A stretch of DNA of 64,000 nucleotides, from contig CALHRZ010000025.1 of the NCBI GenBank assembly GCA_938038445.1, positions 1-64,000 of the forward strand. Reading direction: 5' to 3'. The stretch comes from an uncultured bacterium. Its GTDB lineage: Bacteria; Verrucomicrobiota; Kiritimatiellia; CAIKKV01. Both the position numbers and the translations under genes were made by a program. Below, piece after piece: positions 1 through 64,000 of the stretch; the first letter of the stretch is position 1; each line of letters opens with the position of its first letter. Below the pieces are notes generated by a model. The model had not been told where the DNA came from. It was given only the letters and a program-made list of their open reading frames with translations, and did no database searches.

Positions 1-359
1 TGTGGCAACCGGCAGCGTTGAAAATGACGCGCCGCCTCGCTCACCGCGGAATAGAGTCCATCCCGCTGACCGCTGCCCCTTGATGCAGTCGATCTTCCGC
101 CAGCGAAAAGGGCGGAGCGCATTCTGAATGCACTTAATTACCAGGACCGACCCCATGCACTCCTGTCAATTCTCGAATCTGGAGACGTGACCCCTAACCG
201 ACCCTCCCGTTTTCTCGGACGTCATCTTGTCAGAATCTTGGCTTAGCTACCTGTCCAAAAAACGGGGTGCACTACCGTGAAAAAGCGTTACAGGGCAAAT
301 GAGACGTTTCGATGCCACGAGGCTTGTTGAAACGGCCAGGCTTGTGATAAGGTCTTTCT

Positions 360-1385
360 ATGACCAAACGAGAAGTTCTTCGTACGGCCCTTCGGGGCGC
401 TCCTCCTCCTTATGTTCCTTGGTCCTGCGGTTTTACGGTGGAAGCTTGGGAGAAGCTGACTGCCCATTTTGGCGGAGATGATCTGGAGTGCCGGTTGGGG
501 AATCATATGGTAGAACTGGGAAGTGGGATCGGCTATTTCGAGCCAGTGGGGAACGACCGATATCGCGACATCTTTGGGGTCATTTGGAACCGTTCAGTGG
601 ACAAAGACATCGGGATTGTGGAGGAATATCCCTTGCGGGAGGCTCGCATAACGGGCCTAACCCTGCCGGATCCTGACGATCCGCGATTCACGGCGGAAAT
701 TTCTGCACGGATCGCCCGTTTTCCGAACCGTTTTCGGGTCTATTCTATCGGGTTTTCGCTTTATGAGCGGGCATGGACACTGCGGGGCATCGAAAATCTG
801 TTGACCGATTTCCTGGATCACCCCCGTTTTGTTCGTGACCTGCTGCGTGCGATTGCCGATTTCAACATTGCGCTGATTCAACGGGCTGCGGCCTATGACA
901 TTGACGCGATTCATTTCGGCGACGATTGGGGGCAACAGCATGGGCTTCAGATGGGGTACCCGATCTGGCGAGAATTCCTCTATCCTGAACTTCAGCGCAT
1001 GTATGGCGCCGTGCGAGAGGCCGGCCTGACGGTCTCCATTCATTCCTGCGGTGCTGTGGATGAACTGTTTGAGGACCTGATCGCACTGGGGGTTCAGTGT
1101 TTCAACCCTTTTCAACCCGAGGTCATGGATGTCTGGTCTTTACTTCCTCGCTATCGGGGACGGTTAGCCTTTCACGGGGGACTTTCGACGCAGAAGACCC
1201 TTCCGTTTGGAACGCCGGACGAGGTACGGGAGGAGACACAACGCCTGCTCGCATTAGGGCGGAAAGGAGGCTATATTTTTGCTCCGGCCCATGCCGTGGA
1301 AGGGGATGTACCTTTGGACAACATGCTGGCTTTTCTCGACGAACTATGGAATCAGCCGGGCCTTCGTGAAGGCAAATACGTGTAG
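360..1385 (+). CDS. Uroporphyrinogen decarboxylase (URO-D) family protein, corrinoid-methyltransferase-like
   Basis: ORF 341 aa; URO-D-like fold signatures (AIHFGDDWGQQHGLQM, SIHSCGAVDELFEDL, FHGGLSTQKTLPFGTPDEV). Confidence 0.85.
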   Translation: MTKREVLRTALRGAPPPYVPWSCGFTVEAWEKLTAHFGGDDLECRLGNHMVELGSGIGYFEPVGNDRYRDIFGVIWNRSVDKDIGIVEEYPLREARITGLTLPDPDDPRFTAEISARIARFPNRFRVYSIGFSLYERAWTLRGIENLLTDFLDHPRFVRDLLRAIADFNIALIQRAAAYDIDAIHFGDDWGQQHGLQMGYPIWREFLYPELQRMYGAVREAGLTVSIHSCGAVDELFEDLIALGVQCFNPFQPEVMDVWSLLPRYRGRLAFHGGLSTQKTLPFGTPDEVREETQRLLALGRKGGYIFAPAHAVEGDVPLDNMLAFLDELWNQPGLREGKYV

Positions 1386-1401
1386 GGAGGAGATCAAGCC
1401 C

Positions 1402-2676
1402 TTGGGCTATGAACTGGCAGAGCCGGCCCGTCGGATTCCAATCGAGGGTTCATGGGATGTGGCGGTAGCCGGCGGAGGGATGGCAGGTGTTTCGGCGGCG
1501 GTTGCGGCGGCGCGGGCGGGTTCGCGGGTCATTCTGATCGAGCGGTATGCGGCCTTGGGGGGGTTGGCTACTTTGGGCAATGTTTCGCTTTGGCTTCCGA
1601 TTTGCGATGGAAACGGACGGCAAGTGATCGGCGGTCTGGGGGAAGAACTTTTGCACCTTTCGGTTGCTGAACTTCAGGAGGATTGGCCTTTGGCGCGGTT
1701 TCAACGACCGCCCCGCTGCTGGACCGATCGAACCGGGCGTCTTTCCGAGCGGCGGCGTTCCCGCTATCGGGCGGCTTTCAACCCGGCGGCCTATCTTCTG
1801 GCTTTGGAACGATGGGTGTTGCGCGCAGGGATCACCCTGCTTTATGACACGCGGTTTTGCGCGGTTCGGAAGGAGGGTGATCGGATCACCCATCTAATCC
1901 TGGAGGGGAAAGAAGGCCGTTTTGCGGTCGCATGCCGTGCAGTCGTGGATGCGACTGGGGACGCCGACGTTTGTGTGGCAGCGGGAGAGCCAACGGTTTC
2001 CCTCCGAACCAATGTGGCGGCGGGGTGGTACTACACGCTGGAGAATGGAGCGCTGTTTCTTCGAATGATCAGTCGGCGATACGGCGCCCGGGGCGAGCGA
2101 ATCAATGGGAATGGCCCTTTTTATGGGGGGGGCTGTTCCGATCAGGTGACCGCACATTTGGTGGCGTCCCGTGCGTTGATCCGCGCGGATTTAGCAGAGC
2201 GGCGACGTTCACAGCCCTCTGCCCAACCGCTCATGATACCTACGGCGGCCTGTTTTCGAATGACGCGGCGGCTTTCCGGCCGCGTGGTATTGACGGAACG
2301 GCATGTCCACCGGCTGTTTCCGGATGCCGTGGGATTCAGCGGCGACTGGCGCAGGGCGGGACCCATTTATGCCATTCCTCTGCGTGCGCTGCAGGGAGTT
2401 CGGACCGGTAATTTGGTTGTTGCGGGGCGCTGTCTTTCGGCCCGGGGAGGGGCATGGGATGCGTTGCGGGCGATTCCGTCGTGCGTCGTAACGGGTCAGG
2501 GCGCTGGGGCGGCGGCGGCGCTGGCCGCTGCGCGGAAGGAGAAAACGCCGGGAGCCATTGATTCCCAGATGCTTCAGACGGTGTTGAAAAAGCAGGGGGT
2601 CTTGCTGGATCCGGCGCTTCTACGACCGGCGGCGGTTGGAGCGGGCGGAGAGAGGCGATCCATTTGTGGAAGATAG
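1402..2676 (+). CDS. FAD-dependent oxidoreductase (FAD_oxidored-like)
   Basis: N-terminal dinucleotide-binding motif VAVAGGGMAGVSAAVAAARAGSRVILIER. Start reassigned to TTG 1402 (in frame with the listed ORF) because GGGAGGAG lies just upstream and the listed start overlaps the previous gene by about 100 bp. Confidence 0.82.
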   Translation: MGYELAEPARRIPIEGSWDVAVAGGGMAGVSAAVAAARAGSRVILIERYAALGGLATLGNVSLWLPICDGNGRQVIGGLGEELLHLSVAELQEDWPLARFQRPPRCWTDRTGRLSERRRSRYRAAFNPAAYLLALERWVLRAGITLLYDTRFCAVRKEGDRITHLILEGKEGRFAVACRAVVDATGDADVCVAAGEPTVSLRTNVAAGWYYTLENGALFLRMISRRYGARGERINGNGPFYGGGCSDQVTAHLVASRALIRADLAERRRSQPSAQPLMIPTAACFRMTRRLSGRVVLTERHVHRLFPDAVGFSGDWRRAGPIYAIPLRALQGVRTGNLVVAGRCLSARGGAWDALRAIPSCVVTGQGAGAAAALAAARKEKTPGAIDSQMLQTVLKKQGVLLDPALLRPAAVGAGGERRSICGR

Positions 2677-2690
2677 GGAGAGGGTGCGGA

Positions 2691-3947
2691 ATGAAACAGA
2701 GCCCATTTGACATTGCAAAGGAGCTGTTTTATCGGTACGCGGAACCGCTAGCTCTGGACAAGCGGTATCCGGGGCAAAGTTTGATGGAGCGCCTGACGCA
2801 GCCCGATCGGTCGGTTGAGTTCCGTTTGACTCTTCAGTTGGACAACGGAGGCACTTTAGTATCCCGGGGGTATCGGGTACAGTTCAATGACGACCGGGGA
2901 CCGTACAAGGGCGGCATCCGTTTTCATCCCGTTGTGGATTTGGAGGAAGTTAAGGCATTGGCTTTTTGGATGTATCTCAAGACGGCCGTGGTGGACATTC
3001 CGTTCGGAGGAGCCAAGGGGGGGATTGCGGTGGATTATCAGAAGTTGACCGTGGCGGAGAAAGAGCGGTTGACGAAGAAATACACCACGATTTTGGGTGA
3101 TGAGATCGGGCCGGAAAAGGACATTCCGGCTCCGGATGTCAATACGGGTGAGCGCGAGATGGCGTGGATCATGGATGTTTGGCGGATGATTCATGGGCGT
3201 TACGAACGCGGGGTCGTGACAGGCAAGCCCGTGACGATTGGGGGGTCGCAGGGTCGAAAATCGGCGACGGGGCGTGGCGTTGTATTTTGTATTGAAGAAG
3301 CGGCTCGCGATCTCAAGATGGACCTTTTTGGGGCGACCGCAGCGGTTCAGGGTTTTGGAAATGTCGGAAGCCATACCGCGCAGTTTCTTCATCAGATGGG
3401 CGTCCGTGTGGTTGCAGTCTCGGATGTGTATGGTGCGGTTCGGAACCTGGGAGGGCTTGACATCCCGGCGCTCATGGCGCATGTGGCGGAAGAGGGGCGT
3501 GTGGGCGGTTTCAAGGGAGGCGAGCCGTTTTCGCGGGATGATTTGTTTTATGAGCCGGTCGACATTCTGGTGCCGGCGGCTCTCGAAAACGCGATTACCG
3601 CGGCGATTGCGGACCGGATTCGTGCGCGATTGATCGCGGAAGGCGCGAACGGTCCTACGACTCCAGAAGCCATTGATCTTTTGAGTAAAAAGGGCGTCGT
3701 CGTCATTCCCGATATTCTCTGCAATGCGGGCGGGGTGACCGTGAGTTATTTTGAGTGGGTGCAGAATCGGCAGGAGTTTTATTGGACGGCGGAGAGAGTG
3801 GATGAAGAGTTGCGTGCCGTGATGACGCGCGCTTACCGCGAGGTCGCGGATGAGGCCATGCGCAACCGGTGTTCTCTGCGTGAAGCCGCCTATCGGTTGG
3901 CCATTGCGCGGGTTGCGGATGCCGCATACCGACGGGGCGCCCAGTAA
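2691..3947 (+). CDS. gdhA: Glu/Leu/Phe/Val dehydrogenase (glutamate dehydrogenase)
   Basis: GPYKGGIRFHP, PFGGAKGGI and GFGNVGSHTAQFL motifs; start at ATG 2691. Confidence 0.93.
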   Translation: MKQSPFDIAKELFYRYAEPLALDKRYPGQSLMERLTQPDRSVEFRLTLQLDNGGTLVSRGYRVQFNDDRGPYKGGIRFHPVVDLEEVKALAFWMYLKTAVVDIPFGGAKGGIAVDYQKLTVAEKERLTKKYTTILGDEIGPEKDIPAPDVNTGEREMAWIMDVWRMIHGRYERGVVTGKPVTIGGSQGRKSATGRGVVFCIEEAARDLKMDLFGATAAVQGFGNVGSHTAQFLHQMGVRVVAVSDVYGAVRNLGGLDIPALMAHVAEEGRVGGFKGGEPFSRDDLFYEPVDILVPAALENAITAAIADRIRARLIAEGANGPTTPEAIDLLSKKGVVVIPDILCNAGGVTVSYFEWVQNRQEFYWTAERVDEELRAVMTRAYREVADEAMRNRCSLREAAYRLAIARVADAAYRRGAQ

Positions 3948-3992
3948 TCAAGGGATGGCCCAAATTTCAGAATGGGAGGAGTGGAGGCGCGA

Positions 3993-4020
3993 TTGACAGG
4001 CATGAAGGGTTTGATGTAAT
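3993..4020 (+). promoter_or_regulatory. Candidate sigma70 promoter TTGACA-N16-TGTAAT
   Basis: Perfect -35 and 5/6 -10, upstream of the lipoprotein CDS at 4065. Confidence 0.55.
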
Positions 4021-4064
4021 TTGCGTAAACATTCGTTGGATTGGTCCCTGGATGGAGACGGATC

Positions 4065-4718
4065 ATGATGAAAAAGGTCGTAGCGGGTTTTGAAATGGTG
4101 GTGGGGATGGCCATTTTGGGGATCATTCTGGCAGGGATATGGGGTTGTGAGTTGACGAGCGATCCGGGGGAGGTGACCATCCGACCGGACAGTGCGGCGC
4201 TCCGGGAAGGCGAAAGCATTACGTTGACCGCCTCCGGGGGGCGTACTTATTTGTGGCAACTGGAGCATGAAGATTGGGGGCGGCTCAATACCCGTCGGGG
4301 CGACACGGTGGTCTATACCAGCCATTACACGCCGCCTTGGGGGCAGTCGGCGGTCCAGAAGGTTCTGGTTACGGCGGATAGCGTGGGCACGAATGCGACC
4401 CCGACGAAACTGAAGGCCGAGGCATATATTACCCATCGGCCGGAGGGGGGGGTTGCGCTGCGGCTCAAGCCGACGACGGCGACCCTTCACGCCGTAGGCG
4501 CTACGGCAACTTTCTCGGTTACCGGCGGAACGCGGTATCAGTGGAGTCTTTCTCAGCCGACCTGGGGAACGCTTTCACACCTGACGGGGGAGCGGACCAC
4601 CTACCGTAATTTGCGCGCACCGGCGGCGGATGGCGGGCTGGAAATTCAAGTCTTGACCGTGCGCGATGTTGTTTCCGGGCAGGAAGCGCGTGCCGAGATT
4701 TATCTCCATTTGCCGTAG
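4065..4718 (+). CDS. Small secreted lipoprotein-like protein with two Ig-like repeats, uncharacterised
   Basis: N-terminal hydrophobic segment ending IWGC; two copies of a Y-x-W-x-L ... G-x-L ... Y-T type repeat; paralogue at 17736..18125. Confidence 0.75.
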   Translation: MMKKVVAGFEMVVGMAILGIILAGIWGCELTSDPGEVTIRPDSAALREGESITLTASGGRTYLWQLEHEDWGRLNTRRGDTVVYTSHYTPPWGQSAVQKVLVTADSVGTNATPTKLKAEAYITHRPEGGVALRLKPTTATLHAVGATATFSVTGGTRYQWSLSQPTWGTLSHLTGERTTYRNLRAPAADGGLEIQVLTVRDVVSGQEARAEIYLHLP

Positions 4719-4746
4719 GACAGTCCGGCGCGTTCAAAAATTACCG

Positions 4747-4775
4747 TTGCCCTTGATGGATCTTCATCTTATAAT
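4747..4775 (+). promoter_or_regulatory. Candidate sigma70 promoter TTGCCC-N17-TATAAT
   Basis: Perfect -10 with 17-bp spacer upstream of the EF-G-like CDS. Confidence 0.55.
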
Positions 4776-4834
4776 TTCTATCTTTTTTGTCGGCGGACTG
4801 TTTGTTGAAAACCTGCGAGCAGAAGGATGATGGG

Positions 4835-6859
4835 ATGAAGGATATTGCGATCGCCGATGTGCGGACGTTCGTGTTGTTGGGGCACAATGGGAGCGGGAAG
4901 ACGACCCTGGTTGATGCCATTTTGTATCGGACGGGTGTGAACGACCGCATGGGGTTGGTGTCGGCCAAAAGCAGCATGGCGGACTTCACGGAAGAAGAAA
5001 AGGAACGGGGTTTTACCCTGTATACCAAGCCCTTCAATGTCCTGTACACGGCCGGTGGTGAACGCAAGATTCAGATGGCATTTGTCGACACCCCTGGTGT
5101 GCCCGATTTCTATGGGCAAGTGATTTTGGGGACCAGTGTTGTGGAGTCGGCTTTAATTGTGGTAGACGCGACCAGCGGGCTTCAGGTGGGTTCAAGCCGC
5201 GGGTGGAAGCGGTGCGAAACATTGGGAATTCCGCGAGGGGTTGTGGTGACGGGGTTGGACAAGGAAAACGCGGATTTCACGAAAGTTTTGGAGGAGATAC
5301 GAGGCGCGTGGGGCGACAAGTGTATTCCGCTGACGGTGCCGGGGCGCAACGGTGTGGTCGAGGTTTTAGCGGGGGAGCCGCCGGTGGAGAGTAAGGAAAC
5401 GATCGAGGGGTACAAGTTGTCTTTAATGGAAGCCGTTGCAGAGTCGGACGATCAACTGCTTGAGAAGTACTTGGGCGGCGAAGAATTGACGACGGAAGAA
5501 CTTGCCCGGGGTGCTCGGGGGGCTTTTTTGCGCGGCAAACTGGTTCCGGTGTTTGCTTGCAGTCCTCTTAAGGAGGCGGGGATTGGGGAACTGCTCGAGT
5601 GGATTGCCCGGATTTTTCCTTCGCCGTTGGACTGTCCGATGAAAGACGGGAATGGACAACCGATCGATCCGAAGGGTCCGTTTTGCGGATACATCTGGCG
5701 CACGGTTAATGATCCGTTCATTGGGCAATTGACTTTTATGCGCGTTGTGGCAGGGCAGGCGACGGCGGATCAGGAGTTATGGAATGCGACCAAGGGGGAG
5801 AGGGAGCGCATCAGCGGGTTTCTGGAGGTGAACGGCAAGAAGCAAACCGTGTGGACGGAGTGCCGGGCGGGCGATTTGATCGCGATGGCGAAACTGAAGA
5901 AAACGGGTCTTGGGGATGTGCTGTTATCGGCTCCGGGCGACGCGCCGGTCTTCCCGAAGCTGGAATTTCCGATGCCGGTCTATTCACTGGCTGTGCGTGG
6001 GCGGGCTCCGCAGGATGAGGACAAAATTGGGACGGCGCTTCAGCGTTTGGCCGAGGAGGATCCCACGATCCAGGTTCGGCGGGATGAGGACACCCATGAG
6101 ACGATCCTTTCGGGGCTGGGCGACATGCATTTGGCGGTTGCGGTGGATCGGATGAAGCGGCGGCAGAATGTGGAAGCGCTGACGAGCGTGCCGAAAGTGC
6201 CCTACAAGGAAACGGTGACTGGGACGGGGGAGGGTCATTACAAACACAAAAAACAGACGGGAGGCCGGGGTCAGTATGCGGAAGTGTATCTGCGGGTGAG
6301 CCGCCTGCCTTCCGGCGAGACGGAATGGTTCGAGGATGCGGTGGTGGGCGGGGTGATTCCTGGAAATTTCATGCCGGCGGTACAGAAGGGGCTGGTGGAA
6401 GGCATGAAACAGGGAACGGTGGCGGGGTATCCGGTTGTGAACGTCAAAATCACCGTGTACGACGGTTCGTACCACGAAGTCGACTCTTCGGAAATCGCGT
6501 TTAAGATCGCGGCGGCCCGTGCGTTCAAGGATGGGATGAGCAAGGCGAAGCCTGTGCTGCTTGAACCCATTATGCAGGTGCGAATTTTTGTTCCGGACCA
6601 GTTTCTGGGCGATGTAACGGGGGACATCAACCACCGGCGGGGGCGGATCATGGGGATGGGGTCTGAAGGGGGCATGCAGATCATTACGGCTGAAGTCCCG
6701 ATGGCCGAACTGTTCATGTATGCGGCCGAGCTGCGGAGCATGACGGGGGGGCGGGGCTCGTTTGAAATGGTGTTCAGTCGGTACGAAATTGTGCCTTCCA
6801 ACGTTGCGCAGAAGGTGATTGCGGAGGCGGCGAAGACAAAACAGGAAGAAGAAGAATGA
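4835..6859 (+). CDS. EF-G-like translational GTPase (divergent G motifs)
   Basis: Full EF-G domain order with domain IV/V signatures (GDVTGDINHRRGRIMGM, ELRSMTGGRGSFEM); GHNGSGKTTL P-loop; start at ATG 4835. Confidence 0.9.
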   Translation: MKDIAIADVRTFVLLGHNGSGKTTLVDAILYRTGVNDRMGLVSAKSSMADFTEEEKERGFTLYTKPFNVLYTAGGERKIQMAFVDTPGVPDFYGQVILGTSVVESALIVVDATSGLQVGSSRGWKRCETLGIPRGVVVTGLDKENADFTKVLEEIRGAWGDKCIPLTVPGRNGVVEVLAGEPPVESKETIEGYKLSLMEAVAESDDQLLEKYLGGEELTTEELARGARGAFLRGKLVPVFACSPLKEAGIGELLEWIARIFPSPLDCPMKDGNGQPIDPKGPFCGYIWRTVNDPFIGQLTFMRVVAGQATADQELWNATKGERERISGFLEVNGKKQTVWTECRAGDLIAMAKLKKTGLGDVLLSAPGDAPVFPKLEFPMPVYSLAVRGRAPQDEDKIGTALQRLAEEDPTIQVRRDEDTHETILSGLGDMHLAVAVDRMKRRQNVEALTSVPKVPYKETVTGTGEGHYKHKKQTGGRGQYAEVYLRVSRLPSGETEWFEDAVVGGVIPGNFMPAVQKGLVEGMKQGTVAGYPVVNVKITVYDGSYHEVDSSEIAFKIAAARAFKDGMSKAKPVLLEPIMQVRIFVPDQFLGDVTGDINHRRGRIMGMGSEGGMQIITAEVPMAELFMYAAELRSMTGGRGSFEMVFSRYEIVPSNVAQKVIAEAAKTKQEEEE

Positions 6860-6911
6860 GGGAGTTCGAGGATCGGGGGGGTAGGAGTGGCCCGGAAAGG
6901 AGAATCAAACG

Positions 6912-7667
6912 ATGAGCGGGCATAGTAAATGGGCGACCATTAAGCATAAGAAGAGCGCACAGGATGCGAAACGAGGAAGGCTTTTTAGCAAGCTGGCGAA
7001 AGAACTGATGGTGGTGGCGCGGCAGGGTGGCGGCAATCCGGATACCAATGCGGCGTTGCGCACGTTGATCCAGAGATGCAAATCCGTTTCCATGCCGAAC
7101 GACAACATCGAACGAGCGATCAAAAAAGGAACGGGGGAAGTAGCGGGCGCTGCCCTTGAGGAGGTTCTCTATGAAGGGTATGCGGCAGGTGGTGTGGGGA
7201 TCATCGTGAGCGTCTTGACGGACAACAAAAACCGTTCGGCGGCGGAAATCCGCCACATTTTCAACAAGTATGGCTCAGATTTTGCGGGGCAGGGGGCTGT
7301 TTCTCGGCATTTTCGGCGGCGGGGACAGATCTTTGTTCCGGTCGCGGGTACGGACGAGAATGCATTGATGGAAACGGCCCTCAACGCAGGGGCCGAAGAC
7401 ATGCAGCAGGACGGGGATCAGTTCGAAATCCTGACGGAACCACGGGATTTTCCGGCTGTGCAGGAGGCTATTGAAAAAGCGGGATTCACCATCACGGATG
7501 CGGCGGTTCGGATGATCGCTGAGGCGTCCGTGCCGGTGACCGACAAATCCATCGCTAAAACCGTGTTAAACTTTATTGAAGCGTTGGAAGAGCATGACGA
7601 CGTTCAGGATGTGTTTCACAATATGGATGTGGCGGACGAACTCCTGGCGGAGTTGAGCCAGGGCTGA
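6912..7667 (+). CDS. yebC: YebC/PmpR family protein
   Basis: MSGHSKWATIKHKKSAQDAKRGRLFSKL; AAAGGAG ribosome-binding site. Confidence 0.96.
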   Translation: MSGHSKWATIKHKKSAQDAKRGRLFSKLAKELMVVARQGGGNPDTNAALRTLIQRCKSVSMPNDNIERAIKKGTGEVAGAALEEVLYEGYAAGGVGIIVSVLTDNKNRSAAEIRHIFNKYGSDFAGQGAVSRHFRRRGQIFVPVAGTDENALMETALNAGAEDMQQDGDQFEILTEPRDFPAVQEAIEKAGFTITDAAVRMIAEASVPVTDKSIAKTVLNFIEALEEHDDVQDVFHNMDVADELLAELSQG

Positions 7668-7696
7668 GGGAAGTCCCCGCGTCTTGGGTGGAGGGA

Positions 7697-8212
7697 ATGA
7701 TGGCCGGAGAGGGACACCGGGTGATGGGGGTTGACACCTCGCTTCGTTCGACGGGGGTTGGGGTGGTGGAGGCGCAGGGGGGTCAGCTGCGGGCCATCGA
7801 GCATGGGATCATTCCGTTTTCCGTCTCGGCGCTTCGTTCTTCTTGTCTGGCGGGGCTTTACCGGGCCATTTGGGATTGGGTGGAACGGACGAAACCCGAT
7901 GCTGTGGCGATCGAGGGGGTGTTTTTCAGTCGCAATCAAAAGACCACGCTGATTCTTGGTGAGGCGCGCGGGGTGGTGATGGCGGCATGTGCGGCGGCGG
8001 GAATCCCCGTGTACGAGTATGCGCCGCGGCTGGTCAAGCAGGCGGTGGGGAGCGTGGGGGGAGCCGACAAACGGCAGGTTCGTCGCATGGTGATGGCGGT
8101 CTTGGGGCTTGAGGAGGAGCCGCGGGAAGACGCCGGCGATGCGCTGGCGATTGCGCTGTGTCATCTGCACCGTTGCAGGGGGCATTCGGCGCTTCTTCCA
8201 CAACCGGTCTGA
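7697..8212 (+). CDS. ruvC: Crossover junction endodeoxyribonuclease RuvC
   Basis: VMGVDTSLRSTGVGVVE; AVGSVGGADKRQVRRMV; D-rich active-site pattern; adjacent ruvAB. Confidence 0.92.
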   Translation: MMAGEGHRVMGVDTSLRSTGVGVVEAQGGQLRAIEHGIIPFSVSALRSSCLAGLYRAIWDWVERTKPDAVAIEGVFFSRNQKTTLILGEARGVVMAACAAAGIPVYEYAPRLVKQAVGSVGGADKRQVRRMVMAVLGLEEEPREDAGDALAIALCHLHRCRGHSALLPQPV

Positions 8213-8218
8213 GTGGCC

Positions 8219-8815
8219 ATGATTTGCTTTTTGGAAGGCACATTGGAGGAGAAGGAGCCGGGTCGGCTCGTGCTGGGGCTTCAGGGGATAGGTTACGAGG
8301 TCTTCGTGCCGCTCAGCACGTACGAGCAGCTTCCGGCGGTCGGCCAATCGCTGCGCCTCTTCATCCATGAGCTGGTGCGTGAAGAAGAGCATGCGTTATT
8401 TGGATTTGTGACACGGGAGGAAAGGCGGCTGTTCGCCCTTCTTCTGGGGGTATCGGGCATCGGGCCGAAGCTCGCGATGGGCCTTTTGAGCGGGCTTGCC
8501 CCGCGGGAACTGGTGACCGCTGTCCGGGCGGGTGACAGCCAACGGCTGAGTCGTGTTCGAGGTGTGGGCCGGAAAACGGCCGAACGGTTGATTGTGGAAC
8601 TCAAGGACCGGTTTGGAGACGAGGGAGGGGAAGTTTTGTCGAGTGAAGCGGCGAGTTCTGCGGGTGGGACGAGAGAACGGGACGCGGTGCTTGCTCTGAT
8701 GGCCTTGGGTTACCGCCGACGGGAAGCAGAGGAGTTGGTTTTTCGGGTGGTTCGGTCGGACGGTGCGGAAACCCTATCGGTTGAGGAACTGGTGCGTAGG
8801 GCGCTGGCGACATGA
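8219..8815 (+). CDS. ruvA: Holliday junction branch migration protein RuvA
   Basis: [15 protein letters not shown]; two HhH regions ([22 protein letters not shown]). Confidence 0.95.
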
Positions 8816-9837
8816 CAAAGCGGTCCATTCGCGAAGAATTGAATCGGCCGGAAACGGAACTGGATGCCCGGTTGCGGCCGTCGCGGTTTGATGAGTTCGT
8901 CGGGCAGCGCAAGGTTCGGGAGCGTTTGGAACTGTTTGTCGAGGCGGCTCGACGGCGGGGGGATGTTCTCGAGCACGTGCTGCTTTCCGGTCCGCCGGGG
9001 CTTGGCAAGACGACGCTGGCGGGCATCTTGGCTGAAGCGATGGGTGTTTCACTTCGTGCCACGCAAGGGCCGGTGATTGACAAGCCGGCCGATCTTGCGG
9101 GACTTTTGACTGGGCTCGAGCGCGGGGATGTGCTGTTCATTGATGAAATTCATCGGCTTCAAAAGAGCGTGGAGGAATATCTTTATTCCGCGATGGAGGA
9201 GTTTGTCATTGACATCATGATTGACCAAGGGGCAAATGCCCGCTCCGTTCGCTTGACCTTGCCTCCGTTCACCCTGATCGGAGCGACCACGCGGGTGGGT
9301 CTGTTGTCGGCGCCCTTGCGAAGCCGTTTTGGGATGAATTGCCGGCTTGATTACTATCCGGCGGAGGAGCTGGAAGCGATTGTGAGGCGGAGTGCGGCGA
9401 TTTTGGGGGTGGAGGTGGATGAGGGCGGTGCACGGGAGATCGCGCGGCGTTCTCGCGGAACGCCGCGCATTGCGAACAATCTGCTTCGGCGGGTGCGGGA
9501 TTATGCCCAGATCAAGGGGGATGGCCGGATTACGAAAATCGTTGCAGATGCCGCTCTGCGCATGCTGGAAATTGACGAAGATGGGCTGGATGAGATGGAC
9601 AAGCGGGTTCTGGCGTCGCTTTTGTTCCGTTTCAAGGGGGGCCCGGTGGGGTTGAATTCTCTGGCCGTTTCAGTTGGGGAGGAACCGGACACGCTTGAAG
9701 AAGTGATTGAGCCTTTTCTGATTCAAGAGGGTTTGCTCAAGCGAACGGCGCAGGGACGTCAGGCGACGGAGCGGTGCTGGGAAAGGTTCCGAGCCCGTCG
9801 GGAGGCCGAGAACAGCAACCAGGGGCGACTCTTTTAA
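8812..9837 (+). CDS. ruvB: Holliday junction branch migration DNA helicase RuvB
   Basis: [35 protein letters not shown] overlap with ruvA. Confidence 0.97.
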
Positions 9838-9866
9838 GAAAGCGTTGATCCGAAAGGAACGACCAG

Positions 9867-11132
9867 ATGAGAACCACCGCTGTACGGATTTACGGAAAAA
9901 ACGATCTGAGGCTCGAAACGTTCGACATGCCGCCGATGGGCGAGGATGAAATCCTGGCGGAAGTGGTGACGAATTCGATTTGCATGTCCGATCATAAAGC
10001 GGCATTGCAGGGTCCTGATCACAAACGGGTGCCGAAGGATGTGGCTCGCAATCCGACCATTTTGGGGCATGAATTTGCGGGGCGGATTTTGAAGGTGGGA
10101 AGTCGATGGGCCCATCAGTTTAAACCGGGCGATCGGTTCAGCATTCAGCCGGCTTTGGGGTACAAAGGGAGCTTGGATGCGCCGGGGTATTCCTTCCGCT
10201 GGATTGGGGGGAACGCGACGCATGTGCTGATTCCCTCGTGCGTGATGGAGATGAACTGTCTGTTGCCCTACACAGGCGATGGCTACTTCAAAGCGTCGCT
10301 CAGCGAGCCGATGTCCTGCATTGTGGGGGCATGTCATGCTCAGTATCATACCGTTTACGGCCGGTATGCGCATCAGATGGGTATAGTTGAAGGGGGGCGT
10401 TGCGCGATTCTGGCGGGGGCGGGTCCGATGGGGATGGGGTGTGCCGATTATCTCATTCATGGGCCGCGGAAGCCAAAATTTTTAGCGGTGACCGACATTG
10501 ATGATGCCCGGTTGCGGAGGGCGGCGGCTCTTCTCACCCCTGAAAAAGCGGCGCGGGAAGGGGTGGCCCTGCGGTTTTTTAACACACGACATGAAGCCGA
10601 CCCGGTGGGCTTATTGAAGAACGCGGCGGGGGGAGGCTATGATGATGTATTTGTTTTTGCTCCGGTTGCGTCGGTCGTAGAGCAGGCGGATGCGTTGTTG
10701 GGTCGAAACGGCTGTTTAAACTTTTTCGCGGGTCCGACGGATCCCGCTTTTTCGGCTCGGATAAACTTTTACAATGTGCATTATGCGGAGACGCACTTGG
10801 TGGGCACCAGTGGGGGAAACACGGACGACATGCGAGAGAGTTTAGCCCTCATGTCGGAAGGGCGGATCAATCCGGCTGCCATGATTACTCATATAGGGGG
10901 GTTGACCGCTGTGGCCGAGACAACGCTGAGGCTTCCGGAAATCCCCGGGGGCAAGAAACTCATTTATACGCATTACGATTTGCCTCTCACCGCGATTGAT
11001 GCGTTTTTGGAAAAAGGGCGTTCGGGGGATCGTTTTTATGGTGCACTTGCAGAACTCTGCGCTCGGCATGGAGGGCTTTGGAACGTCGAGGCTGAAGAAT
11101 ATCTCATTGCGCACGCTCCCCGGATCAAATAG
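9867..11132 (+). CDS. Zinc-type alcohol dehydrogenase family protein (sorbose-1-phosphate reductase-like)
   Basis: SICMSDHKAALQG, GHEFAGRILKVG; MDR fold. Confidence 0.8.
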   Translation: MRTTAVRIYGKNDLRLETFDMPPMGEDEILAEVVTNSICMSDHKAALQGPDHKRVPKDVARNPTILGHEFAGRILKVGSRWAHQFKPGDRFSIQPALGYKGSLDAPGYSFRWIGGNATHVLIPSCVMEMNCLLPYTGDGYFKASLSEPMSCIVGACHAQYHTVYGRYAHQMGIVEGGRCAILAGAGPMGMGCADYLIHGPRKPKFLAVTDIDDARLRRAAALLTPEKAAREGVALRFFNTRHEADPVGLLKNAAGGGYDDVFVFAPVASVVEQADALLGRNGCLNFFAGPTDPAFSARINFYNVHYAETHLVGTSGGNTDDMRESLALMSEGRINPAAMITHIGGLTAVAETTLRLPEIPGGKKLIYTHYDLPLTAIDAFLEKGRSGDRFYGALAELCARHGGLWNVEAEEYLIAHAPRIK

Positions 11133-11153
11133 ACGCACGTTTTTTATCGTAAG

Positions 11154-11166
11154 CGACAAAATGGCA
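11154..11166. promoter_or_regulatory. 13-bp imperfect dyad CGACA-AAA-TGGCA, candidate enhancer-binding site
   Basis: Same motif as the two sites upstream of ilvD; centred about 133 bp upstream of the predicted sigma54 start site of dnaK. Confidence 0.5.
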
Positions 11167-11265
11167 CACAATATTTTTTCCTGTTTTTATTGTGTAGAGC
11201 TTTTTTTTCTAAAATTCACCTGAAAAAGCGATGAAAGGCCATATGAGTCATAGCGCTTTGCGATG

Positions 11266-11282
11266 ATGGCATGGCGATTGCT
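11266..11282 (+). promoter_or_regulatory. Candidate sigma54 promoter ATGGCATG-N4-TTGCT
   Basis: GG-N10-GC spacing, one mismatch in the -24 core TGGCACG, -12 TTGCT; about 55 bp upstream of dnaK ATG. Confidence 0.55.
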
Positions 11283-11336
11283 TCTTAAAACAGATGGTTT
11301 GTAACAATTGATGCGGGGAAGGGGGAGGAGGAAACA

Positions 11337-13250
11337 ATGGGAAAAGTCTTGGGGATAGATTTAGGAACGACCAATTCCTGTATGGCCGTCATGGAGGGGG
11401 GCGAGCCGGTGGTGATTCCGAATGCCGAGGGGATGCGGACAACCCCTTCCGTTGTGGCGTTTACGAAGACGGGTGAGCGTTTAGTAGGTCAGGCGGCCAA
11501 AAGGCAAGCGATTACGAACCCGAAGAATACGGTCTATTCGATTAAGCGGTTCATGGGGCGGAAGTACGACGAAGTGAAGCGTGAAATCGAGATTGTGCCG
11601 TACGAAGTGGTTCGTGCGCCGAATGGGGACGCGCATGTAAGGGTAGGGGACAAAGTTTATTCGCCGCCGGAAATTTCGGCGATGATTCTCCAGAAATTGA
11701 AGGCGGATGCCGAGGCCTTTTTGGGGGAAAAGATCAGCCAGGCGGTCATAACCGTTCCGGCTTATTTCAATGATAGCCAACGGCAGGCAACGAAGGATGC
11801 GGGTCGGATTGCCGGCTTAGAGGTGTTGCGGATTATAAACGAGCCTACGGCGGCTTCGCTGGCCTACGGGCTTAACAAGAAAAAAGATGAGCGGGTTGCC
11901 GTATACGACTTGGGGGGCGGAACCTTTGATATTTCCATTTTGGATATCGGAGATGGTGTGTTTGAGGTCAAGGCGACCAATGGGGACACCCATTTGGGCG
12001 GTGACGATTTTGACCGAGCGATCATGGAGTGGATGATAGCGGAATTCAAGCGTGAGCAGGGGGTAGACCTTTCGAAGGACACGATGGCGCTCCAGCGCTT
12101 GAAAGAGGCTGCGGAGAAGGCGAAATGCGAGCTTTCTTCTTCTCAGAGCACGGAGATCAATCTTCCGTTTATCACAGCGGATGCCGGTGGGCCCAAACAT
12201 CTTACGATGACGCTGACCCGTGCCAAACTCGAGCAGTTGACGGATGCTTTGGTGGAGCGGACGGTTGGGCCGGTTCATGCGTGCATGAAGGATGCGGGTT
12301 TGACCGAAGTGGACGAGGTGGTACTGGTGGGTGGAATGACGCGAATGCCGAAGGTCCAGGATAAAGTCCGCCAGCTTTTTGGGAAAGAACCTCACAAGGG
12401 CGTGAACCCGGACGAAGTGGTCGCGGTAGGAGCTGCGATTCAGGCGGGCGTGCTGAAAGGCGAAGTCAAGGATGTGCTGTTGCTCGATGTGACACCGCTT
12501 TCTCTTGGGATCGAAACGCTGGGGGGAGTTTTCACGGTGTTGATTGAGCGGAACACGACGATTCCCACGAAGAAGAAAGAGATTTTCAGCACGGCTTCGG
12601 ATAATCAGCCGTCTGTGGAAATTCACGTCCTTCAGGGCGAACGAAAGATGGCCCGGGACAACAAGTCCATCGGCCGGTTTGTGCTCGATGGGATTCCGCC
12701 TGCTCCGCGGGGGGTTCCCCAGATCGAGGTGACGTTTGACATTGATGCGAACGGCATTTTGAAGGTGAGCGCGAAAGATCTTGGAACGGGGCGTGAGCAG
12801 AACATCACGATCCAGCCGTCGAGTGGTTTGACGAGCGAGGAGATCGAGCGCATGGTAAAGGATGCGGCGCTGCATGCCGAAGAGGATCGGAAACAGCGTG
12901 AGCGGATTGAGTCCCTGAATCAGGGAGAAAATTTGGTTTATCAGACCGAAAAATTTCTCAAAGAGAACCAGGACAAGGTACCGGCGGACAAGAAAGCCCG
13001 CGTCGAGGAGGCGCTGGCGCGCATCCGGGAAGCGCTCAAGGAGAAGGATGCGGAAGCCGTCAAGCGCGAGATGGAGTCGTTGACTCGCGAGGTACAGGCT
13101 ATGTCATCGGATCTTTATTCGCGTGCGCAGTCTGATGGGTCGGCATCGGCGGGTGGCACTGCTTCGGGGGGTGCCGACGCTTCCTCCGGCGGGGGGCGTA
13201 AAGGGGGAGATGGAGATGTGATTGATGCCGATTTCGAGATCAAAAAGTGA
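11337..13250 (+). CDS. dnaK: Molecular chaperone DnaK
   Basis: [27 protein letters not shown]; full-length Hsp70. Confidence 0.98.
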
Positions 13251-13329
13251 AGAGAGTGGAACCATTCGGCCCGCCGAGTGGCGTGGTCGGTTAACAACCT
13301 ACGGTCCCAACTACAAGAAGGAGGATCCT

Positions 13330-13617
13330 ATGAAGGTAAAACCGTTGGGTGATCGGGTGCTGGTGCAGCCCGAGAAGGAGAACGAAGTGCGCAAAGGCGG
13401 GATCATTATCCCCGACACGGCGAAGGAAAAGCCGCAACAGGGGAAGGTGATCGAGGTCGGAACCGGCAAGCGGGATGAGGACGGGAAAATTATTCCGTTC
13501 AACGTCAAGAAGGGCGATCGGGTTCTGATGCCGAAGTATGGCGGGACCGAGATCAAGCTCGACGACGTGGACTATGTCATCATCCGCGAGGAGGACATTC
13601 TCGGCGTGCTGGAGTAA
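13330..13617 (+). CDS. groES: Co-chaperonin GroES
   Basis: [25 protein letters not shown] upstream; listed ORF start is too long. Confidence 0.97.
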
Positions 13618-13663
13618 CCCGGTTCGAATCAACCGGCAACATTTCAGAATAGGAGAAGGAACG

Positions 13664-15304
13664 ATGGCAGACAAAGGCAAGCAACTGAAATATGACGCGG
13701 AGGCTCGTCAGGCGATTCTTCGCGGTGTTGAAAAACTGAGCCGCGCCGTCAAGGCGACCCTCGGTCCGGCGGGGCGAAACGTGGTGCTGGACAAGAAATT
13801 CGGGTCGCCCACCATTACCAAGGACGGCGTCACGGTAGCGAAGGAGATCGAACTTCCGGACCCCTTTGAAAACATGGGGGCACAGCTGGTTCGGGAAGTC
13901 GCGAGCAAAACGAGCGATACCGCCGGCGATGGGACCACCACGGCGACCCTGCTCGCCGAGGCCATCTTCCGGATGGGGCTCAAGAACGTAACGGCGGGTT
14001 CGGATCCGATGTCCATTAAACGGGGGATTGACAAGGCCGTTGCGAAGGTAGTCGAAGCGCTCGCCAAGCAGGCCAAGAAGGTTAAAGATCACACCGAGAT
14101 TGCGCAGGTCGCGACGATTTCCGCCAATGGCGACACCGTAATTGGCGAGATCATTGCGGATGCGATGGACAAGGTGGGGAAGGACGGCACGATCACGGTC
14201 GAGGAGTCCAAGACGCTCGACACGACGTGCGATGTAGTGGAAGGGATGCAGTTCGACAAGGGTTATCTCTCGCCCTACTTCGTCACGAATACCGAGACGA
14301 TGGAGTGTGTGTTAGAGGACTGCTACATTCTGATCCACGAGAAGAAGATTTCGAGTTTGCAGGATCTTCTTCCCCTTCTGCAGACTGTGGCAAAAGCGGG
14401 AAAACCCCTTCTGGTGATCGCGGAAGAGGTTGAAGGCGAGGCGCTGGCGACTCTGGTGGTCAATAAATTGCGCGGCACGCTTCAGGTGTGCGCGGTGAAG
14501 GCGCCTGGGTTTGGGGACCGCCGGAAAGCGATGCTGGAAGATATTGCCATCCTGACGGGTGGCAAGTGCTTGACCGAAGACCTCGGGATCAAGCTTGAGA
14601 ACGTTCAGCTTTCGGATCTCGGCCGCGCGAAACGGGTTACGGTGGACAAAGATAACACGACCATAGTGGAAGGCGCGGGCACTACCGCCGCCATCCAGGG
14701 GCGTGTGGCGCAGATCAAGCGGCAGATCGAGGAAACGACTTCGGATTATGACCGCGAGAAACTGCAGGAGCGCCTGGCCAAGCTGGCGGGCGGCGTGGCC
14801 GTCATCAACGTAGGCGCCGCGACGGAAACCGAGATGAAGGAAAAGAAGGCTCGTGTGGAGGATGCGCTCCATGCGACCCGCGCTGCGGTCGAAGAAGGTG
14901 TCGTGGCGGGGGGCGGTGTGGCCTTGCTCCGTTGCCAGTCTGCGCTGGACGAGTTGAACCTGGAAGGGGACGAGAAGGTGGGCGTCCAGATCATTCGCGA
15001 TTCGCTCGAAGCGCCGGTGCGTCAACTGGTGGCCAATGCGGGTCTGGAAGGTTCCATCGTCGTGCAGGAAATCAAAAAGGCGAAGAGCCCCACCCATGGT
15101 TTCAACGTGGCGACCCGCCAGTACACGGATCTGGTGAAAGCCGGGATTCTTGATCCCGCGAAGGTTGTTCGGACGGCTATCCAAAATGCCGCGAGTATTG
15201 CGGGGCTGCTGCTCACCACGGAATGCATGGTGACGGAGATTCCGGAGGAGGAGAAGAAGGCAGCGCCGGCCGGCGGCGGCGGTATGGGCAACGACATGTA
15301 CTAA
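13664..15304 (+). CDS. groEL: Chaperonin GroEL
   Basis: [48 protein letters not shown]-terminus; start reassigned to ATG 13664. Confidence 0.98.
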
Positions 15305-15336
15305 ATCGAAGACACCCTCTGGGGTGTTGACATTGT

Positions 15337-15375
15337 GGGGCGAGGCATCTATATTGATGCCTCGTCCCTTTTTTT
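15337..15375 (+). terminator. Rho-independent terminator after groEL
   Basis: 13-bp stem GGGGCGAGGCATC / GATGCCTCGTCCC (one G-U), 6-nt loop, T7 tract. Confidence 0.9.
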
Positions 15376-15393
15376 CAAGCGGAGGCTTTTTCG

Positions 15394-15618
15394 TTGAACG
15401 TCGAACTTTTGAATGCTGCGCGTCATCGGTTGCCGAATGAACCCCTGTTAATCAATGTGGTGGCCAAACGGGTGCGCCAGTTGATAGATGGAATGCCGCC
15501 GTATATCCGACCCAAAGGGCCGAATGAAGAAAAGGTGGACATCGCCCTGCGGGAGATTGCGGAGGGCAAACTGACGGCGGAAATTGATTACGCGGCTGCC
15601 TTAGACCAGGCATCCTAG
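15394..15618 (+). CDS. rpoZ: DNA-directed RNA polymerase subunit omega
   Basis: PLLINVVAKRVRQLIDG motif, size 74 aa, GGAGG ribosome-binding site, adjacent smpB; TTG start. Confidence 0.75.
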   Translation: MNVELLNAARHRLPNEPLLINVVAKRVRQLIDGMPPYIRPKGPNEEKVDIALREIAEGKLTAEIDYAAALDQAS

Positions 15619-15634
15619 TTTTCGGGAGGTTTCT

Positions 15635-16108
15635 ATGGCCTCTCCGGCGCGACGCGACCGTCTTCCGGTGGCTGATCATCGCCGAGCGCGTCATGATTAC
15701 GAGATTCTGGAGAGGCTTGAAGCGGGTATCGCCCTCACGGGGACGGAAGTCAAGTCGGCGCGAGCGGGTCACGTGAGCTTAGCGGGGGGCTTTGTGAGGT
15801 TTGAAGGGCGTCGAGCCTGGTTGTGTGGGGTGCGGATTGCGCCCTACGAATTTGGGAACCGGTTCAATCACGACCCGGAGCGGCCTCGGGCGTTGCTTCT
15901 CCATCAGCGGGAGCTCGCTCATTTGTCCGGTCTGACGGCACGAAAAGGATTAACGGTAATCCCGCTTTCCGCGTACTTTCGAAAGGGAAAGTTTAAAATC
16001 GAACTGGGATTGTGTCGGGGCCGACAGAGCCCTGACAAACGGGAACTTTTGAAGCGTAAGACCGCAGAACTGGAGGCAGCGCGGGCTGTTCGGAATGCCT
16101 TGCGCTGA
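15635..16108 (+). CDS. smpB: SsrA-binding protein SmpB
   Basis: DYEILERLEAGIALTGTEVKSARAGHVSL. Confidence 0.96.
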   Translation: MASPARRDRLPVADHRRARHDYEILERLEAGIALTGTEVKSARAGHVSLAGGFVRFEGRRAWLCGVRIAPYEFGNRFNHDPERPRALLLHQRELAHLSGLTARKGLTVIPLSAYFRKGKFKIELGLCRGRQSPDKRELLKRKTAELEAARAVRNALR

Positions 16109-16124
16109 GGTTTTTATGGATATT

Positions 16125-16895
16125 TCAGGGGGGTGGGATGTGGGGAGGGAGGGATGATCGGGTCTCGACTCGAGGGGCTAAGAGGAGGGGAATTAGGCTT
16201 CGGCTAAAGTCCCGCCAATGCGCAGCGTTTGGAAATTCGGATTCTCGCATCCGAAATCGGGGTGAATGGTGAAAAAAGCGGCATCCAATCTGCTCCCTGC
16301 CCAGTTCCGCGTGCAGGCGTTCGTGGAAGACTAAAAACGAAAGAAAGCCATTTGGAATTCGGGGATCATCCAGAATTGGATGAATGCGAATGAGATGGAA
16401 CTCCGCGTGATACGCCGCGAAATGGATGGTTTGGGTCGCTCGAACTTTCCGGCGATGGGGTCCCCAGGTGATGCATGGCGAAGGAGTTGTCCAGGACCAA
16501 CTGTCGTTGATTTCTTTCAGGATCGGTGTCAGATCATGAAAGTCCCCTTTTGGCTGGAGGGGAAGGAAAGGCTTTCGCGGAAGCGTGGGAGGGGCGGGGA
16601 GTGGGAATGCGTTCATTTCACGGCATAAAGCGCTCCATGCAAGGCGGGTTCGATCCGCCAGGAACTTCTTGAGTGTTCGCCAGAAAGCGGGCGTTGCGTG
16701 AAGAAATTCCTCTCGCATGCGAACGCAAATCCGGTTGGACTTGAACCGGACGCTAAGGCGGGAGACGCGATTTTGAGTTAGACGTAGTTCGACGGGGAGG
16801 TTCAAACCGCTGGTAAGCCATTCGGCCGCGTGGCCGGCGCTGCGCCAAAGGAGTGAGTTCGATGATTCTCCGTCCAATTGAAGAGGATCAGCCAT
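16125..16895 (-). CDS. SprT-like / zincin-type metallopeptidase domain protein
   Basis: HExxH motif (FLVFHERLHAE) preceded by a SprT-like strand pattern. Confidence 0.6.
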   Translation of the reverse strand: MADPLQLDGESSNSLLWRSAGHAAEWLTSGLNLPVELRLTQNRVSRLSVRFKSNRICVRMREEFLHATPAFWRTLKKFLADRTRLAWSALCREMNAFPLPAPPTLPRKPFLPLQPKGDFHDLTPILKEINDSWSWTTPSPCITWGPHRRKVRATQTIHFAAYHAEFHLIRIHPILDDPRIPNGFLSFLVFHERLHAELGREQIGCRFFHHSPRFRMRESEFPNAAHWRDFSRSLIPLLLAPRVETRSSLPPHIPPP

Positions 16896-17712
16896 GACTG
16901 TTTCGGCCGGACGGCATGCTGGAGCGTCGTTGTCGCAATGCTTCGTAGAGAAGGAGAGTGGCGGCCTGGGCGACGTTGAGGGAATCGGCCTGTCCCCGCA
17001 TGGGAATCCGGACCGTGAGGTCCGCTTCCTTCATCCAGGATTCAGTCAGACCATATTGCTCGGATCCCACAGCGATTGCGACAGGGGCCGCGAGATCAGC
17101 ATCGTAAAAATCGCAGGTTGCATGGGGAGAGGCGGCCAGGATCGCGATCCGTTGTTTCCGGAGCCAGGCCAGAAGCAGCGGCGCCTCGGTCACGGCCACG
17201 GGGAGGGCGAAGACGACGCCAGTACTGGATCGAATCACGTTGGGGTTGAAGAGGTCCGTGCGAGGATCGGCCACGATGACCGCATCGGCGCCAGCGGCGT
17301 CAGCGGACCGGATAAGTGTGCCAAGATTGCCGGGTTTTTCAACACCTTCGGCCACAAGGAGAAGGGGGCAAGTCGAGAGAGGGATATTTTCCAATTTCCG
17401 ACGAAACTGACGTGCCACGGCGAGAAGCCCTTCCGGCCGGTCGCGATATGCCATTTTGGAAAAGACGGCGGGAGAACATTCGAGGATTTCGGTTCCAGAG
17501 GCGCGGCAGCGTTCAATGAGGAGGGGTTCATTGACGCCGAGGAAGAAGGTGGGACATATGAAAAGAGAAAGAGGGCGGATGCCGTTCTGAACGGCGCGTT
17601 GAATTTCGCGGAAACCTTCGATGACAAAAAGGCCGGTTTCATCCCTGGGCTTTCGGTCCCTCAGGCGAATGACCTCCTTGACCCGTGGGTTCTGGAGGCT
17701 GGTCAGACGCAT
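16888..17712 (-). CDS. TrmH/SpoU family RNA 2'-O-methyltransferase
   Basis: EGVEKPGNLGTLIRSADAAGADAVI; IAVGSEQYGLTESW; DLTVRIPMRGQADSLNVAQAA. Confidence 0.95.
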   Translation of the reverse strand: MRLTSLQNPRVKEVIRLRDRKPRDETGLFVIEGFREIQRAVQNGIRPLSLFICPTFFLGVNEPLLIERCRASGTEILECSPAVFSKMAYRDRPEGLLAVARQFRRKLENIPLSTCPLLLVAEGVEKPGNLGTLIRSADAAGADAVIVADPRTDLFNPNVIRSSTGVVFALPVAVTEAPLLLAWLRKQRIAILAASPHATCDFYDADLAAPVAIAVGSEQYGLTESWMKEADLTVRIPMRGQADSLNVAQAATLLLYEALRQRRSSMPSGRNSHG

Positions 17713-17735
17713 CGGAATGGGGTAACAAAAGGGGC

Positions 17736-18125
17736 TCAGGGACGATGGGTGATATAGGCGGTGGCGACGACCCTGCCCGACACGTTTGTGCCTGGGGCGT
17801 TGGTAGGCGCTCCGCCTCTTGCCCCTTCGATATAGGATTGGACGTACAGTTCCTGTAAGGCATTTGTGGGGATAGGACCGGCGGTATAGAGGACGGTATT
17901 TCCATCACGCCGGTTTAGGGTTCCGAGTCGTTCATCTTTGAGCCACCAACGGTAGCGGTAGCCCCCGGAGACGGTGAAGCTAACCGACTGGTTTTTTTGG
18001 ACAGTCGCGCTGGGAGGCTGGATGGTGAGGATCTGATCCTCGGATGATTCGACTTCGCAACCGGACAAAATCAGGGTTAAAAAAACCGTCGGAACTGATC
18101 CTACTAGAATGGCCCAACCTTTCAT
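17736..18125 (-). CDS. Small lipoprotein, paralogue of 4065..4718
   Basis: Lipobox LSGC; SVSFTVSGGYRYRWWLKDERLGTLNRRDGNTVLYT ... ATAYITHRP matches the other lipoprotein. Confidence 0.75.
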   Translation of the reverse strand: MKGWAILVGSVPTVFLTLILSGCEVESSEDQILTIQPPSATVQKNQSVSFTVSGGYRYRWWLKDERLGTLNRRDGNTVLYTAGPIPTNALQELYVQSYIEGARGGAPTNAPGTNVSGRVVATAYITHRP

Positions 18126-18218
18126 TTCCGGCTCCGTTTATAATCAAACTTAGTCGTTCAGGATTCATCTGTCAAGGCTTGGGGTGGAAAGAGGGGGGGA
18201 TATGCGAGAAAGCCATAC

Positions 18219-18244
18219 AATGTTGAATGTTGAGGTCTGACCCC
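18219..18244. repeat. 26-bp dispersed repeat, copy 1
   Basis: AATGTTGAATGTTGAGGTCTGACCCC, identical to 48892..48917. Confidence 0.9.
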
Positions 18245-18254
18245 AAATTAAAAG

Positions 18255-18283
18255 TTGCTTGAGGGATAAGATGGCGCTATGAT
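18255..18283 (+). promoter_or_regulatory. Candidate sigma70 promoter TTGCTT-N17-TATGAT
   Basis: 5/6 -10 with 17-bp spacing just upstream of rpmB. Confidence 0.4.
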
Positions 18284-18304
18284 CGGACTTTTTGGGAGTT
18301 CAAC

Positions 18305-18532
18305 ATGCCGAAGGTTTGCGAATTCTGCGGGAAGCAGGTGAGGACCGGGAACCGGATTGTTCGCCACGGTCTGGCCAAGAAAAAGGGGGGGATTGGTCTG
18401 CACACGACGGGCATCACTCCCCGGAGTTTCCGGCCGAACCTTCAGAAGGTCCGGATTCAGGATGGCGGAAGGGTTCGCCGGGTCGTGATTTGCGCCCGTT
18501 GTCTCAAGAGCGGGAAAGTTCAAAAAGCCTGA
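18305..18532 (+). CDS. rpmB: 50S ribosomal protein L28 (Cys-containing form)
   Basis: MPKVCEFCGKQVRTGNRI ... RRVVICARCLKSGKV; CxxC pairs. Confidence 0.94.
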   Translation: MPKVCEFCGKQVRTGNRIVRHGLAKKKGGIGLHTTGITPRSFRPNLQKVRIQDGGRVRRVVICARCLKSGKVQKA

Positions 18533-19530
18533 TCTTTTTCGACACTTTCTGGGCAGAGGACGGCCAACTGTTTCGCAAGCACGTCCGCATCGCGTTCCGC
18601 CATTAGCGCGACCATTTCCGCCCGTTTCATGCGGAGAAAGGGCCGCACATAGAGGGGCATCCATTTGCGGAAAAGAACGGCTCCTTTGCCCTTTCCATAG
18701 AGAGCGGAAGTCCGCGCCAGATGGCGCAAGGCAAACGCGAGGGCTTCCGAGGGCGTAGGAGGAGGTGGGACGGGTTGTCCTTGGAGCGTTGCCGCGATTT
18801 CCGGAATGAGCCAAGGATTTTTCATTGCCGCACGTCCAACCATAATACCGGTGCAGCCGCTTGACTTCATTCGTTCAATGGCTTCGGTTCCGTCGGAGAT
18901 GTCCCCATTCCCATAGATGGGAATGCCCGGAACGGAGGCGACTACATCGGCAATCCGATTCCAATCCGCTTTTCCTTTAAAACCCTGAACCGCGGTCCGT
19001 CCGTGAATAATGAGGGCGGAAATGCCTGCTGAGACCAACTGCCGGGCCAAAGCGGGGGCGACGATGCAGGAGTCATCCCATCCCAGTCGGATTTTGGCGC
19101 TGACCGTCAAGCCTGGAACGGCTCGCACAACCTCTTCGGCGATACGGGCGGCCAGATCGGGAGTCTTGAGCAACGCGGCGCCCTCTCCACGGGAGACGAT
19201 TTTTCGGACGGGACAACCCATGTTAAGATCGATCCAACGGGCGCCTCGTGCAGCCAAAACGCGGGCAGCTCGTGCCAGCAACTCGGGATCTCGGCCGTAA
19301 AGTTGCCAAGCCAGAGGGGTATCGGCAGGTTCCGTTGCCGTAAGGCAGGCCATTTTATCTCCGGTTCCCCGCAGGAGCGCCAGGGGGTGGAGCATTTCGG
19401 TAAACCCCAGCCCGAGGCCGCCGAGTTCCCGGATCATCATGCGGAACGGGAGATCGCTGAAACCGGCGAGGGGGGCGAGAAGAACCGGCGGGTCCACGAC
19501 ACCGGGCCGGGGGAGGGTAGGGCACGTCAT
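18520..19530 (-). CDS. dus: tRNA-dihydrouridine synthase
   Basis: LAPLAGFSDLPFRMMIRELGG, DLNMGCPVRKIVSRGEGAALLK. Confidence 0.94.
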   Translation of the reverse strand: MTCPTLPRPGVVDPPVLLAPLAGFSDLPFRMMIRELGGLGLGFTEMLHPLALLRGTGDKMACLTATEPADTPLAWQLYGRDPELLARAARVLAARGARWIDLNMGCPVRKIVSRGEGAALLKTPDLAARIAEEVVRAVPGLTVSAKIRLGWDDSCIVAPALARQLVSAGISALIIHGRTAVQGFKGKADWNRIADVVASVPGIPIYGNGDISDGTEAIERMKSSGCTGIMVGRAAMKNPWLIPEIAATLQGQPVPPPPTPSEALAFALRHLARTSALYGKGKGAVLFRKWMPLYVRPFLRMKRAEMVALMAERDADVLAKQLAVLCPESVEKDQAF

Positions 19531-19958
19531 ATTTCCTTTTTGCGGGGGCGATGTTCGGCCGTCACCGTGATCGCGATTCCTCCCCTCCGGTTGAAGGCGC
19601 CGGTTATCTTCAACCAGCGGGGGCGGATTGTTTGGACGAGATCGTCGAGAATGCGGTTGACGATCGCTTCATGAAAAGCGCCGTGGTTCCGAAAGGAAAA
19701 GAGGTAAAGTTTCAACGATTTGCTTTCAAGACACAGGGGGCCGGGAACATATTCAATGGTTAGATGGCCGAAATCCGGCTGTCCTGTGATGGGACAAAGG
19801 CACGTGAATTCCGGGCAATCGAAAAGAATTGTGTATGGGCGGGTTGGTTTGGGGTTGGGAAAGGCTTCTAGGCGCGCTTCTTCGGGACGGCCTGGATAGT
19901 GCGTTGTGCTTTTTTTGAGAAGAGTCAGGGGAGGAAGAGGGGGGGATTTTCGGTTCAT
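19527..19958 (-). CDS. queF: preQ1 synthase (7-cyano-7-deazaguanine reductase) QueF
   Basis: CPEFTCLCPITGQPDFGHLTIEYVP ... SLKLYLFSFRNHGAFHEA; start reassigned to Met at 19958. Confidence 0.94.
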   Translation of the reverse strand: MNRKSPPLPPLTLLKKSTTHYPGRPEEARLEAFPNPKPTRPYTILFDCPEFTCLCPITGQPDFGHLTIEYVPGPLCLESKSLKLYLFSFRNHGAFHEAIVNRILDDLVQTIRPRWLKITGAFNRRGGIAITVTAEHRPRKKEI

Positions 19959-19968
19959 TCTGAATGTC

Positions 19969-22128
19969 CTATTTTTCCGACATATTCCAAACTCCATCCC
20001 ACATGGTCGGGGGGCATCGGTCCAGTTCGCGGCACCGCGCATGATAGACACGGGAGGGGGGATCCTGATCCGCAAGGGATTCGAAGAGGCGGGATGCCTC
20101 CGCGAACCTTCCTTGTTCGAACGCTATCCTGGCCTGTTGGAAGGTTTCGATCAAGGGGCGGCGTTTTTCAAAGTGAGTCGGAGAGAGGGGTTCGAAAATT
20201 TCGACCGGTTCCCTGCGGCCCACGACGCGGACCGTTGCGATGGATCGGCAAGGGATATGGGAGGCCACCAGATCACGGGTGGCGGAGGAGATCAGAATGG
20301 AGGTTCCAAAGACTTTGTTGAGTCCTTCAAGTCGGGAGGCGAGATTTCCCGCATCCCCGAGGAAGGTATAGTTGAAGCGCTGCGCGGAACCCATGTTGCC
20401 GATGACCACTAGTCCGGTGTGCAAGCCGATCCGGGCGTGCAGGTTGCATCCGAATCGTTCGGCCAGCGCCGGCCGCAATTCGTTGAGTTTTTCTTGGTAC
20501 CGGAGAGCGGCGCGGACTGCGCGGAGAGCGTGGTCGGGTTGGTCGAGAGGAGCGTTCCAGAAGGCGATTACCGCGTCCCCTTCGTATTTGTCCACAGTCC
20601 CTCCCTCCTCGTAAATCACCGCCGTGACTTCCGTGAGGTAGGTGTTGAGGAGAGCGGTCAGTTCGACGGGATCCAATTTTTCCGAAAGGGAGGTAAATCC
20701 CTGGAGGTCCGAGAAAAGGATGGTAAGGACTTTTTTCTCGCCCCCGAGGGTCAGTCGATCGGGGTTACGGAGCAGTTCTTCGATGACCAAGGGACTGAGG
20801 TACTGGCGGAAGGCGGTTTTAAGAAAGCGCTTTTGACGCCCTTCCAGCGCGTAGTTGACGAGGAGTGTGGTGCCGCAGGTTAAGAGTGAGCCGGCGAAGG
20901 GCGCAACGACAGGCATCCACCAACCCAGGGGGTAGAGGCCCCACCCGATGGCGAGGGGGAGCGACAAGAAGAGGAAGGAAGCCGTACCGCTGGCAAAGCC
21001 GGCTGATGTGGTGCGGACGACTAGGCCGGCGCCGAGACAGACAAACAGGATCAAGAGGGCGACTCCGGATTCCGGAACGTCGCGCATAAAATCACCTGCG
21101 AGGAGGTTATCGAGGGCCGTTGCGTGGATTTCCACTCCCGGGTAGCGGGGGCCGACGGGCGATGGCCGGAGGTCGTACAAGCCGGGGGCAGTGAAACCGA
21201 ACAGTACATATTTATCCCGGAAAAAATCGGGCGAAATCAAGGGTGTCGCGCCGTTTTGAATTTGCAATTCCGATTGGATCACGGCTTTGGCGTTCACGGC
21301 GGCATGCGTTTGGGAAGGACCCCGGTATCGGAGCAGGACATTTCCGTTCGGATCGAGCGGGACGGCGCGATTCCCCACGAGAATTCGGAGGGATTCGAGT
21401 AAAAGGTTTTGGCGGGGGTTAGCGACGAGGAACGCCGCGACGGCGAGCGAGGGGATGATTCGGCCGTCGTAGATGAGCACGGGCGCCAGACGGCGATTGA
21501 CGCCATCGGTTCGATCGGGGGTGGAAGCGGCGTGGCCGAGCAGGGCGGCGGTTTCCATAAGGGGGGGGATGGGGAAGGAAGCCGACTCGGCAAGCAGAGA
21601 GGGAGGGAATGTGGATGGAGGTTGCTGAGGGGCGGCTGCCGGTGTAGGGGCATTTGGCGGCCATGTACGGTTGCGTCCGGAGGGGTAGAAGGCCTGAACG
21701 ATTCGTCCGAAATTGCGGTAGGCGGCGGCAAGAGCGGCGTCATCTTCCATCGAGTAGGCGGAGGGTTCCGTAAAGAGGACGTCCATCACGAGCACGCGGG
21801 CACCGGCTCGACGGCAGAATTCGATGATCGGGACGTAGGCTTCGCGCATCCAGGGCCAAGAAAGACCGTTTTCTTCTCTGGCCCAGTCCAGCGACGCTTG
21901 ATCGAGGAGGATCAGCCGGATCTCGTTCGACCAGGGAGAGGGTCGCGCGAAGGTGCGCACTCGCATGTCCCATGTGCGGGTTTCGAGAGGGAGCAAAAGA
22001 GGCCGCGCCATCCAGGACAGGACGAAGGAGCAAAGTCCGATGGCAAGACCTTGGATGGAACGGGAACGCAGAAAAGAGAGTACTGCGCGATTCGGGGGGA
22101 GAAAGTTAGGGTTCAGGGGAGACGTCAT
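19969..22128 (-). CDS. CHASE2 domain-containing adenylate/guanylate cyclase
   Basis: C-terminal class III cyclase (VLTILFSDLQGFTSLSEKL, GDAVIAFWNAP) with N-terminal CHASE2-like extracellular domain and TM segments. Confidence 0.9.
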   Translation of the reverse strand: MTSPLNPNFLPPNRAVLSFLRSRSIQGLAIGLCSFVLSWMARPLLLPLETRTWDMRVRTFARPSPWSNEIRLILLDQASLDWAREENGLSWPWMREAYVPIIEFCRRAGARVLVMDVLFTEPSAYSMEDDAALAAAYRNFGRIVQAFYPSGRNRTWPPNAPTPAAAPQQPPSTFPPSLLAESASFPIPPLMETAALLGHAASTPDRTDGVNRRLAPVLIYDGRIIPSLAVAAFLVANPRQNLLLESLRILVGNRAVPLDPNGNVLLRYRGPSQTHAAVNAKAVIQSELQIQNGATPLISPDFFRDKYVLFGFTAPGLYDLRPSPVGPRYPGVEIHATALDNLLAGDFMRDVPESGVALLILFVCLGAGLVVRTTSAGFASGTASFLFLSLPLAIGWGLYPLGWWMPVVAPFAGSLLTCGTTLLVNYALEGRQKRFLKTAFRQYLSPLVIEELLRNPDRLTLGGEKKVLTILFSDLQGFTSLSEKLDPVELTALLNTYLTEVTAVIYEEGGTVDKYEGDAVIAFWNAPLDQPDHALRAVRAALRYQEKLNELRPALAERFGCNLHARIGLHTGLVVIGNMGSAQRFNYTFLGDAGNLASRLEGLNKVFGTSILISSATRDLVASHIPCRSIATVRVVGRREPVEIFEPLSPTHFEKRRPLIETFQQARIAFEQGRFAEASRLFESLADQDPPSRVYHARCRELDRCPPTMWDGVWNMSEK

Positions 22129-23314
22129 TTGGGGAAGAGGAGGGGATGGGAGGAGGGGGGAGGGGGGTGCGAGGGGGGCGGAGGGCGAGAATCATCCCGC
22201 CGAGACCAGTGGCCGTGAACCAAAGCCAGAGCGCATTAGAAAAGGGTGGAGGAAGCAGGAGAGCGGCTTGGAAAAGGAAAAGTCCCAAAAGGAGTTGAGG
22301 GAGCGCTTGCATGGGAATTAGGGGTTGTCCTCGATTGCCGGTCAGAAGTCGGCCGAGCATGAAAGCGGCCACGATCTTTCCACTCATCAGACCAAGCAAA
22401 TAGAGGGCTCCGAGCAGTAGGCTGAGAGGGATACCCATCAGGGAGAGAAAGGCCAGCAGTGCGAGGAGGGGGATGAGAATCAGAGCGCCGAGACCGAAGG
22501 CAAGGGATTTCCAGGGGTAAAATTCGAGGAGAAGAACGGGCCGAATGACAAAGGGAGGCGTCACGAACGAGAGGAACAGAGCCAGTAAAAGAAGGGCGGA
22601 AAAGGAAACAAAGGTCAGAGTCCATCGGTTCGGGGACCGAAGGGTAACGTGTCGGATAGGGCCTTCAATCGCGGCATTTCTGGAAGGGATGACTGGTTGG
22701 GGGGAATAGATATCAAGAGGTCCGTGAATCTGGGATCCGGCGAGAATGGTGATTTTATCGGCATGGAGGGCGGCGGATCCATTTACGATTCCATCGAGGA
22801 CGATTTCGCGGGCCTTGACTGCGAGATGCCCATCGACTGTTCCGCGGAGGATAAACTGACCGGCAGCGGTTCGGAGGTTTCCGCCGATCATGGCCTGCGG
22901 GGTGATGGTCACGGTTTCTCCGGCAAGCCAGGCATTGCCGTCCACTCGGCCTCCGAGTTGGATTGTCTGGAAGGCGGCTCGGACGTGGCGTTCCACTTCT
23001 CCGTCCAAGACCAGCCGGGTTCCGGCGGCCCACAGGGTCCCCCGAATAAAGCCGGATATTCGGGCAAGGCCTGCGTTGGTCGAGGGCCGGGAAAAAGAAC
23101 TCGAGAAACCGGTGAGGAGGAAGAGATCATCCGAGACCTCTCCTTCGATATGGGCTTCTCGGGTAAGGATCAAAAGATCGCCGGTCATGCGTTCGCCGGG
23201 GGTGAGGGAAAAGGTTTCCTCCCAATGAAAAGGAAGGGGTACGGCCGTTGTCTCATTGGATCGGGTGGAAAGTTGGAATCCAAGGAGGAAAACAAGAAGA
23301 ACGAGCGGCTTCAT
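22106..23314 (-). CDS. Membrane protein with bactofilin/polymer-forming-like beta-helix domain
   Basis: Repeated G-x-V-x-G-x-hydrophobic pattern (GEVSDDLFLL, GRVDGNAWLAG, GTVDGHLAVKA, GIVNGSAAL) followed by four or more TM helices. Confidence 0.75.
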   Translation of the reverse strand: MKPLVLLVFLLGFQLSTRSNETTAVPLPFHWEETFSLTPGERMTGDLLILTREAHIEGEVSDDLFLLTGFSSSFSRPSTNAGLARISGFIRGTLWAAGTRLVLDGEVERHVRAAFQTIQLGGRVDGNAWLAGETVTITPQAMIGGNLRTAAGQFILRGTVDGHLAVKAREIVLDGIVNGSAALHADKITILAGSQIHGPLDIYSPQPVIPSRNAAIEGPIRHVTLRSPNRWTLTFVSFSALLLLALFLSFVTPPFVIRPVLLLEFYPWKSLAFGLGALILIPLLALLAFLSLMGIPLSLLLGALYLLGLMSGKIVAAFMLGRLLTGNRGQPLIPMQALPQLLLGLFLFQAALLLPPPFSNALWLWFTATGLGGMILALRPPRTPLPPPPIPSSSPNDVSPEP

Positions 23315-23443
23315 AACTTCATGGTGGCATAAAGCGGCGATAAAGAAAAGCGAAGAGGTGAGGTTTGTTCAGGAATTCTTTGGGATTCCGGCTTGAAAAC
23401 AAACAGGAACCCATATATCGCTTCACCCTAAGGAGATGGAACG

Positions 23444-23671
23444 ATGAACCGTTTCGATCGGATTTTCTGGCGGATCAATGGCATTCTCATCTTGGGCGGA
23501 GTGTTGGGCTTTATAACCGTTTCATAGGGGGTTATGGGGTTGGGTTTGCTGATGAATTTCAGGCACGATACCCATCCGGATAAACCGGCGATTGCGGCGG
23601 AGGCGGAAGGGAGTCAACAGGAGGTTCGGTTGCGTCTTGGCGCCTTTACGCGGTTGGAAGGCACTCGATAG
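23444..23671 (+). pseudogene. Possible nonsense-interrupted small membrane protein gene (internal in-frame TAG at 23525)
   Basis: AAGGAG ribosome-binding site then MNRFDRIFWRINGILILGGVLGFITVS-TAG-GVMGLGLLMNFRHDT...VRLRLGAFTRLEGTR-TAG, all in one frame. Confidence 0.3.
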
Positions 23672-23683
23672 CGGTGGACGCGA

Positions 23684-24142
23684 TTGGGAATGGGGACGTC
23701 ATATATGACAGGTGCTCGGCCAGGCGGGGCGGGAAAAACTACCGTCATGGGGGCTTTTTTCAACTTTGAACCAGCCGAGGTCCCCCTTGTCGCGGCGGAC
23801 AGGATGGCACGAATGGAGGAGGGTTTGGGGGGAAAGATGCCGAGAAGCAGTTTCATTTGCCACGAAATAGGGAATGGTCCTTATTACGCCTATCTTTGGG
23901 GGGAACCGCTTCGTCGTTATTTTGAACTCACGGCGTGGGGGCACATGCTGGCGACGAGTCTTCATGCCGATACGATTGGAGAGGCTTGCGATCAAATTTG
24001 CCGAGTCAGCGGAGCGCCCCTTGAGCGTTTTTTTCATCAGAGGCATTTTGCCTTTTTTCTTGCCTGGGATCGAGCGACGGGCCGACGTCAGATATTGTTG
24101 TGGTGGAAGAGTCAGATGGTCGGACGCCCCACCGCCGAATAG
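23684..24142 (+). CDS. Small P-loop NTPase, uncharacterised (secretion-ATPase-like HADT motif)
   Basis: Walker A GARPGGAGKTT; HEIGNGPYYAYLWGEP; ATSLHADTIGEA. Confidence 0.6.
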   Translation: MGMGTSYMTGARPGGAGKTTVMGAFFNFEPAEVPLVAADRMARMEEGLGGKMPRSSFICHEIGNGPYYAYLWGEPLRRYFELTAWGHMLATSLHADTIGEACDQICRVSGAPLERFFHQRHFAFFLAWDRATGRRQILLWWKSQMVGRPTAE

Positions 24143-24363
24143 GGGGCGCGGCGGAGGGGGAGATTCGGATTTCTGAATCCCGTCTTGTGACACTGGGCGA
24201 GTGGAAAACGGCCTGAACGTGGGTGGATGAATTGTTGTTTTCCGGGGTACGAACCTTGCAGGAAGTTCGGCTCGAAATTCTCGCGTTTTGGAAACGGCGT
24301 TCTGAGGCCGGCGCGTGACAAAGGAAAGGGAGTTGGATAGGATTGGTTTGGAAGGGTTCCGGA

Positions 24364-25101
24364 ATGAAGTTGGAAGGAAAGATCGTTTTCGTGACGGGTG
24401 GAGCGGTGCGTATTGGGCGGGCGATTGTCGAGGCGCTGACGGAGCGTGGGGCACGGGTGGTCATTCATGCCCATCGGAACATCGAAGCGGCTCGGCGGGT
24501 GGCGGGATCATTGGTTTCCGAGGGACGTATGGTGTGGGTGGTGGCGGGGGATCTTTCTTCGGAAGCCGGCTGTGAAACCGCCATGACCCAAGCATTTGAG
24601 CAGGCGGGCGGGTTGGATGGGCTTGTTAACAACGCGGCGGTTTTTCATAAGTATTCCCTTTGCGAGACAAACGAAGATCGGCTGTTATCGGAATGGCGGA
24701 TCAATTTGATGGCGCCTTTTTTTCTGATTCGGGCATTTGCCCGGCGAGCGGCAAGCGGCCGGATTGTGAATCTCCTTGATCGGCGCGTTGCGACGGTGGA
24801 AGCGGGGTGTGCCGCCTATCTTTTGTCTAAAAAGGGGTTGGCGGAACTGACGCGGATTGCGGCACTTGAGTTGGCGCCGGCGTTTACCGTCAATGGGGTT
24901 GCGCCCGGTTCCATTTTGCCGCCTCCGGAAGGCGATCCGAATCGTCCCTATGACCGGGCGGGGCAGAATCCGCTCCGGCGGCGAGTGACTCCGCAGGCCG
25001 TTGCGGAGGCGGTGGCGTGGTTGTTGGAGGCCGACGATGTGACCGGCCAGATTCTCTATCTCGATGGTGGGCAACATTTGCTGGGAACGGGAGGCTTTTG
25101 A
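24364..25101 (+). CDS. SDR family oxidoreductase, pteridine-reductase/FolM-like
   Basis: TGGAVRIG (TGxxxRxG) nucleotide-binding motif, YxxxK (YLLSK), directly upstream of folB; start at ATG 24364. Confidence 0.8.
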   Translation: MKLEGKIVFVTGGAVRIGRAIVEALTERGARVVIHAHRNIEAARRVAGSLVSEGRMVWVVAGDLSSEAGCETAMTQAFEQAGGLDGLVNNAAVFHKYSLCETNEDRLLSEWRINLMAPFFLIRAFARRAASGRIVNLLDRRVATVEAGCAAYLLSKKGLAELTRIAALELAPAFTVNGVAPGSILPPPEGDPNRPYDRAGQNPLRRRVTPQAVAEAVAWLLEADDVTGQILYLDGGQHLLGTGGF

Positions 25102-25467
25102 ATGGACCGGCTGTGGATTCGGGATTTGATCGTTCATGCAACGATTGGCGTTCACGAAGAAGAGCGACGGACGGTTCAGCCGTTAATCGTGAACGTGTGG
25201 CTGGCTTGCGATTTGCGTCCGGCGGGGAAATCTGACCGGATTGAAGAAACGGTAAATTATCGGGAAGTTCAGGACGGTCTTTTGAAACTGGCGGCCGAAA
25301 GCCGCGATCGACTGTTGGAGCGTTTGGCGGATCGTATGGCAATGTTCTGTCTTCAGTATCCGCAGGTTGAGGGGGTGCGGATACGCATTGAGAAACCGCG
25401 CGCTCTCCGGCATGCTCGTTCGGCGGCTGTTGAAATCGAACGGGGTAGGATCATATCGGAGGTTTGA
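25102..25467 (+). CDS. folB: Dihydroneopterin aldolase
   Basis: DRLWIRDLIVHATIGVHEEERRTVQPLIVNV. Confidence 0.93.
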   Translation: MDRLWIRDLIVHATIGVHEEERRTVQPLIVNVWLACDLRPAGKSDRIEETVNYREVQDGLLKLAAESRDRLLERLADRMAMFCLQYPQVEGVRIRIEKPRALRHARSAAVEIERGRIISEV

Positions 25468-25520
25468 CAGGGCAGGGAAAAATTGCCACCTTAAACAGCG
25501 CAACGAACGGGAGCGAACCG

Positions 25521-25976
25521 ATGAGTTTGAATGAAGGGACGGGAGTGGTTACAGTCGAGGAAATCCAAAGCTACATCCCGCATCGGGAGCCGTTTCTTTT
25601 TGTCGATCGGTTGGAACGATGGGATGCGGAAAAGATCACTGGATACCGCCGCTATCTGGAAAGCGATTTCTTCTTTCGGGGGCATTTTCCGGGTTATCCG
25701 GTTGTTCCGGGTGTGATTTTGATCGAGTCCATGGCCCAGTGCGGCGGGGTAGGGGTTCTGAAGAGCGGTTTGTTTCCCAAGGGTGCGCTGTTTTTTTTAG
25801 CGACGGTTTATGAGGCCAAATTCCGCCGACAGGTTCGGCCTGGAGAGGAAATCCGCATGGAGATTCAGAATATCAAGGTGACGAACCGGCTGGTGCGGCA
25901 AAAAGGGAAGGCATACGTTGGCGAGGAAGAGGCTGCGGAAGCCGAGTGGATGTGCATTGCGGGATCGAGGGGCTGA
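25521..25976 (+). CDS. fabZ: 3-hydroxyacyl-[ACP] dehydratase FabZ-like
   Basis: IPHREPFLFVDRL ... FFRGHFPGYPVVPGVILIESMAQ. Confidence 0.9.
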   Translation: MSLNEGTGVVTVEEIQSYIPHREPFLFVDRLERWDAEKITGYRRYLESDFFFRGHFPGYPVVPGVILIESMAQCGGVGVLKSGLFPKGALFFLATVYEAKFRRQVRPGEEIRMEIQNIKVTNRLVRQKGKAYVGEEEAAEAEWMCIAGSRG

Positions 25977-25985
25977 GCGATTGCC

Positions 25986-28235
25986 TTATTCCCGCGGCGC
26001 TCCGATTAGGCGTCGGAAGTCGGCCATCAGAGCCGGGATTTCGCGGCGCAGATTATGGCGGACGGTTTCGAGTGTTTCCCGCTTGACCGGCGCATGAAGT
26101 TGGAGATAGATGCGGAGGGAGTTTCCCGTTCCGGAGGGGCGAACGGTGATGTGGTTGCGAGGGTCAGGTTCCAAGAAGAAACGGACTCCTTCGTCGGGAA
26201 AAACAAACGAGGAGCTGGGGGGGTAAAGGCGATCATAACGGCCGGTGCGGTAAAGCAAGGAACCGGTGATCGCGCGAGCGCCCAGTCGAAGGTGGCGGTC
26301 CTTGCCGGCGCGATAGCATGCGGCTAAGGCTCGTTTTAATATGGCGGTTTTTTTCTGGTCTCCTTCTGCGCCGGTGTACTCACCGATGAGGGGGTCGGTT
26401 TCATACCCGCTCATGTAAAGGCCGATCGCGGGATCCAACCAAACCTTTTCGTCGAGCATTTCGGTCATGGTGCGGCCATGGGAAGCGGCCCAGGCGGCGG
26501 CCTCTGCGGAAAGGAGCGCCGCCAGTGCACCGTCCTTATCGGGCACATGTCCTTCTTGGCCGCGCGCGTTGGGATGGGGAGGTGGGGCTCCGAAAATAGC
26601 GAAGCCGTTGCTTTGTTCACAGGTGACCAGATTGAAGCAGCGGTGGAGATGAATTGCGCGGGTTTCGCAAAGGGCGGGGTCTGCGAGGGCGTCGCCGGGC
26701 AGACGGCCGCCCGTTAATCGGCTGAGACGAGCGAGTTCTGCTTCGCGCTCGGCGGGCGGCAGGCGGTGGAGGTTCCAGACAGCGCGGACTCCGGCGGAGA
26801 GGGCGGGGAAGCCGACCCAAGTTTTCACCACACCCAGGCCGTACCGTAAGGCCAGGGCTTCGAGACTTTCTTGGGTCACATGGGAGATGGTGATAAACAG
26901 TTGATGGGCCGCGTTCACGCGCCCGTCCGGTAGTTTTCGTTGTTCAAGAAGGAATGCCAACAAAAGGGTCCACAAATCGTTCGCCATAAGAAACGAGAAT
27001 GGATTCTTCGACTCTGCGGCTGAAGGTGGGAGTCGGATGACGGCTCCGCAGCGATCGGCGTCCGGGTCGGTTCCCAGCAGGAGGTCGAGTCGAGGGGCTA
27101 CGGTGGGATGGTCGCGTTTGAATCCTTCCAGCGCTCGTGCCATTGCCCGCGGATCTCCTGGGTCGGGTTGTTCTTCACGCCCTGGTTCGCTGCTGAAGGC
27201 GGGGAAGAATCCGTCGGGCTCCTGCAGTTGGCCATCCGTCACGATCCGGAGGTTGGAGTAGCCCGCTGCTGCAAGCAAAGACGGGACGGACACGCGGCCG
27301 GCGCCATGGAACGCGCAGTAACCGAGCACGAGGGATTGGCGGGCCGAATTGGGTGGGGGAGCAGGTTTTTGGAAGGCGAGGAGGTTGCGGAGATACGCAT
27401 CGTGAAGAGGGAGACGCTTTGAAAATCGGAATGGGAGAGAAGGCGAGGAGGGGTGGGTTCGACCGCCCAATGCGATCAAGAATTTGGTGGGTATGTTGGC
27501 AGGAGGGGGTAGGGGGGGGATATCGGAGAATCGAAGCGGTGCAATGTATTGACTGGCGATGGTGTTCCGGACATCTGGAGGAATTTGGGCGCCGTCGCTT
27601 CCGAGCAGTTTGAATCCGTTGTAACGGTAATCGTTGTGGCTTGCGGAAAGATAGAGGCCGAAATCGGCGCGCAGGTCGGGGTGCGTGACGGCGAAGGAGA
27701 TTTCAGGGTAGGGGCAGGGTTCATCAAAGAGGAAGACGGTATAGCCATGCGCCAGGAAGATGGAAGCGGCCAAGGTAGCGAAATCGGCGCCTCGGATTCG
27801 GGTATCGAATCCGATTACGATACGGGAGCGTGGGGTGGCGGGATATTCGCGACCGTAGCGAGCCGTTCCCCAGAGGGCTCGGCTCACCGTTAGGTCATTG
27901 AACAGGTTGGGACCCCGGAGAAAGGGAGCCGCGAAACCGTGGGCGTGGAAGAGGGCGAGGGTGGTGCGGTCGAAACCGACGAGTCCTCGCATACCGGCCG
28001 TACCGAAATGGAGTTCGCGGTAGAAGGCGTCTCGCAATGCTTTCCAGGCGTGCCGGCGAATGGCAGTTTCGATTGCGGGCCGAGCGGGTGGGCAAAGCCG
28101 GTCCAGGGAGGCGTCGAGGAGCCATTCCTCGAGGCGTTGGAGTGCGGCTTGCGAGTTATCATGGTCCGGCGGGTCGTCGCCAAGGGCGATGAGTCCGGCA
28201 CGGGCTTGGGCGAGTAGGGAGGATGAGGGGAACAT
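25986..28235 (-). CDS. Phosphoglucomutase/phosphomannomutase family protein
   Basis: LHFGTAGMRGLVG, LYLSASHNDYRYNGFKL, GTDPDADRCG, VRPSGTGNSLRIY; start moved to internal Met at 28235. Confidence 0.92.
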   Translation of the reverse strand: MFPSSSLLAQARAGLIALGDDPPDHDNSQAALQRLEEWLLDASLDRLCPPARPAIETAIRRHAWKALRDAFYRELHFGTAGMRGLVGFDRTTLALFHAHGFAAPFLRGPNLFNDLTVSRALWGTARYGREYPATPRSRIVIGFDTRIRGADFATLAASIFLAHGYTVFLFDEPCPYPEISFAVTHPDLRADFGLYLSASHNDYRYNGFKLLGSDGAQIPPDVRNTIASQYIAPLRFSDIPPLPPPANIPTKFLIALGGRTHPSSPSLPFRFSKRLPLHDAYLRNLLAFQKPAPPPNSARQSLVLGYCAFHGAGRVSVPSLLAAAGYSNLRIVTDGQLQEPDGFFPAFSSEPGREEQPDPGDPRAMARALEGFKRDHPTVAPRLDLLLGTDPDADRCGAVIRLPPSAAESKNPFSFLMANDLWTLLLAFLLEQRKLPDGRVNAAHQLFITISHVTQESLEALALRYGLGVVKTWVGFPALSAGVRAVWNLHRLPPAEREAELARLSRLTGGRLPGDALADPALCETRAIHLHRCFNLVTCEQSNGFAIFGAPPPHPNARGQEGHVPDKDGALAALLSAEAAAWAASHGRTMTEMLDEKVWLDPAIGLYMSGYETDPLIGEYTGAEGDQKKTAILKRALAACYRAGKDRHLRLGARAITGSLLYRTGRYDRLYPPSSSFVFPDEGVRFFLEPDPRNHITVRPSGTGNSLRIYLQLHAPVKRETLETVRHNLRREIPALMADFRRLIGAPRE

Positions 28236-28314
28236 GGGGGCGAAAGATGGGCTGAGGAATATCTTATCCGTTGGGGCGCTTGAATACAAGGCTTGGCCGC
28301 GATAGCATAGGGGC

Positions 28315-29733
28315 ATGAAACGACGGGATGCATCGGATGGATGGGCGGCGGTGCGTGCGGCGGCAGCGGATGCGGTGGCCATCGTGGGGGGCTGGTTGTT
28401 TGCCGTGTGGCTTCGTTTTGACAGCGGCTGGATCGGCGTTGAGAGCCGTCCTCCCAATCTTTACTGGATGTACGGTTGGGCGGCCGCATTTTCCGCGTTG
28501 ATCCATCTGTTTATTTTTCAGAATTTAGAGCTGTATCGAAGGCCGCAAACGGATCGCTTTGAGAACAAAATTCCCCGTTTGATACGGGCGATGGCGATCG
28601 GTCTTTTGCTTTCGAGCGCTTTTGCCTTTGCGATTCGTCTTCCCCAACCGTATCCTCCGTTTTCCCGTTTGACGTTGGTTTTGGCCGGTGTATCGGCGAC
28701 GTTGATGGTGCTGTTGGAGCGGTATTTGTTGTTTCGACTTGAACTTCATGAGGCGCGGCATAGTCCTATTCGCAGCACCGCACTTGTGGTGGGGACGGAT
28801 GCGGTCGCGTCGAATCTGGCTCGAACGATTCGAAGGGACCCCCGGCTTCGCATGCGGATTGCGGGTTTTGTGGCGACTGGTGGCGAACCGCCGGCGGCCG
28901 AGTTGGGGTCGGAACCGATTTTGGGAGGCGTTGATGCGCTCGAAAAATTACTGCCGGAGAGCGGAGCTGACCATCTCATCCTTTGCGACACGCGTCTATC
29001 CCGCAAGCGTATCATGGAACTGATTGTATTTTGCGAGCGGCATCTAATCGAATTTTTCATGGTGCCCGATCTGTTTCGGATTATGACGGGGCGTGTTGAT
29101 CTGGTGACGGTTGGGACGATTCCCCTGTTGGGGATGGGCCGCTGGCCGCTGGATTATTTGGGCAATCGGCTGATCAAGCGATGGGTGGACATTGTGGGTG
29201 CGGTTATTGGACTTATTGTGAGCGCACCGATCATGGCATGGGCGGCGGTGGCGATCAAGCGGAGCTCGCCCGGGCCGGTGTTTTATCGGCAGATCCGCTG
29301 TGGGGAGGGAGGGCGGCGGTTTACCCTATACAAGCTTCGCACGATGCCGGTGGATGCGGAAACGGAGACGGGTCCGGTCTGGACCAGGGCCGATGATCCG
29401 CGGCGCACACCGATCGGGAGGTTTTTGCGCGAACACAATCTAGACGAGCTGCCCCAGTTCTGGAATGTGCTCAAGGGGGAGATGAGTTTGGTGGGGCCTC
29501 GGCCTGAGCGGCCGTTTTTTGTGGAGCAGTTTCGGGAGGACATTCGAACTTACATGCTGCGGCATATGTCCAAGCCCGGGATGACGGGCTGGGCGCAGGT
29601 CAATGGACTGCGGGGCGACACGAGCATTGAGGAGCGGATTCGATATGATCTTTACTACCTGGAAAACTGGTCGTTGGCTTTTGACTTCAAAATTTTGTTG
29701 AAGACATTGTTTGCGCGGGAAAACGCCTATTGA
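28315..29733 (+). CDS. Polyprenyl glycosylphosphotransferase (EPS biosynthesis)
   Basis: C-terminal sugar-transferase domain KLRTMPVDAETETGPVW ... LDELPQFWNVLKGEMSLVGPRPERP; N-terminal TMs. Confidence 0.93.
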   Translation: MKRRDASDGWAAVRAAAADAVAIVGGWLFAVWLRFDSGWIGVESRPPNLYWMYGWAAAFSALIHLFIFQNLELYRRPQTDRFENKIPRLIRAMAIGLLLSSAFAFAIRLPQPYPPFSRLTLVLAGVSATLMVLLERYLLFRLELHEARHSPIRSTALVVGTDAVASNLARTIRRDPRLRMRIAGFVATGGEPPAAELGSEPILGGVDALEKLLPESGADHLILCDTRLSRKRIMELIVFCERHLIEFFMVPDLFRIMTGRVDLVTVGTIPLLGMGRWPLDYLGNRLIKRWVDIVGAVIGLIVSAPIMAWAAVAIKRSSPGPVFYRQIRCGEGGRRFTLYKLRTMPVDAETETGPVWTRADDPRRTPIGRFLREHNLDELPQFWNVLKGEMSLVGPRPERPFFVEQFREDIRTYMLRHMSKPGMTGWAQVNGLRGDTSIEERIRYDLYYLENWSLAFDFKILLKTLFARENAY

Positions 29734-30992
29734 ACCTCCCCTCGGAATCCTCGTTCGAGTGGGGCAAGCACTCGGACAGAAACTAGAGAGCCGGGGGTGG
29801 GGGCGTTGGAGACGACGGCTTCGAGGTATTCGCCGCTCCAACCCCGGCCAGTCCCGTCGGATGAAACTTCTTCGATCAGGACGTGGACTTGCGAGCCGAG
29901 GCGTTGGGCAATAGCTTTGGCTTGTTTTCTTTTGGCGAGGGCATTGAGACGGCGGACGCGTGATTTTCGTTCGGCGGATGGGGTGCTTTCTTTCCGTGCA
30001 GCGGCCGATGTGCGAGGTCTTTCGCTATAAGGGAACGCGTGGATATTATGGACAGGAAGGGAGTCAAGGAGGGCGAGGGTTCGGGAGAACGAGGCTTCGT
30101 TTTCGCCGGGGAAGCCGGCGATGACATCCGTGCCTATGCCGAGGTTGGGAATCCGTGAACAGGCCGTTTCGACTGTTTTGCGGAACTGGGCGGTTGAATA
30201 ACGGCGTCCCATCGCATGAAGGATCGCATCGTCTCCGCTCTGAAGGGGGATATGGAGGTAGGGTGCGATACGGGGGGTTTCGGCCATGAGGGCGATTACG
30301 GCATCCTCGACTGTCGAAAGTTCCAGCGATCCGATCCGCAGGCGGGTTAGACCCTCGAGGCTGGCCAGATCGGCAAGCAGGTCGGGAAGACGGCGGGTAC
30401 CGTTGCGCCAGCAGCCGATGTTTATTCCTGTTACGGAAAGTTCTTTCGTCCCGGCTTCGAGCAGCCGGTGTGCTTCGTCGAGAATATCGGTGTAGGGGCG
30501 GCTGACCGCTGGACCTCTCAGTTGGGGAACGATGCAATAGGCGCAGCGGAAGTTACAGCCGTCCTGGATTTTGAGCCATGCTCGGACGGATGGAAAGCGG
30601 GGCGTGATATCGGTAGGGGGAGGATCGGGGGGGAGGGCTGGATATCCGAATGCGGCTTTTACGAGGGCAGGGAGGTCTTGTTTTTCCGCTTGGCCGGCCG
30701 TGAGGACGGAGGAGGGGAGGGAGTGGGGGGAACCGAAACGGCGGACGGCTTCCGCGGCGCAACCGGCGAGGATAACAAGGGGGGACGGGATACGGCGAAG
30801 AGCGGCTCGGGCGGCCTGACGGCTTTGCCGTTCCGCTTCACGGGTGACCGCGCACCCGTGGATGACGATGACATCGCAAGGTTCTTCCGGCAAAACGACG
30901 GTGAAGCCGGCGGCGATGAACTGAGCCATCAGCCGGGCTGTTTCGGCCTGATTGACCCGGCAGCCGAGCGTGATGAACGCAATTCGACGCAT
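29727..30992 (-). CDS. mtaB: tRNA t6A37 methylthiotransferase MtaB family radical SAM protein
   Basis: FITLGCRVNQAET; CNFRCAYCIVP (CxxxCxxC); start moved to Met at 30992. Confidence 0.92.
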   Translation of the reverse strand: MRRIAFITLGCRVNQAETARLMAQFIAAGFTVVLPEEPCDVIVIHGCAVTREAERQSRQAARAALRRIPSPLVILAGCAAEAVRRFGSPHSLPSSVLTAGQAEKQDLPALVKAAFGYPALPPDPPPTDITPRFPSVRAWLKIQDGCNFRCAYCIVPQLRGPAVSRPYTDILDEAHRLLEAGTKELSVTGINIGCWRNGTRRLPDLLADLASLEGLTRLRIGSLELSTVEDAVIALMAETPRIAPYLHIPLQSGDDAILHAMGRRYSTAQFRKTVETACSRIPNLGIGTDVIAGFPGENEASFSRTLALLDSLPVHNIHAFPYSERPRTSAAARKESTPSAERKSRVRRLNALAKRKQAKAIAQRLGSQVHVLIEEVSSDGTGRGWSGEYLEAVVSNAPTPGSLVSVRVLAPLERGFRGEVQ

Positions 30993-31009
30993 GAGCGACG
31001 GGCGACGAG

Positions 31010-32698
31010 TTACTGCGAACCTGCGTCGGGAGAAAGCAGGATGGCGCCGCGGGCGGCGTTGGAGACGAAATGGGCGTATCGGGCAAGCCATCCCTCGCGG
31101 ATTCGTGGAACAAAGGGTTTGCGTGCGGCGGCTCGAGCGGCAATCTCTTGGTCCGTCAGAAGGGCCTCGAGGCGGCGGCCGGGGATATCAATTCGGATGC
31201 GGTCTCCATCGCGGAGAAGCCCGATGAGGCCGCCTTCGGCGGCTTCAGGGGAAACGTGACCGATGCAAGCGCCGCGTGTACCACCGGAAAAGCGGCCGTC
31301 GGTGATGAGGGCAACCTTTTCGCCGAGCCCCTGCCCCATGATATAGGAGGTGGGGGCAAGCATCTCCTGCATTCCGGGTCCGCCGCGGGGTCCTTCGTAG
31401 CGAATGATCACCACGTCTCCGGCCTTGACGCGGCCGCCGAGGATACCGGCGCAGGCCTCTTCCTGCGAATTGAAGATGATGGCAGGGCCTTCAAAGCGGC
31501 GCATTGAGGGTGCGACGCCGGCGGTTTTGACAACGGCCCCTTCTTGGGCAAGGTTTCCGCGGAGGATGGCGAGACCGCCTTCCGGGGAGTAGGCGTTTTC
31601 GAGGGAGCGGATGACTTCCGGGTCGGCGACTTCGGCGCGGGACCAGCAAGCGCGGATTGTTTTGCCGGCGACCGTTGGGCAGTTGGCGTGCAGGAGGCCG
31701 CGGATGGCGCTGATTGTTTTCATGATTGCCATAATGCCGCCCGCGCGGTCCACGTCTTCCATGTGCCAAGTCGAGGAGGGCGAAACTTTACAGATATTGG
31801 GGCAGCGGCGCGAAATGTCGTCAATGCGGTCCAAGTCATAGCCGACGCCTGCCTCGTGTGCAATGGCCAGCGCGTGAAGGATTGTATTCGTGCTGCCGCC
31901 CATGGCCATATCCACGGCAAATGCGTTGTCGAGTGACTTTTCGGTAATAATTTCGCGGGGCAGGGGGCCACCTGTTTGGGCGAGGGCGACGATGCGCCGG
32001 CCGGCCTGTTTATAGAGTTTCAGACGCCGCGGGTCGTCGGCGAGGATTGTGCCGTTTCCTGGCAAGGCGATTCCGATGGCTTCGCAAAGGCAATTCATCG
32101 AGTTCGCTGTGAACATGCCCGAGCAGGAGCCTTTTCCTGGGCAGGCGCAGGCTTCGATTTCGGCGAGTCCGTTTTCGTCCAATTCCCCTTTTTTGACGCG
32201 GCCGACTCCTTCGAAGACGCTGATCAAATCGAGGGAACGTCCGTCAGGAGTACGGCCGGCGGCCATAGGGCCTCCGCTGACGAAGAGGGTTGGAATATTG
32301 ACGCGGAGGGCACCCATGAGCATCCCGGGGATGATTTTATCGCAGTTGGGGATGCAGACCAGGCCATCGAAAACGTGGGCTCGGACCATTGTTTCTACGG
32401 AGTCGGCAATAAGTTCGCGGCTTGGTAGGGAGTATTTCATGCCGCTGTGACCCATGGCGATGCCATCGCAGATTGCGATGACGTTAAATTCGAACGGAAT
32501 TCCACCGGCGGCACGGATGGCCTTTTTGACGATTTGGGAGACTTTGGCCAGATGAATATGGCCCGGAACGATTTCGCAATAGGAGTTGCAGACACCGATG
32601 AAAGGTTTTTTCAGGTCGTCGCTACGAACTCCGACTGCATGGAGGAGACTACGATGGGGGGCGCGTTCAAGTCCGGATTTGATCTGATCGCTGTTCAT
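31010..32698 (-). CDS. ilvD: Dihydroxy-acid dehydratase
   Basis: [37 protein letters not shown] ribosome-binding site before ATG 32698. Confidence 0.96.
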
Positions 32699-32766
32699 GG
32701 CCTTCCTTGTAAGAACCAACGGGCTGAAGATATCTCAAATCGGTTGAGATTACAAGAGACGGGATT

Positions 32767-32873
32767 AAAAAAAGAGGGGTGAATGGGTTGTGCTAATATG
32801 ATCTAGGCCATGTAGGAGGGGTTGACCGATGATCATGTGCGTGTGGGCGATGAAAGCAACAACCCATCACCCC
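32767..32873 (-). terminator. Terminator-like long-range hairpin in the ilvD leader (candidate attenuator)
   Basis: On the minus strand GGGGTGATGGGTTGT (32873-32859) pairs with ACAACCCATTCACCCC (32791-32776), one bulge, followed by C-U-C-U7; about 67-nt loop. Confidence 0.55.
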
Positions 32874-32922
32874 AACAGGAGGGCCAACTTCAGATGTTAG
32901 AGAACTTGTTGCAAGTAATGGC

Positions 32923-32939
32923 AGCAAACTCCGTGCCAA
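32923..32939 (-). promoter_or_regulatory. Consensus sigma54 promoter TTGGCACG-GAGT-TTGCT
   Basis: Exact match to YTGGCACG-N4-TTGCW on the minus strand, GG-N10-GC spacing, reading toward ilvD. Confidence 0.7.
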
Positions 32940-33027
32940 AAAATTGCGGCGTGCCAAAAATCATGGTATTTCGAAGGTTTAATATGGGTTGAGGTTGTTT
33001 TAGATCTCGTGTGCAACTTATTTCTAA

Positions 33028-33040
33028 TGACAAAATGGCA
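33028..33040. promoter_or_regulatory. 13-bp dyad TGACA-AAA-TGGCA, candidate enhancer site A
   Basis: 21 bp (two helical turns) from site B; about 120 bp upstream of predicted ilvD sigma54 start. Confidence 0.55.
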
Positions 33041-33048
33041 TGAACAAG

Positions 33049-33061
33049 CGACAAAATGTCA
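33049..33061. promoter_or_regulatory. 13-bp dyad CGACA-AAA-TGTCA, candidate enhancer site B
   Basis: Shares AAGCGACAAAATG-CA with the site upstream of dnaK. Confidence 0.55.
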
Positions 33062-33383
33062 TGGTGGGTAGTTGTGAGATGTTTAACCCATAGACAGGGG
33101 GAGGGAAAGCAAAGGTTTTTTGGGGGCCGCCTAGATTGTTGTCTATTTTAGGAGCTTTCGGCAGGGAGTTGTTGGGTTTGATTCATGGTCATTTTGAAAT
33201 AAAAGGGGGATATTTTTCTTGCCAGTGGATCAATTGTTGCGTTAGCATATAGGGTCAATGGTTTCAGATTTTCCCTTCGGTAGGGGAAAAGGCTGGAACG
33301 GAAGCGAGTGCCGGCGGCTTTCCACGGGCGGCCGGCCAAAGCGGATTGCGGCGAGGAGACTGGCCGCCAGAAAGGAGTATGCC

Positions 33384-34382
33384 GTGGAAAAGACTGAACC
33401 TGTTGTTCGAACGGAGGAGGGTACGGCGTCGGAACCTCTTTCTACGGTTGCCGAAACCCTTGAACTGAAAGCGGAGATAACGCTTCGCGATCTTTTGGAC
33501 GCTGGGGTTCATTTTGGGCATCAGACGAAGCGCTGGAACCCTAAGATGCGTCCCTATATTTTCGACAAACGGAACGGCATTCATCTCATTGATTTGACGC
33601 AAACGCTGGTGCGTCTAAAGGCCGCGCAGGAATTTTTGGCACGCCGGGTTGGGGAAGGAAAGGCGGTTCTTTTTGTTGGGACAAAGAAACAGGCGCAGAC
33701 GACGGCGGCGGAAGTCGCCCGCCTTTGCGGTCAGTTTTACGTGACCAATCGTTGGCTGGGCGGCACCCTGACGAACAACCGTACAATCCGAAAGAGCGTC
33801 CAACGGATGCGGCAGATTGAGAAAATGGAACGGGATGGTCTGTTCGAACAGATGCCGAAGAAAGAGGTTGCCACGCTCCGCCGCGAGCTGGTGAAACTTC
33901 AGAAGAATCTTTGCGGCATTGCGGACATGGAGGAGATGCCGGGTGCGTTGGTGGTGATTGATGTCAAGCGGGAAGCCAATGCGGTCAAGGAAGCCAACAC
34001 CCTTGGAATTCCGGTTGTGGCGGTGGTTGACACGTGTTGTGATCCGGACCCTGTGGATTTGGTGATTCCGGGAAACGATGATGCCATTCGGGCTATCCGG
34101 GTGATACTTTCCGCTCTGGGGGCCGCTATTAAGCAAGCGCGGGAGGAGTTTGATCGGCGGGCGTCGGAGATTCGGAAAGAGGAGTCGGCCGAAGGAGCAA
34201 CGCGGGAGGTCGTGCCAGCTCCTGCTGCGACCGTTGGATCGGAAGAAGGTGGACGTCGCCGTCGGCCATCGGGTCGTGCAACGGGCCGGAATGGAGGTCG
34301 TTCGGCCGGTGGTCGCGCCCTGCGTCGAGAAGCCGGTTCGGCAGAGGGGGAGGCCGCCTCTTCTTCTACTCCGTCCGTGTAA
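33384..34382 (+). CDS. rpsB: 30S ribosomal protein S2 with extended C-terminal tail
   Basis: LLDAGVHFGHQTKRWNPKMRPYIF; GTG start at 33384 after AAAGGAG. Confidence 0.95.
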   Translation: MEKTEPVVRTEEGTASEPLSTVAETLELKAEITLRDLLDAGVHFGHQTKRWNPKMRPYIFDKRNGIHLIDLTQTLVRLKAAQEFLARRVGEGKAVLFVGTKKQAQTTAAEVARLCGQFYVTNRWLGGTLTNNRTIRKSVQRMRQIEKMERDGLFEQMPKKEVATLRRELVKLQKNLCGIADMEEMPGALVVIDVKREANAVKEANTLGIPVVAVVDTCCDPDPVDLVIPGNDDAIRAIRVILSALGAAIKQAREEFDRRASEIRKEESAEGATREVVPAPAATVGSEEGGRRRRPSGRATGRNGGRSAGGRALRREAGSAEGEAASSSTPSV

Positions 34383-34412
34383 GGGAGCATCAAAGAACAA
34401 GGAGAACAGCAG

Positions 34413-35249
34413 ATGGCGACGATTTCGGCCAAGATGGTGAGTGAACTGAGGGAAGCGACGGGCGTCGGCATGATGGAATGCAAGCGCGCGTTGGAGGAGG
34501 CGGGAGGGGACCGGGAGAAGGCGATTCGGCTTCTCCGCGAGCGGGGACTCGCGACGGCCCAGAAGAAGGCCGGCCGAGCCACGAACCAGGGAGCCATTGG
34601 CGCGGCCGTCACGGAGGATGGGAAGACGGCTGCCCTTGTGGAAATCAATTGCGAGACCGATTTTGTCGCGCGGAACGAGCAGTTCAAGGCCTTTGTTGTG
34701 GAGATGACCCGCCGTGCTTTGGAAACCGATGCGGCTTTGGCTGAGACAGCCCGGGATGCGTTGACGGCCATGATTCAGAAAACGGGCGAAAACATGCAGA
34801 TCCGCCGCAATCTTCGCCTTAAGGTTCAGGGAGAGGGGCGGTTGATTCATTACGTTCATCTGGGGGATAAGGAAGGGGTGTTGATTGAGTTAGGTTGCCA
34901 GAAACCCGAAACGGCGGCCCGGAAGGAGTTTTGGGAATTGGGGCGGGATCTTGCGATGCACGTATCGGCGATGGCGCCGCGCTGGCTTCAGCGTTCTGAC
35001 GTGCCGGAGGAAGTTCTTGTCTCGGAACGGGAAATTTACGCCAAGCAAGTGGCGGGGAAGCCGACGAATATTGCGGCCAAGATCGTGGAAGGCAAGATTC
35101 AGAAGTTCTTTTCCGAGGTTTGTTTCCTGGACCAGCCCTTCGTGAAGGAGCAGAAGATGACGGTTTCGCAGCTTCTTTTGGAACGGGGCCGTGCTTGGAA
35201 TGACACGGTGACCGTACGCCGTTATCTTCGTTGGGTGTTGGGGGAATAG
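34413..35249 (+). CDS. tsf: Elongation factor Ts
   Basis: VSELREATGVGMMECKRALEEAGGDREKAI; EINCETDFVARNEQF. Confidence 0.97.
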   Translation: MATISAKMVSELREATGVGMMECKRALEEAGGDREKAIRLLRERGLATAQKKAGRATNQGAIGAAVTEDGKTAALVEINCETDFVARNEQFKAFVVEMTRRALETDAALAETARDALTAMIQKTGENMQIRRNLRLKVQGEGRLIHYVHLGDKEGVLIELGCQKPETAARKEFWELGRDLAMHVSAMAPRWLQRSDVPEEVLVSEREIYAKQVAGKPTNIAAKIVEGKIQKFFSEVCFLDQPFVKEQKMTVSQLLLERGRAWNDTVTVRRYLRWVLGE

Positions 35250-35259
35250 CCGCGGCGGC

Positions 35260-37074
35260 GTGATGAAACCCTCCCTCATTTCCTTCGAGTACGTCGAGGA
35301 GGCTATTCGGTTAGCGGCGGGTCGGCGGGGGCCACGGCTGTGGAGACGGACGTCCGCGAGCGACCCATGGAAAGAGCGAGTGGAAGCCGATCCGGACTCC
35401 TTGTTTTTACGGGCGTGTATTCGGGAGGAAACGGAAGCGATTTGCGCAGCGCCCTTGCTGGAACGGATTGTCGAAGGGCGACGGCTTTTGGCGGTCTCGC
35501 GGCAATGTTTGTCGCGGATTGCGTTGCTCGATTTTGGCTGGCGGCTTCTTGGCGATCCGCGTTTTCCGCATCGTGCGGCGGAAGAAGTGCTCGCGGTCTG
35601 CCGTTTTTCCGATTGGAATCCTTCGCACTTTCTTGACACGGCGGAGATGAGCCTTGCCGTCGCCTGGGCCCTCGATGCGTTTGGGGAACTGTGGGATCCG
35701 GCGTTTCGCCGGAGGATCGAAAACTCATTGATCCGATTGGGTCTCGATGCGGGCGATGTTAATCCCGAGGCCTGGTGGATTCGCTCGAACAACAATTGGG
35801 GGCAGGTGTGCCATGCGGGGATGACGGCGGCGGCCTTGGTGCTTCTGGAGCGAGACCCTGCGAGGGCGGCGCGAGTGGTTCACCGAGCGGTGACGAACGT
35901 GCCGGCCTCCATGGCGGTCTATGCTCCCGACGGCGGTTATCCCGAGGGTCCTTCCTACTGGAGTTATGGGACGACATTCAACGTCCTTCTTATTCAGATG
36001 CTGGAAAACGTTTTGGGAACGGATTTCGGCCTTTCGGAACAAGAGGGATTTTCGAACACCGGCCTTTATATTCAAGCCATGCGAGGACCGACGGGGTTGT
36101 TTTTCAATTATGCGGATGGAAGTGAAGAGAACGGGTACTGTCCCTCTGTAGTGTATTGGTTTGCGGAACGTTTTGGAACACCGGTTGTTTCGTCGTGGGT
36201 GGAGATGACGCGGCGCCAGTGGCGTTCGGGGTCAGATCAGGCGACTGGGACGCGCAAGAAACGGCGAGACCGCTTTGGGTTGGAATTGCTATGGTTACCC
36301 CCTTTAAGGGGTGCCACTGCGGGTGTTGACTTGCCGCTTGACTGGCAGGATCGCGGCATTGTGCCGGTTGCGGTTTTTCGGAGCGGCTGGGACGATCCCG
36401 ACGCGTGGTTTGCGGGTCTGAAGGCGGGAAGTCCGGGACAAAATCATGGCCACATGGATGTGGGCGCATTTGTGCTGGATGCGATGGGTGTTCGTTGGGC
36501 GGTGGATCTCGGCGCGGACTGTTATCATCGAATCGAATCAAGGGGGCTTTTGCTCTGGGACCGGGCGCAGAATTCTGACCGTTGGCGTGTTTACCGGCTG
36601 AACAATTACAGCCACAACACCCTGACGATCGGGGGAGCGCTACAGCGGGTCGAGGGATATGCGCCGATCACAGGATTTTCTTCGGATCGGGAGAGTCCGT
36701 GGGCGGAGGCGGATTTGACGTCGGTATATGCTTCGCTCGCGACGCGGGTGATTCGCCGTCTGAGCTTGCGGGAACGGTGTTCGGCCGTGATCACCGACCG
36801 GGTGGAAGGAGTTCGGCCGGGAACGCAGGTGGAATGGGGAATGATGACGCGTGCGGATGTGGAGATATCGGGTTCCGTAGCATTTTTGCGGCAGAGCGGG
36901 CGTGTGATGCGGGTGGAAGCGATGGGGGAAGGCATGCGATGGGAGGTTCAGGAGGCGGATCCTCCCCCGGCAGAGCACGATTCGCCGAATCCGGGCGTTC
37001 GCCGGTTGCGGTTTTTCGTTCACGCACCGCCCTCCGGCGAGTTGGCGCTGGAAGTCCGATTTCAAGCCGGCTGA
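35260..37074 (+). CDS. Heparinase II/III family-like protein
   Basis: N-terminal alpha-toroid pattern (SNNNWGQVCHAGMTAAAL, DGGYPEGPSYWSYGT) and C-terminal GQNHGHMDVGAFVLDAMGVRWAVDLGAD. Confidence 0.8.
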   Translation: MMKPSLISFEYVEEAIRLAAGRRGPRLWRRTSASDPWKERVEADPDSLFLRACIREETEAICAAPLLERIVEGRRLLAVSRQCLSRIALLDFGWRLLGDPRFPHRAAEEVLAVCRFSDWNPSHFLDTAEMSLAVAWALDAFGELWDPAFRRRIENSLIRLGLDAGDVNPEAWWIRSNNNWGQVCHAGMTAAALVLLERDPARAARVVHRAVTNVPASMAVYAPDGGYPEGPSYWSYGTTFNVLLIQMLENVLGTDFGLSEQEGFSNTGLYIQAMRGPTGLFFNYADGSEENGYCPSVVYWFAERFGTPVVSSWVEMTRRQWRSGSDQATGTRKKRRDRFGLELLWLPPLRGATAGVDLPLDWQDRGIVPVAVFRSGWDDPDAWFAGLKAGSPGQNHGHMDVGAFVLDAMGVRWAVDLGADCYHRIESRGLLLWDRAQNSDRWRVYRLNNYSHNTLTIGGALQRVEGYAPITGFSSDRESPWAEADLTSVYASLATRVIRRLSLRERCSAVITDRVEGVRPGTQVEWGMMTRADVEISGSVAFLRQSGRVMRVEAMGEGMRWEVQEADPPPAEHDSPNPGVRRLRFFVHAPPSGELALEVRFQAG

Positions 37075-37082
37075 TCCGAGGC

Positions 37083-38285
37083 ATGTCGTTGATTGGTCGA
37101 ATCCAGTTGGATACGGTTCGAACGGGTTTTGATGGGGAAACCTGCTGGGTTCAATGTCGGGCCGGCACCATACCACCGAGCGGCGCGGGAGGGAATCTTC
37201 AACCGATTGTCGTGATGACGATGCAGAAGTTGCGGTTGACGGGTAGCGACGTGTTTTACGAGTTGAATGAAATGCGGACGGATGATTTGGGGGCGTCGTG
37301 GGTTGGACCGGTCGCCCATTCGGAGACCTTGGGGCGACGGCGGGAACCGGGCGGAATTGAAACGGTGATTTGCGATGCTACGCCCCGATGGCATTCGAAG
37401 AGCGGCCGGTTGCTTTCTACGGGGCATACGGCCTCTTACTTGGGAGATCGGCTGGCGCCGGCTCCGCGATTCCGGCAGACGGCCTACACGGTTTACGAAC
37501 CCGTGATGCGCACATGGACACCTTGGAGGACCCTCGAAATGCCGGATGAAGCGGACCGGTTTTTCAGTTGCGGCGCGGGGAGTGCCCAGCGGTTTGACTT
37601 GGAGAACGGGGATATCCTTCTTCCGATCTATTTCATGCCCCGCAGCGAAGCGTGCAAAAAAGATCACCGGTATCGAGCCGCTGTGGCTCGGTGTCGGTTC
37701 GACGGCACGCAACTCATCTATTTGGAGCACGGGACGGAATTGGAAGCGCCCGATCCGCGAGGTATGGGGGAACCATCGCTGACGCGGTTTCAGGGAAAAT
37801 TTTATTTGACCCTTCGTAATGATGTGCGGGGGTATGTCACAAGGGGTGAGGATGGGTTGCATTTCGAGCCGCCGCGTCCGTGGCGTTTTGACGACGGTTC
37901 CGAATTGGGCAACTACAACACGCAGCAACACTGGGTGGTGCATTCGGAGGCGTTGTTTTTGGTATACACCCGACGGGGGTTGAACAATGACCATGTGTTT
38001 CGACATCGCGCGCCGCTGTTGATCGCCGAGGTGGATCCCGATCGCTTATGTGTGATCCGTGCAACCGAGCGGGTTTTGGTCCCTGAGCGGGGAGCCCGGT
38101 TGGGCAATTTTGCGGTGACGGATGTGACGCCGGGCGAGACGTGGGTAACGGTCAGTGAATGGATGCAGACATGGGGACCGAACCCTTTCGATTACAGGGT
38201 GTGCCAACGCTATGGCAGCGACAATGCGATTTTTGCCGCTCGGATTTTTTGGGAGCGCCCCAATCGGGTTCACGGATATTCATAG
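37083..38285 (+). CDS. Sialidase/BNR-repeat-like protein
   Basis: Multiple beta-propeller-type segments (DDLGASWVGPVAHSE, SGRLLSTGHTASY, NGDILLPIYFMPRS, EPSLTRFQGKFYLTLRND); start at ATG 37083, not at the listed ORF start that overlaps the upstream gene. Confidence 0.65.
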   Translation: MSLIGRIQLDTVRTGFDGETCWVQCRAGTIPPSGAGGNLQPIVVMTMQKLRLTGSDVFYELNEMRTDDLGASWVGPVAHSETLGRRREPGGIETVICDATPRWHSKSGRLLSTGHTASYLGDRLAPAPRFRQTAYTVYEPVMRTWTPWRTLEMPDEADRFFSCGAGSAQRFDLENGDILLPIYFMPRSEACKKDHRYRAAVARCRFDGTQLIYLEHGTELEAPDPRGMGEPSLTRFQGKFYLTLRNDVRGYVTRGEDGLHFEPPRPWRFDDGSELGNYNTQQHWVVHSEALFLVYTRRGLNNDHVFRHRAPLLIAEVDPDRLCVIRATERVLVPERGARLGNFAVTDVTPGETWVTVSEWMQTWGPNPFDYRVCQRYGSDNAIFAARIFWERPNRVHGYS

Positions 38286-38492
38286 TTTGCGCGTCCGCAG
38301 CCGGGGGCGTGGCGGCGGTTTCTGATGGACGCGGCTTCGTCAAGCGGGAACAAGGGGGGATGACCGCGCGAGAGGTGAGAATGCCGTTTGGACTTATTCC
38401 GGATTCCGGTGGCGTTTGATTTTTTGATTGTCAGATGAACATGTCTGTTGCTATTAAAACCGTCAATTGCCTTTTGAAAGGAGGGTATCCTG

Positions 38493-41400
38493 ATGAAAGG
38501 TCATGGGTCGAAACGGCGGGGATTTTTCCGGTATGGATCGTTGGCGCTTTCGACGTTTGCCCTTGGGTTTGTGCTTTTGCAATCGAGGATGCTGGCTCAG
38601 CTTTTGACGGTTTCCGATGGGGCTGAACCTGATCCGACGGTTGTCAAAGCGCTTAGCCGGCAATGGGCGGAATCTCCGGAGGATGTGGCCATCTTGGCTC
38701 GTGCCCATCGGAACCGGATGTTGCCGATGATCCCCCCGACGGCGGGGATGGTTTATCGGCATGGAGGGGGATATGTGATTTTTGACCCCAACGGATTTCC
38801 CAAGAAGTTTTGGGTGGGTCTTACAGGGGTCCTTAAAAACGGGGTCAAAGTCTATCCCGTGACGCTTGTGGAAGATCCGACCACACGTGCGGCACGGTTT
38901 TACAATGCTAAGGGGAGGGAATTTTACACTTTGCCGCCTCCCCCGGACTACGATCCATTCGCCTGGCTTTTTCAAAACCATCCTGAACTGTATGTCGCCG
39001 ATGCCGATCCAGCCTTGCGTATGGCACAAGAAGCGATATGGGATCCGGCCCGTATTCGGGTGGCATTTGATCTTGTGCCGGCTTCCAACCTTTCCCAATT
39101 GTCTGTTGCGTTATCCGGGGAGAGCAAGAGTTTTTCGATGAGCGTGAAGACCCTGGACGGAACGGAAGGGGGCGGTTTGGGTATGTGGATGCTGGATGCG
39201 ATATCCGAGCTGGCGGTTGTTGGCATTCGACCTACGGAGGAAGGAGTTGCGATTCAGATTGCCTGGCCGGATGGGTTTACGAATCGGTTGGATATTTTTG
39301 CCCGGGATGCGCTTGCCGCGACGGGCTGGTATGCGGTTGCGGAAGGGCTGGAAACGGCGGGGACAAATCTTCTGGAGTGGGTGGACACTGCGGCGACCGG
39401 CCAAGTCCGCCGCTTTTACCGGGTTGGCAATGCGGATTTGGACACTGATCAAGATGGCATTACGGATGCGCGGGAGCGGTTAATTTTCGGGACGGATCCC
39501 GAGGGAGTGGACACGGACAACGATGGACTGACCGATTGGGAAGAGCTGAATGTTTACGGGACGAATCCAACGTTGGCGGATACCGATGACGATCTTCTTC
39601 CCGACGGGGCTGAAGTTATGGGATGGGACGCGTGGACTGTGACGATGGGATGGGGGAGCGATTGGCGCGAACCTGGCGCCTCGGCGGTTTGGGTAACCAA
39701 TTGGAACGGCGGAGAACATCAATACGATTATGTCAACGGGGCCCTTTCCGATCCATTTGGGGCGATGATTCGCTTGGGCGATCAAGTGGTGGAGTCGTTT
39801 TGCGTTGGGTCGGACGGGTTTTTGCTGTTAGGCGGGAGCGGAACGGTTCCCGAATCCATAGGCGCTGGGGTCAATCTTCCGCTGCCGTGGCCGGATTTGA
39901 ACGGGTTTGTGGCTCCCTTCTGGGACGAGTTGTGGGTTCGGGCGATCTCGGGGGTATGGGTCGAGGTATCGGGAAGCGGTTCAACGGAACGCATAACGGT
40001 GACGTGGCTGGGAGCGGGACTGATGAGCGAGGCGGATCAGCCACAGGGGCTGGATTTTCAGTGTGAATATTCGGCGACAGATGGATCATTTACCTATCGC
40101 TACCGGGAGGCAGCGGGGTTTGTTTTCCCGACCGAATATGCCCTGTTTACCGTTGGGTTACAGGGGAAAGATAATGCCCATGTGGCGCGCGTGCTCTTCA
40201 ATCGGCCCAATATTCTGCTCCCCGGCCATCGGATTCGAATCGAACCGGCGATCACGGATCCCTTGAATCCGGACACAGATGATGATGGACTACCCGACGG
40301 TTTTGAGAGTTCGTGGGGTTGGGATCCTCTGGTTCCCGCTGATCCCGAGAGCGATTGGGATGGGGACGGTCTATCCCTTATGCTCGAGATAACGGTCGGG
40401 ACATCCCCTTGGAATGTGGATACGGATGGAGACGGGTTCACAGACTTGGAAGAATGGTTGATCGGGATGGACCCGCTGGATCCGGACGACATTTATGAGG
40501 ATTACGACGAGGATGGCTTGACCAACTGGCAGGAATGGATGTATGGGGCAGATCCTTGGAATTGGGATGCGGATGGGGACGGCGTGGGGGATGGTGAGGA
40601 AGCGGCACAGGGGAGCGATCCGGCCGATCCATCTGATGGCGGAGAAGCACCGGCGGAAACGGTCGAGATTCAGTTGACCATGGATAACGGAGGCTATTGG
40701 TTGACGGATCGCGTGCCGGGGACGGTGTTCGGATTTGGGAAACTTCGTTACCGTCAACCGCCCGATGGCGGCAATGATTATAATGTGTTTCGAGTTGCAA
40801 AGGGAAAAGCGTATCAGATGGTTTTATATAGTCAGGAGGGGATGATTCAGCAGCGTCCCCTGAGCGTTAGCATGACCGTGGATGGCGAGTTTCCTCTACC
40901 CATTAGCAATCACGAAGCGTCGGTGGCGGCCGGCGTTTTGATTGAGAATCCGAGGAAGGTTTTGGGTTTTCGAAATTTGAGTGTTTGCGCATTTGGACCT
41001 TTGGATCCGTCTGTGTATGCGACCAACTCGCTGGATCCGGAACGTGTGCCGCCGCTGCCGGAGATTGAACGGGGCAACTGGCGGCTGATTCGAGCGGATA
41101 GCGGGTGGGAGTGGCGTCCGCGTGTGACCATGAAAGCGCGTATTTGCATTGTTCGCCGGGCGTGGAATGCGGTGTGGAGAACTTTTCCGACCTTCTATGA
41201 ATGGAAAGAATCCTGGCTGGATTTAGCTTCTATTAACAAATTCTACCGGGTTCTATATGAACTGCTCTTTGGGAAAGGGTCTTATGCTTCAGTGGCCAAG
41301 CCGTTTGTTCTTGAAATTTCGGGGGTAAGGGTTGCCCCTCTCAATACGGTCCTCGAATTCACGGCCCGTATCCTGCCGGAACACGAGGGATATTTCTCGT

Positions 41401-42872
41401 GGCATACCTATCCTCCGGTGTTTCCGGTCGATTACGATAATTCCAATGCCACCCTTCGATTGAAGGGAAACACATGGCTGTACTGTTCATTTTATGCTTA
41501 TACCAACTGCCACACGCCGGTTATTTCCAATCGGGTGGCGGTCTCGGTTCTTCACCACGACTGTTCGATAGGGGAATTCGAGACTCAGGTGCCGGCGTGG
41601 TTGATGGCCAACTGGAACGACAGCAACTTGAACGGGGTGCGAGACGCTCTGGAAACGCCGATACCTCCCGGCGATCCAGATGCCAAAATGGTCTATATCC
41701 AATGGAGGCGGACGAATGAGCTCCAGTGTTGTCGGTATTTTGTTCCCAATCCCCGCATGACGATCCGATTGGAGGATTACGGCTGGTTGGCCTATTCCAA
41801 TCCTCAAGTGTGGATCTGGAACACGAATTTGACGGAGGGCTACACACTGCCGACCAATGTGCCTGCCGATTCGGGGCCTTGGGTCTTCTCCTTGGAGTGC
41901 TGTCAGATTCATCCGATGGGAGGGGGGGTCGTTGATCTGAAGTTGGAGGTCAAAGCAGATCCAGTGGCGGGCGAACAGAGGAGTATGGAGCAGACGATTC
42001 CCATCCGGCTTTGTGGTGCCGATATTTACGAGCCCGTTGGGGACGTCCGGATTCCCGTACGGGCGACCAATCTTTTTATTTTGGACGGCCAGGACGGTCC
42101 ATGCCGTTACGACTGGCAGGCCGTGGATGGGGCAGCGCCAGGCATGACGGCTTTGCGGCCCGTCAGTGGGGTGATTTATCCGGTGCCGCGGCTCACCTTG
42201 CAATGGACGATATCCGACGGATGCGGGAGCTTTGATTTCCCCCAGGAAGAAGTCCCTTGGCATATATCGGAAGCGTTGCCTTCGCCGCCCTCTTCCCGTG
42301 ACGGGGTTTTGAGGATCGAAGGATGGGCCAGCGAAACGGCATTGGTTGCGGTGGCGGAGCGCGGCATACGGATTTACGATGATCATCTGAGGCGGGACAT
42401 GGAGAATTTCACACCGGAATATCTTTCCCCCTTCCATTGCTGGCATGGGATTATGGCGGGAAGCACAGGAGCCCTGCGCTTTACGGCTTTTGATGCCGCG
42501 CGTCATGCGTATGAGGGCAAACGTGCTTCGACCAATGAAGATCCGTTCTGGCTCTCATGGTCCAATCCCGTATCGGTCTTGGTCACGAATGCGGGTTATG
42601 AGGTTCCGGAATGGGACACTCTCAATCGCGGCGATTTGATCGTCTATCGGCGGGGTTCGACCAATATCCATGTTCAGACCTGCACGGGAAATGGAGATGA
42701 AACTTGGGGAGCCGATAACGCGCCGCGGCTTTGGGACGCTCAGTTGCAGATGTACACCAATCAGTATGGCCTTTTTGTCACCGCGCCGGCGGGCATTCAT
42801 TATCAGCAGGCCTGTCCGGATCTGTTTCCCGTTGAAATACGACTCTACAAAAAACCGCTGCCCGGCGAATGA
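38493..42872 (+). CDS. Large secreted protein with thrombospondin type-3 (Ca-binding) repeats
   Basis: Signal-peptide-like N-terminus; TSP3 repeats DTDQDGITD, DTDNDGLTD, DTDDDLLPD, DTDDDGLPD, DTDGDGFTD; AAAGGAGG ribosome-binding site. Confidence 0.85.
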   Translation: MKGHGSKRRGFFRYGSLALSTFALGFVLLQSRMLAQLLTVSDGAEPDPTVVKALSRQWAESPEDVAILARAHRNRMLPMIPPTAGMVYRHGGGYVIFDPNGFPKKFWVGLTGVLKNGVKVYPVTLVEDPTTRAARFYNAKGREFYTLPPPPDYDPFAWLFQNHPELYVADADPALRMAQEAIWDPARIRVAFDLVPASNLSQLSVALSGESKSFSMSVKTLDGTEGGGLGMWMLDAISELAVVGIRPTEEGVAIQIAWPDGFTNRLDIFARDALAATGWYAVAEGLETAGTNLLEWVDTAATGQVRRFYRVGNADLDTDQDGITDARERLIFGTDPEGVDTDNDGLTDWEELNVYGTNPTLADTDDDLLPDGAEVMGWDAWTVTMGWGSDWREPGASAVWVTNWNGGEHQYDYVNGALSDPFGAMIRLGDQVVESFCVGSDGFLLLGGSGTVPESIGAGVNLPLPWPDLNGFVAPFWDELWVRAISGVWVEVSGSGSTERITVTWLGAGLMSEADQPQGLDFQCEYSATDGSFTYRYREAAGFVFPTEYALFTVGLQGKDNAHVARVLFNRPNILLPGHRIRIEPAITDPLNPDTDDDGLPDGFESSWGWDPLVPADPESDWDGDGLSLMLEITVGTSPWNVDTDGDGFTDLEEWLIGMDPLDPDDIYEDYDEDGLTNWQEWMYGADPWNWDADGDGVGDGEEAAQGSDPADPSDGGEAPAETVEIQLTMDNGGYWLTDRVPGTVFGFGKLRYRQPPDGGNDYNVFRVAKGKAYQMVLYSQEGMIQQRPLSVSMTVDGEFPLPISNHEASVAAGVLIENPRKVLGFRNLSVCAFGPLDPSVYATNSLDPERVPPLPEIERGNWRLIRADSGWEWRPRVTMKARICIVRRAWNAVWRTFPTFYEWKESWLDLASINKFYRVLYELLFGKGSYASVAKPFVLEISGVRVAPLNTVLEFTARILPEHEGYFSWHTYPPVFPVDYDNSNATLRLKGNTWLYCSFYAYTNCHTPVISNRVAVSVLHHDCSIGEFETQVPAWLMANWNDSNLNGVRDALETPIPPGDPDAKMVYIQWRRTNELQCCRYFVPNPRMTIRLEDYGWLAYSNPQVWIWNTNLTEGYTLPTNVPADSGPWVFSLECCQIHPMGGGVVDLKLEVKADPVAGEQRSMEQTIPIRLCGADIYEPVGDVRIPVRATNLFILDGQDGPCRYDWQAVDGAAPGMTALRPVSGVIYPVPRLTLQWTISDGCGSFDFPQEEVPWHISEALPSPPSSRDGVLRIEGWASETALVAVAERGIRIYDDHLRRDMENFTPEYLSPFHCWHGIMAGSTGALRFTAFDAARHAYEGKRASTNEDPFWLSWSNPVSVLVTNAGYEVPEWDTLNRGDLIVYRRGSTNIHVQTCTGNGDETWGADNAPRLWDAQLQMYTNQYGLFVTAPAGIHYQQACPDLFPVEIRLYKKPLPGE

Positions 42873-42881
42873 CGCCAGGAA

Positions 42882-43613
42882 GTGCTCATGGATTTGCGGT
42901 TTGATCGTCTGCGTCCCCTTCTGGGAGAACAGGCTCTTGGACGTCTGGCGCATTCCCACGGGATGGTGGTCGGGTTGGGTGGGGTCGGTTCCTGGGCGGC
43001 GGAAAGTCTTGCCCGTACCGGTATCGGGCGGTTGACGCTGGTGGATCCCGATAAAGTCTGTCGAACGAATTTCAACCGACAGATTCAGGCGACAGGGGGG
43101 ACAGAGGGGAGACCGAAGGCAGAAGTCATGGTGGAACGGCTTCTGTTGATCAATCCTGCTTTGAAAGCTGAGGGGCGCATCCTGTCGTATAACCGTCATA
43201 CGAGCGATCGGTTACTCAGCGAACGGCCGGATGTGGTGGTGGATGCCATAGACGTGCTATCGCCCAAGTGTCATTTGCTCGCATCCTGCCGGGCAGCGGG
43301 TATTCCTGTGGTATGTTCCACCGGATCGGCCGGGCGTCTTGATCCCGCGCATATTCGCCTGGGGGATCTTGCGGAAACAGATGTGGACCCTTTGGCCCGA
43401 ATGGTGCGCAAAGTGCTCCGACGACGGTTCAATTTCCCGCGCGAAGGGGAAGGACTTTTCGGCATTCCGGCGGTGTTTTCCACGGAGATTCCTCGCGAGG
43501 GCATCGCGCCGCGGGGCACCGTATCCTTTGTCACAGGAGTATTCGGATTCTTTTGCGCAGCCCTTGCAGTGCGCTTGATTTTGCAAGGGGCGGGGGATTG
43601 GCCAGCGGGGTGA
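42882..43613 (+). CDS. tcdA: tRNA threonylcarbamoyladenosine dehydratase-like (ThiF/E1 superfamily)
   Basis: VVGLGGVGSWAAESLARTGIGRLTLVDPDKV, VVVDAIDVLSPK. Confidence 0.85.
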   Translation: MLMDLRFDRLRPLLGEQALGRLAHSHGMVVGLGGVGSWAAESLARTGIGRLTLVDPDKVCRTNFNRQIQATGGTEGRPKAEVMVERLLLINPALKAEGRILSYNRHTSDRLLSERPDVVVDAIDVLSPKCHLLASCRAAGIPVVCSTGSAGRLDPAHIRLGDLAETDVDPLARMVRKVLRRRFNFPREGEGLFGIPAVFSTEIPREGIAPRGTVSFVTGVFGFFCAALAVRLILQGAGDWPAG

Positions 43614-44861
43614 TCAGGCATTGTGTTCGGCAGCCGCGATGGCCAGGCGCGTCCATTCGTGGAGCCGTCGCGGATGACCGGCGAGCGTTTGAAGTTCCCT
43701 CAACACGATTTGATAGGGCCGTCCCTTCATTTTTCGGGTGGCGATATCGAGGGAATGACGTACAGGATCGAGCGTATCGGGAAAAACAACGTCGGATGCT
43801 TTCTGTCTCCACATGAGGGTGAGGGTGGCAGGCGCTTTGGCGAGGAGACGGTCCAAATCAGTCCAGGCGCTGCAGACAAAAATGCGCAGATTGGGGAGTG
43901 ACAAGACATCGTCCATTTTATGGGTGAGGCTTTCGCAACAGCCGTAGGCAACTCGGCCAAAGGGCGCGAAGAGTTCCCGCTGGTAGTCAAAGCAAAATTC
44001 CCGCCACATATCGGGAGAGACCTGATCGTACTCTTGGCTGTTGGCTGCGCACCACAGATTGGCCAGGGATAAGCTGCCGTTCGGGCGAGGCGGCGGGCCG
44101 AATGGTTCGCAGAGGGTCATTTCATGCTCGTCGTTCGGGGTCAGCAACCCTTCCGATTCCAGCCATGCATTACTCGACCGAACGGCATCCGTAACGTGTC
44201 GGGTTACGGCGTGAACAAAGGGAGGGTCTTCCGCCATGGCGAGCATCATTTCCGTCAAGCCCATCAGGTCGGCGACCGTTGTTCCGATTGTAGCGGACAG
44301 GAGGAGGCCGAAAGGGCTTCCGGTCACTGCACGAACGGGCATGATATCCTTCAGGATTTCGGCGGTTTCCGCGAGCGCCAGTTCCGTTTCGTCTTTCCGA
44401 TAAAGGAAATGGGGGGTTTGAAGCTTTTGAAGATCGGCCGGTGATTTGATGGGCGGATCGTAGGTCCAGGCTCCGCCCGGAGTCTGGGACGTTGTATGGC
44501 GGATTTCAACCCCCCAACGGTTAGGGGGGTCGCAGGCGAATAGGCGGGGCACTTCGAACCAGGGAGTGATAATCGTGTCGTCCCCGATATCGGCTTTGAT
44601 CAGAAGCTGGCGGAAATACCGCTCCATGGCCCGCAGCCGTGGATGCCGGCAATCCAGGGAGGATTCTGGAAGGAGTTCTTGCCAGCAACCGACGGGTCTG
44701 CACCAGACGGGAGCCCGATCGGGAAGGCGTCCTTCGTTTACGGCGCGCCAGCGATTTAGGATCGCTGTCATGCGGGGGGTTTTAGCGAGGTTTGCGACTT
44801 GTTCGGCCAGTCGGCGGAGGGTGGAGAGTTCCGATGAGGGGAAAACGGATGAGGGGTTCAT
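43614..44861 (-). CDS. URO-D-like family protein (divergent)
   Basis: URO-D-like organisation; YGCCESLTHKMDDVLSLPNLRIFVC. Confidence 0.6.
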   Translation of the reverse strand: MNPSSVFPSSELSTLRRLAEQVANLAKTPRMTAILNRWRAVNEGRLPDRAPVWCRPVGCWQELLPESSLDCRHPRLRAMERYFRQLLIKADIGDDTIITPWFEVPRLFACDPPNRWGVEIRHTTSQTPGGAWTYDPPIKSPADLQKLQTPHFLYRKDETELALAETAEILKDIMPVRAVTGSPFGLLLSATIGTTVADLMGLTEMMLAMAEDPPFVHAVTRHVTDAVRSSNAWLESEGLLTPNDEHEMTLCEPFGPPPRPNGSLSLANLWCAANSQEYDQVSPDMWREFCFDYQRELFAPFGRVAYGCCESLTHKMDDVLSLPNLRIFVCSAWTDLDRLLAKAPATLTLMWRQKASDVVFPDTLDPVRHSLDIATRKMKGRPYQIVLRELQTLAGHPRRLHEWTRLAIAAAEHNA

Positions 44862-45454
44862 TGCGTGAGGGGGGAGGGATTCGTCAGGGGTTCAGAAAGA
44901 GCTGTTTCGATTGCTTGGATCAGGGCGGGATGGTCGGGCGATGTGCGGGAACCGAAGCGGGCCAAAACGGAACCGCGTCGCCCGATCAAAAACTTATTGA
45001 AGTTCCACGTGATGGAGCCGGAGTGATTGGGATTAGTTTCTTTGGAGGTCAAGAACGCGTAAAGGGGGTGAATGTCGCTTCCTTTGACGGAAATTTTCGC
45101 GAACAGGGGAAAGGAAATCTGAAAGCGACGGCTGCAGAACTCTTGGATCTCCGTATTCGTTCCCGGCTCCTGGTTGAGGAAGTTATTGGCGGGGAATGCG
45201 AGAACGGTAAACCCGCGGGCTTTATAACGTCGGTACAGAGATTCGAGACCGGCATACTGGCTCGTGAATCCGCAACGGCTGGCGGTGTTGACGATCAGAA
45301 GGACCTGCCCGCGATATTGGGCAAGCGATACGGGTTTTTCCTCGATGTCGAGAACGGTGAAATCATAGATTGTTTTCATAGGGGAAATGTCCTCAGCTGA
45401 ATGCAAACTCATTGCGCACGATAAGAAAAGGGAAAAACAGATTCGTCTGTTCAT
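44858..45454 (-). CDS. Glutathione peroxidase-like protein with N-terminal signal peptide
   Basis: VNTASRCGFTSQYAGLE, WNFNKFLIGRRG; N-terminus MNRRICFSLFLSCAMSLHSAE. Start 45454 lies immediately after the upstream stop. Confidence 0.88.
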   Translation of the reverse strand: MNRRICFSLFLSCAMSLHSAEDISPMKTIYDFTVLDIEEKPVSLAQYRGQVLLIVNTASRCGFTSQYAGLESLYRRYKARGFTVLAFPANNFLNQEPGTNTEIQEFCSRRFQISFPLFAKISVKGSDIHPLYAFLTSKETNPNHSGSITWNFNKFLIGRRGSVLARFGSRTSPDHPALIQAIETALSEPLTNPSPLTQ

Positions 45455-45458
45455 TGGA

Positions 45459-48017
45459 TCAAGGGGAGGTGCGATCCCGCTCCACGATTTCCCGAGGGAG
45501 CAGCAGTTCTTCTGCGGAACGCGCGAGGCAGGGAGGGACCGTGGCGAGCAGGCGGAGCCCGTGGGTATTTTCAAATTTCCAGAGTCGGCCATCCTGTCCA
45601 GGGGGAACGGCGGTATGGAACCAACCGTCCTCGAGTGTGGAAAAGTCGAGATGAACATGCCCATCGGCGTCCTTTAACACTCCCGAGATACGGGGGGCCC
45701 AGTTTGCGATACGTTGGGCCCAGCCTCCGACAAGGGTTGTTCCTTTCGGCACATAGAAAAAGAGGGTCCATGGACCGCGAAAGTGGTTGCCGGTTCCCGG
45801 CGTGTCCAGACCGGAAGGAAGGGAGACGGGCATGCCGGCGGGGAATTGGATTCGGGTGTAATCGCCGCCGTCGGTGATTTCGAGGCGGTGGAGCCCTGTA
45901 TACGGCGTGCGCAGACAAATGGCACGGGTTTGCCCGTCGGGCTTTGCTTCATTGCTTTCTGCCACGGGCAGGAGGGTAACCTCCTGAGGGGAGAAGAGAC
46001 GGATTCGGTGAGGGCGGAGATCCCAGACTTTCTGAACCGTTACGGTAAGCACAATGTTGGTGGGGGCTCTCGGGACCCAGAGGTACCAGGTCTGAAGGTC
46101 TTGGGGGACGGTTGGGAACGAACCGGTTGGCACGGCGGGAAGACATAAGGGAGCGGCCGGGATAAGGTCTTCGCCGAAGGGGATGGGGGCGAAAGGAACC
46201 TCTTGGATGGGATTGGAGGCGATGCCTTTTTGGAGAATGACAACAATCTCTTCTTCCGGGAATGGGCGATCGTCTTTGAGGGGATGGTTCGGATCAAGGG
46301 CGGCTTTTTGGCTGGCCAATCGGGCCCAAAGACCGTAGGCATGGATCATCATTGTCTTTCGGATCCGGTATATGAAGGCCAGGAGACGATCCCGGGCTTC
46401 TTCCTTTGCGTTTCCGACAGCGCTTTGATAATCGTGAAAGAATTCCACATACCGGGTGTAGAGGATAAGGTGATCAATTCGCTGCCGGGCATCCGGCTGA
46501 TCTGTCGCTCGTTGTCGAGCCTCGTGGAGCGCCCGATACATCCGACCGGTTAGGTCGCGAGGGGAGCGGCGGGTTTTATCCACGGTGATCAATTCGTAGA
46601 AGGACCGCATAGGAGGTTCGGCAGGGCCAAAGGCACGGGCAAGAAAATCATCAATCCAGAACTGAACCCGATCCGCTTCGTCAAGGTTCCACATGACCCG
46701 GGCTGCGATATAGTAACCCAAGCCGTAAGGGCCCCAGGCATCCCCCGCTTCGCAATCGATAAAGCGGGCACCTTTTTGGTAATAGCGGACGAGGGAATTC
46801 GCGGCGGCGAAAGGACTTGAAACGCGTGAACGTCCCGGCAGGTTCCAGTCCCAGTCTACGACTGAGTAGTAATCGTAGATTCCCATGGCGGCGCCTTGTT
46901 GTTGCCACCCTGCGAGAATTTGGTCCAGCGTATAGCCGCCGGTAATGAACGCAGTGGTGGCGGAGACAATCACGTTGGAATGGACACGGAGGGAAGGAGG
47001 TGGCGCATGTCGGTTATACGCGTACATTCCGACGTATTTAGGCCCGAGTCTGAGGGAGTTGGCGGCTTCGGCGGCGATATTGGCCAGGGTCAATGCGCGA
47101 TCGCTTGGGGTTCCAATGGCCGCGCAATCTGGGCATTCACACCAGCCACTGCCATCGCTGGGGTCGAGCGAGATGGAATCCAGGTCCGGGCGATCGGTGA
47201 ATCGTTTGATCGCATAGCGGCGGATCAAGTCACGAAGGCCGGGATTTCCCACGCAGAACTTGGCATCCCCACCTTGCTTTCTTTGCCCCCCCAACAATGC
47301 GAAATATTCGGGGTGGTCATTGAATTCAGAACGAAAGACGTTGACGATGGACTCGTAGGAATGTCCGCTATTCAGGTCGAATCCCTTAGCCATCCGGTTC
47401 CGAGCGCACCACTCGGCGTAGGGGGTGTTGTTGTAACCCCAAAGCCCCCAGTTGTACCAGATCCGGCGGGCGTAATATGCAGGGGATTGACGGGTGTCCA
47501 CCGCAATCTGGAGTACCGGAAGGTGGGGGATGAGTTCCCAGATTGGCCCCGGAAAAAATTGTCGGTATCCGAAACGGTCCAAGAGGTCCCAGACGGCGTG
47601 TTCTACAGCAAGATCAGTTGCTCCGAGAAGGAGAAGTCCTTCTGGGGTGGAGCGGAGAATGTAGGTTTCCCTGTTAAACGGGCTGAGATCAAAGGTGGGC
47701 TGGTTTTCAAGGAGGGGAAAGGACTCAGGCTGACCAACCAGGATTCCGCGAGGGCCGCTTCCTTCTTGCAAAGAGAAGGGGGCATTAGAAATACGGGAAA
47801 GATACTGGAGCAGAGTAGACGCTGCGGCCCGAACGCGGGGCGAAGCATTTGTTCCGACGACAATGGGGAGTTGAGATTGGCCATTGGAAGCCAGAAGAAC
47901 GGCGGGCGGCGAGGAAGAGGACGGTGAGCAAAGACTCCCAACGGGTGAAGTCAATGCCCCGCACAGACCGGTTGCCATCAAAAAGAGGAGAGGGATCTTC
48001 CGGAGATGGAAAATCAT
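45459..48017 (-). CDS. DUF4838 domain-containing secreted protein (copy 1)
   Basis: ISLDPSDGSGWCECPDCAAIGTPSDRALTLANIAAEAA; alpha-glucuronidase-N-like start; paralogue at 57064. Confidence 0.85.
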   Translation of the reverse strand: MIFHLRKIPLLFLMATGLCGALTSPVGSLCSPSSSSPPAVLLASNGQSQLPIVVGTNASPRVRAAASTLLQYLSRISNAPFSLQEGSGPRGILVGQPESFPLLENQPTFDLSPFNRETYILRSTPEGLLLLGATDLAVEHAVWDLLDRFGYRQFFPGPIWELIPHLPVLQIAVDTRQSPAYYARRIWYNWGLWGYNNTPYAEWCARNRMAKGFDLNSGHSYESIVNVFRSEFNDHPEYFALLGGQRKQGGDAKFCVGNPGLRDLIRRYAIKRFTDRPDLDSISLDPSDGSGWCECPDCAAIGTPSDRALTLANIAAEAANSLRLGPKYVGMYAYNRHAPPPSLRVHSNVIVSATTAFITGGYTLDQILAGWQQQGAAMGIYDYYSVVDWDWNLPGRSRVSSPFAAANSLVRYYQKGARFIDCEAGDAWGPYGLGYYIAARVMWNLDEADRVQFWIDDFLARAFGPAEPPMRSFYELITVDKTRRSPRDLTGRMYRALHEARQRATDQPDARQRIDHLILYTRYVEFFHDYQSAVGNAKEEARDRLLAFIYRIRKTMMIHAYGLWARLASQKAALDPNHPLKDDRPFPEEEIVVILQKGIASNPIQEVPFAPIPFGEDLIPAAPLCLPAVPTGSFPTVPQDLQTWYLWVPRAPTNIVLTVTVQKVWDLRPHRIRLFSPQEVTLLPVAESNEAKPDGQTRAICLRTPYTGLHRLEITDGGDYTRIQFPAGMPVSLPSGLDTPGTGNHFRGPWTLFFYVPKGTTLVGGWAQRIANWAPRISGVLKDADGHVHLDFSTLEDGWFHTAVPPGQDGRLWKFENTHGLRLLATVPPCLARSAEELLLPREIVERDRTSP

Positions 48018-48736
48018 TTCTTCTCCTGTGGAGGGGGGGAGTCGGTGGAAGGTTCCTTTTTCGGTTGAACCGTCGGCTCTCGCAGTCGGACCGGAGGGAA
48101 AGGAATGAGACCTCGTTGGATGGCCATGCTTTGATAGGCGCGACGGGAAGGGCCGCAGAAGTTAGAGCCCATCTGCTGGAAGGGATCGGCTGTCCGTCTC
48201 AAGATACGCATGACGCAATGAGTATCTTGGCATACGGGGACGCCGATGGCGAAACCGAGCGCCCGCATCGCAGCCTGGCGAAGGCGGAGAGTCCGATTGG
48301 TGGCTCCGGGCATGAACTTTGTTAAATTTGCGATGGCCCATTGATCGTCGGGGGCAGCCAGGAGCAGAGTCCCTTTTGCCGATCCGTTGCCAAGGGCCAC
48401 AATTACGACGCGGTTGCTGTTGAACAACGTGGGAATTACCTCGGGAAGGGTGTTCCATTGGGCCTGGAGTGGGATGCCTTCCACCCGAACCCAAAGGTCT
48501 TTTTCCATATAGGATCGGACGTCTTCGAATTCAGACGGTGAAAGCCCTGCCGCATTGACCAAAAGAATCCAGCGATTTGTGGCGCCTGGGGGGACGCGTG
48601 CGAAGGATCTCGGGGTTTCAAGGGATAGGAGGGGATCTGAAGGAGATGGCGTTTGGCCATAGAGAATAGACGGGGCAAAACCGCAGACGAGGAGAATAAT
48701 CCGAACAATTCGACCGTTCATGATTAACCCTTTCAT
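48014..48736 (-). CDS. Secreted archaemetzincin-like (M54) protein lacking catalytic residues
   Basis: AMRALGFAIGVPVCQDTHCVM-x17-C aligns with AMHELGHxxGxxxC-x4-CVM-x17-C; signal-peptide-like N-terminus; 4-nt overlap with the DUF4838 gene. Confidence 0.7.
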   Translation of the reverse strand: MKGLIMNGRIVRIILLVCGFAPSILYGQTPSPSDPLLSLETPRSFARVPPGATNRWILLVNAAGLSPSEFEDVRSYMEKDLWVRVEGIPLQAQWNTLPEVIPTLFNSNRVVIVALGNGSAKGTLLLAAPDDQWAIANLTKFMPGATNRTLRLRQAAMRALGFAIGVPVCQDTHCVMRILRRTADPFQQMGSNFCGPSRRAYQSMAIQRGLIPFPPVRLREPTVQPKKEPSTDSPPPQEKK

Positions 48737-48870
48737 AAGGCGCCGAACAAAGACTAACTGTTATCCACTAGTCAACGCAAGACTTTGATGGTGTGGAACC
48801 AGTTGCGATACGGAAGGGGTCGAAAAAATAGGAGCGCGGACGGCGGATTTTGTCCCTGGCCTATTGCGGA

Positions 48871-51162
48871 TCAGGGAGACGTTTCTTCAGAAATGTTGAA
48901 TGTTGAGGTCTGACCCCGAGGGGAAAACCTCTGAATGGGAGTGGGTGGAAAGGGGAGAAACCAAACGGAGGTTTTTGTTTTGGGAAGTGCAGTTTGGAGG
49001 CGAAGGTCTGTGCCGGCGTTACCGTGAAGAAGGCGGATCATTGGAGGAGGCTGATTAAAGACCCATGCGGCAATGAAAAGCGCATTCCGTCCTTTGGTTC
49101 GAGCGATGAGCGAATGGCGGGGAAGAACCGGCGCCAGTTCGCCGATGGTATGGCCGTGGCCGGGCGGGGGCAGCGGGTCGCGCGCGAGGTAAAAAACGGA
49201 ACCGGGCGGTGCGAGAAGCGATAAAGCCGTTTGACCGGTTGCTCGCTTCCAACCGAAGCGAAGGAGGTTGGAACGGCACAGAAGTCGCCGAACGTTTGAG
49301 AAATGTCGGTATCCCCGCCGGGAACCAAGAGAAGCCCGGGTACTGGGGGTTTGAAGATCCACCGGATTGCCCACTCCATGCATGGCCCAGTCATATAGGT
49401 GGGACTGATTCGAGAGGATGCGATACACGTCGAGGACCATCGAGGGGGTCACAAGGATCGTTCGGTCAAGACACACGCCTGAATAGACCCGTTCGTTTCG
49501 CGCGCGGACTGCTTGGAACCCGTCGCCATCGGGTTGGAAGAGAAGGCATTCGCCGTCGGAAATGGAATCGCGCCATCGGTCGCACTCCCAGATTGAATCG
49601 GTTTCAAAGTCATAAGGGAACATGGGGGATTGATCCACCGTAACGGTATTATGCGCGATGGTAGTGCGAGCCCAAGTCAGATAGTGAGGATCGGCGTATC
49701 CTCGATTGTCCATGCGGGGGGCATCCGTAATTTTTTCACCGCAGGCGTGGAGATCAAGATGGAGGGAGGCGGGGGATTGATGGCCGGCGGCATGGGGACC
49801 CCAGAAGAGAAAGGCGGAAAGAGCGGTGGTGGGGGATGAGGTTGTGCGGAGCACTGCTGCGCCGTAAACGGGGAAAAGAGTCGCGTTATTTTGGTGGTGG
49901 CCGACCAGGGAAAAGGAAACCTTTCTCGGCAATCGGAATGGGAGGGGTGGGTAATCAAACCGAGGAATTTTGAGGAATTCGATCTCCTCGATCCAAGGCG
50001 ATTGGAGGGCGAGGGGGAGACCGGGGAGAGGGCGTTCATCAGTGGGAATTTCTGATTCCGCTTTGCGGATCAACGCTGCATAAAGTGGGTCCTGGTAGGC
50101 TTCATATGCGCGGTGCAGGAAAGGACCCCAGGCGAAGAGGCCACGGAGATTTTCGAGTCGGGAATCGTTCAAACCGGACAAGTCGCCGTTAGGGAATGCG
50201 AGGAAAAAGAGGGCATCGAATGCGGACTTCAGTGTTTTGGTTCCCAACCGGGTGCCATAATCGCGGTGGATATCCTGTCCGTCATTTTGCCACAGGGGCG
50301 GTAGGGTTTTGTGCCACAGATCCACACCCAGAGGGAGCAGCATATCGGCCATTTCCGCGAAGAGCGACAGACTATAGGCATGATAACCAGGAGCCCGTTC
50401 CCAATGGAGACCATCGTCGAGGAGATCATGGCGCAATTGATGGATCAGTCCGTATCGCCAGTCGGCGAGAGAATTTCCCCAGCCGTAGAGAACGTCATGA
50501 ATGCCTTGCCGGTCATGGAGGGCGACGGCGGCTGCCAATCTTCCGCGCAATACTGCCGTATTGTGATTGCCGCAGTCCCGGTGCGCCCCGCTGTTGGATG
50601 TTTCCTTTGTGGATTCCAGAAGTTTCCGAAAGAGGCCATGGTCCCTGGGAGATAGGGGCGAGGCGGCCAGGATGTCGTAGGTCTGGGCGATACGGACGAT
50701 CAATTGGGCTTCCTGGCTGTCTTCGATTCCAAGGCGACCCAAGCCGTGCTGAACCGGCCACTGGGGGTAAATACGAGCGAGATTATGCAAGTGGGCAATG
50801 CTTTTGCGACGGTAACGCGATTTTTGTGTGAAAACCCAAACGATTGCATTTCGCAAGGCCGATTTAGCGGTTTCCTGGGCCCAGGCAGGATCGGGTTCCT
50901 TGACGGAAAGGGGTCCATTCGGCTTATTCGTATCGGCTTTTTGGCGAAGAATCAAAAATGCGTGAGCGTGCCAGCTCTTTCTTCGGATGAGCGTTTGGAT
51001 GCGCTGCAAGGAAGCAGGGCTGATCAGAAGGTGAGGGTGGGGGGGAAAGCGGTTTGGCATGAGACCGAAGGGATCATACATTGCGTTCTGAAGCAATTCA
51101 GGGAACGATTTAGGGGTCAAGGGATCGGGATAAATCCAACATTTCATTTGACAACTTTTCAT
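48871..51162 (-). CDS. Heparinase II/III-like protein
   Basis: GDCGNHNTAVLRGRLAAAVAL-type toroid region, DGLHWERAPGYHAYSLSLFAEMADML, AHNTVTVDQSPM. True start may be a downstream Met. Confidence 0.75.
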   Translation of the reverse strand: MKSCQMKCWIYPDPLTPKSFPELLQNAMYDPFGLMPNRFPPHPHLLISPASLQRIQTLIRRKSWHAHAFLILRQKADTNKPNGPLSVKEPDPAWAQETAKSALRNAIVWVFTQKSRYRRKSIAHLHNLARIYPQWPVQHGLGRLGIEDSQEAQLIVRIAQTYDILAASPLSPRDHGLFRKLLESTKETSNSGAHRDCGNHNTAVLRGRLAAAVALHDRQGIHDVLYGWGNSLADWRYGLIHQLRHDLLDDGLHWERAPGYHAYSLSLFAEMADMLLPLGVDLWHKTLPPLWQNDGQDIHRDYGTRLGTKTLKSAFDALFFLAFPNGDLSGLNDSRLENLRGLFAWGPFLHRAYEAYQDPLYAALIRKAESEIPTDERPLPGLPLALQSPWIEEIEFLKIPRFDYPPLPFRLPRKVSFSLVGHHQNNATLFPVYGAAVLRTTSSPTTALSAFLFWGPHAAGHQSPASLHLDLHACGEKITDAPRMDNRGYADPHYLTWARTTIAHNTVTVDQSPMFPYDFETDSIWECDRWRDSISDGECLLFQPDGDGFQAVRARNERVYSGVCLDRTILVTPSMVLDVYRILSNQSHLYDWAMHGVGNPVDLQTPSTRASLGSRRGYRHFSNVRRLLCRSNLLRFGWKRATGQTALSLLAPPGSVFYLARDPLPPPGHGHTIGELAPVLPRHSLIARTKGRNALFIAAWVFNQPPPMIRLLHGNAGTDLRLQTALPKTKTSVWFLPFPPTPIQRFSPRGQTSTFNISEETSP
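48892..48917. repeat. 26-bp dispersed repeat, copy 2 (inside the 3' end of the heparinase-like CDS)
   Basis: Identical to 18219..18244. Confidence 0.9.
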
Positions 51163-51175
51163 AACAACGTATTAT
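51148..51175 (+). promoter_or_regulatory. Candidate sigma70 promoter TTGACA-N16-TATTAT
   Basis: Perfect -35; upstream of the beta-helix gene. Confidence 0.5.
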
Positions 51176-51206
51176 AAAAAATGGGATGTGTAAAGGAGGA
51201 GTAGCA

Positions 51207-53978
51207 ATGAAAAAGTGCGTGAGGATTGTGGCTATTCTTTTGGCGGGAAGCGTTACGCGGGGAGCCGATCGCTATGTGTGGCTGGGAGCGCCATCCTCCT
51301 CTCCCCCTTATGAAAGTTGGGAAACCGCTGCGACGAACATTCAAGATGCCATTGATGCGGCTTCTGCTGGAGAGACGATTTGGGTTACGAATGGGACGTA
51401 TGTGCTCAACCAACCGCTTTTCATCGGTTCTGCTGTTACGCTCAAGAGTGTCAATGGTCGCGATGCGACGGTGATTACGCGAAATCCTTCTCTTTCAATT
51501 CGCTTGTTGGTGCTTTCCAATGCAAACGCGGTGGTGGAGGGTTTTTCGTTTACGAATGGTCTTGGGCGAGCGCCGGCCTTGAATCAGCATTCGTATGGAG
51601 GGGCCTTGGCGATCTATAACGGAACTGTTCGCGACTCGCGCATCGCCACCAACATCTGCCAGGGAGGATATGCCAGCGAGAATAATTATCATGCCTACGG
51701 TGGAGGTATTTACCTTGTGACCGGGAGGCTGGAAAACTGCGAAATTGTTTATAACACCGCGCGCGGGAGCGGGGGTAGCAGTTCGGCATTCGGCGGCGGA
51801 CTATATGCGATTGCGGGTGAAATTGAAAATTGTGTGATTGCCAGCAACGCCGCCTGGGCGACAGGGAATGGAAGAGGGCAGGGAGGAGGGGTCCAAATCA
51901 TGGGGATATCCCGACTGACCGGCAGTCGGGTTATAGCCAATCGAGCGCAGGGGGCCAATAATTATCTCGACGCCTATGGGGGCGGCATTTATATGGAGGG
52001 CGCTGGGCTGGTCAGCAATTGTGTCATTCAGGGGAATTCCATTCCATGGCACCAGTCTTGGGGGGGCGGGGTATACATGACGAGTGGATTGGTGACCCAT
52101 TCGTTGGTTGCAAGCAATCGCGTGTTTGCCAGTGTTCTCCACTGGGATACATCCACCCCTTCTGGGGGCGGCCTCTATGTCGCGGGAACTGGCGTTGTAA
52201 GGAGTTCGTTGATTTATGAAAATCGGGCGGAGCACACGGGGCAATTTCGTCCAGGTTCTTCGCTGGGGGGAGGCGTTTATCTCACAAACAATGGCTCTGT
52301 CGTGCACTGTACCATTACGCGGAATGGGGTGACGAGTTGGTCGGGTGGGCTAGGGGATGGAGTCTATGTGGCGGGCGGAACACTCAGCAACTCCATTGTG
52401 GCCTACAATGTGACGAACTATAATCAGGTGCCCTTTTTAGTGGATCAGGAAAATGTACGCCAAGTCGGGGGGATTGTGAGTTATTCCTGTGTGCCGCGTT
52501 CGCAGGGAATCATGGGCGTCAGCAATGTGTTTGCAGATCCGGGTTTTTGGGACGCAGGCGCGTTCGATTTTCGGTTGTTGCCGGGCTCGCCCTGTCTCGA
52601 TTCGGCGGCCACAATTGCAGCGGTCACGACGGATTACGCAGGGAATCCCCGCGGGGTGGATGGGGATGGGGATGGCGTCGGGGCTGCGGATATGGGTGCT
52701 TTGGAGGCGCTGGCGGCGGATGAGGGACCGCTGCGGGCGGGGTTCCGCGTGGTCCCTGAGGATTTGTTTGATGGCGGCAATTTTGTTTGGACGGCCTCTG
52801 TGGCCGGATCGAACACGACGGGATTAATCTATTCCTGGGATTTGGATGCGGATGAGGTTGTGGAATACAGCGGAAGCGACCGACAGACCGTTACGCAAGC
52901 GGTGGGCATTGCGGGATATCGTGCCCTTAAACTGACCGTGGAAAATGGAATATCGGAGACTACGGCGGTTGTTCGGCCGGCGGCGGTCCGGGTGCATCCA
53001 TCCGTGCTGTATGTTCGGCAAGGAGGGTCTGGGACTCCACCGTATGAAACGCCGGCGAAAGGGACAACCAACCTAGCGGCGGCTCTTTACTATGCGGAAG
53101 CAGGGAGCAAAGTTTCTGTCGGCGAAGGGGCGTTTGGAATCAGCAATCTGCCGATCGTGCTGCGGCGAGGTGTGACGATCGAAGGAGTTCGTCCGGCAGA
53201 TTCGATTCTCGAACGGCGAGTCACGGCTTCCATGCGTCTTTTCCTTCTCTCCCATTCAAATGCCGTGCTTCGCAATTTGACCTTACGGAATGGTCTTTAC
53301 CAGTTAGCAGGTCTTGCGCGAGGCGGTGCGGTCATTATGGCCCAAGGTTTGGTGGAAAACTGCGTATTGACGAATAACGTTGCGTGGGGTAAGCCTAATC
53401 AGCAAGGATTAGGAGGTGCCGTTTATCTGATGGGGGGTACGGTTCGGAACTGTTTGATCGCTTATAATCAGGCCAAGTCTGACAATCAAAACAGTGGCGG
53501 CGGTGGCATTTATATGTTGGGGGGGTCAGTGGAGAACTGTACGATCGTGAGCAATCATACGAGTCGAGCCGATGCTTCCGGCACCAATGACATCACACGG
53601 GGGGGCGGAGTGTATCTAGGGGGGGGAGGTGTTACCAATTCCATCGTGTATTTCAATTCGATCCGTGTGGAGACGCCGTTTGAGGTGAACATCAAGAGTT
53701 CGAGTGCTACAACCAATGCCCGGTATTCTTGTTCGACTGATCTGGATCATAACCCCAGCGGCACGGGAAACATCACAAACGACCCCTTATTGGTTGATCG
53801 TTTCCTGGGCAACTTTCGATTGACTCCCGCCTCTCCGTGCCTTAATGCGGGCACCTCGTTGCTTTGGCATGCGAGTGCAATGGATTTGGACGACAAACCC
53901 CGCGTCAAGGTTGGAAAGGTGGATATGGGTGCCTATGAATGGCAGCCGCCAGCGGGAACTCTGATGATGATTCGCTGA
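51207..53978 (+). CDS. Secreted right-handed beta-helix protein, internally duplicated, PKD-like middle domain
   Basis: YGGGIYLVTGRLENCEI-type repeats; FRLLPGSPCLDSA...ADMGALE and FRLTPASPCLNAG...VDMGAYEW choice-of-anchor-like ends. Confidence 0.85.
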   Translation: MKKCVRIVAILLAGSVTRGADRYVWLGAPSSSPPYESWETAATNIQDAIDAASAGETIWVTNGTYVLNQPLFIGSAVTLKSVNGRDATVITRNPSLSIRLLVLSNANAVVEGFSFTNGLGRAPALNQHSYGGALAIYNGTVRDSRIATNICQGGYASENNYHAYGGGIYLVTGRLENCEIVYNTARGSGGSSSAFGGGLYAIAGEIENCVIASNAAWATGNGRGQGGGVQIMGISRLTGSRVIANRAQGANNYLDAYGGGIYMEGAGLVSNCVIQGNSIPWHQSWGGGVYMTSGLVTHSLVASNRVFASVLHWDTSTPSGGGLYVAGTGVVRSSLIYENRAEHTGQFRPGSSLGGGVYLTNNGSVVHCTITRNGVTSWSGGLGDGVYVAGGTLSNSIVAYNVTNYNQVPFLVDQENVRQVGGIVSYSCVPRSQGIMGVSNVFADPGFWDAGAFDFRLLPGSPCLDSAATIAAVTTDYAGNPRGVDGDGDGVGAADMGALEALAADEGPLRAGFRVVPEDLFDGGNFVWTASVAGSNTTGLIYSWDLDADEVVEYSGSDRQTVTQAVGIAGYRALKLTVENGISETTAVVRPAAVRVHPSVLYVRQGGSGTPPYETPAKGTTNLAAALYYAEAGSKVSVGEGAFGISNLPIVLRRGVTIEGVRPADSILERRVTASMRLFLLSHSNAVLRNLTLRNGLYQLAGLARGGAVIMAQGLVENCVLTNNVAWGKPNQQGLGGAVYLMGGTVRNCLIAYNQAKSDNQNSGGGGIYMLGGSVENCTIVSNHTSRADASGTNDITRGGGVYLGGGGVTNSIVYFNSIRVETPFEVNIKSSSATTNARYSCSTDLDHNPSGTGNITNDPLLVDRFLGNFRLTPASPCLNAGTSLLWHASAMDLDDKPRVKVGKVDMGAYEWQPPAGTLMMIR

Positions 53979-54036
53979 AAACGAGGAAAACGGGGTTGAT
54001 GTGGAGATGGGGGCTGGAGTAGATTGGAATTTTATC

Positions 54037-54110
54037 GCCCCCGTAGCTCAGGTGGACAGAGCGAGTGATTCCTAATCACTAGGCCGCAGGTTCGAGTCCT
54101 GCCGGGGGCA
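54037..54110 (+). tRNA. tRNA-Arg(CCU)
   Basis: GCCCCCG/CGGGGGC acceptor stem, anticodon arm AGTGA-TTCCTAA-TCACT, T-arm GCAGGTTCGAGTCCTGC; CCA not encoded. Confidence 0.95.
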
Positions 54111-54115
54111 ATGAA

Positions 54116-55585
54116 TCAGGCGCCATCATTTCTGCGACCTGGCCACCGCTGATCCGCCCAAGGGGAGCGGAGAGGTTCAGTCCCGTTCCGACAAGGTCTT
54201 CCGTCTTTCGTCCATCCGCACCCCCTTTCTTCCAAAATTTGGGTAAGTCGTGTCCGCCAGAGGGCGATTTCCTCCTGGCGGGTCGGATCGGCCGCAAGGT
54301 TTCGGCATTCGTCGGGGTCCTGTTCGAGATCAAAAAACTGTTCTTCATCAGTTCGCGAGAACCAGATGTATTTCCGGCGTCCGTCCGTGAGGTATTGCAT
54401 TTCCGTAGACGGGGAATAGCAGGCCAAGTGTTCGCCGTGGATGAAGGGTCGGACTTGCGAGCGCTCGCCTCGGAGAACGGGCAGGAGGGAGACCCCTTCC
54501 ACGGTAGGAGGCAGAGGGATTCCCGCGATCTCGAGAAGTGTCGGCATCAGATCGCGCAACTCGACGCAGGCGGGCGGTCGTGATGCGACGAGCGGAAAAT
54601 CTCCCCTCAAGGGGGGCACGATGAGGAACGGGATGCGAGCGCTTCCTTCGTAGGGGTAGGTTTTTCGCCAGAGGTGATGATCGCCCTGCATATCGCCGTG
54701 GTCGGAGATGAAAACGATCCATGTGTAGGCTAGCTCTTCCGGATCTTCTCGTTCGAAGTGATGGAACAGGCGTCCCAACTGGCTGTCAATGAAGGAAATC
54801 TCGCCCAGATAACCGGAACGGGCCCGATGAATGTCTTCGGGAGACATTTTTCCTTGCCATGCGTTGGGATCAGCTGCGGTTTGTGGGTTGTCATGACGGG
54901 CGGCCCAGTCGCCCACGACGGGCGGGGGGGTGGTTCGATCATAATAGAGGTTGAAGTACCAGGCGGGAGGAACATAGGGCGAATGAGGTCGTGCGAAGGA
55001 GATATTGAGAAAGAAGGGGCGGTTTCGGTCGCGCCTCCGAAGGAATTCCAGAGATCGCCACATGGTCCACGCCGTGGGGTGGAGGCGTTCGTCTGTGTGC
55101 CAGGGTCGGGCGTGCCAAGAATTATACATGACTCCGTGGTCGTCCGGGGTGACATCCTCCGGGGACTGTAGCGCGAACCAACGGCGATATTCGCTATCCG
55201 GCATTCGCCCTTCCTCATCTAATTCTGCCGATTCGAATCCCATCGAGGCGCGCTGGGGGTGGAAATGTCCTTTTCCGACCAGATGGGTTCGATAACCGGC
55301 TTTGCGCAGTTCGCCGGCCAGCGTATAGGGGAAGTCGCAGGGGATTTGGGTTCCGCCGCGTCCCATACCGAGGACGCCGGTATGCCATTGATCCTGGCCG
55401 GACCAGAGGATCGCGCGAGCGGGAAGGCAGGAGGGGACGGCGGAATAAGCGCGGGAGAAGAGAGCGCCACGGGAGGCGAGGTAGTCCAGATTCGGGGTCT
55501 GGGCAACCGGATGTCCTGCTGCTCCGAGGCAATCGCCCCGCATCTGATCTGCGATGATGAGAATGATATTCGGGGGTTTCGGCAT
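54116..55585 (-). CDS. Sulfatase (Cys-type)
   Basis: NIILIIADQMRGDCLGAAGHP; CLPAR formylglycine motif; DHGDMQGDH. Confidence 0.93.
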   Translation of the reverse strand: MPKPPNIILIIADQMRGDCLGAAGHPVAQTPNLDYLASRGALFSRAYSAVPSCLPARAILWSGQDQWHTGVLGMGRGGTQIPCDFPYTLAGELRKAGYRTHLVGKGHFHPQRASMGFESAELDEEGRMPDSEYRRWFALQSPEDVTPDDHGVMYNSWHARPWHTDERLHPTAWTMWRSLEFLRRRDRNRPFFLNISFARPHSPYVPPAWYFNLYYDRTTPPPVVGDWAARHDNPQTAADPNAWQGKMSPEDIHRARSGYLGEISFIDSQLGRLFHHFEREDPEELAYTWIVFISDHGDMQGDHHLWRKTYPYEGSARIPFLIVPPLRGDFPLVASRPPACVELRDLMPTLLEIAGIPLPPTVEGVSLLPVLRGERSQVRPFIHGEHLACYSPSTEMQYLTDGRRKYIWFSRTDEEQFFDLEQDPDECRNLAADPTRQEEIALWRTRLTQILEERGCGWTKDGRPCRNGTEPLRSPWADQRWPGRRNDGA

Positions 55586-55591
55586 CGGTTC

Positions 55592-57067
55592 CTATCCTTC
55601 GAGTCCCAGTCGTTCAAATTGTTCCGGCGGCGCGTGATTTTCCATCATGAGCCGGGTCATGAGCTGGATCATTCGTTTTTCGATTTCCGGCGCATGGAGA
55701 GGGCGTTTCTGCCGCGGGTCGTTTTCCACATCGAAAAGCAGATGTTGGAATTCATGGGGTTGTTTGCTCCGGCGGGCCGGGATTTTCATGGTGCGGCAGC
55801 CCTTGGTGAAAGGGAACGGTTCGGCCAGAGCAATCGTTTGCAGTTCGTCAACGGCGAAGGGGTTGCGCATATGTGCGGGCATGAGGGTGTATTCGAACAG
55901 AGGGGTGTTATCGGGGCGGGTAGGGGCCCGCATATAGACGTAGCGCCCGTCGGTGACGTTGACGTGCGCGCCAAATTGGCCGAAGAGGCCCGCCTCTCGG
56001 ACGGGGGAATCCGCTGCGACCGTTTCCCGCAGGGGATGGCCTTGCATATCGGCGGGAATCGGGACTCCAAAGAATTCCAGGAGGGTGGGTGCGATGTCGA
56101 TGGTTTGGACAAGGCTCTGGCGACGCTCGCCGCGTTTACGCGATCGGGGGTCCCAGATAAAGAAGGGCATGTGCGCGATTTCGTTATAGAAGGGCTGGAT
56201 GCATTTGGCCCACCACCCGTGTTCGCCCAAGAGGAAGCCATGGTCTGTGTTGACGATGAGTAGGGTGTCTTTCCAGAGGTCGTAGCGGTCCATAGCCTCC
56301 AAAATCCGGCCCAGGTATTCATCGCACATCGTGTGAAGAGCGGCACAACGTGCCCAGCAGTGACGGACGGCCTCCTCGCTTTCCTGGACCCGGCGGTAGG
56401 GTGGCCAGTCGAAATGGGGCCCTTTGAGGTAGTGTTTGTAGAGGGCAAGGAAACGTTTGGGGCAGAAGTAGGGTTCGTGGGGGTCGAAGGTTTCGATATG
56501 GAGAAACCAACCTTCTTGGCGGTGGTTACGCGCAAGAAAGTCGAGACCGCCCTGAAAGGTGCGTGCCTGAGGGAAATGTTGTTGCCGGCGGATATAGTGG
56601 CGGTTGATCCAATCCTGCTCGATGGAAATCCCTTGCCGTACCTTGTTATTAAGGCTTTCGGGATGGCGGTTCGGGGCGTCAGTCAAGTCGGCGATCCAGG
56701 GATCACCCTCCTGGCCCCGAACGCACTCCCACGTCGAATATTTCGTGTGGTAATTGGCGCCGCCTTCTTCCCAGTAGTGGTAGTGGTCGCTGAAGAGGTG
56801 TGTGGTGATGCCATGCGTTTTGAGAATTAGGGGCATGGAATCATCGAAGGGTTCGAGGGGGCCCCACGACCGATGCAAAAAGTTATATCGGCCCGTATGA
56901 AGTTCGCGGCGTGCCGGCATGCAAGGCATGCTGCCGACGTAAGCGCGGTCGAAGGTAACCGTTCGTTCTGCCAGCCGCTGGAAGTTGGGGGTATGCACTT
57001 CTTGGGCGCCGTAGGGTTGGAGCATCCGGCGGTTGAGGGAATCGAACATGACCTGGATGGCTTTCAT
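55592..57067 (-). CDS. Sulfatase (Cys-type)
   Basis: CMPARRELHTGRYN formylglycine motif; NTDHGFLLGEHGWWAK. Confidence 0.92.
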   Translation of the reverse strand: MKAIQVMFDSLNRRMLQPYGAQEVHTPNFQRLAERTVTFDRAYVGSMPCMPARRELHTGRYNFLHRSWGPLEPFDDSMPLILKTHGITTHLFSDHYHYWEEGGANYHTKYSTWECVRGQEGDPWIADLTDAPNRHPESLNNKVRQGISIEQDWINRHYIRRQQHFPQARTFQGGLDFLARNHRQEGWFLHIETFDPHEPYFCPKRFLALYKHYLKGPHFDWPPYRRVQESEEAVRHCWARCAALHTMCDEYLGRILEAMDRYDLWKDTLLIVNTDHGFLLGEHGWWAKCIQPFYNEIAHMPFFIWDPRSRKRGERRQSLVQTIDIAPTLLEFFGVPIPADMQGHPLRETVAADSPVREAGLFGQFGAHVNVTDGRYVYMRAPTRPDNTPLFEYTLMPAHMRNPFAVDELQTIALAEPFPFTKGCRTMKIPARRSKQPHEFQHLLFDVENDPRQKRPLHAPEIEKRMIQLMTRLMMENHAPPEQFERLGLEG

Positions 57068-59640
57068 TGTGCAGGATCCTTTAGGGTTGTAAGGAGGGAA
57101 CCGTCGCGTTCCAGCACGCTCTCGGGGAGGAGAAGTTCGGCTGGAGTGCGTGCGAAGAATGGGGGAACGGTCAGGAGATGGAATGCGCGTTTGGCGAGCG
57201 GTCCGGAAAAAGACCAGATTTTTCCGTCATCTCCCGGCGGCACGGGAATTGCGAAATAGTCATCTTTTCCCTTCCATTCGTAACGGGACGACTGATCGGG
57301 ACCTTTCATTGCACCCGTAAAGCCGGAAGCGTATCCTCCAACGACGCGGGTGCCGAGCGGCACGTAAAAGAAGCGGGGGCCGGCTCCTTCATCATAGCGT
57401 GTTTCCATACCGGTCGGAAAGGTCACCGGAATTCCTTCCGGCCAGGAGAGACGTGTTGCTGCCATTCCATCGACGAACTCGAGAACATAGAGACCGGCGG
57501 TGACGGCCGAAACTTCGAACGGATGGAGGTTCCGGTCGGGCGGAACGTTCTCTTTCCGAAGGGGCGCTTCGGCGTCGGCCATTCGCCAGGCCAGTCGAAT
57601 CGGGCCGCGGTCGGAATAGAAGTGGCCGCCGGAAACGGAGAAGACGAGGGTTGTGGGAGCCGAAGGAACCCATACGAACAGGCGTTGATGACCGCGACTT
57701 TGCCAGGAGGGGTCGGCCCAGGCGGTATTGGGGATCGGGGGAAGGCCAAGCCGTTCGATTGCCGGTCGAAGCGGTCCGGGGAAAACAGCCGGCTCGATGT
57801 TCAAGATGGGATTGTTTTGAATTCCCGTTTCGAGGAGAGATCGGATTTCATCCTCGAGGAAAGGGTCGGAATTTTTCCAAGGGTTTTGGGGTTCCGGAAC
57901 ATTCCATTTGGCGCCGGGAGGAGGGGTGACGGATTTGTCGCGGTTGGCCAGGTCTCGGTAGAGGGCGTACGAATGGACCATACCGGAGCGCCGGATGCGA
58001 TAAGCATGCCGGATGAGCGATTCAAAGGCGGCTTGGCGATCGGCTCCTCGGGCGGCCGAATAGGCGCGGTAGAGTTCCACGTAACGCGTATAGAGAATGA
58101 GGTCGCTGATTCGGGCGCGGATCTCAGGGTGGTCTGCCGCTTTTTCCATTGCTTCTGCTGTCGCGCGGTATAATCGGCCGAGCAAGTCTCGGCTCAGAGG
58201 TGGCCGGGTGGAGCCATCGAGGAGTCGGTAATAACGATCCATGGACTCCCGCGCTGGGCCGAAACAGAGCGTAAGAAACTCCTGGCGGCGATCCGCAAGG
58301 CGAGAAACTTCTTGCGTGGACCAGAGCATGCGTGCGGCGAGGTAATATCCGAGGCCGTTGGGACCCCAGTTTTCGGACGACTCGGACGAGAGAAAGCGAG
58401 CGCCTTGTGCATGAAAACGAGGAATGGTTTCGGCTAGATATTGAAGATTGGCCCCGCGGGCAGCGCCGGGCAGATCACGATCCCAGGTGTTGACGCTGTA
58501 ATATTCCCGGATACCGAAAAGTTGGGCCCCCTTTTCCCGCCAACCTTCGATGAGGCCATTGACCGTCCATCCTCCTTTAAGGAAAGCGGTGGCGATTGAA
58601 ATGATAACGGCGGGATGAACGGTGAGACGGGTGGGTGGCGGGGAGTGGTAATTATAGGCATACATCCCGATGAAGCCGCGCCCCAATTCTTTCCGAACAG
58701 CTTCCGCGGCTTCATTGGCCAGGAGAAGGGCTCGATCGGTCGGCGTGCCGAGCACCTGGCAGGCGTCACATTCACACCACCCTCCGCCGTCGCTGGGATC
58801 GAGGGAAAGGGATTGAAGGGTCGGATTTTCGCGAAAGGCGGAGACGGCATACCGGACGATCAGAGCACGGAGGTCGGGATTGGCGATGCAGAACTTTGAG
58901 GACTTCCGTTCGTTCCCCACGAGTCCGCGGTATTCGGGATGGGCGGCGAACTCCTTGGCATGAAGGCGGAGGATATGATCGTAGGCGTGACCGGTGTTCA
59001 GTTGGAAGGCGGATACCGTGCGATTGCGGACACACCATTCTTCATATTCCGCCTTGTTTTCTGGCCAAGTTCCCCATCCGTACCAGATGCGGCGGTTCAG
59101 ATAGTCGGGGGAATCCACCACGTCCAGCCGGACGGAAAGGGTCGGAAGACGCGGAATGATCTCCCATTTGGGGTTGGGAAAGAACCGCCGGTAGCCGAGG
59201 CGATCCAAGAATCCCCATACCGCATGACGAGTTGCGGCGGGGGTTGTTCCGATCAGGAGGAGTCCGTTTGAATGGGAGAGAAGGAGTGCGTCGTCGCACC
59301 GAAGCAGATGATGGGTGTCAAGACGGGTTTCGGCCCCCAGGTGGGGGAATTCGGCAGGGGTTCCGACCGCGATGCCGGTGGTACCGTCACCGGCTTGGAT
59401 GTCAAACCGCTTACCCGTGAAGGTCTCCAGCATGGCGGCGAGTTCCCGGGCCGCCAGGGCCGACACCGCGCCGGCATGGGTAGAGGTTACGACTGCGAGG
59501 GCAGGGAGTTCGGCCGAAACGATCTGAACTTCCGCTGGCGGAGGTAAGGCCCGACTAGAAGAGTTTAAAAGAGAGAGAAAAACGATGGGCCAAAGAAAAA
59601 GCCGCCGCGCGGCGACCCCCTGAGAAAGGAGAGTATCCAT
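57064..59640 (-). CDS. DUF4838 domain-containing secreted protein (copy 2)
   Basis: LSLDPSDGGGWCECDACQVLGTPTDRALLLANEAAEAV; paralogue of 45459..48017. Confidence 0.87.
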   Translation of the reverse strand: MDTLLSQGVAARRLFLWPIVFLSLLNSSSRALPPPAEVQIVSAELPALAVVTSTHAGAVSALAARELAAMLETFTGKRFDIQAGDGTTGIAVGTPAEFPHLGAETRLDTHHLLRCDDALLLSHSNGLLLIGTTPAATRHAVWGFLDRLGYRRFFPNPKWEIIPRLPTLSVRLDVVDSPDYLNRRIWYGWGTWPENKAEYEEWCVRNRTVSAFQLNTGHAYDHILRLHAKEFAAHPEYRGLVGNERKSSKFCIANPDLRALIVRYAVSAFRENPTLQSLSLDPSDGGGWCECDACQVLGTPTDRALLLANEAAEAVRKELGRGFIGMYAYNYHSPPPTRLTVHPAVIISIATAFLKGGWTVNGLIEGWREKGAQLFGIREYYSVNTWDRDLPGAARGANLQYLAETIPRFHAQGARFLSSESSENWGPNGLGYYLAARMLWSTQEVSRLADRRQEFLTLCFGPARESMDRYYRLLDGSTRPPLSRDLLGRLYRATAEAMEKAADHPEIRARISDLILYTRYVELYRAYSAARGADRQAAFESLIRHAYRIRRSGMVHSYALYRDLANRDKSVTPPPGAKWNVPEPQNPWKNSDPFLEDEIRSLLETGIQNNPILNIEPAVFPGPLRPAIERLGLPPIPNTAWADPSWQSRGHQRLFVWVPSAPTTLVFSVSGGHFYSDRGPIRLAWRMADAEAPLRKENVPPDRNLHPFEVSAVTAGLYVLEFVDGMAATRLSWPEGIPVTFPTGMETRYDEGAGPRFFYVPLGTRVVGGYASGFTGAMKGPDQSSRYEWKGKDDYFAIPVPPGDDGKIWSFSGPLAKRAFHLLTVPPFFARTPAELLLPESVLERDGSLLTTLKDPAQ

Positions 59641-59670
59641 CTACCTAGGATAGGGTTTGGAACCTGTAGA

Positions 59671-59699
59671 ATTCAAGGAAAACATGGAATCCATGTCAA
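59671..59699 (-). promoter_or_regulatory. Candidate promoter TTGACA-N17-TTGAAT containing a perfect 15-bp palindrome
   Basis: Minus-strand -35 at 59694-59699; ACATGGA-A-TCCATGT at 59682-59696 lies over the -35/spacer. Confidence 0.4.
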
Positions 59700-59760
59700 G
59701 GGTCAGACTGGACAGGAGGGGCGAAGAAGGGGTAAAGTAAATAGAAAGGAGCGCTTGATC

Positions 59761-60054
59761 ATGTCGGAAGAATCCATGGAAGAACGTCTGAAGCGAATGA
59801 TTGTGGATCGCCTTTTTTTGCAAATCGCCCCTTCGGAGATTGAAGACGACAAAAAGCTGGTGCAGGATTACGGCGTGGATTCCGTAAGTCTCTTTGAACT
59901 CGTTGTGGGTCTTGAGGAAGAATTTGGGATTCGGGTTGAAGACAAAGAGTTCAACTTACGACACTTCGAATCCGTTGCCGCGTTGGGCCAGTTTGTCCGA
60001 TCCAAACTGGGTGAGTCTTCCTCCGCCTCTTCGCTTCGTCGGTCCGATGGTTGA
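59761..60054 (+). CDS. Acyl carrier protein-like protein
   Basis: DYGVDSVSLFELVVGLEEEFGI phosphopantetheine site. Confidence 0.88.
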   Translation: MSEESMEERLKRMIVDRLFLQIAPSEIEDDKKLVQDYGVDSVSLFELVVGLEEEFGIRVEDKEFNLRHFESVAALGQFVRSKLGESSSASSLRRSDG

Positions 60055-60874
60055 GTCTTCCGTAACGTGGGACAGTGGTGGCCGACAGATTATCGGCTTT
60101 TTACAGGAACCCTCGCCGTCGGTCGCGGCCAAGGGGACGTGGCTGGTTTGCCATCCGATATTTGAGGAACGCAAAGCGGCGCAGCGTATTCTGGTGGAAA
60201 CGGGGCGGGCGCTGACGGCGGAGGGGTGGGTTGTCCTTCACTTTGATTACCGGGGATGCGGCGACAGCGAGGGAGCTTTTGAATGTTTTTCGGTCTCCGA
60301 CTGGCGGGAGGACATTCGGATTGCTTCCGCCTGGCTTGCGGCACGGTATTCCGGACTTTCCCGCGGAATTCTGGGTCTTCGGCTTGGAGGAACGCTGGCC
60401 TGGGTCGAAGCTGCGACTTCCGATTCTCCCTTTACCCGCGCGGTGTTGTGGTCGCCGATTTTGCATGGCCAGGAGTATCTGGCGGCCGAACTTCGGCGTA
60501 AACTGATGAAGGAGATGTTGACCTTCGGGGCCGGACGGGCCACGCGGGACGAGTGGATTCGACAACTGCGAGAGGGGCAATCCGTGGATTTTGACGGGTA
60601 CTGCGTGACGCCCACTCTTGAAAGGGATCTGGGGACTTTGGTGGCCGAACCTCCTTTCCTTCATGCGCCGCCGGAAGGGTTGATTGTTGGGTTGACACCT
60701 CGGGGTCGTTCGGATCCTGGACTCGTTCGATGGGCCGAGGGTTGGCGGAAGAGCGGGGGGACGTGCACGCTTTGTTTTTTGGCGGAGCCCCCTTTCTGGA
60801 GCCTGATTGGTTTGGTGCCCTGCGAGCGGCTGATCCGGACGACGTGCGAATGGATTGCGAATCGGTTGAAATGA
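60047..60874 (+). CDS. Alpha/beta-hydrolase-like protein resembling exosortase-A-system-associated hydrolase 2; nucleophile elbow GLRLG
   Basis: HFDYRGCGDSEG; GLRLGGTLAW; PPFWSL near C-terminus; start inferred from overlap with ACP stop. Confidence 0.75.
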   Translation: MVESSVTWDSGGRQIIGFLQEPSPSVAAKGTWLVCHPIFEERKAAQRILVETGRALTAEGWVVLHFDYRGCGDSEGAFECFSVSDWREDIRIASAWLAARYSGLSRGILGLRLGGTLAWVEAATSDSPFTRAVLWSPILHGQEYLAAELRRKLMKEMLTFGAGRATRDEWIRQLREGQSVDFDGYCVTPTLERDLGTLVAEPPFLHAPPEGLIVGLTPRGRSDPGLVRWAEGWRKSGGTCTLCFLAEPPFWSLIGLVPCERLIRTTCEWIANRLK

Positions 60875-61725
60875 ACGCGGGGGAAATTCCCATTTCGTTC
60901 CTGTCGAAAGGCGCCGTGATCCGCGGGGTGCTCCATCGTCCTGCCGGTTCAAACGGAGTGGGGGTGGTATTGCTGCACGGGTGGTCGGGAAACCGTCTGG
61001 GACCGCACCGTCTTTTTGTGCTTCAGGCTCGACGGTTGGCGGCTTTGGGCTATCATGCCCTTCGCTTTGATTTTCGGGGGCGGGGCGAAAGCGAGGGGGA
61101 GACTTTTTCCGTTTCGATTGAAACGATGGTGGAAGATGCGCAAGCGGCTCAAACGGCATTTCGGGCGGCGACAGACGTCAAAAGACTTTATTTCTTGGGG
61201 ATCTGTTCGGGTTGCAAGGTCGCGATCGGCGCCGCGGTCCGTTGTTCGGGCATTGCCGGACTGGCGCTCTGGTCTGCCGAACCGATGGGCCCGCTTCGGG
61301 TGCCCTCCCAACGGGTTTGGAAGAGTTGGCATGCGCTTCGGCAGTATGCGAGGAAGCTGATGGTGGGGGAAACGTGGCAGAAAATATGGACTGGCCGTAT
61401 TCAGACCCGTTTTGTAAAAAAGGCCTTGGTGGCCCACGAAAGACCGGCGGCTGAGGAAATCCGTCGGGAAACGGAATGGCTGAAGGCTTTCCGGTCTTTC
61501 CGAGGGCGTTTGCTTTTTCTTTATGGGGGGAACGATCCCGACACGCGTGTGGCGGCCCAAGGGTATGCCGCTTTTTGCATGCAGCATCAGCTTCCTTTTC
61601 ACATGCATGAGATCCCCGAAGCGAATCACAGTTTTTATTCCCTTTGCTGGTCGGAAGAGATCATGGCACGGACCGAACGGTGGCTGGAGGCCGATCCGGC
61701 GGTCTCGTCTCGGGGCGCGTTGTGA
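60871..61725 (+). CDS. Alpha/beta-hydrolase resembling exosortase-A-system-associated hydrolase 1; elbow GICSG
   Basis: VVLLHGWSGNRLGPHR, RFDFRGRGESEG, FLGICSGCKVAIG, GGNDPDT, EANHSFY; ATGA overlap with previous gene. Confidence 0.78.
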   Translation: MNAGEIPISFLSKGAVIRGVLHRPAGSNGVGVVLLHGWSGNRLGPHRLFVLQARRLAALGYHALRFDFRGRGESEGETFSVSIETMVEDAQAAQTAFRAATDVKRLYFLGICSGCKVAIGAAVRCSGIAGLALWSAEPMGPLRVPSQRVWKSWHALRQYARKLMVGETWQKIWTGRIQTRFVKKALVAHERPAAEEIRRETEWLKAFRSFRGRLLFLYGGNDPDTRVAAQGYAAFCMQHQLPFHMHEIPEANHSFYSLCWSEEIMARTERWLEADPAVSSRGAL

Positions 61726-64000
61726 AGAGAAAGAGGCGCATTGCGTTTGTGAGTTCCGTTTCGGAGGTTGGGGGAGCGGAACGGAGCATGCTCCAGACGA
61801 TTGCCGCCTTGCCGCCGGAACGATACGAATGTCATGCGATTGTGCCCGCCTTCGGCTCATTGGAAGTTCGGCTGAACGCGCTGGGAGTGCCGGTGCATCA
61901 TGCTTCGATCGTACGGATGCGCCGCACTTTCAACCCTTTCCGGCTCGTGGGGATGGGGATGCATCTAAGGACGATGGCGGGGGTCCTTGCCCGCTGGTGC
62001 AAAGAGAACGGGATTGATCTTCTTCATGCGAATGGGGATCAGGCTTTGCTTGTGGCCGGACCGGCTGCTCGTCAGGCAAGGATTCCCTGCATCCGACATG
62101 CGCGGGATTTGCGGTGGCCTGTTGGGGTTGGTCGTTGGCTGGGACGGCAGGCGGATCATACAATCGCGGTGTCTCAAGCCGTTGCGGATGCCGTTATCCG
62201 GAGGGGGACTCGGAATCCGGTGTCCGTTGTTTACAATGGTTTTGATATTCCGAAATGGCGGGCCGAGGCGTCGCAGCGGTCGTATCGCGCCGAAGCGGGC
62301 ATTCCCCGCGAAGCCTGGGTTGTCGGGATGGTGGCCCAACCCGTTTTTTGGAAACGGCATGACCTGTTTCTCGAGGCGGCCCGGCGGATTGGGGGGGAAC
62401 GTCCGGATGCGCATTTCGTTCTGGCGGCGGGGGATCGGTTTGGCGACGGGGGTCTTTTTCTCCAACGGCTACGGGATCAGATTACGCAATCGGGCATCGG
62501 GGATCGCATCCATCTGCTGGATTGGCGCGACGATATTGCGGTTGTCATGGATGCGTTCGACGTTTTGCTTCATCCCGCGGAGGGGGAGCCGTTCGGCCGG
62601 GTCTTGGTAGAGGCCATGGCACTTGGGAAACCGGTGGTTGCCGTACGTTCCGGGGGACCGATCGAGATTCTTCGGCATGGTCGAGAAGGTTTCCTGGTTT
62701 CCGCTGGAGACGTTGCGGGCATGGTTGAGAGTGTTTTACTTCTTGCGCGAAGCGAAGAGCTACGGGTGCGCATGGCAGAATCATGCCGGCGGCGAGCGGA
62801 GGAGGCGTTTGGGGTAGCGACGCATCGGGCGGGAGTAGAGGAGGTGTATGACCGTCTCCTTTCGGGGCATCGGGGCGTGGCGATGCTGGTAGGGGCTTTT
62901 CCCGTTTTGTCCGAAACCTTTATTCGGCGGGCCATGGTCGCTCTCATCGAAAGCGGCACCGATCTTCATTGTTTTGCGTTGAGTTCCGGCACTGCGCGAA
63001 TGACGGACCGGGAGCGGCGGGCATTGGCGGGCCGCCTGATTTTTCGGCCTCGCATTCGCCTGGGGGGCATTGTGCGTGGGCTGTGGCGATTGGGGGAGGC
63101 GGGCAGAGCGCCGGGTGTTCGGAGGATATGGGACGAAATTCGCAAAGGGGATCCGGACAAGGGATCTCCTTTTCGTGCGCTGGTTCGATTGGCGGAGGCT
63201 GCGGATTGGTTAGCGGAAGCGCGACGGCGGCGGATCGTCCACATCCACGCCCACTTTCTTTCGGCGCCCGCGGATGTCGGTCGCCTGATGGCGGTTATGG
63301 CCAGCTTGCCATTCAGCGTTTCCGCTCATGGGCGCGATGTGTTCTGTGCCTCGCGTCGAGCGGCCATTCGTCGTGTGTTGCCGGCGGCTTGGATGGCGGT
63401 GTGCAGTCGGGCGGGGCTGGCGCATGTGCGCCGGTTATTGCCCGAATATCCGACGGATCAAATCCGACTGATTCCGCACGGACTTTTGGACGAAGAATTT
63501 TCGGATGATTGGGATCATCCGCGGCCGCCCCGAATAGCCGCTGCGGGCCGGCTGATCGAGAAAAAGGGATTTGCGTATCTCGTCGAAGCCTGTCGGATTC
63601 TCCGCCATCGCGGGCTTTCGTTTGAATGTGTGATTGCGGGCGAAGGACCGTTGCGGCCTCTCCTGACCCGCCGGATTGCAGAGGCTGGCTTGAAGGATCA
63701 CGTGCATCTCGCAGGTGTCTTTGCCGAGGTCCGTCAGGTAATGGCGTTGTTTCTTCAGTCTCGGGTTGTGGCGATTCCATCCGTGCCCACGGCGGATGGG
63801 GACCAAGACGGGATTCCCAATGTCGCTCGGGAAGCCATGGCGGCGGGAGTGCCGGTGGTTGCCTTTGCGACGGGGGGGCTGCCGGAGGTGGTGGCCGACG
63901 GACGGACAGGTTTTTTGGTTTCCACCTGCCAGTCTGAGAAATTGGCGGACGCTCTGGGATTTCTGTTGGAAGATGAGGCAAAAGCCCGTGCAATGGGTCG
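61722..64000 (+). CDS. Tandem (fused) GT-B glycosyltransferase, truncated by the window end
   Basis: Open frame from GTG 61722 to window end (at least 759 codons, translated by hand without a stop); first GT4 module HPAEGEPFGRVLVEAMALGKPVVA, second starts AMLVGAFPVLSETFIRRAMVAL and contains PNVAREAMAAGVPVVAFATGGLPEVV. Not in the ORF track because it lacks an in-window stop. Confidence 0.88.
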   Translation, partial: MKRKRRIAFVSSVSEVGGAERSMLQTIAALPPERYECHAIVPAFGSLEVRLNALGVPVHHASIVRMRRTFNPFRLVGMGMHLRTMAGVLARWCKENGIDLLHANGDQALLVAGPAARQARIPCIRHARDLRWPVGVGRWLGRQADHTIAVSQAVADAVIRRGTRNPVSVVYNGFDIPKWRAEASQRSYRAEAGIPREAWVVGMVAQPVFWKRHDLFLEAARRIGGERPDAHFVLAAGDRFGDGGLFLQRLRDQITQSGIGDRIHLLDWRDDIAVVMDAFDVLLHPAEGEPFGRVLVEAMALGKPVVAVRSGGPIEILRHGREGFLVSAGDVAGMVESVLLLARSEELRVRMAESCRRRAEEAFGVATHRAGVEEVYDRLLSGHRGVAMLVGAFPVLSETFIRRAMVALIESGTDLHCFALSSGTARMTDRERRALAGRLIFRPRIRLGGIVRGLWRLGEAGRAPGVRRIWDEIRKGDPDKGSPFRALVRLAEAADWLAEARRRRIVHIHAHFLSAPADVGRLMAVMASLPFSVSAHGRDVFCASRRAAIRRVLPAAWMAVCSRAGLAHVRRLLPEYPTDQIRLIPHGLLDEEFSDDWDHPRPPRIAAAGRLIEKKGFAYLVEACRILRHRGLSFECVIAGEGPLRPLLTRRIAEAGLKDHVHLAGVFAEVRQVMALFLQSRVVAIPSVPTADGDQDGIPNVAREAMAAGVPVVAFATGGLPEVVADGRTGFLVSTCQSEKLADALGFLLEDEAKARAMG

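Follow-up and report, generated by a model that had tools for sequence, protein, structure and literature searches.

A minus-strand gene in the window analysed here, a stretch of 64,000 nucleotides of DNA from an uncultured bacterium of the class Kiritimatiellia, raises the question of what an archaemetzincin (peptidase family M54) can do once the residues of its active site have been replaced. Archaemetzincins follow the consensus HEXXHXXGXXHCX4CXMX17CXXC, a Cys4 zinc-finger-like element included (PMC3427221). An earlier, sequence-only reading of the window had recognized this pattern in altered form and proposed a secreted pseudopeptidase. We conclude that the protein very probably belongs to an ancient Kiritimatiellia family of exported pseudopeptidases that derive from archaemetzincins and act by binding.

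The open reading frame spans positions 48014-48736 of the minus strand and encodes 240 amino acids counted from an upstream ATG. The start codon is most likely Met6 (48721), which is preceded by a ribosome-binding-site-like AAAGGG, and this would place the gene at 48014..48721 (minus strand) with a product of 235 amino acids. An overlapping plus-strand frame at 47849-48325 was ruled out as a gene, and the minus-strand frame taken as the real one, because the homologues share its strand and frame. The stop codon overlaps the start of the downstream gene as ATGA, and a family-profile search of the class genomes found one family member in the genome of the window.

The former active site and the predicted fold

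On the minus strand at 48230..48265, RALGFAIGVPVC takes the place of HExxHxxGxxHC, the catalytic helix and zinc site of archaemetzincins. The sequence-only reading had given the motif as RALGFAIGVPVC-x4-CVM-x17-CGPS, and we confirmed it at that place and strand with both the x4 and the x17 spacings. It had also listed the catalytic losses as H/E/H to R/A/F; all three replacements (first His to Arg, Glu to Ala, second His to Phe) are present, but the third zinc His, now Val, had been overlooked. Because the consensus has this third His before the first Cys, the loss extends beyond H/E/H to H, E, H and H, that is, to 4/4 of the catalytic-zinc and Glu positions. The C-x4-C-x-M element (48209..48232, minus strand) comprises the Met of the Met-turn together with Cys 1 and Cys 2 of what was once the Cys4 structural zinc site, with CVM at 48217..48209 (minus strand), and CGPS (48146..48157, minus strand) replaces CxxC, with Cys 3 retained and Cys 4 changed to Ser. 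The Gly, the first three Cys and the Met are kept at their spacings and the last Cys has become Ser, just as had been read, which leaves the structural zinc site incomplete at 3/4 Cys. The three leftover Cys may still hold a metal or form a disulfide.

Searched alone, the window protein weakly matched the NCBIfam models NF033824 (Myxo_non_zincin, non-proteolytic archaemetzincin-like; E 0.0037, 17.1 bits where the cut-off is 250) and NF033823 (archaemetzincin; E 0.047); it had no Pfam match at E <= 1, hence did not reach the gathering score of PF07998, and it matched no PDB sequence. The relationship was detected through the family rather than from the single sequence. In an hhalign comparison the family profile aligned end to end with true archaemetzincins (probability 99.4, E 5e-22, 161 columns; E 2.8e-20 when the window sequence headed the alignment), and it matched the PDB sequences 2x7m, 3lmc, 3zvs and 4axq (E 5e-9 to 5e-8). 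PF07998 was matched at E <= 0.01 by 11/15 scanned family members, and one relative (L111) passes its cut-off (39.1 bits against 24.4). By these sequence comparisons, the homology of the family to true archaemetzincins is a full-length one. Existing family models either miss the Kiritimatiellia pseudo-archaemetzincins or would call them peptidases, and PF07998 matches in these bacteria cannot safely be annotated as proteases.

For the window protein, AlphaFold2 was given an alignment that contained 14 class relatives and excluded bona fide archaemetzincins; the resulting model had a pLDDT of 83.6 and a pTM of 0.76, most of the core being above 90. A Foldseek search of the PDB with this model returned archaemetzincins as the top four matches (2x7m, 3zvs, 4axq and 3lmc; best E 1.7e-8), followed by other metzincins, namely metalloproteinases of the matrix and snake-venom types. 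The model of L111, a relative with four Cys, reached a pTM of 0.86 and gave the same archaemetzincin structures (best E 9e-10). The predicted fold is that of an archaemetzincin, so this comparison, which the sequence-only reading had named as a check, left its assignment standing; the structural evidence is strong, although known folds enter into it to some extent through the training of AlphaFold on the PDB. The closest structures are those of AmzA from Methanopyrus (2x7m), Archaeoglobus (3zvs/4axq) and Methanocorpusculum (3lmc). With M54 the window protein shares the predicted fold, the order of secondary-structure elements, the helix Gly, the first three Cys, the Met-turn Met and the spacings, whereas the zinc ligands, the catalytic Glu and the fourth Cys are gone, a signal-peptide-like N-terminus is present, and the GLNFVFG stretch that precedes the active-site helix of M54 is unrecognisable in the alignment.

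The predicted signal peptide, MNGRIVRIILLVCGFAPSILYG (48656..48721, minus strand), was assigned from the sequence and the N-termini of the family, with cleavage inferred before QTPSP. By a simple hydropathy rule, signal-peptide-type hydrophobic N-termini occur in 70/79 family members versus 0/22 mostly canonical archaemetzincins, and the same rule makes the window protein appear exported, or extracytoplasmic. At the other end, a Pro/Lys-rich C-terminal tail, PPVRLREPTVQPKKEPSTDSPPPQEKK (48017..48097, minus strand), is without secondary structure in the model. Both ends had been described as additions to an archaemetzincin; the signal peptide turns out to be a family trait, but the tail is particular to the window protein, and some relatives have acidic or Pro-rich C-terminal tails of their own.

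A family across Kiritimatiellia

Homologues of the window protein were found in 21/58 relatives, at ~24-38% identity, and the family profile matched 151/346 Kiritimatiellia genomes, and true archaemetzincins and TPR-containing forms account for a few of these matches. Of the 67 genomes matched in a sample of the whole phylum, 3 lie outside Kiritimatiellia; on reading, two had HExxH and one resembled the TPR-containing non-catalytic type. Named records of the family are metagenome-assembled genomes labelled Kiritimatiellia and also other Verrucomicrobiota/Lentisphaerota. Orthologues with an intact HExxH, which the sequence-only reading had proposed to look for, are absent: none of the 79 deduplicated family sequences has the motif, and R-x-x-x-[F/M/L] is a conserved substitution throughout the class. 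Arg occupies the first His position in 68/79, one of A, G or S the Glu position in 62/79, and one of F, L or M the second His position (H5) in 62/79; the third His position is mostly P. The window protein has the features that define the Kiritimatiellia pseudo-archaemetzincins, namely an R-x3-[hydrophobic]-x2-G helix without HExxH, an export-type N-terminus and membership of the clade.

In a tree built without the four site columns, the 79 sequences form a single clade (SH-aLRT 96), inside which the window protein lies next to the multi-copy f35 group, a placement that is not firmly supported (83). Since it is divergent, with at most 26% identity in the tree alignment, its role may differ from that of its relatives. 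All four Cys of the structural site are retained in 24 of the 79 sequences, three in 3 (the window protein included), two in 1, one in 35 and none in 16. The Cys/Met framework, earlier described as retained, is indeed present in the window protein but is a vestige, partly or wholly lost in most other lineages, and so not conserved within the family. Because the 79 sequences form one group, the simplest account would be a single loss of the catalytic site before the group spread, followed by later and repeated loss of the structural site. The graded series of four, three, one and no structural Cys provides material on the transition from an enzyme scaffold to a binding protein. Closely related sampled pairs with finite dS gave dN/dS values of 0.10-0.34, which are rough, as dS is high in many pairs; purifying selection acts on the sampled pairs.

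The f35 lineage (L079, L083 and L086; genomes G205, G240 and G212) carries several family copies, some of them clustered on one contig. Its members share a C-terminal extension resembling RxTYxxACxEGWAPAPTNDxQKAIWDxV; the three genomes searched for this tail contain 14 matches, of which G205 has 8. The tail was considered as a general sorting tag and rejected: in these three genomes nearly all matches lie in family-like frames of 255-293 amino acids, plus one 50-amino-acid frame. In genome G005, of the same order, two adjacent short family copies (L074:2867-4479) are strongly divergent and have most Cys absent.

A probable binding role and its rivals

Metzincin catalysis is impossible without the zinc ligands and the Glu. 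Because three His and the Glu are missing, the window protein would hold no catalytic zinc and have no general base, and peptide hydrolysis by the metzincin mechanism would not be expected; the earlier designation as a pseudopeptidase is supported by the predicted archaemetzincin fold and by the lack of HExxH in every relative. From this absence of catalysis we infer a binding role, which we favour because the family shows purifying selection in the sampled pairs, looks exported and has a conserved altered site. The protein would act as an extracytoplasmic scaffold or ligand binder, either through the cleft that once took up substrate or through the surface of the old catalytic helix, and the remaining Cys of the window protein would be dispensable for the family as a whole. 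Evenly poised between acceptance and doubt is a fuller history, in which the zinc site would have been traded for a conserved Arg/hydrophobic putative binding site, the structural zinc site then lost lineage by lineage, and one family multiplied into many copies bearing a new C-terminal extension, the whole constituting a new extracytoplasmic binding family.

The surroundings of the gene raise the possibility that the protein serves in a glycan-degradation neighbourhood, for instance as an extracellular binder of a glycan or glycoprotein. The gene with which it shares the ATGA overlap encodes an exported-looking DUF4838 protein (45459..48017, minus strand; PF16126, E 1.8e-26), neighbours match the Pfam families DUF4838, alginate lyase/heparinase and sulfatase, and in five relatives the family gene is followed by a TMEM260-like O-mannosyltransferase/TPR gene. 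This neighbourhood is not conserved, however. The arrangement with DUF4838 is absent from the neighbour clusters common to at least 3 of the 20 compared loci, and serS instead lies downstream in 36/74 family sequences with enough flank, mostly within 65 bases; the order family gene, serS, tilS, ftsH is conserved over several class families (L065, L068, L108, L115, L186 and others). We consider a glycan role unlikely as stated, and it would fall within the binding model instead of competing with it. We read the serS neighbourhood as a sign of orthology and draw no functional conclusion from it. None of the serS, TMEM260-like/TPR or T2SS-F neighbours, the last being divergent from the family gene in family f22, occurs at the window locus, and serS of the window genome is on another contig. 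Downstream of the DUF4838 gene lie glutathione-peroxidase-like and URO-D-like genes, and the window holds glycan-degradation-type genes at 35260-37074, 45459-51162 and 54119-55585 (heparinase-like by reading, DUF4838, alginate-lyase/heparinase-like and sulfatase).

The altered site could also have acquired a new catalytic or metal chemistry, making the protein an enzyme of another kind on a metzincin scaffold. The prevalence of Arg at H1 (68/79) and of F/L/M at H5 (62/79) is non-random, which points to selection on the former catalytic helix. We nevertheless find new chemistry quite improbable: the lost ligands have no conserved replacement by His, Asp, Glu or Cys, the Glu position holds A/G/S in 62/79 and that of the third His mostly P, and the metal-binding Cys4 site is incomplete in most lineages.

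Regulation of an active archaemetzincin in trans, as by pseudoenzymes that have an active paralogue, would follow a role known for pseudopeptidases in general (review PMC11266112), but has very little to commend it at this locus. In the window genome no match to PF07998 and no active M54 were found; among the genomes read in the class sample, only G333 and G116 have intact HExxH archaemetzincins, and the listed matches include no separate family member from either of them.

CarG of Myxococcus xanthus is a non-proteolytic archaemetzincin homologue that works as a transcription factor together with CarD; it has retained HQxxHxxExxHC as well as four Cys, and it binds two zincs (PMC8156234). By analogy, this precedent shows that the archaemetzincin scaffold can turn into a protein-binding protein, and both CarG and, as predicted, the window protein are bacterial non-peptidases built on it. 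CarG, however, is cytoplasmic and holds its zincs, whereas the window protein is predicted to be exported and has none of the HQxxH and third-His ligands. That the window protein is itself a CarG-like intracellular regulator is scarcely credible: the NF033824 match that hints at it falls at 17.1 bits against the cut-off of 250, NF033823 and NF033824 match the relatives with near-equal frequency, and the N-terminus is signal-peptide-like. None of the adjacent window genes is CarD-like.

Recent decay of the gene, leaving a pseudogene, or a mistake in sequencing or assembly might yield a single sequence with every motif residue altered, but is effectively excluded because the identical loss is clade-wide across many class families, with open frames and with purifying selection in the sampled pairs.

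Other non-catalytic homologues

A non-catalytic archaemetzincin homologue is already known in CarG, and what appears to be newly named here is a class-wide Kiritimatiellia family rather than a new type of system. In those parts of the archaemetzincin literature that were available to us, a family of exported Kiritimatiellia pseudo-archaemetzincins is apparently not described. Its interest lies in an entire bacterial class with exported-looking archaemetzincin homologues that lack all catalytic-zinc ligands, in contrast to the zinc-keeping CarG.

Verrucomicrobiota have a further non-catalytic group among their archaemetzincin homologues (L090, L176 and L178, with which L173 groups), several of its members with TPR-like extra regions. 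These TPR-containing proteins from the same phylum are also without HExxH and form the sister group of the Kiritimatiellia family in the tree (SH-aLRT 89). They differ from the window protein in keeping four Cys, in their long extra regions and in a site that reads SSxxF, GPxxF, STxxS or TSxxH. In a Thermodesulfatator homologue (L126:304-855) the site reads RALGH...SC, with the Glu and two zinc His gone, the Cys4 site present and no signal peptide seen; this loss is apparently independent of that in the Kiritimatiellia family. A Zixibacteria homologue (L135:5689-6255) has HQLGH, the Glu-to-Gln change of CarG outside the myxobacteria.
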